DNA from: a virus
Virus record (IMG/VR): IMGVR_UViG_3300027770_000140
Coordinates: 1 to 35,551 of that record
Strand: one strand, 5' to 3'
Length of the DNA stretch: 35,551 bases
Below, in pieces: positions 1 through 35,551 of this stretch (the stretch's first letter is position 1; each line of letters starts with the position of its first letter). Below the pieces are notes generated by a model. That model saw only the letters and a program-made list of their open reading frames with translations. It made no database searches and was not told the DNA's origin. The translations under genes and the position numbers were made by a program.

Positions 1-1096
1 CCAGCGGATTCCTGACAGCAATATAGCCGTCGGGCGTGTTATGCTGCAAAACGATTTCGCTTTGATACTCAAAAGCGGTTACCAGGGCGCCGGCTGAGGC
101 AAAAGCAGTATTAAGGGAGCGCACAACGCCCTTGATGCGATTCTCGCTTGAAGTGGGATATGGCGACGAGTTCAGACCAGAGACGGCCACGGAATACACC
201 GCCAGGCCATCGGAATAATCCACGACAAGGCCGGATGCCGCAGCAGTAAGGCCTGCCGGATTAGCGCCTTTTGTGATTATCGTCGCATGGTTTATTCCGC
301 CGAGCTTTATGCGCGGCTGACCACCTAGCGGCTGCAGCGGCACGGCAGCAAGGCTTGCCGCGTTAACGGATCCCTGGCCGCCCAGGTAGATGAGCTCGTC
401 TGCAGATATGCCATTGGTGTGAGCGGTATCAAGATGGCGATTTACACGGTTGATGAAATTCGTGTCGATTTCATCAAGTGCGCCGCCAACGCTTGTTGCG
501 GTAAGCGACGAGTCCGGCCCGGGAGCATATGAGATTGAGTCGGCATCGTGAGCGCCAGAGGTGTCGTTAATGTGATTGGTTAGCCCCTGCTGAACAGCGG
601 CTAGAGCCGACTGAACGTTTAATCCGCCTGCAACTGCAGGCGAGACTACGACATCTTCTGCGAAATGCTGATCATCTGTGCCCGCTATGTGGCTCGCAAG
701 CTTTGCAATCTGGGTTGCAGCAGAATCCTGGAGGGCGTCTATATCTATGGCCGAGCTCGTGATTTGATCCTGCAGGACGGCTGTGCCAACGTCCAGATCT
801 AGCTTGCTCTCTTCGATTGCGGCAGACGCACTAACGTGCGCATTTGTTATAGGCGAGCCAATAAGCCAAGAGGCGCTTATAGCTGCGGCATCAAGGGTGC
901 CGTCCGGGTTTATGCTAACCGCCAGGCGATCTGCAAGACTGCCTGTCGTGCCCTGGACATCCGTGCCAAGAGTTCGCTGAATTGCGACAATAGCGTCCTT
1001 ATGAGCATTAATCGCCGCGGCCCCAATCTCTGTAGAACCGTCTATAACGCTCGGCAGCTCAACGTCTGTATCTAATTCAGTTGGAAACTTAGACAT
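1..1096 (-). CDS. phage appendage/tail structural protein, C-terminus cut by window edge
   Basis: The reading frame is open from the ATG at 1096 to the left edge (365 codons, no stop), so the protein is partial. It starts MSKFPTELDTD. Residues about 15-55 carry the motif of an 'N.H.DAI.AIQ..LG......GSLADRL' stretch, which also opens the 1014-residue protein at 3729-6773 ('LRDAVVAVETELGANPSGTF'). That pattern is common at the N-terminus of phage appendage proteins. Further on it has 'HDADSISY' and 'VGGALDEIDTNF', typical of tail-fibre or baseplate-wedge-like proteins. No enzymatic motif is visible. It starts 7 bp after the stop of the upstream gene and has only a weak ribosome site (GAGTG). 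It is probably a virion surface or tail protein; the exact role is unknown. Confidence 0.75.
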   Translation of the reverse strand, partial: MSKFPTELDTDVELPSVIDGSTEIGAAAINAHKDAIVAIQRTLGTDVQGTTGSLADRLAVSINPDGTLDAAAISASWLIGSPITNAHVSASAAIEESKLDLDVGTAVLQDQITSSAIDIDALQDSAATQIAKLASHIAGTDDQHFAEDVVVSPAVAGGLNVQSALAAVQQGLTNHINDTSGAHDADSISYAPGPDSSLTATSVGGALDEIDTNFINRVNRHLDTAHTNGISADELIYLGGQGSVNAASLAAVPLQPLGGQPRIKLGGINHATIITKGANPAGLTAAASGLVVDYSDGLAVYSVAVSGLNSSPYPTSSENRIKGVVRSLNTAFASAGALVTAFEYQSEIVLQHNTPDGYIAVRNPL

Positions 1097-1103
1097 TATT
1101 CAC

Positions 1104-2072
1104 TCAGTTGGTAAGGTAGAAGATTAAGTTGCCAGTCACCAGGAAGCGGCCGAGGAATTCGTCTGCAGGTGTTGCTATGCCAATTCCTATTCCAATATTG
1201 GTCGAAAGGAAAGGGCGAAGAAAGTTATACTGGAAACCTAGTCCCAGCAGGCTACTAGGCAGCTTATTTGGAAAATCATCAACCTCTATCGAGACAAAAG
1301 GGCCCGCGCCTATATTGACATAGTCAAGGTAATTGCCAAGGTTTACCAGCTCCACTCCTAGGCCGGGATTGAGAGAGGTGTCAAAGAGAACAAATGCCCG
1401 GGGGTTGAATATGTCCAGTACACTGGAGTTCTTCTCTGGGCGGGAATACTGGTATATGTTATTCTCAATCTCCAGGCGCTCACCCACTTCTACGGAGACA
1501 GTGCCATCAGGATTTTTCTTTTCCAGTAGCTCTTGAGCAACAACCTGGCGAGCCTTGATCGCACCCGTCTCGTCCTCTAGCACATACCCGGTGACCCTGA
1601 TCTTGAGCCTGTAGGTGAAGCTCTCATTGCCGCTAACGCGGATATCTGGGTCTACAAGCTTAAAGCGCCCAGTGGGATCTGCCCAGTTATACTTGGTAGT
1701 TGTGCCAGTCGTTGTCGCCGTCTGGGTGCCGCCAGGTATCTCTCGGTCGACCACTATAACACCGCTGTCCCGGCTTACTGGCTTTGTTTTTACCTTTGTG
1801 CGCAAATCGCGCAACTCGGCGCCCACCGACTCGATATCTTTCTCGTACTGAGAAATTATAGTATCCCTCGAAACAAGACTGGACTCTGCTAGCCCAAGCT
1901 TCTCATTGGCCTTCTGAATTTCATCTTTTTGACCAATAATCTGGGCTTGCTGGGCCGCCATTGCGGATGTCGCGGCCTCTAGCTTTTGGTGCAGACTTAC
2001 CAGCACGCCTACCAATACTGAAACACAAAGGAAAAGGCCCAGCGCAAGGGCATGCGGTAAATACTTTCTCAT
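1104..2072 (-). CDS. membrane-anchored coiled-coil protein with beta-rich C-terminus
   Basis: The protein has 322 residues from the ATG at 2072. An in-frame TTG at 2087 would add five residues and is the longer alternative; neither has a strong ribosome site. Residues about 5-26 form one hydrophobic helix (LALGLFLCVSVLVGVLVSL). It is followed by a long coiled coil to about residue 95 (EKLGLAESSLVSRDTI..., DIESVGAELRDLRTK). The remainder is beta-rich and ends in glycine- and aromatic-rich strands (NIGIGIGIATP, LIFYLTN) that resemble outer-membrane or surface beta domains. It follows the 441-residue gene with a 36-bp gap. A membrane-bound role late in infection (spanin-like, or host surface modification) is possible, but no family is recognised. 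Confidence 0.7.
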   Translation of the reverse strand: MRKYLPHALALGLFLCVSVLVGVLVSLHQKLEAATSAMAAQQAQIIGQKDEIQKANEKLGLAESSLVSRDTIISQYEKDIESVGAELRDLRTKVKTKPVSRDSGVIVVDREIPGGTQTATTTGTTTKYNWADPTGRFKLVDPDIRVSGNESFTYRLKIRVTGYVLEDETGAIKARQVVAQELLEKKNPDGTVSVEVGERLEIENNIYQYSRPEKNSSVLDIFNPRAFVLFDTSLNPGLGVELVNLGNYLDYVNIGAGPFVSIEVDDFPNKLPSSLLGLGFQYNFLRPFLSTNIGIGIGIATPADEFLGRFLVTGNLIFYLTN

Positions 2073-2108
2073 GCCATATAGTGGCAAAATCCGTATATTT
2101 TCCGCAGC

Positions 2109-3434
2109 TTATCGCAGCAAACCGGCACTCTTGGCAATGCGCAGGGCGGCTGCTAGCTTGTTTGAGGTAGCCGCAAGCTCGGCTTGTGCATCGGCAAGTC
2201 CGGCAGAATAAAGGGTATCTGCCACAGCTGCGACAACCTGCTTCTCGGTTACTAGCTTAGAGGCTAGATCGCTTGTAAGCTCATCAACAGAGGCATAAGT
2301 CGTAATGCTGTGACCATCATTTAGACGCACGCCTGGTACGGCTGCCTTGCTACCCGTGTAAGCGGGCTCCGCGGCCTTCTGAACTTCTGCGGGCAACTGC
2401 TCAGCAAAAGAAAGCAGGCGCAGAGTTAGTTCATCAACCGCCTTGGCAGCCTGCGCATTGCCGCGCGCCTCTATGTTAGTAGCAAGACCGGCCAGATCAG
2501 CAGCAATCTTTTGAAAATTCATATTCGCCTCAGCTTTTTTATCTGACTTCTTCATGTAGTCAAACTTAACCATATGCGGCTTCTTGTCTTTGCGCTTTTT
2601 TGAGCGCTCCGTGCGGCGCTTTTTGTCTGTCTCGGACTTTTTCTCTGAGGCAGATAGTTTGGCGGCCTCGGAAGCCGGCCTGCAGCGGGGCTTGCCGCCT
2701 TTTGACGAGTCGGACCTGCCGCATGGCGGGTGCTTGCCCGACTTATCTTTCCTGGAGATATCCACCCACTTCTCTTTTTTGTGCCAGTAACCAAGACCCC
2801 CAAGCGGCTTGGCAACTTTGATGTTTGACTCGGGCTGTTCACCGGATTCAAGCATGTCATAGAGCTTGTCTACAGCTTCGTGATGAGCTACCCCGAAGAA
2901 ATCGGCAATAAGCTGCGCCTCTTCGTCTAGCGAGGCCGGAACAGACTCCTCTTGGGGATCGGCATCGTGTTTGTCGCCCTCCATTTCGAGAAGCTTTGAG
3001 TAATACTGCGGATCCTCTCGGAGGTGATCTAGCGCGATAAGGGCGGTATCCGAGGGATCTCCGCTCGTAAGAAAGCGGTGCTCTAGCTCGACATTGAGGC
3101 CCTTTAGGAATTCGTCTGGAGTGGTGTCTAGCTCTTCAAAATCGATGCCCATACGCTCCGCGAGCAGCTGCGCCTCGTCCGCGCTGAATGGCGGCATTAT
3201 ATCCGATTCCTTGACATCAAGCTTTATGCTCATAGCCCTTTTCTTCATTTTTTCCGTTGGCTTTCGCCACTTGCCGCCCATCTTGTTATAGCGTTTTACT
3301 GCTGCAGAATTGCTATAGGCAGATGGGTGAACGTCATAGGTGCGCTTAGCCCATGCCTGGCAAGATGCCCATAGTTTTTTATTTATGGCCACCATGGACT
3401 TGGGGCGCTTTTGGAAAATAGTCTTTTTTGCCAT
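2109..3434 (-). CDS. multidomain basic phage protein (DUF5661-like plus DUF5872-like)
   Basis: The protein has 441 residues. The N-terminus (about 17-58) has a 'W......AYSNSAAVKRYNKMGGKW' pattern. Residues 82-152 resemble DUF5661: GLNVELEHR, then IALDHLREDPQYYSKL. Residues 221-288 resemble DUF5872, a basic cysteine-containing domain known from phages and giant viruses: KWVDISRKDKSGKHPPCGR, then PRCRPASEAAKLSASEKKS and a Lys/Arg run. Residues about 308-346 carry the helical-hairpin motif seen in several virion proteins of this window (LAGLATNIEARGNAQAAKAV). The C-terminal 90 residues are helical. Function is unknown; nucleic-acid or virion binding is inferred from the basic character only. It starts after the largest intergenic gap of the window, so it probably begins a transcription unit. 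Confidence 0.75.
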   Translation of the reverse strand: MAKKTIFQKRPKSMVAINKKLWASCQAWAKRTYDVHPSAYSNSAAVKRYNKMGGKWRKPTEKMKKRAMSIKLDVKESDIMPPFSADEAQLLAERMGIDFEELDTTPDEFLKGLNVELEHRFLTSGDPSDTALIALDHLREDPQYYSKLLEMEGDKHDADPQEESVPASLDEEAQLIADFFGVAHHEAVDKLYDMLESGEQPESNIKVAKPLGGLGYWHKKEKWVDISRKDKSGKHPPCGRSDSSKGGKPRCRPASEAAKLSASEKKSETDKKRRTERSKKRKDKKPHMVKFDYMKKSDKKAEANMNFQKIAADLAGLATNIEARGNAQAAKAVDELTLRLLSFAEQLPAEVQKAAEPAYTGSKAAVPGVRLNDGHSITTYASVDELTSDLASKLVTEKQVVAAVADTLYSAGLADAQAELAATSNKLAAALRIAKSAGLLR

Positions 3435-3480
3435 ATTAAATCCGTATGCCTATTTCTTCGTTTTTAGATTTGCACTTGTC

Positions 3481-3509
3481 ATTACACTGCTAAGTAAGCC
3501 AGAAACCAA
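3481..3509 (-). promoter_or_regulatory. candidate sigma70-like promoter for the left-end unit
   Basis: Within the 294-bp noncoding gap 3435-3728, the minus strand reads TTGGTT, 17 bases, TGTAAT (three of six and five of six consensus matches). It lies about 50 bp upstream of the ATG at 3434. No ORF with a ribosome site was found in the gap, and no clear terminator was seen after the stop at 3729. The match was made by eye only. Confidence 0.35.
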
Positions 3510-3728
3510 TAGATCAGTAAATTTTTATCTCGTCGATTCACTCGCAAAAAAACAATATAACTGGAGAGCAGGAAACAGTATTACTTGCATCTTTAATAAT
3601 CCCGATGTGTCGAGATACGGTAGTCAGAGCCCTGACGGATGATCTGCCTATTATTCATCTAGTGATAACTAATTCTGGTTGCCGGTAGAAAATCAAAATC
3701 ATAGCGCGCCACCAGGCAAATACTGCTA

Positions 3729-6700
3729 TCAGGCGGGGAATACGGCCTGTCGCGATGGGACGGGGGCATTCACGTTCTCGACCACCGCGCTGACCTGCGC
3801 GTGTGCGAACATCTGTGCATTTCCAGCGGACGCGGCGTTGTTAGTCAGCTCGATCTCGGGCTTGACGGCATCGTACGTGGGGCGACGTACCGAAATGCGT
3901 GTGTTTCCTGCGGAAGTAAGAGGGCCAGCAATAATATTGCCGAGAACACGGCCGGGCGCAAAAACATTACGCAGGATCTTGCTCGCGAAGTCCATGACAT
4001 AAACACCCAGAGGCTGTCCAGTTACCGGCCTAATTGCTAATTCAATGGCGAGCTCCATCTCAAATGCGGTAGGAAAAAGCGTATGCGGATTTGATGGACC
4101 GACAGAGACCGTGACGGTACCATTAGGGACTGTGTTGGCCGGTGAGGCGCCAGTTCCCCCGCCCAACGCTGACTCATTGTTGACAAAAACGGTTCGCACG
4201 CCGTTACCCTGGTGCGAGACTTCAAATCCACCCCAAATACCGTCGTACTCAGGCCCGCCTGTGTTATCAAACACGCCAAGCTTGGGTCGGAGAAACCCCA
4301 CGTAGACATAGTCGTCAACGGCGTACCCGACGTCAGCGGTTGCTGGTCGCCCGGAAGCGTCAGGAGCTGTGGCTGAAAACTTGAAGTCTCCGTCGTAATT
4401 AACAAAAGCGTACACATTGGCGGGAAAAGTCGGAGGTGCTACTCCGCCGATGTAGTTCGCAGCCAGGTTGAGGTTGGTTGCCGCGGTATCTGCGGCACGC
4501 GTACTGGCATATCCAATCGCAGATACGCCACTTCCTGCTTTCAAGGTTGCTGCTGGAGCATAATCATCGCCCCCGACGTTGATCGTTGATGGCAACAATT
4601 GAAGACCATAGTAAACGCGAGACGCGCCTTCAGCTGTCCCAGACGGGCGCCCTTTTATGTGCTGCAGGTGGCTGATGTCGGTCCGACCCAACTGCCCCCC
4701 GTCGGCGGATATTATCCCATTTGTCGACAGTGTGAGCTGATCAATACTGATTCCGGAAACGGAACCGCTGACACCACTGGCGGTAAACAATTTACGCCAG
4801 TTACCTGCCGGGATCGGTGGCGCGGCAGCGACATTCAAGCGGTATAGCGAGTTGTCAGTCGACAGCATGACAACCATGTCGACCTTCTGGTTCGCCAGCG
4901 GGATGGTTGTCAGACTCGATACTACGCGGAAACCGCCGACCAGGCGGCTGTCATCTCCCATCTCCACCCACACACCACCTTCGCGCACGAAGTGGCGGTC
5001 GACATCCTGGGCGTAGACAACCATGCCTTCCTTGAGCTTGGCTGCGGGGATGGCGTTACGTGCGGCTACTGAGGCGACGGTCTGCAATCCGCCGACCAAG
5101 CGATTGTCATCACCTAGTTCCAGCCAGTTCACGTTGGCTGTGCCGCCTTCGAGAACGAAGTGCCTGTCGTCTGCTTGACTGTAGACGATCATGCCCTCTT
5201 TGCGCTTTGCCACGGGAATGGCGTCACGAGCGGTAGTATCTGCCACCGTCTGCAATCCACCTACGAGGCGATTATCATCGCCAAATTCTTTCCAGTTAGG
5301 ATTGGTCAGGCCGCCCTCAAGCACAAAATACCTATCATCGGCCTGGCTATAGGCGAGCATACCTTCTTTGCGGCGGCCGCTAGGTATGGCATCGCGAGCA
5401 GTGGTGTCGGCAACAGTTTGTAGACCGCCAACTATCTCGGTATCAGCCAACAACGACCAGTCGAGACTTCCACTGCCGTCATTCTTAAGTACACTGCTGG
5501 CAACTCCCTGGGATGCAGGAAAGGTGTACGGCACGTCATTTATCCTGGTTATGTCGCCGCTAGAGTCAACTCGGAATTCACTAGACGAGCCAACCGAAAA
5601 TTGCGAAACAGGGAGGCTGGTTCCAATACCAAAATTGCCGGCACTGGTAAGAGTCATCGCCTGCGTCGCAGCTGAGTTGACGTACCACGTATGCCCCGCA
5701 CCGTTGCGATTAACCCACTCGTAATTTACCCCAGCGCCGGGGCGGGCATTGAACTGGTTCGATGAGTGCGTGATGCCCCCGCCAGAGATATGCAGTCGCG
5801 CCAAGTCAGGGTTTGCTGTCGAATTGACGAGCAGGTCGCCGCCGGCAGTAATCCTCATTTTCTCAGCATTGTTTGTGTAGAATGAAAAGTCAGCATTATT
5901 TGCGCCGACCAGACGATTATCTACATTGTTTAGCAGTGACATGATCACTGTTCCGGTGCTATTTAGCACGTCCAGCTTGCCAATTCCATTGCCGCTCGAC
6001 ATCCGAAAGCCGCCCTGAGTGCCCTTCATCGTAGCGTATGGCAACCCCGCGCCTGCAGTACTCTCGAGCAATAAGTTACCGCCAGATACGTGCAGCCGCT
6101 CGCTTGGTGTGAGAGTTCCTATGCCAACGTCACCGGTATCTACCAGCAAGTCCCCGCCAGATACGTGCAGTCGGCCCGCAGGCGAGGTCGTGCCCAGGCC
6201 AATGTCGCCTGCAGAGGTAACCCTGACGCGTTCAGTTCCATCAGTTCCCAGGACAAGGTAGCCTGCGTTCGGGTTCATCAGGCTTATGTTTGCAGAGTCA
6301 GATACGGTAGCGCTTCCAATATAGAACGTATCAGTTCCGGCGTTGCGTAGCGTTACTCCGCCGATTCGCGTGGTGCCATTTCCATCAAGAGTAAGGCTAT
6401 AGTCCGAGGCTGGCGTAAGCGTACCGATCCCTACATTTGCGGCAAGATCGATCCCATAGTTAGCGCCGGCGCCGCCGTCGACAACGGCAAAATTCACAGA
6501 AGGGGCAAGCACGCGCTCCTGGGATATGAAGCCATCTGTCGAAAGAACCAAAAATGTCGAGTTAGCATAATCTGATATTGCAGTCTCCGCAGCTCCGAGG
6601 CGCGCGCCTACCGAGGTAAAGGTACCGCTAGGATTCGCACCTAGCTCGGTCTCAACAGCAACTACCGCATCACGCAAGCGGTTTACGTCCTCGCCTACCA

Positions 6701-6773
6701 TTGGTGAGACGCCGTTAGTTACATACGGAAGAGAGCTGGTGTTATCTACGCCATTTGGATATTGAGTTGCCAT
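3729..6773 (-). CDS. large tail fibre/appendage protein with tandem repeats
   Basis: The protein has 1014 residues, starting at an ATG preceded by GAGG at good spacing; that site overlaps the stop of the upstream gene. The N-terminus (about 25-65) has the attachment-like motif LRDAVVAVETELGANPSGTF. Residues about 110-400 hold about five copies of a beta-repeat of the type 'vGIGT..P...L.VsGG' (VGIGTLTPSERLHVSGG, FGIGTSLPVSQFSVG), typical of phage fibres. From about residue 445 there are three good copies and one degenerate copy of a 56-residue repeat (VGGLQTVADTTARDAIP, KEGM..YSQADDR.FVLEGG). The C-terminal third is beta-rich without a recognised enzymatic motif. It is most likely a host-contact or baseplate appendage. 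It sits with the 667-residue protein in one unit. Confidence 0.8.
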   Translation of the reverse strand: MATQYPNGVDNTSSLPYVTNGVSPMVGEDVNRLRDAVVAVETELGANPSGTFTSVGARLGAAETAISDYANSTFLVLSTDGFISQERVLAPSVNFAVVDGGAGANYGIDLAANVGIGTLTPASDYSLTLDGNGTTRIGGVTLRNAGTDTFYIGSATVSDSANISLMNPNAGYLVLGTDGTERVRVTSAGDIGLGTTSPAGRLHVSGGDLLVDTGDVGIGTLTPSERLHVSGGNLLLESTAGAGLPYATMKGTQGGFRMSSGNGIGKLDVLNSTGTVIMSLLNNVDNRLVGANNADFSFYTNNAEKMRITAGGDLLVNSTANPDLARLHISGGGITHSSNQFNARPGAGVNYEWVNRNGAGHTWYVNSAATQAMTLTSAGNFGIGTSLPVSQFSVGSSSEFRVDSSGDITRINDVPYTFPASQGVASSVLKNDGSGSLDWSLLADTEIVGGLQTVADTTARDAIPSGRRKEGMLAYSQADDRYFVLEGGLTNPNWKEFGDDNRLVGGLQTVADTTARDAIPVAKRKEGMIVYSQADDRHFVLEGGTANVNWLELGDDNRLVGGLQTVASVAARNAIPAAKLKEGMVVYAQDVDRHFVREGGVWVEMGDDSRLVGGFRVVSSLTTIPLANQKVDMVVMLSTDNSLYRLNVAAAPPIPAGNWRKLFTASGVSGSVSGISIDQLTLSTNGIISADGGQLGRTDISHLQHIKGRPSGTAEGASRVYYGLQLLPSTINVGGDDYAPAATLKAGSGVSAIGYASTRAADTAATNLNLAANYIGGVAPPTFPANVYAFVNYDGDFKFSATAPDASGRPATADVGYAVDDYVYVGFLRPKLGVFDNTGGPEYDGIWGGFEVSHQGNGVRTVFVNNESALGGGTGASPANTVPNGTVTVSVGPSNPHTLFPTAFEMELAIELAIRPVTGQPLGVYVMDFASKILRNVFAPGRVLGNIIAGPLTSAGNTRISVRRPTYDAVKPEIELTNNAASAGNAQMFAHAQVSAVVENVNAPVPSRQAVFPA

Positions 6774-6780
6774 TTCGACC

Positions 6781-8784
6781 TCAAAGAATATTAACTGTGA
6801 ACTTATAGATCTCTTCCGTTGGATTGAGTCTCTTTAGAGTTAGGTGCTGTGATCCATCTTTGCCGAGTGCAATTCGATTGCGCCGTACGGTTAAGACCTC
6901 GTAACGGAATTCCTCTCGAACCGCCCCTGTTTCGTAATCGAACGCATATCTTATGAGAATGTCGCGGTCGCGTATGGTTGGCACAGCCGTAGTCCAGCCG
7001 GTTAGGTCTGTCTTCTCAGTAGAGAAACCTCGGGAATCAACTAGGTCGAGCTCGTCCTGATACGGCCCTATCCTCAGATTAATGAAGCCGTTTGGATTCT
7101 CTTCGGCAGGGCGCAGAAGGCGAGTATTTATATAGCGCTGATATCCGCCTTCAAAGGAGGTGCCGTAGCAGAGCGAGCAACGTGCCTCTGGATGCTCTGT
7201 CCTGTGTGAAATGCGTGGACAAACCTTGCCTGTCCATTTTCTGCGCAGCAGAACAAACGGCTCACCAGTGATCCCCAGTAGCATTTCTTGGCGCTGCAGA
7301 TTGCCCTCATAAACATCAATACCACCTGCTTGTCCCAGCATGGAATTGCCGTGATACGTACCGCTGCCATGAGGAGTTTTAGGCCCGCAGAAGTCACCGC
7401 TAAGAACTTGCGATTGATCACTTGATCGCAGACCGCAATAGTCAAACGGCTCGGCGCTCTCTGCGTCCTCATCTTGTATCGAATGATCTTCATTCTGAGG
7501 CGCTACTGGGAAATTCCTGTAGCCATCCGGATCCTGTAAATAGCCGAATCCCCAATATCCATCGCCAGGCTCAAGAGGCAGTGCTGCCAGGCCATATCCG
7601 TCCCATGATGTATTCAGGCGCCAGAAATAATCGGTAGCATCATCTACGCCACGAAACATCTCTACTGCCGAACCTGCTGGCAGGTCCTCGGTCCATGCCA
7701 AGGCAAAAACATCACGAGCAGATATCGTAAATGAAGTAGCAGTCAGAGAGCTGTACTTCATTATCTCGTGACCAATGCGCAGCAGTCCTGAGGAGGGGAA
7801 ACCTGCGGTAGCAGTTACCTGCACAGGGCCGAGAGCGCCTTGGATAAAATTGTCTAGCAACTCAGTTGGCTCTGGCATTTGGAACAGTCCAGGCGAAGGC
7901 TCTGCCATACCAGAGGTGGTGAAATCGGCGAGAAAATATGCTGCGCGAACACCGTAGTAAAAGCCCTCCTTGGGAGTGATGCCGGTGAGCGTTGCCTCGT
8001 TAGCAGTCGTAATGAACAGAGGGCGGTCGTAGATGCTTTTCAGATTATTTGACTTATATACCTGGTAGTAAGTGGTGCTGAAACCAGCAGGAACTGTTGC
8101 ATAATCCCACCGCAAACCAACTGTGCTGCCGTCTCCAAAATCAATCGCCTGCTCTAGCCCTATCTTTCGCGGGTCAAACCACTGAGGCCTTCTTAGGCCA
8201 CACGAAGGTATACTTATAAGCTCGGCGGATGCAGCCTCTATGCCAACCCAAAGGGTAACTTCGTCCGTGGCTAAATGCGGCACCGCCGTCGATCCAAACA
8301 AACCCCGCGCAACCACGGTGCCGCTGCCGCCAGCAAGCGACGCGTACTGTATGATCTCCCCTCCGATTACAATATAACCATCATCAGGATAGCCGCTGCC
8401 ATCTGACAGAGAAAACGTGGTGTCGCCTAGACCGAAGTCCGCCGCAAGTGCTGTTGCATCTGGGAAAGCATAGAGGCCGGGTACAACTTCTGAAAGGCCT
8501 GGGGAATCCAGCAGGCCCGCGCCATTTGTAGCAGTAACTTTGAAATGCCAATCTCCTCCAGCAAAAGCAGCAGGAATTAGAACGGGTACATCCGGAGATA
8601 TAAACGTCGGCGTGGTAGGAACGGCAAGTTCTCCCGCATAAACAAGATAAACTACCTGCAGAGACGAGTTACTGGGAATAGCCTCGGTAACCTGCAGCAG
8701 CACGCTGCCATCAGCAATGTTTTGCTTTGCTGATCGCAGACCTGGTCTTCTAGGGTCTAGCCATGCCGGTGCAGTTGGGGTCAT
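6781..8784 (-). CDS. phage structural protein with duplicated module and cysteine-rich zinc-ribbon-like domain
   Basis: The protein has 667 residues. The N-terminal half is an internal duplication: copy one starts WLDPRRPGL and copy two WFDPRKIGL (about residue 204). Each has a fibronectin/Ig-like beta region, then 'PGLY/F..P..T.L', then 'GY/LIVIGGEIIQYASL' or 'GLLRIGHEIMKYSSL'. The C-terminal part holds paired cysteines (KVCPRISHRTEHPEARC, then CSLCYGTSFEGGYQRY). This recalls the 'C..CyGtgf.gGY' zinc-binding motif of phage neck or baseplate-type proteins. The ATG at 8784 is preceded by GAGG and by a hairpin (8791-8820). It overlaps no neighbour, and the downstream fibre gene begins 7 bp after its stop. 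It is probably a tail or baseplate component; exact position unknown. Confidence 0.75.
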   Translation of the reverse strand: MTPTAPAWLDPRRPGLRSAKQNIADGSVLLQVTEAIPSNSSLQVVYLVYAGELAVPTTPTFISPDVPVLIPAAFAGGDWHFKVTATNGAGLLDSPGLSEVVPGLYAFPDATALAADFGLGDTTFSLSDGSGYPDDGYIVIGGEIIQYASLAGGSGTVVARGLFGSTAVPHLATDEVTLWVGIEAASAELISIPSCGLRRPQWFDPRKIGLEQAIDFGDGSTVGLRWDYATVPAGFSTTYYQVYKSNNLKSIYDRPLFITTANEATLTGITPKEGFYYGVRAAYFLADFTTSGMAEPSPGLFQMPEPTELLDNFIQGALGPVQVTATAGFPSSGLLRIGHEIMKYSSLTATSFTISARDVFALAWTEDLPAGSAVEMFRGVDDATDYFWRLNTSWDGYGLAALPLEPGDGYWGFGYLQDPDGYRNFPVAPQNEDHSIQDEDAESAEPFDYCGLRSSDQSQVLSGDFCGPKTPHGSGTYHGNSMLGQAGGIDVYEGNLQRQEMLLGITGEPFVLLRRKWTGKVCPRISHRTEHPEARCSLCYGTSFEGGYQRYINTRLLRPAEENPNGFINLRIGPYQDELDLVDSRGFSTEKTDLTGWTTAVPTIRDRDILIRYAFDYETGAVREEFRYEVLTVRRNRIALGKDGSQHLTLKRLNPTEEIYKFTVNIL

Positions 8785-8790
8785 TTTTCC

Positions 8791-8820
8791 TCAGATATAG
8801 CTTCGTCAGCCTATATCTGA
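8791..8820 (-). promoter_or_regulatory. hairpin abutting the ribosome-binding site of the 667-residue gene
   Basis: TCAGATATAG and CTATATCTGA form a perfect 10-bp inverted repeat with a 10-base loop. On the minus-strand transcript the right arm ends in UGAGG, so the start of the GAGG ribosome site of the gene at 8784 is at the stem base. It could modulate translation or RNA stability. It is AT-rich and has no T-run, so it is not a normal terminator. Confidence 0.5.
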
Positions 8821-8827
8821 CAAATTA

Positions 8828-9325
8828 TTAGGTTTCCAGGAGCAGCGCAGTGCGCTTTTTATCTCGCTCCTTGCCATTTACTTCGTGAAAATCCAGCAGA
8901 TCGTCAACGTACTGTTCTGCTTCGTCATCCCCGTAGAATTCACGCATGAAGTGCGCCTGGTACATAAAGGCCTCTAACTCCGAGGGCATGTCTAGATAGT
9001 CGGTGCCGGGAGGAGGGATCATGTCATAAGGATCGTCGCACACCTGCTGCAGCCAGTGACAAAGCTCATGGACTATGTAGTGCATTTCCTTGGAGAAGTC
9101 GCCGTCCTCTAGGAATTTCTTGTTGATAAATATGACCTTGTCTTTGGTCTTGGCGCTAACTGGAATATCTGCAAAGCGAATATCGACATCGTGGAGGCGT
9201 TCTAGTGGAACGCTGTACCTGCCGAACATACCTTTGACGGCTTCGGAGTCAGCCAAGAAGTCGAGTATTTTCTTCAGCAGAGAGCTGACTGCATTACTCT
9301 GTGCGCGTCGCAAGAACAGCTTCAT
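8828..9325 (-). CDS. HExxH zinc metallopeptidase-like protein
   Basis: The protein has 165 residues. The motif YIVHELCHWLQQ (His86-Glu87-x2-His90) is the HExxH zinc site of a metallopeptidase. A downstream PSELEAF (Glu116/Glu118) could give the third ligand, as in gluzincin-like small peptidases. The preceding region (DKVIFINKKFLEDGDFSKE) resembles the strand-helix that leads to the active site in SprT/ImmA-like folds. Two adjacent ATGs (9328, 9325) are possible; the second has the better spacing from GAGG. Its start overlaps the 3' end of the upstream 69-residue gene by 32 bp, so the two are likely translated together. Substrate is unknown; virion maturation, host targeting or a structural relic are all possible. 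Confidence 0.7.
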   Translation of the reverse strand: MKLFLRRAQSNAVSSLLKKILDFLADSEAVKGMFGRYSVPLERLHDVDIRFADIPVSAKTKDKVIFINKKFLEDGDFSKEMHYIVHELCHWLQQVCDDPYDMIPPPGTDYLDMPSELEAFMYQAHFMREFYGDDEAEQYVDDLLDFHEVNGKERDKKRTALLLET

Positions 9326-9503
9326 CATTCCTCTTTCTAATGTGATCTTTTATTTTCTGCAGATCTTCTGCCAGGCAGCAAGATTCCCCTACCTCTTGGT
9401 CCCCTGAGACTTCGAACTCACCCAGGGCTGCAATCTGCTCACGTAGCTTTGCCAACCTGTCTCTGCGCGACTTGCGCGGATTTTCGACTTCATTATCGGC
9501 CAT
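9294..9503 (-). CDS. small hypothetical protein
   Basis: The protein has 69 residues (MADNEVENPRKSRRDRLAKL...). The ATG at 9503 has GAGG at 7-base spacing; an upstream in-frame TTG lacks a better site. It is charged and predicted helical, with a Cys-Cys pair near the middle (ESCCLAEDL). The 3' end overlaps the metallopeptidase start. No family is recognised. The small size and charge suggest a chaperone or accessory protein for the neighbouring gene, but that is only an inference from position. Confidence 0.6.
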   Translation of the reverse strand: MADNEVENPRKSRRDRLAKLREQIAALGEFEVSGDQEVGESCCLAEDLQKIKDHIRKRNDEAVLATRTE

Positions 9504-9516
9504 AAACAATCCTCGC

Positions 9517-9993
9517 TTATCGCTTTCGGCCTAAGCCCAGGGCGATTTTCTCAAGAGCTAGTCTAACGGATTCTACCATGGCATTGTAATCTTCGGTCAC
9601 CGACTTCAGGTCTTCGATGCGTTTATCAGCCATCTGGGTTATGACCTGGATGTGCGCAGAATGCAGGTCTGTTATCTTTGTAGTGGCTTCCCGCAGCTGC
9701 TCGCCGAGTTCATCTTCGGTTTCTGCCATGCGCTTGTCGTGCGCATCGCGCATGCCTTTGATCTCCTCGGCATGTGCTAGGCGCATTTGCTTTAGCTCTT
9801 CAGTGTGCGACTCGCGCACTGACTTGAGCTCTATGGCGTGTTCCCGTTGCGCAGCCTCTAGCGCAGTTTCCTGCGCCTCTTTTTTAGAGAAAAGCTTAAG
9901 TAGCAAGTAGCCTGCCAGAACCCAGCCGCCGGCCAGAATTCCGTTCTCTACAGAGAGCAAGCTTGTTACTATTGCACTAGGATCCAGGCTCAT
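9517..9993 (-). CDS. membrane-anchored coiled-coil protein
   Basis: The protein has 158 residues from the ATG at 9993, which overlaps the previous stop as TAATG, implying coupled translation. Residues about 15-35 form a single hydrophobic helix (ILAGGWVLAGYLLLKLF). The rest is a long charged coiled coil (about 38-150) with heptad repeats (ELKSVRESHTEELKQMRLAH). The topology resembles inner-membrane spanins or pinholin-associated proteins, but no lysis gene is seen beside it and no family is recognised. A longer TTG start at 10002 is less likely. Confidence 0.65.
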   Translation of the reverse strand: MSLDPSAIVTSLLSVENGILAGGWVLAGYLLLKLFSKKEAQETALEAAQREHAIELKSVRESHTEELKQMRLAHAEEIKGMRDAHDKRMAETEDELGEQLREATTKITDLHSAHIQVITQMADKRIEDLKSVTEDYNAMVESVRLALEKIALGLGRKR

Positions 9994-10262
9994 TAGGTAC
10001 AAACTCCAACGCCAGTTATGCTACCGCTACCTGCGACCACTATCTTCTTTACTAAAATATTAATAAACTGATGAGTGCCAACGGCCAGGTCCAAAGGGCT
10101 CGCCCCTGCAAGCGCAGCGGAGCCGTCAAAGTCTACGGTAACGGTTGCTCCAGTCGGCACGTCAATGATAACATTAACGATTGGCCTCGTAAAAACCACA
10201 GTGTCCCCTGCAGATGCAGAGAAGTGCTGGTGGTTTAGGTCTCCTGTTTGTATAATTGCCAT
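9993..10262 (-). CDS. small beta-rich probable virion protein
   Basis: The protein has 89 residues. The ATG is preceded by GGAG at 7-base spacing. The sequence is almost all alternating beta residues and small turns (TVVFTRPIVNVIIDVP, GATVTVDFDGSAALAG, INILVKKIVVAGSGSI), consistent with a small beta-sandwich such as a head decoration or neck protein. It lies between the probable connector protein upstream and a membrane coiled-coil gene, in a tight operon. No family is recognised. Confidence 0.6.
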   Translation of the reverse strand: MAIIQTGDLNHQHFSASAGDTVVFTRPIVNVIIDVPTGATVTVDFDGSAALAGASPLDLAVGTHQFINILVKKIVVAGSGSITGVGVCT

Positions 10263-10271
10263 TTTTAACTC

Positions 10272-11159
10272 CTAGAACTGACCGGTATAACGAATATTGC
10301 GCAGGCGCCTAAATGTCGGATGAGCGACCGCAAGCTGGCCGGCACCCATGCCGAGCGGAGCAGGACGGTGATTTCGCTTTGCCTCTTTTAGCTTAGCTCG
10401 ATACTCGGAATACAGGGCTGACATTATGTTTGATAGAGCAGAGCTTACGGATGCAGGCGTCACAGAGATACCGTCATCTGTTACAACCCATTCACGACCC
10501 ACTTCGGCTGGGATAAGACTGGGTAGTGCTTTTAGGTATGCGCCTTCTACAATAAGATCCGAAAATATCGTATAGATCGATGGATCTGCAGTCGTATAGG
10601 ACGTAAAGGTCGGCGTCGCATTAAACTCGCTGAGAGCAAGCCATATGAACGATTCCATGTCATCTATAGATAGGATGTCGCAGCGTGAGCCATCCGGCTT
10701 GCGCTGGGTATTCCTGAGGCGGAAGCGTAGCTTTTGCATCAAGATGTTGATGCCGTAGATCTCCTGCTGCGTAAAGTTGATCCTGGGTACATCCCCGATC
10801 TTCATTTCGGGGGTAGTCACAGTGTCGCCTGTAGCCGTGATCGTACCCTGGCTAAGCACATTGAAGTCAAAATTTGCTATGTTCGCAAAGCCGTCCAAGG
10901 TGGCTGACCAAGTGTCGCGCCACACACCATCGACATAACCATCTGGAACAGTATACTGCAGCCTGTAGCGCCCCTCGGCTAGGCGGCGAACGCCATAACT
11001 AGACGCAGGATGGACGATTAAACCATCACTATTGGCAATCTCTATCTGTGGAAACTGGTCGGTATCGCGAGCCAGGCCGGCAGAGTCGCGAAACTGGACC
11101 TCCAGCCGAATCACTCCGCCCGGAGGGATGGCTGCTCTCTTGTAAAAGATTTGGCTCAA
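10272..11159 (-). CDS. probable head-tail connector/neck structural protein
   Basis: The protein has 295 residues. The start codon is TTG at 11159, with a GGTG ribosome site; there is no ATG in frame before residue 120. Residues 1-105 look like an Ig-like beta domain (AIPPGGVIRLEVQFRDSAG, RYRLQYTVPDGYVDGVW). The middle and C-terminus are helical with 'SIDDMESFIWLALSEFNATP' and a basic C-terminal tail. A beta domain before a helical adaptor-like body suits a phage neck or connector protein, but this is an inference. The gene is followed directly by the 89-residue protein. Confidence 0.6.
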   Translation of the reverse strand: MSQIFYKRAAIPPGGVIRLEVQFRDSAGLARDTDQFPQIEIANSDGLIVHPASSYGVRRLAEGRYRLQYTVPDGYVDGVWRDTWSATLDGFANIANFDFNVLSQGTITATGDTVTTPEMKIGDVPRINFTQQEIYGINILMQKLRFRLRNTQRKPDGSRCDILSIDDMESFIWLALSEFNATPTFTSYTTADPSIYTIFSDLIVEGAYLKALPSLIPAEVGREWVVTDDGISVTPASVSSALSNIMSALYSEYRAKLKEAKRNHRPAPLGMGAGQLAVAHPTFRRLRNIRYTGQF

Positions 11160-11215
11160 GACGTCACCAGTTATTCAATTAGCTAGCTAACCTATGCTCG
11201 TCAAATAATAGTGAA

Positions 11216-11668
11216 TTATTCCAGTGGGTCATCAAACCCGTCGAAGTCCACGGAATTGATTAATTTTTCAGTGTTTTTCGCGATCTCCTGCTCGGGAGCA
11301 GTGAGGACCTTGTCTCCAAAGTCTTGCTGCAGCCTGTCAATAAAATTTGAAGAGCTCTCTTTGGAGAGAGGAGCAAGCAACTGCCTGCGCGAAATCGGGC
11401 GGCGCGACTCGGTAAACCTGGCAGCAGGAGGAGTACTCTTGTTATTGGAATCAGTTAAAATAAGCAAGCCTGAAGACAGGACCTCTTTTAGATTGCCGCG
11501 CTCAGCAGAAAGCAGCAGGCGGGCCTCTGTCATATGCTTGCTGTAGGCAAACACATCAACGGTCTCGCCTGGCTTTACTTTGAGGTCAAGGTCCTTGACG
11601 TAAACAGGCTTTGGGGCTGGGTTATAAAGAAATACGGGCTTGTTCAGCCGCGGTGCATTGGTGGTCAT
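11216..11668 (-). CDS. virion-associated protein with 'KPGE..DVF' module
   Basis: The protein has 150 residues from the ATG at 11668, one base after the stop of the cold-shock gene (TAAGATG). The frame is open for another 39 codons upstream, but that part overlaps the cold-shock gene and is not needed. Residues about 10-75 (PVFLYNPAPKPVYVKDLDLK, VKPGETVDVFAYSKHMTEAR) match the start of the fibre protein at 19042-19686 (FLVKNISRSDLLVLDV, IRPGQIIDVYKAAEY). The rest is helical and charged. The shared module suggests docking to the same virion partner. Function is otherwise unknown. Confidence 0.65.
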   Translation of the reverse strand: MTTNAPRLNKPVFLYNPAPKPVYVKDLDLKVKPGETVDVFAYSKHMTEARLLLSAERGNLKEVLSSGLLILTDSNNKSTPPAARFTESRRPISRRQLLAPLSKESSSNFIDRLQQDFGDKVLTAPEQEIAKNTEKLINSVDFDGFDDPLE

Positions 11669-11669
11669 C

Positions 11670-11933
11670 TTACTCAGGATCTTCCTGGAGGCTGTATTCG
11701 GGAATAGAGCCATCAGGCAAGCTGACGATGCGAATCTTGATAGCCATCTTGCCACGATGGTTTTCCCCGAGTTCAAACTCCACACGAGTACCCGGAGAAA
11801 CCGTCTTATAGCCCGGCATTAGCAGGTACTTGTAGTAAAAGAATATATCGGTCGGACTCGGCCCATCGGTTCTGATGAAGCCAAAGCTACCCTGCCTATC
11901 CTTGAACTTGACAACTTCTCCGGTGTACTTCAT
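11670..11933 (-). CDS. cold-shock domain protein
   Basis: The protein has 87 residues and fits the single OB-fold cold-shock family. RNP1-like GSFGFI is at 15-20 and RNP2-like DIFFYY at 29-34, followed by PGTRVEFELGENHRGKMAIKIRIV. These motifs bind single-stranded RNA or DNA. The C-terminus is about 15 residues longer than minimal Csp proteins and acidic (EYSLQEDPE). It sits inside a virion gene operon, with its stop one base before the next ATG, so it is probably made late. A role as an RNA chaperone or transcription antiterminator for late messages is an inference. Confidence 0.88.
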   Translation of the reverse strand: MKYTGEVVKFKDRQGSFGFIRTDGPSPTDIFFYYKYLLMPGYKTVSPGTRVEFELGENHRGKMAIKIRIVSLPDGSIPEYSLQEDPE

Positions 11934-11961
11934 TACTCACCCAGTCTTAATCGACTCAACT

Positions 11962-12249
11962 TCAACCAAGCTCTGGTGAGGCGGAGGTCGCAGCGCTGCC
12001 GCCAGAGGTCTCTTCATGGTGGGCCTGGAGTTCGGTTGCTAGGTCAACCATTGCCTTGACCTGGTGCGAAAGGCCAACGAAGCGCTGCTCCAGCTTCTGA
12101 TGCTCTTCGCGCAGTCGCTGCAGTGCGGCAGAAGCCTCATCAAGCTGCTGCTTGCCGTTTACCAAGCGCGCTGCAACGCTGTTCTCGGCCACGTCCCGAT
12201 CAGCACGCTCAAGAAATCGCTCAACTAGTTTTTTGGTATTGTCTTCCAT
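11962..12249 (-). CDS. small coiled-coil protein
   Basis: The protein has 95 residues. The ATG has a strong purine-rich ribosome site (AGAGGAAG). Nearly all of residues 5-75 is predicted coiled coil (LVERFLERADRDVAEN, LQRLREEHQKLEQRFVGL), with a low-complexity Ser/Ala tail. No family is recognised. It lies between the HNH gene and the cold-shock gene. An 8-bp inverted repeat, CGTCACTG/CAGTGACG (12276-12283 and 12309-12316), lies just upstream in the 133-bp gap; that gap has no other gene. Confidence 0.6.
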   Translation of the reverse strand: MEDNTKKLVERFLERADRDVAENSVAARLVNGKQQLDEASAALQRLREEHQKLEQRFVGLSHQVKAMVDLATELQAHHEETSGGSAATSASPELG

Positions 12250-12382
12250 TTTTCTTCCTCTCTCTTTCTATTCGACGTCACTGAGTTAACATGAAGGGGT
12301 AGCTATCCCAGTGACGGTTTGCAATTACACCTTTGTTATTGCTATTTTATCATGCCTCGCTGCGTTTTATCACCCAGCTCGG

Positions 12383-12670
12383 TCACCTGATTTCGACCTT
12401 GCCATCGGCCATGAATACAATGCCTTCGCGTATGGTGTGGGCTTCGCCGCTCCTGTGCCAGAAAAATTTGCGGCCTGCGGAAGTCGCAAACCAGCCTTCG
12501 CAGATTATGGCAGATTTGTGTATCTGCTGATGGCAGCTTGCGCAAACCGTGACCAGGTTTTCATTTGAGTTGGTGCACCTGGGGTCACACCTGGGAATTA
12601 TATGATGTACATGCAGGGCGGCTTTCTCTGCCATCCCGCAGATCTCACATTGTGAAGATTTTTTCTTCAT
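12383..12670 (-). CDS. HNH endonuclease (small, free-standing)
   Basis: The protein has 95 residues. It has the HNH/zinc motif in order: Cys8-x2-Cys11, HVHHIIPR (about 20-27), NENLVTVCASCHQQIH (Asn, then Cys43-x2-Cys46-His and His51). This is the beta-beta-alpha metal nuclease core with four structural cysteines. A short C-terminal extension with aromatic residues follows (GWFATSAGRKFFWHRSGEAH). The ATG has GGAG at good spacing and overlaps the last 26 bp of the patatin-like gene. Small phage HNH proteins act as homing endonucleases or as packaging-associated nicking enzymes; the location away from terminase favours a mobile element. Confidence 0.88.
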   Translation of the reverse strand: MKKKSSQCEICGMAEKAALHVHHIIPRCDPRCTNSNENLVTVCASCHQQIHKSAIICEGWFATSAGRKFFWHRSGEAHTIREGIVFMADGKVEIR

Positions 12671-13451
12671 TCTGCTCCAACCACTCGGCCGTAGCCCGAT
12701 AGCCCTCTTCGATCATGAAATCTACTTCGGATTCATTTACATTGAAATTCAGTGGGCTGAAGCGCGTCGGAATGCATACCTTGTAGATGTGCTCCTGGTG
12801 CCTAAGCGCCCTCTCGCCATCTATAACTGACTCAAAAAGGGCAACAAGGTAATTCTTCAGCGCAGTTATACCTGTTACAATGCCAGAGTAAGGAGTAGTT
12901 TTAAAGGCCAGGACAGGGAGCCCATTGGAGAACACATCGGATGGCATATTTTTCATCCAGCCGCCATCCACATAGAGGTCGCCATCTATGATAACTGGCT
13001 CAAATATAAATGGCAGCGATATAGAAGCCCTTATAGCCTTTGCTGTGCTGAATCCTGGGTCCGAATTAGAGCTGAATATCCTGACCTTTCGAGCAGTTAT
13101 ATTTGAGGCAGTGATGTAGAGAGGGATCCTGGATTCTCCTAATGTTTTATGAAGATACTGGTTGAACTTATTCTCTATTTTGTTGCCGCGAACAAGACCC
13201 CACCTGCACAAGATAGAGCGCAGCGAAAAATCAAAAAGCTTGCTCTTGACGGGCAGGGTTGTCTTGACGAGACCAGCAATGTCGTTCTTAGGATCAAGGC
13301 CGGCGGAAATCGCAGCGGCAATTATGGCGCCACCCGATGTTCCACTTATCTCTGCTATCTCGATGCCTCTTTCTCTTAGGCATATTAGAGCGCCAACAAA
13401 GGCAGGGTAAAGTTGACCGGAGCCAGCAAGTGCCACGTTAACTCTCTTCAT
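12645..13451 (-). CDS. patatin-like phospholipase / acyl hydrolase
   Basis: The protein has 268 residues from the ATG at 13451 (GAGG upstream; an in-frame GTG at 13460 is the longer alternative). Patatin signatures are complete. A glycine-rich oxyanion loop GSGQLYPAFVGAL is at about 10-22. The nucleophile elbow GTSGG has Ser39. The conserved 'A.RAS.S.P..F' block (KAIRASISLPFIFEPV) follows, then DGG with Asp162. The Ser-Asp dyad predicts lipid acyl hydrolysis. There is no signal peptide or membrane helix, so it would act in the cytoplasm or in the virion. It follows a tail fibre gene and overlaps the HNH gene. Roles in host membrane damage, lysis or interference with lipid signalling are all possible. 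Confidence 0.9.
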   Translation of the reverse strand: MKRVNVALAGSGQLYPAFVGALICLRERGIEIAEISGTSGGAIIAAAISAGLDPKNDIAGLVKTTLPVKSKLFDFSLRSILCRWGLVRGNKIENKFNQYLHKTLGESRIPLYITASNITARKVRIFSSNSDPGFSTAKAIRASISLPFIFEPVIIDGDLYVDGGWMKNMPSDVFSNGLPVLAFKTTPYSGIVTGITALKNYLVALFESVIDGERALRHQEHIYKVCIPTRFSPLNFNVNESEVDFMIEEGYRATAEWLEQNEEKIFTM

Positions 13452-13505
13452 CCTACACACCTCTGGCAGGAATAGCGCTGCTAAGAACTACATCGCAATA
13501 GATAT

Positions 13506-13527
13506 AAACCGCTAGCTGTAGCGGTTT
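13506..13527. terminator. hairpin between fibre and patatin genes
   Basis: AAACCGCTA, loop GCTG, TAGCGGTTT. It lies just after the stop of the fibre gene at 13539 and upstream of the patatin-like gene. On the minus transcript only a short U-run follows (GGTTTATATC), so termination would be weak; the stronger T-run is on the plus side, where no gene ends. It may be an attenuator or RNA-processing site. Confidence 0.4.
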
Positions 13528-13538
13528 TAATTCTTTTT

Positions 13539-14369
13539 TTACATTATGTACCAGTTCGCTCCGTTGGATACGACTGTCATCGACTCCCACTGAAGCAGCA
13601 GCGAAATAACGCTCTCGCCATCTAAAGTCTCGCCAGGCGCGGCGCGAACAAAAAGATCATTGTCGCCGGGAGAAATTCGCTTTATATTGAACAGCAGGCC
13701 GGCCTGACCGGCAGCAGACGGCAAATCAAGGAATAAAGGCTGTGCAGAGGCATCTCCGAATACAATTCTATCTGATAGCCTTATCTCGTAGTTAGTAGTC
13801 GTCGTCACGACGGCCAATCTGGATAGCGAGTCTACGTATTCCTTGGTCGCCGCGTCCTGGGGGCTGACTGGGCTTTGAAGATTTGTTATCAGGTAGCCAT
13901 CAGCATTAACATTCCCTGACATCGGCCTGGAGCCATCAGTCATGAAGAAGCCGAGATCGTCAAACGACAGGTCATCTATGGCAGCAGACAGGGTGGAGTC
14001 TACATAATTTTTGGTAGCTGCATCTGCAAGTGCAGCGGGCTCTCGCAGACCTGTTACGGAATACCCATCCATCGGCAGGTTTGCACGCATCGGGCGGGAG
14101 CCATCTATTCTTAGAAAGGCCTGGTCATCGAGCGACACGCTGGCTAGAACGCTGGCAGCTGCATCATCGACGTACTGCTTATTGGCGATCTGCGTCGAAG
14201 CTATTGGAGATGGGAAGTTTATATTATTTATCTGATCCACTGAGATCAGCGAGGAGGTTATGAACTCGCCTACCCTAACCAGCATCTCATCATTCTTTAG
14301 TGCAGTAAGCTCTAGAAGTTCTTCGCTGTCATTGGGCTTAAGCTTTAGGGCAAACGGGTAAAATGTCAT
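13539..14369 (-). CDS. short tail fibre protein with shared N- and C-terminal modules
   Basis: The protein has 276 residues from the ATG at 14369 (AGGGG upstream). The longer open frame adds 19 residues that do not align with the related fibre. The N-terminus MTFYPFALKLKPNDSEELLEL parallels MTFRPYARKVRLGDTETFL of the 803-residue fibre. The middle has three 'DAATK.YVDS' type repeats (ADAATKNYVDSTL, QDAATKEYVDSL) with 'GSRPM.(A/G)N...DGY', a common phage fibre repeat. The last 90 residues (LDLPSAAGQAGLLFNIKRI, then QWESMTVVSNGANWYIM) match the caps of the fibres at 16544 and 19042. It follows two tandem terminators, so it has its own transcription start or depends on read-through. Confidence 0.85.
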   Translation of the reverse strand: MTFYPFALKLKPNDSEELLELTALKNDEMLVRVGEFITSSLISVDQINNINFPSPIASTQIANKQYVDDAAASVLASVSLDDQAFLRIDGSRPMRANLPMDGYSVTGLREPAALADAATKNYVDSTLSAAIDDLSFDDLGFFMTDGSRPMSGNVNADGYLITNLQSPVSPQDAATKEYVDSLSRLAVVTTTTNYEIRLSDRIVFGDASAQPLFLDLPSAAGQAGLLFNIKRISPGDNDLFVRAAPGETLDGESVISLLLQWESMTVVSNGANWYIM

Positions 14370-14480
14370 GCAGAAACCCCTGTTTCTTGATAGAAGCGTC
14401 GCGCAGCGCGAAGCGGACGAGCACAAACTTCTTGATTATTGAATCATTTAACTGCTTGTTACATCTAGTTGTTTGATAAA

Positions 14481-14508
14481 ACAAAAACCGCCTGGGGTGC
14501 CAGGCGGT
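14481..14508 (-). terminator. rho-independent terminator (second of tandem pair)
   Basis: Stem ACCGCCTGG / CCAGGCGGT (9 bp, loop GGTG) is followed on the minus strand by TTTTTG. It lies downstream of the 619-residue adhesin gene and upstream of the fibre at 13539-14369. Confidence 0.85.
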
Positions 14509-14530
14509 CTTCCATTTCAATGCGCAAATG

Positions 14531-14558
14531 AAAACCCCGGCCATAGGGCCGGGGTTTT
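14531..14558. terminator. rho-independent terminator (first of tandem pair)
   Basis: Stem AAAACCCCGGCC / GGCCGGGGTTTT (12 bp, loop ATAG) gives U-runs on both strands, so it can work in both directions. It lies 35 bp after the stop of the 619-residue adhesin gene. Confidence 0.9.
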
Positions 14559-14592
14559 TACTATCTGCGACAATAAATGTCTAAATCGATCA

Positions 14593-16452
14593 TCAAGCTA
14601 CCGTGAAGTCGTAGCTAGACGCCTGATTGACCTCAGACCTCTTGATCACCAGCATCGTTCTGTCAATCTTCGTTACAATGATCTTTTGTAGCTCGAAGAC
14701 GTCTCCCGCGACCATGCCAGCCCTGAGGCCGCTCGTCTTTTGGATATCGAAGCTGCGGAAAGAGCTTACAAAGCGCTGAGTCCCTCCCTGCTTTTTGTAG
14801 ACGAAGGAAACTCTGTGCCAATTTCCTTGGTCAGAGAACACTGGGTCTGATGAAACCTTGGATATCGAGGCAACCTGGCTCTTGTCCATCTCAAATACCA
14901 CTACCTGGCTGCCAGCTGCCTGTGCACCCTGGACCAGTGCCTTATCCAGCGTCGAGTTACCGTTGTTGGTGCCGTTTGGAATAAAGAATCCAGAATTGCC
15001 GCGGCCTCCGGAGACCTTGTTAACGTTATTCTGGACAACTACTCCTGCGCCACGGGAACGCAGTGCAAAGTTTGACGCCAAGCTGTTTGGCGTACCTGCT
15101 CCGAACGTGCCATCGATAACGTTATTCTCGATTAGCCCACCAACGGTATCGATTGTCACCGCTGCGTTGAACATGGCCTTGGATCCAGTTGCAGAGACAA
15201 CTGCACCAGTAGCGCCTTTGATCGAGTTGTTTCTAAACGTAGTATTCAGACACGCAGATACCGTGCTCGAGTTGCCGATCACGATCAGCTGGCGAGCGAC
15301 GTTGGGAACAGTGTACTGAACAGATGTAAACGCACAGTCTAGTGTCGACCCTACTGACGCAGTCATGCTCTTATTAAGAGTAAGAACATTGCCCGAAACG
15401 CCTGACACCATCGTGCTCGCCGGCATGCCAGCAGCTGCCGCAATAGGAGATGACACTACGATACCGCGCGTGCTTGACACTCTGAGCGTCGTCGCCGTAA
15501 GGACTTCGCAGCCAGTCAGGGTGAAAGACGAGAATGCTGGAACATCCGCTGGCTCTGATCCGGTAAACGTCTTGCCTTCGAATGAGCAATTTTGTATCGT
15601 GCCGCCATTGGACGATAGATTTGACGAAGTCGAGATTGCAGAATCGCCAGCGGCAATAATCTTGCAGCCGTCGATCAGCCAATTCGCATGCGTTCCTGAC
15701 GAGGGGCTCGTCATAACTACTGCTCCCGCCTCGTTATTTGGAGTACCGTCGAAACCTGTTATCGTCATGTCCTTGAGCTGCCAGCCAGTGGTCGCCACGT
15801 TCATGATCTGGACGGTAGCAGGAAGAATCGATCCCGTGAAATAACTTGGCATCGTTACAGTTACGCCAGTTCTGACAGGCTTAAAGGTAAGAGTGGTGTT
15901 CGCTCCAACCTGCGTCGTTGGAGAGCTAAGAGTGACAACTCGGGTCGTGCTGTTGTACGCAGAAACCGTGGCAGACACGCCTGTTCCTGTTACCCTCATC
16001 CCTACTACAACTGCTGTTACGCTCGGAAGAGTTATGGTGCTCACTCCGCTCGAGTATGAGCAGCCGGTCTTGGCTATGACGCCAGTCGACGCAGACGCGA
16101 CAGACAGTCTGAACTGAGTAGCGCTTATTATTTCCGATACGCGGGAGTTGGCCGAGATGTTCGTGCCAGTTACAGTGCGACCTCTAATGAGAGATGACGT
16201 AGATGCGCATGTCACTACATCTTCTCCAGCGTAAAAGCTGCATCCCGAGACAGTGACTGCTGCGAGCTGACCCTGCAGAAAGGTCTGATCTTGTCCGGCA
16301 CCCTTTAGGATGACCGACTTATTAACTTCAACATTGCCGGACCACGTGCCGGCTCCGATATCTATTGTGTCTCCATTTACTGCGTCATAAATCGCAGATT
16401 GGATAGTGGTATGAGTGCCTGAGCCATTGCTTCTAACATAATATGTAGTCAT
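14593..16452 (-). CDS. beta-helix tailspike/adhesin-like protein
   Basis: The protein has 619 residues, starting at an ATG with a strong AAGGAG site. The N-terminus (TTIQSAIYDAVNGDTIDIGAGT) is the opening of a pectin-lyase-like right-handed beta-helix, followed by stacked turns (VNKSVILKGAGQDQTFLQG, WQLKDMTITGFDGT, GGTIQNCSFEG, NTTFRNNSIKG, GGLIENNVIDGT, GVVVQNN). Three inserted repeats of about 55 residues share the pattern 'C....g..tit......v..Gm.VtG.g......V......t..tLs' (about 68-125, 127-185, 310-370). The C-terminus is a separate beta domain. It probably binds or cleaves a surface glycan; no catalytic residues can be assigned. It lies alone between terminators. Confidence 0.82.
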   Translation of the reverse strand: MTTYYVRSNGSGTHTTIQSAIYDAVNGDTIDIGAGTWSGNVEVNKSVILKGAGQDQTFLQGQLAAVTVSGCSFYAGEDVVTCASTSSLIRGRTVTGTNISANSRVSEIISATQFRLSVASASTGVIAKTGCSYSSGVSTITLPSVTAVVVGMRVTGTGVSATVSAYNSTTRVVTLSSPTTQVGANTTLTFKPVRTGVTVTMPSYFTGSILPATVQIMNVATTGWQLKDMTITGFDGTPNNEAGAVVMTSPSSGTHANWLIDGCKIIAAGDSAISTSSNLSSNGGTIQNCSFEGKTFTGSEPADVPAFSSFTLTGCEVLTATTLRVSSTRGIVVSSPIAAAAGMPASTMVSGVSGNVLTLNKSMTASVGSTLDCAFTSVQYTVPNVARQLIVIGNSSTVSACLNTTFRNNSIKGATGAVVSATGSKAMFNAAVTIDTVGGLIENNVIDGTFGAGTPNSLASNFALRSRGAGVVVQNNVNKVSGGRGNSGFFIPNGTNNGNSTLDKALVQGAQAAGSQVVVFEMDKSQVASISKVSSDPVFSDQGNWHRVSFVYKKQGGTQRFVSSFRSFDIQKTSGLRAGMVAGDVFELQKIIVTKIDRTMLVIKRSEVNQASSYDFTVA

Positions 16453-16488
16453 TCGAAACTCCTTTTTTTACCGATCTGGGTTGATCGT

Positions 16489-16528
16489 GGAAAAAATGCG
16501 GGTCGCCCGACAGCCAGGCGACCCGCAT
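16489..16528 (-). terminator. rho-independent terminator after the long fibre gene
   Basis: Stem ATGCGGGTCGCC / GGCGACCCGCAT (12 bp, 9-base loop) with TTTTTT following on the minus strand. It lies 16 bp after the stop of the 803-residue fibre gene and just before the 619-residue adhesin gene. Confidence 0.92.
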
Positions 16529-16543
16529 TACTAGCTAGCTATA

Positions 16544-18955
16544 TCAGACGATTAGCCACTTGGTGCCATTCGAAACAAGCGTGACCGCTTCGTACTGCAG
16601 GAAGAGGTTCACTGAAGCACCGCCATCAATCTGCTCGCCGCTGGCGGCAGCGACGGTATCCGCATCATTTGGCGAGCCGACGGAGTTATCGATCTTCTTG
16701 ACGATAATCTTCTTGCCGGAGTTACCAACCGCAGTCGGCAGAGTAACGACCGTGCTACCGGAGCCGTTGATGAGCACGAGGTCATCAGCGGCAGTGATCG
16801 CGCCGCTCGCAGCGACTTCGCGAACCGCCAGGAGACGGGTGGCGATATCACCAGCAATGCGAGCCGAAATCTCACTGTTCAGGTTGTTCGTGAGAGTGAC
16901 ATCGGCAGCAGCGCGGACCGAAGCTTCGGTACCGAGGCTAGTCGTGAGAGCGGCGTCACCGGCAATGCGAGCCGAGACTTCGCTGTCGATGTTGCCCTGG
17001 AGGACGACATCGGCAGCTGCGCGGACAGAGGCCTCTTGATCAACGTCGTTGGCGTTGCTATCAGCATAACCTTCCAGATCATCCAGGATAGCCTGGAGAG
17101 CTGCGTCGGCAGCTACACGGGCCGAGGTCTCGCCACCAAGGCTGGTGCTAAGGGCGGCATCGCCGGCAGCACGAGCGGATTCCTCGGTATCGATCTCGAC
17201 CTGTAGGGCCGCATCAGCGGCAACGCGGGCAGAGGTCTCTCCACCAAGGCTGGTGCTGAGAGCGGCATCACCGGCAGCGCGAGCGGATTCCTCGGTATCG
17301 ATCTCGACCTGCAGGGCCGCATCAGCGGCAACGCGGGCAGAGGTCTCAAGGCCGAGGCTGGTCGTGAGCGCGGCATCGCCAGCAGCACGAGCGGACTCTT
17401 CGGTATCAATCTCAACCTGGAGAGCGGCGTCAGCGGCAGCACGGGCCGAGATCTCGAGGCCGAGGGCTGAGCTTGCGCCAGTTGAGAGGTTATTGACTAC
17501 GTCAAGGAGGTAGCCGTCCGCGTCCTGGAACGCGGAGACAATCTCGCTGAGCGAGTCGAGTGACTCAGGGGTAACGTTCGAGAGCAGGTTGTTGATCTGG
17601 CCCTGCAGGTTGCTGTCGCCAGCAATACGGGACGAGGCCTCGCTATCGACATTGCCCTGGAGTACGCCATCGGCAGCTGCGCGAGCCGAGGTCTCAAGGC
17701 CGAGGCTGGTCGCGAGAGCAGCATCGCCGGCAGCACGGGCAGACTCTTCAGTATCAATCTCAACCTGCATGGCCGCATCAGCGGCAATACGGGAAGAGTT
17801 CTCGCCGACAAGGGCGGTCGTGAGAACGGCGTCGTAGGCAGCGCGAGCCGAGGTCTCAAGGCCGAGGCTGGTCGTGAGAGCGGCATCGCCAGCGGCACGG
17901 GCAGACTCCTCGGTATCAATCTCAACCTGCATGGCCGCATCAGCGGCAATGCGGGCAGAGTTCTCGCCGACAAGGGCGGTCGTGAGAACTGCGTCATAGG
18001 CAGCGCGAGCCGAGGTCTCAAGGCCGAGGCTGGTCGTGAGAGCGGCATCGCCGGCAGCACGAGCGGACTCTTCGGTGTCGATCTCAACCTGCATGGCCGC
18101 ATCGGCGGCAATACGGGCAGAGTTCTCGCCGACAAGGGCGGTCGCGAGAGCGGCATCGCCGGCAGCACGGGCAGACTCTTCAGTATCAATCTCAACCTGC
18201 AGGGCCGCATCAGCGGCAATACGGGCAGAGGTCTCATCGCCAAGGCTGGTCGCGAGAGCGGCATCGCCAGCGGCGCGGGCTGACTCTTCAGCATCGATCT
18301 CGATCTGGAGAGCGGCATCAGCGGCAACGCGGGCAGAAGTCTCGAGGCCGAGGGCTGAGCTTGCGCCGGTTGAGAGGTTATTGACTACGTCAAGGAGGTA
18401 ACCATCGGCATCCTGGAATGCTGAGACGATCTCGCTGAGGGAGTCAAGTGACTCGGGGGTAACGTTCGAGAGCAGGCTGTTGATCTGGCCCTGCAGGTTG
18501 CTGTCGCCAGCAACGCGGGACGAGGCTTCGCTGTCAAGGTTCGTCTGTACAGCGGCATCGCCAGCAGCGCGGGACGAGGCTTCGCTGCCGAGGCTGGTCG
18601 TGAGAGCTGCATCGCCAGCAGCGCGGGATGAGACTTCGCTGCCGAGACTGGTGCTGAGAGCGGCATCGCCAGCAACGCGGGATGAGGCCTCTGACGTCAG
18701 ATTGGCCTGAACGCCGGCGTCACCAGCAATGCGGGATGAAACCTCGGAAGCCATTTCGCCGTCGACGTAGCCCTTCGTGGCCGCGTCATTATTGTTTACG
18801 GGCGTGGCAAGACCGAGCTTGTCCTGGCCGATGAGCTCAGCTACGATCTCGGTGCCTTTGCGGCTGAGGACGTAACCGTCTGGAAGATTTGAGATATCAA
18901 GGAAGGTCTCGGTATCGCCGAGCCTGACCTTACGGGCATATGGTCTAAAAGTCAT
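16544..18955 (-). CDS. long tail fibre of about thirty 18-residue coiled-coil repeats
   Basis: The protein has 803 residues from the ATG at 18955 with an AGGAG site. N-terminal module MTFRPYARKVRLGDTETFLDI, then 'NNNDAATKGYVDGEM'. Residues about 70-700 consist of about 30 copies of an 18-residue unit such as 'ETSARIAADAALQVEIDT' and 'EESARAAGDAALATSLGD', which should form a trimeric helical shaft. Two longer inserts of about 45 residues (NLLSNVTPESLDSLSEIV, AFQDADGYLLDVVNNLSTG) interrupt it at identical contexts 296 residues apart. The last 100 residues form the beta cap (VVTLPTAVGNSGKKIIVKKI, QYEAVTLVSNGTKWLIV). This is a host-binding fibre; receptor unknown. A terminator follows it. Confidence 0.9.
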   Translation of the reverse strand: MTFRPYARKVRLGDTETFLDISNLPDGYVLSRKGTEIVAELIGQDKLGLATPVNNNDAATKGYVDGEMASEVSSRIAGDAGVQANLTSEASSRVAGDAALSTSLGSEVSSRAAGDAALTTSLGSEASSRAAGDAAVQTNLDSEASSRVAGDSNLQGQINSLLSNVTPESLDSLSEIVSAFQDADGYLLDVVNNLSTGASSALGLETSARVAADAALQIEIDAEESARAAGDAALATSLGDETSARIAADAALQVEIDTEESARAAGDAALATALVGENSARIAADAAMQVEIDTEESARAAGDAALTTSLGLETSARAAYDAVLTTALVGENSARIAADAAMQVEIDTEESARAAGDAALTTSLGLETSARAAYDAVLTTALVGENSSRIAADAAMQVEIDTEESARAAGDAALATSLGLETSARAAADGVLQGNVDSEASSRIAGDSNLQGQINNLLSNVTPESLDSLSEIVSAFQDADGYLLDVVNNLSTGASSALGLEISARAAADAALQVEIDTEESARAAGDAALTTSLGLETSARVAADAALQVEIDTEESARAAGDAALSTSLGGETSARVAADAALQVEIDTEESARAAGDAALSTSLGGETSARVAADAALQAILDDLEGYADSNANDVDQEASVRAAADVVLQGNIDSEVSARIAGDAALTTSLGTEASVRAAADVTLTNNLNSEISARIAGDIATRLLAVREVAASGAITAADDLVLINGSGSTVVTLPTAVGNSGKKIIVKKIDNSVGSPNDADTVAAASGEQIDGGASVNLFLQYEAVTLVSNGTKWLIV
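16830..18755 (-). repeat. tandem 54-bp repeats plus 888-bp-spaced direct duplication inside fibre gene
   Basis: The 54-bp units encode the 18-residue fibre repeat and keep high base identity, for example GCATCGCCGGCAGC recurs many times. A larger near-identical segment of about 150 bp starts near 17467 and again near 18355 (offset 888 bp, an exact multiple of three). This layout invites slippage and recombination that changes fibre length without breaking the frame. It also creates long open frames on the other strands, which are not genes. Confidence 0.9.
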
Positions 18956-19008
18956 TGTGACTCCTGTATTAAAATCTTGCTTGCTTACCTATCTTGATTG
19001 ACTTGCGA

Positions 19009-19036
19009 TTTATATAGTATTATTAGCTGACGCCAA
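19009..19036 (-). promoter_or_regulatory. candidate promoter of the long fibre gene
   Basis: On the minus strand: TTGGCG, 16 bases, TATAAA (four of six and five of six consensus matches), with TATAAAT also resembling a T4-type late promoter core. It lies in the 86-bp gap between the 214-residue fibre gene and the 803-residue gene, about 55 bp before the ATG at 18955. Confidence 0.45.
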
Positions 19037-19041
19037 GCGCA

Positions 19042-19686
19042 TCAGACTATGTACCAGTTGCCGTTCCAGCTCTGTATTGAAATAGAGTGCCACTCCACAA
19101 TCAGACTCTTGGATGCATCGCCGTCAATCGATCCAGTTACCGGAACAAGCACCACCTTATTGGTGCTGCCGTCTACCTTTTTGAGATTGAACATATAACC
19201 ATTCACGTCTGGCGTGGGAATTTCCACAATTCTTTGCCCAGCAGAGGCGTCAATTAGAATGGTAAAGTCGTTAACGAAATCGATCACAGTATCCTGATCA
19301 GTAAAGCGTATTGAGTTGGTAGATGTGGCAGGGTTAACCCAGGTCATCTTGCCAGAAACAAAACCAAGTAGCCCGCCGTTAAAACCTGTATTTGCGGTTT
19401 GTAGCTTGCTTGCGTTAAGGCCGCTGCCCTGGTAAATCGGATTCTGAAATTCTATAATCTCGATCTTGCGCTTTACCTTCCACTTTACGTAAAGATCGCC
19501 AGCCGGCATTTCCAAATCGCGCAAAATTCTATTGGTTACCTCTCTAGAGTCAGAGTGGTACTCTGCGGCCTTGTAGACGTCAATGATCTGGCCGGGGCGG
19601 ATTGGGATGACATCTAGTACCAGCAGATCGCTGCGGCTGATATTCTTTACCAAGAATTTTGGTACAACCGGCTCTATCCTTGACAT
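19042..19686 (-). CDS. fibre-type virion protein joining two shared modules
   Basis: The protein has 214 residues from the ATG at 19686 with GGAGG at ideal spacing (a TTG just before is not needed). The N-terminal half (FLVKNISRSDLLVLDV, IRPGQIIDVYKAAEY) matches the module of the 150-residue protein at 11216. The C-terminal half (TILIDASAGQRIVEIPTP, NLKKVDGSTNKVVLVPV, then SIQSWNGNWYIV) matches the fibre cap of the genes at 13539 and 16544. It therefore looks like an adaptor: a virion-docking module joined to a fibre cap without any shaft. It is the first gene of the fibre block and is divergent from the plus-strand gene at 19823. Confidence 0.75.
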   Translation of the reverse strand: MSRIEPVVPKFLVKNISRSDLLVLDVIPIRPGQIIDVYKAAEYHSDSREVTNRILRDLEMPAGDLYVKWKVKRKIEIIEFQNPIYQGSGLNASKLQTANTGFNGGLLGFVSGKMTWVNPATSTNSIRFTDQDTVIDFVNDFTILIDASAGQRIVEIPTPDVNGYMFNLKKVDGSTNKVVLVPVTGSIDGDASKSLIVEWHSISIQSWNGNWYIV

Positions 19687-19822
19687 CAAGCTTCCTCCGG
19701 GCCTTGCGCGAACAGCCGAACAAACCCCGCGCGGGGCACTTATGCGGCCTACTACCTATTACTACTTTAATTGATTCATGCAAGGTTTTATGACAATCAG
19801 CACAAAAGAACATGGGGCGAAG

Positions 19823-20170
19823 ATGAGCAAAACTATTATAAAGAACATTTATGCACTTGCCAACCAGCTGGATCAGGCCGGTCTATTCCGCGCTGCAGCT
19901 CACATGGATGCGGCAGCCGACCTGATAATCCTCGCCGAACAGGAAGTGAAGAAATCGATCCACGTCACATTCAAGCGGGAAAAGGGCATGGTTGTATGTG
20001 AGCTGACTGTCCACGAGATGGAGAACCCGAATGCAATGGGCCCTGCGATCAAGTTTGTTGGCCAAAACGTAAAAGCGGCTCGCAGTGCGGCCGCTAGCAA
20101 AATCGAAGAGCTCAAGAAAGAGCACAGTGCCGGCGTTGTCGAGTCGTTCGAGGGCGGACTAGAGCCCTGA
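19823..20170 (+). CDS. helical-hairpin-motif protein, only plus-strand gene
   Basis: The protein has 115 residues from the ATG at 19823 (MSKTIIKNIYALANQL...). ATGs at 19790 and 19778 are alternatives; all have weak ribosome sites (AAGG before 19790). Residues about 8-38 carry the hairpin motif (YALANQLDQAGLFRAAAHMD) seen in several minus-strand virion genes. The middle is a beta-rich segment (KSIHVTFKREKGMVVCELTV), and the C-terminal part is helical and charged. It is divergent from the fibre block and converges on the 125-residue gene with a 12-bp overlap at the 3' ends. It probably has its own promoter, not resolved in 19690-19822. That gap contains a CCCCGCGCGGGG palindrome near 19726. Function unknown. 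Confidence 0.7.
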   Translation: MSKTIIKNIYALANQLDQAGLFRAAAHMDAAADLIILAEQEVKKSIHVTFKREKGMVVCELTVHEMENPNAMGPAIKFVGQNVKAARSAAASKIEELKKEHSAGVVESFEGGLEP

Positions 20171-20536
20171 CCCCTTCTTGCGCATAGGGCAGATCATCAG
20201 CGGAACGCAATTGCGTTCCGCTCTCTTTAGAGAGAGGTCAAGAGTAGCCAGCGCCCCATAATTGCTGGCACCGCTTACGGCCCAGTCCATGAATTCGGCG
20301 CCACCAACATAGGGACTGGCTGCATTTATCTCAAATGAAATAAAGCCCGCAAGATTTCCTATTATAATGCACTCCTCGTCAAAATCGCGGTCGGCAATTG
20401 CGGCCACGCTAGAAGCGAGATCGATCAGGTTCGGCTCGTAAGCGCTATTCTTAAAAAAACACTGAAGAGCGTACACTACGACTTCTGCCCGATGCTCCAC
20501 AGAGCCCCAACGCCAGGCAGCACTGGAATGTTTCAT
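20159..20536 (-). CDS. hypothetical protein downstream of DHFR
   Basis: The protein has 125 residues. The ATG overlaps the DHFR stop as ATGA, and GAGGA precedes it, so it is translated with DHFR. It has no recognised family; the middle reads as mixed alpha/beta (DFDEECIIIGNLAGFISFEI, EFMDWAVSGASNYGALATLD) and the end is basic with two cysteines (MICPMRKKGSGL is the C-terminus). Position suggests a link to nucleotide metabolism, but nothing in the sequence proves that. Its 3' end overlaps the convergent plus-strand gene and carries a 24-bp palindrome. Confidence 0.6.
   Translation of the reverse strand: MKHSSAAWRWGSVEHRAEVVVYALQCFFKNSAYEPNLIDLASSVAAIADRDFDEECIIIGNLAGFISFEINAASPYVGGAEFMDWAVSGASNYGALATLDLSLKRAERNCVPLMICPMRKKGSGL
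20199..20222. repeat. 24-bp perfect palindrome in the convergent 3' region
   Basis: AGCGGAACGCAA followed at once by TTGCGTTCCGCT, a perfect two-fold palindrome with no loop spacer. It lies within the last 20 codons of the 125-residue gene and 29 bp after the stop of the plus-strand gene. It could serve as a transcription barrier for the convergent messages or a protein-binding site; no T-run supports a classical terminator. Confidence 0.6.
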
Positions 20537-20985
20537 CGTGGATTCCTCGCATATCTAACAATGTCATATTCGTCAGTTGACCGTAATGTTTCCGTGGCAT
20601 GAAACATGTGTTGAAAACAGGGGAAGCGCTTATCGCCGTCAACTTCTTGCTTGACGTGGGTAATCAACAGCTCATCACAATAGAATAGAAACTGCGCATA
20701 CACCTCAGAACCACCACACAGGAAAACAAAACCCGAATCCGAGTGCGCCTCTGATAAGCTGCCGATCTCCATGGGTCCGGATGGCGATCTCGTCAGAATA
20801 TATGTTTTTCTGCCAGGAAGGGGACGACCTATAGAGTCGTAGGTAGCGCGCCCCATGACGAGAGCGTGGCCCAAGGTCACAGACTTAAACCAGGCCAGGT
20901 CTTCTGGTAAATGCCACGGCAGGGAGTTGCCGCGACCAATTACGCTGTTCTCTGATACTGCGGCTATTCCAATCAGCTTGCTCAT
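20533..20985 (-). CDS. folA: dihydrofolate reductase
   Basis: The protein has 150 residues, close to the usual bacterial length of about 160. It has the expected motifs in order: IGIAAVSENSVIGRGNSLPWHLPEDLAWFK (substrate and active-site region; Glu28 is the catalytic acid), VMGRATYDSIGRPLPGRKTYILTR (NADPH region) and FLCGGSEVYAQFL (Gly-Gly cofactor loop). It reduces dihydrofolate, which thymidylate synthase produces, with NADPH. The ATG overlaps the thyA stop by four bases (ATGA), as in other phage thymidylate/DHFR pairs, so the two are coupled. In T4-like phages the equivalent gene is called frd. Confidence 0.95.
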   Translation of the reverse strand: MSKLIGIAAVSENSVIGRGNSLPWHLPEDLAWFKSVTLGHALVMGRATYDSIGRPLPGRKTYILTRSPSGPMEIGSLSEAHSDSGFVFLCGGSEVYAQFLFYCDELLITHVKQEVDGDKRFPCFQHMFHATETLRSTDEYDIVRYARNPR

Positions 20986-21839
20986 ATCGCCATCTCAACC
21001 TTTGGTAAATCGGGATGGTGTGAGTATCCCACCATCTCTACGTCAGAGTACTGCAGAGCAAGCAAGTCATCTAGAGTAGACAGCTGCCTGTTTATGCGAA
21101 ATTCTGGCAGCGGCAGCGGATCTCGAGTGACTTGGATCCTTGCGTTATCCAGCTGGTTTTTATACAGGTGTACGTCAGAGCCTTGGAACACAAGCCGCCC
21201 GGGACGATACCCGGCCAAGTTGGCAAGCGCATGTAGCAGGAAGCCATATCCTGCGATATTTGTCGGGTTTCCTAAATAGAAATCATTAGACCGCATCTGG
21301 AAAGACAGATTCAGTCTGCCTCCAGCGATCTGAACTGCCCAGCTTACATGGCAGGGCGGCAGAGCTGCCTCTGTCAAGACCTGCTGCGGATTCCAGTAAC
21401 TAACGAAATGGCGGCGGCTGGATGGATTTGTTTTTATTCCAGAGACAATTGCGGCCAGCTGGTCGTAGCCGGAGCCAGCGTGGCTGCCATTGAAATTACG
21501 TAGCTGCCAGCTGTAATTCTTTCCTGCGTCACCTTCTAGCAGGTGAGCAAGTCCTTTTGCATCCAGGAATTCGCGAGTAGTGTTGCCCCTCCAGATATTT
21601 ATTTTTTTCTGCTCAAGGATCTTTGAGTCTGTTTGTCCTCTGAGAAACCACATCATCTCTTCAAATGCAATGCGGAATGCAATGCGACGAGTGGTCAGAA
21701 GGGGGAAACCATCGTCCATATCGAATACCATTTGAGCACCAAAGATGCCCCTGGTTCCAATCCCTGTGCGATCATCTTCAATATCAAACCCTTCATCAAG
21801 AATCTGGCGCATTATTTTTAGATAGGAAGCTTCAGTCAT
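20982..21839 (-). CDS. thyA: thymidylate synthase
   Basis: The protein has 285 residues from the ATG at 21839; the frame is open further upstream but that part overlaps another gene. It shows DDRTGIGTR (Arg24 phosphate contact), PPSRR-type 'NPSSRRHFVSYWNP' (Arg142-Arg143), LPPCH (Cys163 nucleophile), RSNDFYLGNPTNIAGYGFLL (Asn194, which selects dUMP rather than dCMP), DVHLYKNQ (His/Tyr) and PKVEMAI at the end. It converts dUMP and methylene-tetrahydrofolate to dTMP. Divergence from cellular ThyA is visible: 'YSWQLRNF' replaces the usual 'YG.QWR.W'. The start overlaps the 118-residue gene by ATGA and the end overlaps DHFR by ATGA. Confidence 0.95.
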   Translation of the reverse strand: MTEASYLKIMRQILDEGFDIEDDRTGIGTRGIFGAQMVFDMDDGFPLLTTRRIAFRIAFEEMMWFLRGQTDSKILEQKKINIWRGNTTREFLDAKGLAHLLEGDAGKNYSWQLRNFNGSHAGSGYDQLAAIVSGIKTNPSSRRHFVSYWNPQQVLTEAALPPCHVSWAVQIAGGRLNLSFQMRSNDFYLGNPTNIAGYGFLLHALANLAGYRPGRLVFQGSDVHLYKNQLDNARIQVTRDPLPLPEFRINRQLSTLDDLLALQYSDVEMVGYSHHPDLPKVEMAI

Positions 21840-22192
21840 CTGTCGACCTCTAGTTTCAGAGTTACCTCTCCGTGGTGCCTTATTGCATGGATAACGATGC
21901 CTGCGTTTCCGACAATAGCCTCCCATATCTCCTGGGTTCTGTCGTGCGACACCCTGGAAAACTCAAAGGTGCCCCATTCTGAGCAGCTTCCCGAGCCCGT
22001 ATGACACAGAAAAAGGGTGGCGCTCATTTTGCCATTGGGCAGGAAACCGAGAATATCCACCTGGCGATTATTAAACCGATATGTGCCTGGGTGCACAATG
22101 GTATCGTACTCAGGTGGCTGTGCCAAGTATCCATCCGCAGGGCGCAATTCCGCTACGCAGCTCTTGCGAAACAACAAGTCAAATAAACCCAC
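21836..22192 (-). CDS. hypothetical protein at head of thyA operon
   Basis: The protein has 118 residues with a GTG start at 22192, supported by AGGTGA just upstream. Middle segments are beta-rich (TYRFNNRQVDILGFLPNG, MSATLFLCHTGSGSC). It ends VTLKLEVDR and its stop overlaps the thyA ATG (ATGA). No family is recognised. It is the first gene after the capsid terminator. A promoter must lie in 22193-22303, but none is clear; an 18-residue frame (MTFFVKVLDQQPAERSHR) ends on its ribosome site. Confidence 0.6.
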   Translation of the reverse strand: MGLFDLLFRKSCVAELRPADGYLAQPPEYDTIVHPGTYRFNNRQVDILGFLPNGKMSATLFLCHTGSGSCSEWGTFEFSRVSHDRTQEIWEAIVGNAGIVIHAIRHHGEVTLKLEVDR

Positions 22193-22303
22193 GCTTCACC
22201 TATGCGACCGTTCTGCAGGTTGCTGATCCAACACTTTGACGAAAAAAGTCATATATTGCACTTCAATCGGTCGATGCGCATGGTCAACAGTAGCAGACAG
22301 CAC

Positions 22304-22338
22304 AATAAAAAAGAGGTCGCCCTGCGGCGACCCCTCTT
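22304..22338 (-). terminator. rho-independent terminator after the major capsid gene
   Basis: Stem core GGTCGCC / GGCGACC (loop CTGC), extended by AAGA/TCTT across a two-base bulge, with TTTTTTATT following on the minus strand. It lies 18 bp after the capsid stop and insulates the thyA operon from capsid transcription. Confidence 0.9.
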
Positions 22339-22355
22339 TCAGAACCAGGCTAGAT

Positions 22356-23360
22356 TCAGGACTTGCGGCCGACGGCGACGCCGCGGGCGTTGACGATGCC
22401 GATACCGATGGTCTCGAATACCGTCCAGCCGAGGCTGAGGCGATCCATCTTGTCGTTTGGCACGACTTCGACGTTCTGGCGGATTGGCATGACGCCGACC
22501 ATGTCGGGCTCAGCGCAACCGAAGACGCTGCCGAAAGGAACAAGCTTGCTGACGATGATGTCGGCGGTGAAGAGCTTGGCGTAGAGGCCGGTCTGGAGGA
22601 TCTCGCGGTGCGTGACGGGGTCGACTTCAGCAGCCGAGGTACCACCCTGTGACGTCCAGAGCAGGAGGTCCTGGAAGTCGCGGATGTTCATGAAGAACTT
22701 GCTGGTGAGCAGGTCCCACTGATCAACTTCTGACTTGATCTCAACCATGTCAGCGCGCGAGATGCGGGCGCCGAGAACCTGAGCGGTGTTCTCACCACCG
22801 AGGGCGGCGTCGCTGGCGAAGTCGAGGGCGGCGAAGAAGTTCGCGTCCTCAGTGGCAGCGATCTCCTGCTTGGCCTTTTGGACCGTACGCTCGATGACGT
22901 TAAAGCGGCGCTGACGGGCCTCGCGGATGCGGACGAGTGGGTGGCAGGCGATGTCGAACTCTGGAACGAATACACGGTCGCCACGGACGGGGCTCTCTGG
23001 AACGGCGCCGTTCGCCGAAATTACGAAAGCCGCAACGTCGATGTCGCGCTCATAGAGGGGGAGGACGCCGGTGGCGAGCTCGTCAACAACGAGGCCGCGG
23101 CGAGCAACGCCCGAGTAATCAAGGTTGCGGCGGATTGGGAGCGCCATGGCCTGAGCAAGAGCGACCTTGCCGCCCTGGTCGAGGATGGCTTGGCGAACGA
23201 GCTCGTCGCGCTGTGACTCGGTGGTCGAAGGACGGCCAGCGGCAACAGCGTTGGAGGGCATACCCTCCTCGAGGACCTTGGCGATGCGAACGAGACTCTT
23301 CAGCGCGTCGCGGGTGGTAAGACCACCGAGCTCGCCTGAATTATCAAAAAGATTTGACAT
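22356..23360 (-). CDS. major capsid protein
   Basis: The protein has 334 residues; the ATG has CGGAGA upstream. The central block 'ALPIRRNLDYSGVARRGLVV', then DELATGVLPLYERDIDVAAF and 'VFVPEFDIACHPLVRIREAR', 'RRFNVIERTVQKAKQEI' and 'ATEDANFFAALDFA' follows the order found in one group of HK97-fold phage major capsid proteins. The length is also right. The N-terminal 70 residues are helical and could be the scaffold-interacting region; no cleavage site can be assigned. It lies downstream of the head accessory protein and of the protease/scaffold gene, and it has its own upstream gap and a strong terminator, as expected for the most abundant virion protein. Confidence 0.9.
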   Translation of the reverse strand: MSNLFDNSGELGGLTTRDALKSLVRIAKVLEEGMPSNAVAAGRPSTTESQRDELVRQAILDQGGKVALAQAMALPIRRNLDYSGVARRGLVVDELATGVLPLYERDIDVAAFVISANGAVPESPVRGDRVFVPEFDIACHPLVRIREARQRRFNVIERTVQKAKQEIAATEDANFFAALDFASDAALGGENTAQVLGARISRADMVEIKSEVDQWDLLTSKFFMNIRDFQDLLLWTSQGGTSAAEVDPVTHREILQTGLYAKLFTADIIVSKLVPFGSVFGCAEPDMVGVMPIRQNVEVVPNDKMDRLSLGWTVFETIGIGIVNARGVAVGRKS

Positions 23361-23444
23361 TGTTTTCTCCGAAGTGAACTTAACTTACTCTTACTTGCAC
23401 TTTGGGGACACGTAGTCACCAAAATTAATTACGCTAAACGCCTA

Positions 23445-23489
23445 CAGAATTAATAGGATGCGTATGATAAGGGCTAGCAGAATTAATAG
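23445..23489. repeat. 12-bp direct repeats upstream of the capsid gene
   Basis: CAGAATTAATAG occurs exactly at 23445-23456 and 23478-23489 (33 bp apart), in the 190-bp gap between the upstream terminator and the capsid ATG. On the minus strand both read CTATTAATTCTG. They may be promoter elements or binding sites for a phage regulator of capsid expression. The rest of the gap contains no ORF with a ribosome site. Confidence 0.6.
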
Positions 23490-23493
23490 TGCG

Positions 23494-23524
23494 AAAAAAG
23501 AAAAGACCGCCGAAGCGGTCTTTT
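23494..23524 (-). terminator. rho-independent terminator after the head accessory gene
   Basis: Stem AAAAGACCGC / GCGGTCTTTT with a stable TTCG loop on the minus strand, followed by TTTTCTTTTTT. It lies 27 bp after the stop at 23551. Confidence 0.95.
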
Positions 23525-23550
23525 CAAGCAACTCCCGGGTCGCTATCAGG

Positions 23551-24222
23551 TCACAGGGCCTTGCCGGCGCCAGCTGAACCGAGGAACATGACCTTAACGC
23601 GATCAAACGTCTGGGTCGCGCCGGTCAGGTAGGCGGGGGTGGTGACGAGGCTCTGCGAGTGAGCGAACTCAACAAAGATCGCGCAGCCTGAGCTGGCAAC
23701 CTTGTTCGCGCAGCCGTTGTGAGCAAGCTTGCCCTTGTCCACGCCGCTGCCGAAGCCGACAACAACGCCGGGGGTGAGGCCGCTGCTGGTCAGCACGCTG
23801 ACAAAGTCGCTCGCCATCGAGTCGAGAGTGACCTCGTAGAGACCGGGCTTGTCCCAAAGGGTGACCTTGCCTGAAGCGGTAGCGGTGTGTGGGCCGAGTA
23901 CGGCGCCAGCGCTGACAACGAGGCCGGTCTTGCCGCCGACGACAGTGCCGAGCATGGTGAAGTAGCCGGGACCAGTGCCCTCGTCCGCAAGAGCAACGAA
24001 CTTCGCGCCGGACGTGGCGAGCTGCGCAACGGGGCGGGTGGCTGCCGCGTTGAGGTGGTAGCCGTCGAGAACGTCGGGGGCGGCGGTCTCGGTGCTGGTG
24101 TTGACGATGGGAGCGGTGCCGAGGGTCATGACCTCGCCACCCTTTAGGGCGGCGAGCTCGGTGTCGAGAGCATCAAAAATGCCAAGCGGCTGAATGCCGG
24201 GCTGAACAGGATATAGAGCCAT
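23551..24222 (-). CDS. probable capsid decoration / head accessory protein
   Basis: The protein has 223 residues; GAGG precedes the ATG. The N-terminus 'PLGIFDALDTELAALKGGEV' and the beta-rich small-residue composition (GYFTMLGTVVGGKTGLVVSA, KVTLWDKPGLYEVTLD) resemble head accessory or decoration proteins. Gene order, immediately before the capsid gene and separated from it only by a terminator, supports a stoichiometric virion component. Its expression is set apart from the capsid by that terminator. No family can be named. Confidence 0.65.
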   Translation of the reverse strand: MALYPVQPGIQPLGIFDALDTELAALKGGEVMTLGTAPIVNTSTETAAPDVLDGYHLNAAATRPVAQLATSGAKFVALADEGTGPGYFTMLGTVVGGKTGLVVSAGAVLGPHTATASGKVTLWDKPGLYEVTLDSMASDFVSVLTSSGLTPGVVVGFGSGVDKGKLAHNGCANKVASSGCAIFVEFAHSQSLVTTPAYLTGATQTFDRVKVMFLGSAGAGKAL

Positions 24223-24232
24223 TGTAATTACC

Positions 24233-24331
24233 TCACTTATTTAGTTTGGAGTGGCCAGACTGCGTCTTGACCCCTAAAACATCACTTATTACACCCTTTA
24301 TTAGTTGTTGAGTGCAAAAATGTGATGCCAC
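24233..24331 (-). CDS. candidate 32-residue small protein
   Basis: A GTG-initiated frame (MASHFCTQQLIKGVISDVLG...) fills the 125-bp gap between the 551-residue gene and the 223-residue gene. Its TGA lies on the ribosome site of the latter (AAGTGAGG). GAGAG precedes the GTG at close, suboptimal spacing. Coding support is limited to the fit of the frame, so it may instead be a leader or untranslated spacer. Confidence 0.3.
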   Translation of the reverse strand: MASHFCTQQLIKGVISDVLGVKTQSGHSKLNK

Positions 24332-24347
24332 CTCTCTCGATAATCCC

Positions 24348-26003
24348 TCAGTTGCCTGCGAGTCTGTTTTGCCAGAGCTGCTCAAGATCATCCAGTTCTT
24401 CCCTGGTGGAAGCCTTCAAGATATCCTCTGTGACGTGCTTAGCCATATCAATGTGAAAGCCGATCCAGCGATTGCGTATCTTGCGAATCTTATCCATCGT
24501 CGACTCATCCCACTTACCGGTCTCTCGCACTCCCAGAAAGCCCTGAACTTCCTTTACGTGATCAGGATTATTTACGTCGCTTTTTAGTTTCATAGGAAGG
24601 CCGAGCTCGGTCCTTACCCCATATCCAGTCGTGGCTCCAGATGAAATATCCTTCATCAACTGTGATGCGCGCCCTTTCTGATCTTTTAATTGCGCACGAA
24701 CAACATCAACCTGCGGACTAACGCTCGCAAGAAGTTCGTCCATCTCCCTTTCGAACTCTAGCACCGATGCGTTGACGTCCGAAATGCGATTCCTGATCTT
24801 TGGAAATCCGAACCCTAGCGTATCTCGAGCCAGGGGCAGATCTAACTCGCTACCTACTTTCTGGAAGTTCGCAAACGCCTCGTCCAAAGCACCGTTAAAC
24901 TCTGCGATACTCTCCATCGCAACACCTACGATAGCTGGGTCGAGCTGATCCCCTTTGCCAGCCTCGAGCCGCAGCTTATCTCTCGCAGCCCGTATGTCCT
25001 TTATTTTATCGCGCATAATCTCAAGGGACTCGCGAGCAACGGTAGCCTTGGCCTTTTTATCTGGATCTGTTTGAGCACCTGGGTCGTATGAATCGGTAGA
25101 GAGCGCTGACGCGATATCTGCAGCAAGCTCGTCCAAATCTTTATCTATGTTGTCCTGCATAGTGGCAGTTAGAGCCGCACTGATTCCTGCTGTGACGGCG
25201 GATCCAACGCCAATTGCCGTCCACAATGGGGCCGTAGTCAGGCCAGCGGCAACTGCGCCGGCTCCGGCTGCTGCGCCTGCGCCACTGGTCGCCAGAGAAG
25301 CCCAATCACCGCTGCTGACGGAATCTATGACTGACCAGACACTTGCAACCAATCCCAGCGGGCCCAGGATTCGTCCGCCAAAGTCTTTTAGTTTTTTAAA
25401 GGCGCTGATAGATCTTTTCGCATCATATACGCCTGCCGCTGCTGAGGCAGCTGGCGGCGCGGCGGGTGGTGCCGTCATCGGCGGCGCGGGCGGCGCGTTC
25501 GGCGCGGGCGAAGTGACCGGCGCGGGCGGCGCCAGAAATTCTGGCAGCGCCGCGCCTCCAGGGGGGACTTCTCCTAGATTAGGACTAGCTCGCCTTTGTA
25601 ACACCGTAAGCAAATCCTGCGCGATTTTTCGCACAGCATCGGCTTCGTCATGTAGGTCGTGCGACTCGAGCGTCTCAGCAGTCTTCTCGAAGTCTAGCAT
25701 TGCGTTCGCAACAAGACCCTGATAAGGGAAGGCGGAGGGGCGGCGGTTCAGGGCATTGAGAATCTGCTCGTGAACCTGCTCTGGATTTCCGACCATGCCC
25801 CCTAGGCCGTCGGACTCGGCAACGAATACCTCGCCCGGGTGAGCCTCCTCTACGATTGACTTTTCATCGTTTTTGCGTGGGCGCTTTTCACGGATCGCCT
25901 TCTCTGTGTCGGCTGCAGCGGCAACGAGCTGCTGGCGTGCAGCGGCTCGCCTTTGTGCCAGATTTTTGGCAAACTCTTTTGCAATTTCATCAGCAATCGT
26001 CAT
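24348..26003 (-). CDS. virion protein with hydrophobic segment and peptidoglycan-binding-like C-terminus
   Basis: The protein has 551 residues. The N-terminus (1-45) is a basic helix. Residues 101-136 carry the recurring hairpin motif (FEKTAETLESHDLHDEADAV). A Pro/Ala linker (about 145-190) leads to a Gly/Ala-rich hydrophobic stretch at 211-282 (GPLGLVASVWSVIDSV, AAGAGAVAAGLTTAPL, SAVTAGISAALTATM), which could insert into membranes. Residues about 300-460 are coiled coil. Residues about 486-512 (VQGFLGVRETGKWDESTMD) match the PG_binding_1 pattern. The combination fits an internal ejection or tape-measure-like protein that crosses the cell envelope at DNA entry; this is an inference. The ATG has GAGAGG. 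Confidence 0.65.
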   Translation of the reverse strand: MTIADEIAKEFAKNLAQRRAAARQQLVAAAADTEKAIREKRPRKNDEKSIVEEAHPGEVFVAESDGLGGMVGNPEQVHEQILNALNRRPSAFPYQGLVANAMLDFEKTAETLESHDLHDEADAVRKIAQDLLTVLQRRASPNLGEVPPGGAALPEFLAPPAPVTSPAPNAPPAPPMTAPPAAPPAASAAAGVYDAKRSISAFKKLKDFGGRILGPLGLVASVWSVIDSVSSGDWASLATSGAGAAAGAGAVAAGLTTAPLWTAIGVGSAVTAGISAALTATMQDNIDKDLDELAADIASALSTDSYDPGAQTDPDKKAKATVARESLEIMRDKIKDIRAARDKLRLEAGKGDQLDPAIVGVAMESIAEFNGALDEAFANFQKVGSELDLPLARDTLGFGFPKIRNRISDVNASVLEFEREMDELLASVSPQVDVVRAQLKDQKGRASQLMKDISSGATTGYGVRTELGLPMKLKSDVNNPDHVKEVQGFLGVRETGKWDESTMDKIRKIRNRWIGFHIDMAKHVTEDILKASTREELDDLEQLWQNRLAGN

Positions 26004-26041
26004 CTGTACCTCTCCGCTAGCCTCTGTAGAGCATATCTTTA

Positions 26042-27124
26042 CTATTTTGAATAGATTTTCTGCAACTCTCCGCGAACGCGATCTGCAACAGATCCGCTGC
26101 CAGCGGCAGGGGAACCAGGGATTCCGGGAGCTTCGGGGCCATTCGCGCTCGGCGGGGCGGAGCCGTCGGCGTCACCGAAAAATCCCTTAATACCCTCGTA
26201 GGCCTTGCTAACGCCGTATCCTGCTCCAGCGAGAAGGGCGGTCGGAAGAACTACAAACTTTAGTATGCCTGGCAAGAATTTTGCTGCACGCCCGATAGCG
26301 CGAAGGCGATCCATGACGGTTCTGTGCCTGCCGAAGGTATCGCCCAATATGTTCCAGAGGCGACCTTGATCTGCTGCGCGGGCAGCGGCGGAGGCAAGAC
26401 TGCGCCCAACGACTTCGTGAGCCTTCATGATATCCCTTGTGTTTATCTTGCCTGGAGCGCGGCGAGATATATTTGCAATCTTCTCAGCAAGGGTATTCTT
26501 GTCAACCCCCGCAAGGTATTCCTTGCCCTTGCCTGTCTTAGACATCTCTACGAAGTCATCTATCGCGTCCTGGTCACCATCAGCGGCTGCATCGAGAAGT
26601 TTTTTTACTACACTCTGAAGATGGCCATCGGTCTTCCACATACCCTTGATGTATTTGAGGTCAGAGAGATTCTCAGGGCCCTTCGAAAGAAGGTCGGTAA
26701 GAGGCCTGAGCGATGACGTGCTTAGCTTTTGCGCAAAACCCGGTTTTGGATAAATCGTCTTGTGTATGCCCACGGCTTCATGCAGAGCCTTTTTGCGACT
26801 CAGGTCGTCTCCGGTCAGTATTCCGTCTACTTGCGCCTTGGCAGCCTGAATGGCATCATCATCTGTTCCTTCTAGCGCTTTCAAAAAACCAAGAATGTCA
26901 TTTACTGCATCAGTAGCGACGGAGTTGGCTGACTTGATCAGGGGGAATGCACGGGACGATGTGCGGGCGAGAGATGGATCTTGGCTAACGAGTTTGGAAA
27001 CGGCATCAATAGCGCGATCCTTGTCGATGCCAAGGGCGTCAGCAAAGCCTGCCAGAGCTCGGTCGAACTCTGGAACGCTGTGGCCCGATTTTCTATACTC
27101 TTCCCAAGTCTTGATGATGTTCAT
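26042..27124 (-). CDS. helical virion protein with C-terminal membrane segment
   Basis: The protein has 360 residues; AGAGGA precedes the ATG. It is helical for residues 1-280 (WEEYRKSGHSVPEFDRALAG..., VKKLLDAAADGDQDAIDDF). A hydrophobic helix follows at about 284-306 (LKFVVLPTALLAGAGYGVSK). A Gly/Pro/Ser linker and a basic helix end it (VADRVRGELQKIYSK). It lies between two genes with peptidoglycan-binding-like domains. It may be a partner in the same envelope-penetration set. No family is recognised. Confidence 0.6.
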   Translation of the reverse strand: MNIIKTWEEYRKSGHSVPEFDRALAGFADALGIDKDRAIDAVSKLVSQDPSLARTSSRAFPLIKSANSVATDAVNDILGFLKALEGTDDDAIQAAKAQVDGILTGDDLSRKKALHEAVGIHKTIYPKPGFAQKLSTSSLRPLTDLLSKGPENLSDLKYIKGMWKTDGHLQSVVKKLLDAAADGDQDAIDDFVEMSKTGKGKEYLAGVDKNTLAEKIANISRRAPGKINTRDIMKAHEVVGRSLASAAARAADQGRLWNILGDTFGRHRTVMDRLRAIGRAAKFLPGILKFVVLPTALLAGAGYGVSKAYEGIKGFFGDADGSAPPSANGPEAPGIPGSPAAGSGSVADRVRGELQKIYSK

Positions 27125-27146
27125 CTTTCCTCTGCCAAGTTACAAA

Positions 27147-28334
27147 TCAAGTGCTCGCTCGACGGTCTAGCGCCGCCCTGATATCGGTCGCCGTGGCGGG
27201 GTCCCGCATTACCGCCTGCAACCTACTTTTCATCTCCGGACCGTCTTTGTTGAATGTGAAGTAATATGCAGAGTCACCTGGGTCTATTTGCCTGGCTAGC
27301 TCAGTTTTGGTGTCAGTAATTATGTTGCCGATTTCCTTGGCGGCGGCCTCGTTTCGTTTCGGATTTTTAAAGAGATCGTTCACATCCACAGATTCGTTGA
27401 GAAGCAGTTGCAGCGGCCGTCTCGTTCCCCTGATAAACTGCAGGAGTTTGGCGCTCAGTATCGCCTGAGCGCTAGTTGCTATGCTGACACCCGCGAGAGC
27501 GCCATCCCAGTAGGCCAGTTCGAAGCCGTAGACCTCCTCTTTGCTCCCCTTGGTGGCCGGTTTGCTTGCTGGCTGCAGTCCAAGCTGCTTTCGCCTAGAA
27601 TTTACTGCTGCCATAAAAGAATTTGCAACAAGTCTGCATTTTGTCTGTATCTCTAGGACAGTCGCGCGGACCTGGTCCATGTAGTTATCGTATTCCTCAA
27701 TGGTGGATATGCCTTGGAAGCTTTTCGGCAGCTTCTTCTCTACCGTTAGACCGCCTGATTCAAGGGCATACTGCATCTGGCGCAAAGCCTGAATGGCAGC
27801 CCAAGGCTCGTCCTCTAGGGTTAGGCCTCCTCTTGGGAAGCCGCGCAAAAAGGGGACCATCAGGAACACTGTGCCGTCTGATAGCGTGAATTGATTTAGA
27901 ACATCCTTGTCTTCGATCTCGAGCTTTGCGCCTTTGCTGCCAGGCGGCGCAGGCTCTGCAGGAGCGGCTGGCGCGGCTGGCGCGACTAGGCCAAGCTTCG
28001 CGTTCATCTCTGCGCTGGGGCGGCCGGAATCGTCAAGAGGCTTGTCGACTCCAAGTCTCGCTGCGACTGCCTTGACGGCGGCGCGAGTTTTATCGCCATA
28101 GCGGCCGTCTACTCCGTCTTTATTAGGCCCTGTTTTCCCGAGGTCAATTGCAGTGCCTGTCTCCACTGCCTTCGCAATCAGAGCACGCTGCAGGTCAGCA
28201 ACCCATCCTGCGGGCGCTGGTGCCTTTTTGCTGCCAGATGTAAGGCCAAGAGCAGCCCTGTCTACAGATGAAGAAGAGGGCTTTGGCAGGCCCAGTGATT
28301 CGTAGTCAATATTACTCGCCACTTTTATCTCCAT
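27147..28334 (-). CDS. virion protein with N-terminal peptidoglycan-binding domain
   Basis: The protein has 395 residues. Residues 44-96 (WVADLQRALIAKA, then GPNKDGVDGRYGDKTRAAVK, AVAARLGV) match PG_binding_1: a helical repeat with the signature 'DGryG.kT..AV'. A Pro/Ala linker follows, then a 250-residue helical domain (MVPFLRGFPRGGLTLEDE, NLFKNPKRNEAAAKEIGNI-like helices). The ATG at 28334 has a weak site; a GTG at 28322 has GGAG at ideal spacing and may be the true start (MASNIDYESLGLP). The protein probably docks on the cell wall during infection or lysis. No lysozyme or amidase active site is visible. Confidence 0.65.
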   Translation of the reverse strand: MEIKVASNIDYESLGLPKPSSSSVDRAALGLTSGSKKAPAPAGWVADLQRALIAKAVETGTAIDLGKTGPNKDGVDGRYGDKTRAAVKAVAARLGVDKPLDDSGRPSAEMNAKLGLVAPAAPAAPAEPAPPGSKGAKLEIEDKDVLNQFTLSDGTVFLMVPFLRGFPRGGLTLEDEPWAAIQALRQMQYALESGGLTVEKKLPKSFQGISTIEEYDNYMDQVRATVLEIQTKCRLVANSFMAAVNSRRKQLGLQPASKPATKGSKEEVYGFELAYWDGALAGVSIATSAQAILSAKLLQFIRGTRRPLQLLLNESVDVNDLFKNPKRNEAAAKEIGNIITDTKTELARQIDPGDSAYYFTFNKDGPEMKSRLQAVMRDPATATDIRAALDRRAST

Positions 28335-28347
28335 TGGTAGGCTCTGT

Positions 28348-29154
28348 TCATTTTAGAATATTAAGCGCAGAATTGCCTTTGGCCGTTGCACTGGTTATAT
28401 CACCTAGCTGCAAGCGGCCGTTGTCGCCTTCTCCAATTTCGCTCCAGATCTTGGCCCATGCCTGCCAATCGGGAGAGCTCCTTAACTTCTTGGAGCGGTC
28501 GTTTTTTTCTTGGCCACCTAGTTGTGCCAACATCGCAGTGGCATCTTCGGCAACCTTCCTGTATTCCGCTATTGCACTTGAGCGGGGGTCAGCGGATGAT
28601 GCCGACTGAGATGTGCCAGGAGCGGCACTTTGTGATCCAATTATCTGCCGCAAATTATTCAGCACTCTGTTTATTATTTTTTTATAGGCTGCCGTCTGTG
28701 GCCTTTCTGTGGTGGGAGACTCCTCATCAAAAATCAGTTCTATGTCTACTTCATTGCCACCACCCCACGTAGCAAAAAGAGATGTGCTAAATGCCTCGCC
28801 TTCTACAAAGGCATCAGATGACATCCTCTGCGCTTGTGCAACGGCTGTCTCGAACTCGCCGCCCTCAACCAGATTTTTTAGCGCGTTAATGTGCTTTCTA
28901 GCATTATACACATTGCTTGTGGGAGCTCCAGTAGCCGCGGCAGTAGTTATCATTGAGTCTATGCTGGAAATGTCTTTACCTATCTGTGCCGTTAGGCTAC
29001 CAACATTCACCTGAGCTTCACCCTGTGCAAGCCTGATGTTCGGCTGTATGCAGGCACGGCGTACCATAGCAAGGGCATCAAAAGCCCCGCTCGCGGCCAG
29101 GTCTACCATAAGCCCGCCGATAATAGCCTCGGCCTTCTTTTTCCTGATGCTCAT
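28348..29154 (-). CDS. hypothetical helical virion-cluster protein
   Basis: The protein has 268 residues; GGAG lies 6 bp before the ATG. It starts with a basic segment (MSIRKKKAEAIIGGLMVDLA) and has 'ARKHINALKNLVEGGEFETA', which loosely resembles the hairpin motif of its neighbours. A Ser/Ala linker divides it from a C-terminal helical part (SSPDWQAWAKIWSEI). It shares the operon with two motif-bearing genes upstream and the peptidoglycan-binding protein downstream. No family is recognised. Confidence 0.6.
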   Translation of the reverse strand: MSIRKKKAEAIIGGLMVDLAASGAFDALAMVRRACIQPNIRLAQGEAQVNVGSLTAQIGKDISSIDSMITTAAATGAPTSNVYNARKHINALKNLVEGGEFETAVAQAQRMSSDAFVEGEAFSTSLFATWGGGNEVDIELIFDEESPTTERPQTAAYKKIINRVLNNLRQIIGSQSAAPGTSQSASSADPRSSAIAEYRKVAEDATAMLAQLGGQEKNDRSKKLRSSPDWQAWAKIWSEIGEGDNGRLQLGDITSATAKGNSALNILK

Positions 29155-29167
29155 GACAAACTCCTAA

Positions 29168-29557
29168 TCAAGAAAGCTTTGCGGCGGCTTCGCGGAGCGA
29201 GGCGGCCTGCTTAAAAAGTCCGGAAGCGTCGGCCTGGTCTGCCACTACTCGCAACTGGTTAGCAACCGCAGCAAGCTTTTTGCGCTTGCCCGCATCAAGC
29301 ATCTTCATCGCTACGGCCTGGCGGTCCTGAGCGGTCATCACCGTCGCATCAATGCCATCGAGCTTTACTGACTTCTTGTGAACATCGTCAAGCATGTCGC
29401 TAAAATAGGCCTCAGCGCGCTTGTTCAGTTCGGACTGAACGTCCACATCTGCACGGGCCTCTTCCTGTCGGAAAACGCTCCTTGGCATGGTGGTCTGCCC
29501 AGCCATCTTCTTTTGAACTTCTGCCAGTATACCGTCTACATCTACAAACTTAGACAT
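29168..29557 (-). CDS. small virion-cluster protein ending in the helical-hairpin motif
   Basis: The protein has 129 residues from the ATG at 29557, which overlaps the upstream stop (TGATG). It starts MSKFVDVDGILAEVQKKM and is helical. The last 30 residues (LRVVADQADASGLFKQAASL, then REAAAKLS) are one copy of the hairpin motif common to several proteins here. The motif closes this gene and the two genes upstream of it, which suggests a shared docking or processing signal for the prohead. No enzymatic motif. Confidence 0.65.
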   Translation of the reverse strand: MSKFVDVDGILAEVQKKMAGQTTMPRSVFRQEEARADVDVQSELNKRAEAYFSDMLDDVHKKSVKLDGIDATVMTAQDRQAVAMKMLDAGKRKKLAAVANQLRVVADQADASGLFKQAASLREAAAKLS

Positions 29558-30165
29558 CACTCACCTGCTTTGATCTCTCGAAGACGAGAGGCTGCTAATT
29601 CGACCATATACGCTGCAGATTGATTATTAGCTAGCAACGAGGCGGTTTTATCCAACTTGCGCGCTAGCTCATCCAGCTCATCATTGTTCATGTCGTCGTC
29701 GTTGTCGTCGCCGTCAACAGAGCCGGCTAGTTGCTTCTCTCTCGTATCTGAAACGGTCTCCGCTAGGCTGTCGCCCTTTAGCTTCAACACTGCGCCACGA
29801 AAAGCCTCTTGCGCCTCCGGGCCGCCATTGATTACTGCGAGAATAAGCTTCTCTGTCTTCGTCTTAGGGTTGCGTGGCGGGGCGACACAGAACTCGGAGC
29901 AGCCGGACGCATCAACGACCGAAACGCAAAAAAGATCATTTAGCTCGTCCAGCCACACCCGCACGGTTGCGGACTTATCGCATTCCGCAACTTCCTCGTG
30001 CATGGTCTTGAGCCAGTTGTCCACATCCGTTGCAACAAATTTGCGATTGCGCTGACTGTTCTTTTGCACCAGCGCATCCGCCCATGCAGACACGAACTCG
30101 TCCCGAACGTCCATGCCCGTATCGGCCTCAAACATGCTTGCAAACAGGGACAATTTCTTATTCAT
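29557..30165 (-). CDS. hypothetical protein ending in the helical-hairpin motif
   Basis: The protein has 202 residues from the ATG at 30165 (GAGG upstream; the longer open frame overlaps the previous gene). The N-terminal part is mixed alpha/beta (VRVWLDELNDLFCVSVVDAS). A middle acidic run (DGDDNDDDMNNDELDE) precedes the C-terminal motif (LARKLDKTASLLANNQSAAY, then MVELAASRLREI). Acidic runs with helical ends occur in phage scaffold-type proteins, but no family is recognised. Start and stop overlap both neighbours, so it is part of a coupled operon. Confidence 0.65.
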   Translation of the reverse strand: MNKKLSLFASMFEADTGMDVRDEFVSAWADALVQKNSQRNRKFVATDVDNWLKTMHEEVAECDKSATVRVWLDELNDLFCVSVVDASGCSEFCVAPPRNPKTKTEKLILAVINGGPEAQEAFRGAVLKLKGDSLAETVSDTREKQLAGSVDGDDNDDDMNNDELDELARKLDKTASLLANNQSAAYMVELAASRLREIKAGE

Positions 30166-30172
30166 ATCAACC

Positions 30173-30880
30173 TCACAACCACATGAATTCAAGCATGGGA
30201 TTTACACTCGTAGGCGGCACACATACCATGGCCACCGCTGGCTGGGAATCCATTAGCTGTTCGCTCGTGAGCCGACCGCCAGAGCTGACATAAAGCGCAG
30301 CATTGAGCGGATAAGGCACGGCGGTCTCGTATTGATCAGTAGCAAAAATGCAACCGCTTGGATTTGGCCAAACGGTTACCTTGTTGCTTCCCAGCGTGGA
30401 GTCATCCCCCGGCCTATTTGGCACATAATAAGAATACCTAGCGCGTATCATTACGCTGTCATTAGTCGTAGATATCGGGCTGATACGCGCGTTCAGTGCG
30501 GTTCCAGCAACGACATTTACTGCTCCGTTTACTGCGATTAGCTCAACACCTGCTATGTCAGAAGCAAAGCTGTATTGAAGAACATTTGCATTTTTAAGGA
30601 ATGCAATCTTGTCAACAGCAAGTAGCGGCACTCCGGTGCTCAGATCAATCTCTGACTCGGAAGGGGTAATTAGAACAATTTCATCAATTACCGGACGCAC
30701 GTGGGCGACTTCCCTTACGTCTTCGATTATACCGAATGGGGCGATGCCGTCACTGACGCCTAGCACGATTTCGTTGCCGACGAGCTTGTGCTGGCCAATC
30801 ATGCCAGGCAAAAAGGTGGCATTTGGATCAAGAGGCCGCTGGGTCGGCCAGTTTCTACCAACATGGATTGGCCTAAGCAT
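30173..30880 (-). CDS. probable structural (head/decoration-type) protein
   Basis: The protein has 235 residues. The sequence is beta-rich and includes 'ATFLPGMIGQHKLVGNEIVL' and 'GVSDGIAPFGIIEDVRE', a pattern I associate with phage head or neck structural proteins. The C-terminal half has 'RARYSYYVPNRPGDDST' and 'YPLNAALYVSSGGRLTSE', typical of small phage beta-barrel virion proteins. Its ATG overlaps the previous stop (TGATG). No enzymatic motif. Confidence 0.65.
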   Translation of the reverse strand: MLRPIHVGRNWPTQRPLDPNATFLPGMIGQHKLVGNEIVLGVSDGIAPFGIIEDVREVAHVRPVIDEIVLITPSESEIDLSTGVPLLAVDKIAFLKNANVLQYSFASDIAGVELIAVNGAVNVVAGTALNARISPISTTNDSVMIRARYSYYVPNRPGDDSTLGSNKVTVWPNPSGCIFATDQYETAVPYPLNAALYVSSGGRLTSEQLMDSQPAVAMVCVPPTSVNPMLEFMWL

Positions 30881-31089
30881 CAGTCTTCTCCTAGCACGCT
30901 TACCATGTTATTAAGCAGCGCGTCGACCTTCCCAGCAAGTGGGCTACCGGCCTGATCGAGCTCGCTCGCAGTACCAGCTAGCTGCCGAGCAACTCCAGAA
31001 AAGTAACCAGCTTCTGGTGCTGGTGAGTTCTCTTTAATCGCCTGCTGCATGCCGGCTGCAATCTCATCTGCAATATCAATTGTTGCCAT
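30880..31089 (-). CDS. small protein ending in the helical-hairpin motif
   Basis: The protein has 69 residues from the ATG at 31089 with GAGGA upstream. Helical throughout. Residues about 33-66 carry the motif (VARQLAGTASELDQAGSPLA, then GKVDALLNNMVSVLGE). This is the shortest bearer of the motif, little more than a short helix followed by the hairpin itself. It overlaps the 3' end of the 47-residue gene upstream. Confidence 0.65.
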   Translation of the reverse strand: MATIDIADEIAAGMQQAIKENSPAPEAGYFSGVARQLAGTASELDQAGSPLAGKVDALLNNMVSVLGED

Positions 31090-31219
31090 GACCTTCCTCA
31101 CTTTCTACAGGGAAATCCCAAAAGAAGCATATATATCCGTCTATTTCTTCAGAATCTAGACCCAACTCCCTTAGTTCGCGTATCTCTGACTGAATCTCAA
31201 ACTGGCTAAAGTCAAACAT
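31076..31219 (-). CDS. small acidic protein, 47 residues
   Basis: The protein has 47 residues (MFDFSQFEIQSEIRELRELG... ending EEGHGNN). AGAGG lies 5 bp before the ATG, and the stop overlaps the start of the 69-residue gene by 14 bp. It is acidic and helical with a C-terminal aromatic patch (YICFFWDFP). It is the first gene after the terminator at 31333-31360, so the unit probably starts in 31220-31330; an AT-rich segment (TAAATAATAG on the minus strand) near 31290 could be the promoter. Function unknown. Confidence 0.65.
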   Translation of the reverse strand: MFDFSQFEIQSEIRELRELGLDSEEIDGYICFFWDFPVESEEGHGNN

Positions 31220-31332
31220 GAGCGCCTCTTTTCGGCTGATCGATGTTCCTTGCCTTGCTGGTACCGGGCGTCCGCAGAGCGGATACTATTATTTACATTT
31301 ATTGATCTGCGTCGAGAAAATAACGAAAACGG

Positions 31333-31360
31333 AAAACCCCGCCGGCTAGGGCGGGGTTTT
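31333..31360. terminator. rho-independent terminator after the protease/scaffold gene
   Basis: Stem AAAACCCCGCC / GGCGGGGTTTT (11 bp, loop GGCTAG); T-runs on both strands, so it can act in both directions. It lies 21 bp after the stop at 31381. Confidence 0.92.
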
Positions 31361-31380
31361 CTTTCAGACTGGGTTCTGCT

Positions 31381-34300
31381 TCAGATATCGAACAGAGCCT
31401 TGCCGAGGCTGCGCCAGTCGCGGACATCAACGCTGCCCTTGTCGGAGGCAGTGCGGGTGTTCGACTCTCCGCCGTCAACTACACCCATCTGGGGGACGAT
31501 GCCGGCGGTGCGGGCCTGTGGCTTGACGTTGCCAACCATGCGCTTGAAGCTGTCAAAGTTAGCGTCGTTGCCGGTAGCAAGGGTCTCCGCGCACTCGTCG
31601 AGAGCGGCGCGACCCTGGCTGATGAGGCCACGAGTCTGGGCGTCGATAGCAACCGCGTAAGCGCGCTTGTAACGGAAGCCGATATCCTCGTTTGAGCTAG
31701 CTGACTTCTTGAACTCCGAAACAAGACCCTTGGCGAACTCGCTGTCGACCTTGCCAAAGTACTCGCGGTAGTACTTAACCGCTTCGGCGTCAACGGCAGC
31801 TACGGCTACGAGGGCGTCGAGCTGCGACTCCTTGATCGTGCCCTGGCGTACGGCGGTGGCAATTCCGGCGGCAGCCTTCTTGACACCTTCCATGGCCTTC
31901 ATCGCCATCTCCTGAGCCTCGAATACGCTCTGGACGTCTGAGTCGGCATCGCCGGTCGTCTTCATACCGAAGTCGAGCTTGCCCTCGCCCTTGCCGTGAA
32001 CATTGAGCATTGGATCAGAGCTGACCATGTCCATTTTGGCGGCGCGAGCAACGAGTTGCTGGCGCATGGCGGCGCGCTTGGACATGTCATCCATAGCATC
32101 AGCCTCCTTCTCCTCATCCTCGTCCTCGTCCTCATCCATTTCTTCTACCTGCTCTGCGACGTCCTCGACCTTGTCCTCGAGGGCCTTGAGCTCTTCGCGA
32201 AGGTCGTCCAGAGCCTGCTCCAGGTCATCGTGAGATGGGTCGCCTTCGATGTGCTCATCAATGGCGCTCTCAACCTCTTCGGCTACCTGATCAAGCTCCT
32301 TGTCATCAAGAGCCATGGCGTCGTCCTCGGCGCAGGCATCTTGATACGCAGCAACGCGCTCATTTGCCTCGATTACGGCCAGGTGGCTGTCGCGAATCGC
32401 AGCGCGAGCGGCGAGACGAACGCTTGGGTCAGCCAGGTTGGCATCACGGGCGAGGAAGCGGAGTTCGCTAGCGAGTGAGTTCAGTGAAGCATGAGCTTCG
32501 AACATCCCGCGCTGCAGAGAGGCGGTAGCAGCCATTGGCGCATCTACGTCTACATCGCTAACACCGGCGTCATCACCAAGGACGGCAGATTTGAGGTCCG
32601 CAACGCAGCCTTCGAGCTTCTCAAGCGCGCCCATGACGCGATCCTTCATGTCATCAGCTTCTTTACCAGGAGCGGGCTCGGGAGCTGGCTCGACCATTGG
32701 TCCTGGAGCGGGAAGCGCAGCCATGCCGGCGTCCGCGGGCGGAGCTGGCATCGGCGCGTCAGCAGCAGACTCTTTGGCGGCATCAAGCTCAGCTGCGAGC
32801 TTGGAGATGTTGCCCGCACGGATCTGAGCCATGAGCTGCTTGCCGTACTCTGGCGATACGAATAGTTCGCCCCAGGTCTTGCCGGCAACGTCGCTCTGCT
32901 TGTTGAGGTGAACATTGTAGGCGTCGCCAGCGGTAACGCTGAAGACTTCCTTGTCGCCTGCAAGTACCGACCAGCGTGAGCGGCCGAGGTTGGCAGACTT
33001 CGTCAGGCGGGCCTTGAGGCCGGCGCGCTGAATGAGTTCCTTGACCTTTTGATCTGGATTGCCGACCTTGGTGTCAAGCTCCTTGCCACCGAGGTGGTGA
33101 TCGCCATCGCGCAGATCTGGGTCGCCCATAGGAGCATAAGCCTTTGGCTCCTCGGTGCCCTGTGGATAAGCCTTCTTCTTCATGGGCTTGGCACCCTTTT
33201 CATTCGAATCCTTATCGCCCTTCATGGCCTTCATATCCTTCTTGTCTTCCTCTGAGTACTTCATATCCTTTTTTGGATCCTTCTTGCCCTTCTTCTTGGC
33301 GGCTTCCTTTAGGATCTCGAGACGGCGCAGGAGATCGGCCTCGGCCTTCATCAGATCCTTGTCATCGGCATCCTGATCTTCTGCGTCTTCTGCGTGTCCA
33401 TCGTCGGCTTTCGCAGCTGGAACAAATTTCTTATCGGCAATAACGCCGGCTGGCTTTCCAGCCATATCCTTGACGACAACCGCTGCCTCGGCAATTGCCT
33501 TTAGCTTATGCGCGCGCTGCGCACGGCGCTCATCGAGCGAGGCGCGGTGCAGCATTTCCTTTACCTTCTGATCTGGATTAGCTACGGAAGTATCGAGCTC
33601 CTCGCCATGGAGGTGGTGGTCGCCATCACGTAGATCTGGATCGCCCATGGGGGCATAGGCTTTTGGCTCTTCTGTACCCTGCATGTAAGCTTTCTTACGC
33701 AGATTAGCACGCTTCCGTAGTTCATCAAACGTCATAATATCTCCTGTTCCCACTCCCGCCTTCTGGGTCGGGAGACACGATTTCAAACTATCCAAACTGT
33801 TTTTAATAGATGTTATTCTTTCTGAAATAGCATTAGAGTGTTTTTCGTACTCCGCTGCACCTTTTTTCAACGGAACATCCCTATACGCGGATGCTGCACC
33901 GAACAGGGCCCCCTCTGGAGGAGAGCCGTGTCCGCCGGATATGCTATTGCGACCAAAGAAGTCAATCCCTGTGCCGGAGTTCTCGGTGCCGGTCGGATCA
34001 GCGGTCGCAGGCCCCCTGGTCCCTGTTCCACTAAGCGCATCAGCGCCCAGTGAAGAGGACCCTGTGGCGGAAGAAGGGCCAATGCCAACGGCATTGTCAG
34101 GTGCATTAAGCGCAAGCTCTGTAAGCTTGCCGATTGTCTCGGATGCCTTTCCAACCATGTCCTTGGAGTCAGAAAGATTCTTTATCCTTGATAAAGCTTC
34201 AAAAAGTTCCTCGCTCTTGTCTTCATTTGAGGCAACGATGGCTGAATGAATAGCATTCAGACCAACCCGACCCACGTACTTGAAAAGGTCAGCCGACGCC

Positions 34301-35289
34301 ATCTCTAGAGCACCAGTTGTCTCATCATTGGCCTTTACAAGACTTATCAGCTTAAACAGGCGATCAAGCGACACGTCCTCGGGCGGCGTCCCTCTCTCAA
34401 TATCTTCCTGCAGATTGCCAATTTCGCCATCAACGGCAGCAAGCGCCTCAAGGGGAATGCCCTTAATCTTGCGCAGAGCATCTGCCTGGGCGCGATACTC
34501 ATCTAGGCTGGCAACAATTTTGCGAATCTTTGCACGCGGGTCTGCTCCCGTCACCACGATGCTGAGCTCGATTGGATTTAGGTCAAGGTTAATCTCGCCA
34601 TAGTGCGTGCGCGCCTGGACGTGACCGCAGAACTCAGAGGCTACGGTGGCCACATTCTGACATTCGCTACAGATGGAGCGACCAACGGCAGTTCCCATTG
34701 AGACATTTGTGGCGTATCCAGCCTCTACCTTGCGGGCGAGGTCTGGGTAGTTCTTCTTGTCAAGCGCAAAGAGCGCGTGAACACGCTTGAACTTTGGGTC
34801 ATAAAAAGTATCAACTATTACGCCCCGGATGCCATCGACTGAGCTTGAAACATGGTCCTTGCAGAGCGGCTTCCCGATCCAGTTTTTATAGGCCTTTAGA
34901 AGCTCGGTCTCTGGAAAAATATCTCCATTGTTATTCTTTGTCGGACGAATTCCATCCGGGCTGACCCAGCGAGCAGTCTCGCGACCACCTTCTGCATCAT
35001 ATCGCTCAAACCAACCCGCAACCGACTTGCCATCCGCGGTCTTGATAACCTCTCCGGTCTCCTGGTTGATGAGGGCCGACTCTGCGGCGTGCATCATGAT
35101 GCAGCTGGCGTAAAGAAAGTCGTCAACATATGGCGACAACTCGGTGGCGCCGCGCTTCTTCTGTTCCGCTCGCAGCGTATCGGTTACGGCAGCAAATCGA
35201 GCATGCACGGCCGGGTCATCGTTCAGCTTCGCATTGTCAACAATTCCCAAGGAGTTGCCTGCGATAAACCCACTCTTGATAATGCTCAT
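31381..35289 (-). CDS. capsid maturation protease fused to a scaffold-like polypeptide
   Basis: The protein has 1302 residues. Residues about 105-250 match phage prohead proteases: NNNGDIFPETELLKAY, GKPLCKDH (His146), GYATNVSMGT (Ser197) and a terminal ELSIVVTGADPRA strand. A possible zinc knuckle lies in the fold (Cys207-x2-Cys210, Cys221-x-His223). The rest is scaffold-like: Gly/Ser-rich linker (about 410-480), two copies of a 50-residue module (QGTEEPKAYAPMGDPDLRDG), Lys/Asp-rich stretches, coiled coils and an acidic run (EEMDEDEDEDEEKE). Usual proteases of this type are about 200-300 residues, so this is a large fusion. It probably drives prohead assembly and cleaves itself and other head proteins. 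The ATG overlaps the previous stop. Confidence 0.85.
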   Translation of the reverse strand: MSIIKSGFIAGNSLGIVDNAKLNDDPAVHARFAAVTDTLRAEQKKRGATELSPYVDDFLYASCIMMHAAESALINQETGEVIKTADGKSVAGWFERYDAEGGRETARWVSPDGIRPTKNNNGDIFPETELLKAYKNWIGKPLCKDHVSSSVDGIRGVIVDTFYDPKFKRVHALFALDKKNYPDLARKVEAGYATNVSMGTAVGRSICSECQNVATVASEFCGHVQARTHYGEINLDLNPIELSIVVTGADPRAKIRKIVASLDEYRAQADALRKIKGIPLEALAAVDGEIGNLQEDIERGTPPEDVSLDRLFKLISLVKANDETTGALEMASADLFKYVGRVGLNAIHSAIVASNEDKSEELFEALSRIKNLSDSKDMVGKASETIGKLTELALNAPDNAVGIGPSSATGSSSLGADALSGTGTRGPATADPTGTENSGTGIDFFGRNSISGGHGSPPEGALFGAASAYRDVPLKKGAAEYEKHSNAISERITSIKNSLDSLKSCLPTQKAGVGTGDIMTFDELRKRANLRKKAYMQGTEEPKAYAPMGDPDLRDGDHHLHGEELDTSVANPDQKVKEMLHRASLDERRAQRAHKLKAIAEAAVVVKDMAGKPAGVIADKKFVPAAKADDGHAEDAEDQDADDKDLMKAEADLLRRLEILKEAAKKKGKKDPKKDMKYSEEDKKDMKAMKGDKDSNEKGAKPMKKKAYPQGTEEPKAYAPMGDPDLRDGDHHLGGKELDTKVGNPDQKVKELIQRAGLKARLTKSANLGRSRWSVLAGDKEVFSVTAGDAYNVHLNKQSDVAGKTWGELFVSPEYGKQLMAQIRAGNISKLAAELDAAKESAADAPMPAPPADAGMAALPAPGPMVEPAPEPAPGKEADDMKDRVMGALEKLEGCVADLKSAVLGDDAGVSDVDVDAPMAATASLQRGMFEAHASLNSLASELRFLARDANLADPSVRLAARAAIRDSHLAVIEANERVAAYQDACAEDDAMALDDKELDQVAEEVESAIDEHIEGDPSHDDLEQALDDLREELKALEDKVEDVAEQVEEMDEDEDEDEEKEADAMDDMSKRAAMRQQLVARAAKMDMVSSDPMLNVHGKGEGKLDFGMKTTGDADSDVQSVFEAQEMAMKAMEGVKKAAAGIATAVRQGTIKESQLDALVAVAAVDAEAVKYYREYFGKVDSEFAKGLVSEFKKSASSNEDIGFRYKRAYAVAIDAQTRGLISQGRAALDECAETLATGNDANFDSFKRMVGNVKPQARTAGIVPQMGVVDGGESNTRTASDKGSVDVRDWRSLGKALFDI
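33020..33690 (-). repeat. two copies of a 50-residue module in the scaffold region
   Basis: Copy one (about 33545-33690) and copy two (about 33020-33172) both encode 'QGTEEPKAYAPMGDPDLRDG', then 'DHHL.G.ELDT.V.NPDQKVKE' and 'RA.L..R'. Base identity is also high in the first half. They flank a Lys/Asp-rich segment of about 120 residues, suggesting duplication of a docking element. Confidence 0.85.
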
Positions 35290-35438
35290 TCTTCCTCCGC
35301 GCTATCTTCCTGGTCGGAAGCGGATTCTGAAGCGTCAGTGCCGGTAGCTACCGGGATCGTTTCATCGCTTAGCCACGACGGGATATTCTTCGTGTCTACA
35401 AGGGTGGCAGGTTGAGATGTTCCGTATTTAATTATCAT
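35286..35438 (-). CDS. small acidic-tailed protein upstream of the protease
   Basis: The protein has 50 residues from the ATG at 35438 (AAGG upstream); the open frame continues further but overlaps the previous gene. It has a short beta start (MIIKYGTSQPATLV) and an acidic Ser/Asp/Glu tail (SESASDQEDSAEEE). The start and stop overlap both neighbours by ATGA, so it is translated in a coupled set. No family is recognised. Confidence 0.6.
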   Translation of the reverse strand: MIIKYGTSQPATLVDTKNIPSWLSDETIPVATGTDASESASDQEDSAEEE

Positions 35439-35551
35439 TTTGTTACCTTTACGAGCGAGAAGTCGGATGCCAGCTTTAATTTTCCAAGTATATTCTTGTC
35501 TATATGTGAGATCCACTCATCGCGGGCGCTAACCAGTACTTTTTCCAGATA
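35435..35551 (-). CDS. C-terminal end of an unknown protein, cut by window edge
   Basis: Thirty-eight codons are open from the right edge to the TGA at 35437-35435 (VLVSARDEWISHIDKNILGK, then LKLASDFSLVKVTK). The stop overlaps the next ATG (ATGA), which fits the coupled operon. In many phages the portal gene precedes the protease, so portal is possible, but the fragment is too short to tell. Confidence 0.55.
   Translation of the reverse strand, partial: YLEKVLVSARDEWISHIDKNILGKLKLASDFSLVKVTK

Follow-up and report, generated by a model that had tools for sequence, protein, structure and literature searches.

A patatin-like protein at the tail-fibre end of a large-phage structural region, and its candidacy as a hydrolase of envelope lipids

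Why would a very large tailed phage carry an intact patatin-like gene at the end of its tail-fibre genes, and what might the product cut? The question arises from the window, by which we mean the whole 35,551-nucleotide stretch analysed here (IMG/VR record IMGVR_UViG_3300027770_000140), itself a fragment of a larger, uncultured virus. Judged by its capsid protein, the window comes from a jumbo-phage lineage that is distant kin of Bacillus phage G, and capsid relatives occur on contigs of up to 472 kb. Among isolate phages, none was close to the window by DNA, and protein matches were distant and partial only.

22356..23360, minus strand: major capsid protein (HK97 fold), 44% identical to the major head protein of Bacillus phage G

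The same capsid protein is 100% identical to that of one relative, L001 (2036-3040), at a dS of 0.10, where neighbouring proteins differ by ~10%; identity with such low synonymous divergence suggests recent exchange or strong constraint. Capsid genes of three further relatives look interrupted (L039, 4258-6661; L032, 9950-11158; L030), the interruption in L039 holding a 277-aa ORF that is possibly an intron or homing element. Between the capsid and fibre genes of the window, thymidylate synthase and dihydrofolate reductase genes adjoin at 20533-21926, a pair kept in close relatives.

The gene at issue lies downstream of these, on the capsid strand:

12645..13451, minus strand: patatin-like (PNPLA) acyl hydrolase, 268 amino acids, with Ser39, Asp162 and AGSGQLYP at residues 9-16

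Its reading frame is uninterrupted from an ATG at 13451 to a stop at 12647-12645 (268 codons), with a second possible start at an in-frame GTG 9 bp upstream of that ATG; a plus-strand reading of the same coordinates is interrupted by stops and was rejected. The Pfam Patatin model (PF01734) matches residues 7-173 of the product at 84.3 bits (E 1.6e-23), above its curated cut-off of 27.7 bits, and a simple hydropathy scan of the protein found no transmembrane segment. The nucleophile motif GxSxG is present as GTSGG, around Ser39, and the catalytic aspartate motif DG[AG] as DGG, at Asp162. An earlier note on this DNA, made from its letters alone, had reported an intact patatin-like hydrolase with a Ser39/Asp162 dyad, and both its coordinates and its residue numbering proved exact. 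Its further statement that all patatin signatures are present holds for Ser39, Asp162, G10 and G12 but goes too far for the glycine-rich motif as a whole, which forms the oxyanion hole in the patatin family (PMC12871566). Here the motif reads L-A-G-S-G-Q-L-Y-P and does not match the strict GGGx[KR]G: G10 and G12 are retained, the middle Gly is replaced by Ser, the Lys/Arg by Leu and the last Gly by Tyr. The five proteins of the clade to which the window patatin belongs all have the form GSG[QC]LYP, which occurs in no other phage relative; the clade's oxyanion motif is degenerate. At the fifth motif position, several bacterial patatins found here likewise have Leu, Phe or Tyr rather than Lys/Arg; the strict motif is thus not universal in the family, and its alteration need not mean lost activity.

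An AlphaFold2 model based on an alignment of the phage family (mean pLDDT 81.5, pTM 0.83) predicts that the window protein has the patatin fold. Its top match among solved structures is the patatin domain of PlpD from Pseudomonas aeruginosa (PDB 5FYA/5FQU; Z 28.8, rmsd 2.7 and 25% identity over 240 residues), which is also the closest solved structure by sequence and shares the Ser/Asp dyad. After PlpD the model matches CapE, CapV, patatin-17 (Pat17) and VipD, and the best-matching predicted viral structures are mostly giant-virus patatins. PlpD differs, however, in two respects: it carries POTRA domains and an outer-membrane barrel (PMC5724010), whereas the phage protein consists of the patatin domain alone, and its glycine-rich motif, unlike that of the window protein, contains an Arg.

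The search for homologues in related phages that the earlier note had proposed found relatives on more than 80 contigs besides the window, the smallest of a few kb and the largest of 480 kb, with many of them very large; for the canonical subfamily, 159 stretches of IMG/VR were recruited and 80 loci kept. Across 87 phage patatins the catalytic residues are conserved wherever they align (Ser in 86/86, Asp in 87/87), and within the window's clade both Ser39 and Asp162 are invariant across ~40% identity. Compared with its closest relative (91% amino acid identity) the gene has a dN of 0.05 against a dS of 0.47-0.59 (dN/dS ~0.1), and is therefore under purifying selection; decay in relatives, which the earlier note had set against its own reading, was looked for and is not seen, the catalytic residues being kept. 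The main jumbo-phage subfamily (L064 and relatives) resembles the window protein in occupying the same kind of site with a conserved dyad, in many cases with an HNH/cold-shock block downstream as in the window, but carries GGGx[KR]G and is only ~20% identical to it.

Around the patatin, the window holds the following features:

16544..18955, minus strand: repetitive tail-fibre-type protein, 803 amino acids
14593..16452, minus strand: adhesin/fibre-like protein, 619 amino acids, with a weak Pfam Disaggr_assoc match
13539..14426, minus strand: tail-fibre-type protein directly upstream of the patatin, matching phrog_1640 (tail protein, E 2e-14)
13506..13527, minus strand: 9-bp inverted repeat between this fibre gene and the patatin, a weak terminator-like match
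12383..12670, minus strand: HNH endonuclease-type protein, 95 amino acids (HNH match, E 5e-9)
11962..12249, minus strand: predicted coiled-coil protein, 95 amino acids, of the conserved downstream block
11670..11933, minus strand: cold-shock domain protein of the same block (PF00313, E 3e-11)
10272..11159, minus strand: conserved 295-aa protein, the patatin-independent anchor of the site census

The fibre-type gene next to the patatin encodes DAATKxYVDS repeats and probably starts at an internal ATG at 14366; the terminator-like match that follows it is, overall, no more than chance would give, and the 619-aa adhesin/fibre-like gene is absent from the closest patatin-bearing relative. Downstream, the first 26 bp of the HNH gene lie within the end of the patatin gene. 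The HNH gene is kept at this site even in relatives that have no patatin, and was accordingly rejected as a necessary partner. The earlier note had placed the patatin between tail fibres and small virion proteins: the upstream half of that description stands, whereas the next three genes downstream are the HNH, coiled-coil and cold-shock genes, with virion-type genes resuming only beyond them. The small coiled-coil proteins of relatives gave an alignment too divergent for a scan. The block also contains a 166-aa protein (8828-9328) with a HELCH motif, metallopeptidase-like by eye and lacking a Pfam match, which is kept there across relatives.

Two gene orders recur. One runs from fibre genes through the patatin, a small protein, the HNH, coiled-coil and cold-shock genes to virion-type genes; in the other, a head-tail adaptor and a tail sheath (phrog_23, E 1.7e-52) come shortly after the patatin. 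The preceding gene lies on the same strand in 82/85 cases and upstream neighbours are mostly fibre-type genes. An upstream cluster, c10, ends no more than 64 bp from the patatin start, or overlaps it, in 19/24 cases; structure comparison gave no clear match for its fold, so its 'fibre' label is inferred from position. Four loci (L065, L087, L091, L102) have tandem or near-tandem patatin copies at the site. When contigs were recruited by the capsid protein alone (n=26), 11 carried a single patatin gene, which in every case shared the strand of the capsid gene, lay 8-30 kb downstream of it and usually came after tail-fibre genes. Were position random, the chance probability of this placement on four distinct contigs of 190-450 kb would be ~8e-6, a rough value only, since the 31-kb span was picked with the data in view and the phages are related by descent. 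A census through the downstream anchor gene, independent of the patatin, counted 21 loci with the patatin and 13 without (19 and 11 once near-copies were removed); with about one third of related contigs lacking it, the gene is common but dispensable.

What, then, does the protein do? With family, intact catalytic dyad, purifying selection and conserved gene position established here, attack on membrane or envelope lipids is the most plausible role, and our leading account, held tentatively and at somewhat less than even chances, is that of a soluble patatin-fold Ser-Asp lipid acyl hydrolase belonging to the tail-fibre, or host-attack, module. The gene sits at the tail-fibre end of the structural region; it would most likely be expressed late, together with the fibre genes, and its product would hydrolyse acyl esters of host envelope lipids. 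Relatives mostly carry the patatin at a comparable site, so that a part in the attack on bacterial envelopes is probable. The protein may be associated with the tail or fibres and act at the cell surface, which we favour over a purely intracellular role because the neighbours that stay constant across relatives are for the most part the upstream fibre genes, whereas the downstream genes differ between lineages. Against this account, none of the genes that immediately follow the patatin in the window encodes a known virion protein.

The main rival, possible though on balance unlikely, would make the patatin a late intracellular helper of lysis: acting from the cytoplasm as infection ends, it would break down the phospholipids of the inner membrane, along the lines proposed for the patatin cassette of Wolbachia phage WO (PMC9203015). 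The analogy is one of gene placement: in WO the patatin adjoins the tail module, and here a fibre gene lies directly upstream in the window, while sheath and adaptor genes lie downstream in the second group of relatives. In favour of this rival, no signal peptide is obvious, and a 161-aa protein 2.6 kb downstream (9517-10002) shows, by eye, a single hydrophobic stretch near its N-terminus ahead of a charged tail that resembles a coiled coil; this holin-like candidate does not adjoin the patatin, however, and falls below the hydropathy threshold, and in a crude scan a holin-like small membrane protein was downstream in only ~8/74 loci. The WO cassette is described with adjacent holin-like and ankyrin genes and without a canonical endolysin (PMC9203015); among the flanking genes scanned in the window there was no ankyrin-repeat match, and G004, the closest relative of nearly full size, encodes an Amidase_2 protein (a candidate endolysin) 71 kb from its patatin, so that lysis would not depend on the patatin alone. 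A search for GH108 gave no signal, its controls being equally silent. The lysis role is thus weakened by the amidase of G004 and by the want of a generally conserved adjacent holin-like gene.

Less probable again is that the patatin is metabolic cargo, a host-derived enzyme that would recycle fatty acids or remodel membranes during a long jumbo-phage infection. The megaphage Mar_Mega_1, likewise a very large tailed phage with a patatin, offers the precedent: in the excerpt of its report consulted, the authors present the first patatin in a phage genome and describe the patatin-like phospholipase just as an auxiliary metabolic gene, saying nothing there of its place in the genome (PMC9723777). 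The same spot in several relatives of the window phage holds sugar-nucleotide enzymes and GIY-YIG endonucleases, so the site may be a general cargo slot, and aminotransferase V, epimerases and oxidoreductases also occur in it; yet the patatin's conserved location is at the fibre block, not among metabolic genes, and lipid-pathway genes are absent beside it. In L070, L079, L080, L083 and L128, the patatin is preceded not by fibre genes but by genes for sugar-nucleotide enzymes, epimerase- and oxidoreductase-like by eye.

The altered motif raises the further, improbable prospect that GSGQLYP has abolished hydrolysis and that the protein binds lipid or another ligand. The middle and last Gly are replaced together in 5/5 clade members and in no other phage members, and Gly-to-Ala changes in the oxyanion glycines of the related FplA are reported to have given insoluble protein (PMC5724010); a pseudoenzyme would sit poorly, though, with a dyad invariant at ~40% identity and with bacterial members in which Leu, Phe or Tyr replaces the Lys/Arg. 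The earlier note's suggestion of a counter-defence role, against CBASS or another patatin- or lipid-based defence, found nothing in its favour and is very improbable: CapV and CapE share the fold (Z 23-26) and PADLOC phospholipase-effector models match weakly (E 2.6e-11), but any patatin would be expected to give such matches to fellow family members, PlpD is the closer fold, the CBASS phospholipase model (NCBIfam CBASS_lipase) scores 30.2 bits against a cut-off of 200, and no nucleotide-signal gene was recognised nearby.

How the window's clade acquired its patatin can be approached through phylogeny. A quick maximum-likelihood tree places the clade among bacterial patatins, apart from the main phage clade (support 99). 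Forcing all phage members into a single clade costs 31.7 log units, yet the AU test does not reject it (p 0.165); the two phage lineages may thus have arisen independently, an attractive reading that the quick tree prefers but that is unproven. A first scan for a bacterial donor found none, and a second gave relatives of at most ~35% identity (47% over a 63-residue segment) from scattered phyla, so no recent donor is identified. Acinetobacter 'phage' records with a patatin look like bacterial chromosome by gene content and were set aside. It is conceivable, if doubtful, that large phages reserve a site for a patatin where the tail-fibre array ends, and that a GGGxKG and a GSGxLYP lineage filled it separately, because a tail-borne phospholipase would help to breach the envelope.

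Phage patatins as such are already known, from Mar_Mega_1 (PMC9723777) and phage WO (PMC9203015). The earlier note's remark that they are not widely characterised is nonetheless fair: PHROGs has no family matching the window patatin, few isolate phages hold one, and the gene is nearly absent from isolate-based libraries. Within the literature searched, what appears to be new is how widely they occur, and how constant their position is, in large phages, together with the GSGxLYP form; on tail-borne phospholipases nothing beyond a loosely related review was found. Lipid-cutting enzymes are not an accepted component of the tailed-phage attack; a patatin that is widespread and keeps a conserved position beside tail-fibre and tail genes would be a candidate for an envelope-lipid step in jumbo-phage infection or lysis, and the window's clade is a naturally occurring patatin subfamily whose oxyanion motif is altered.
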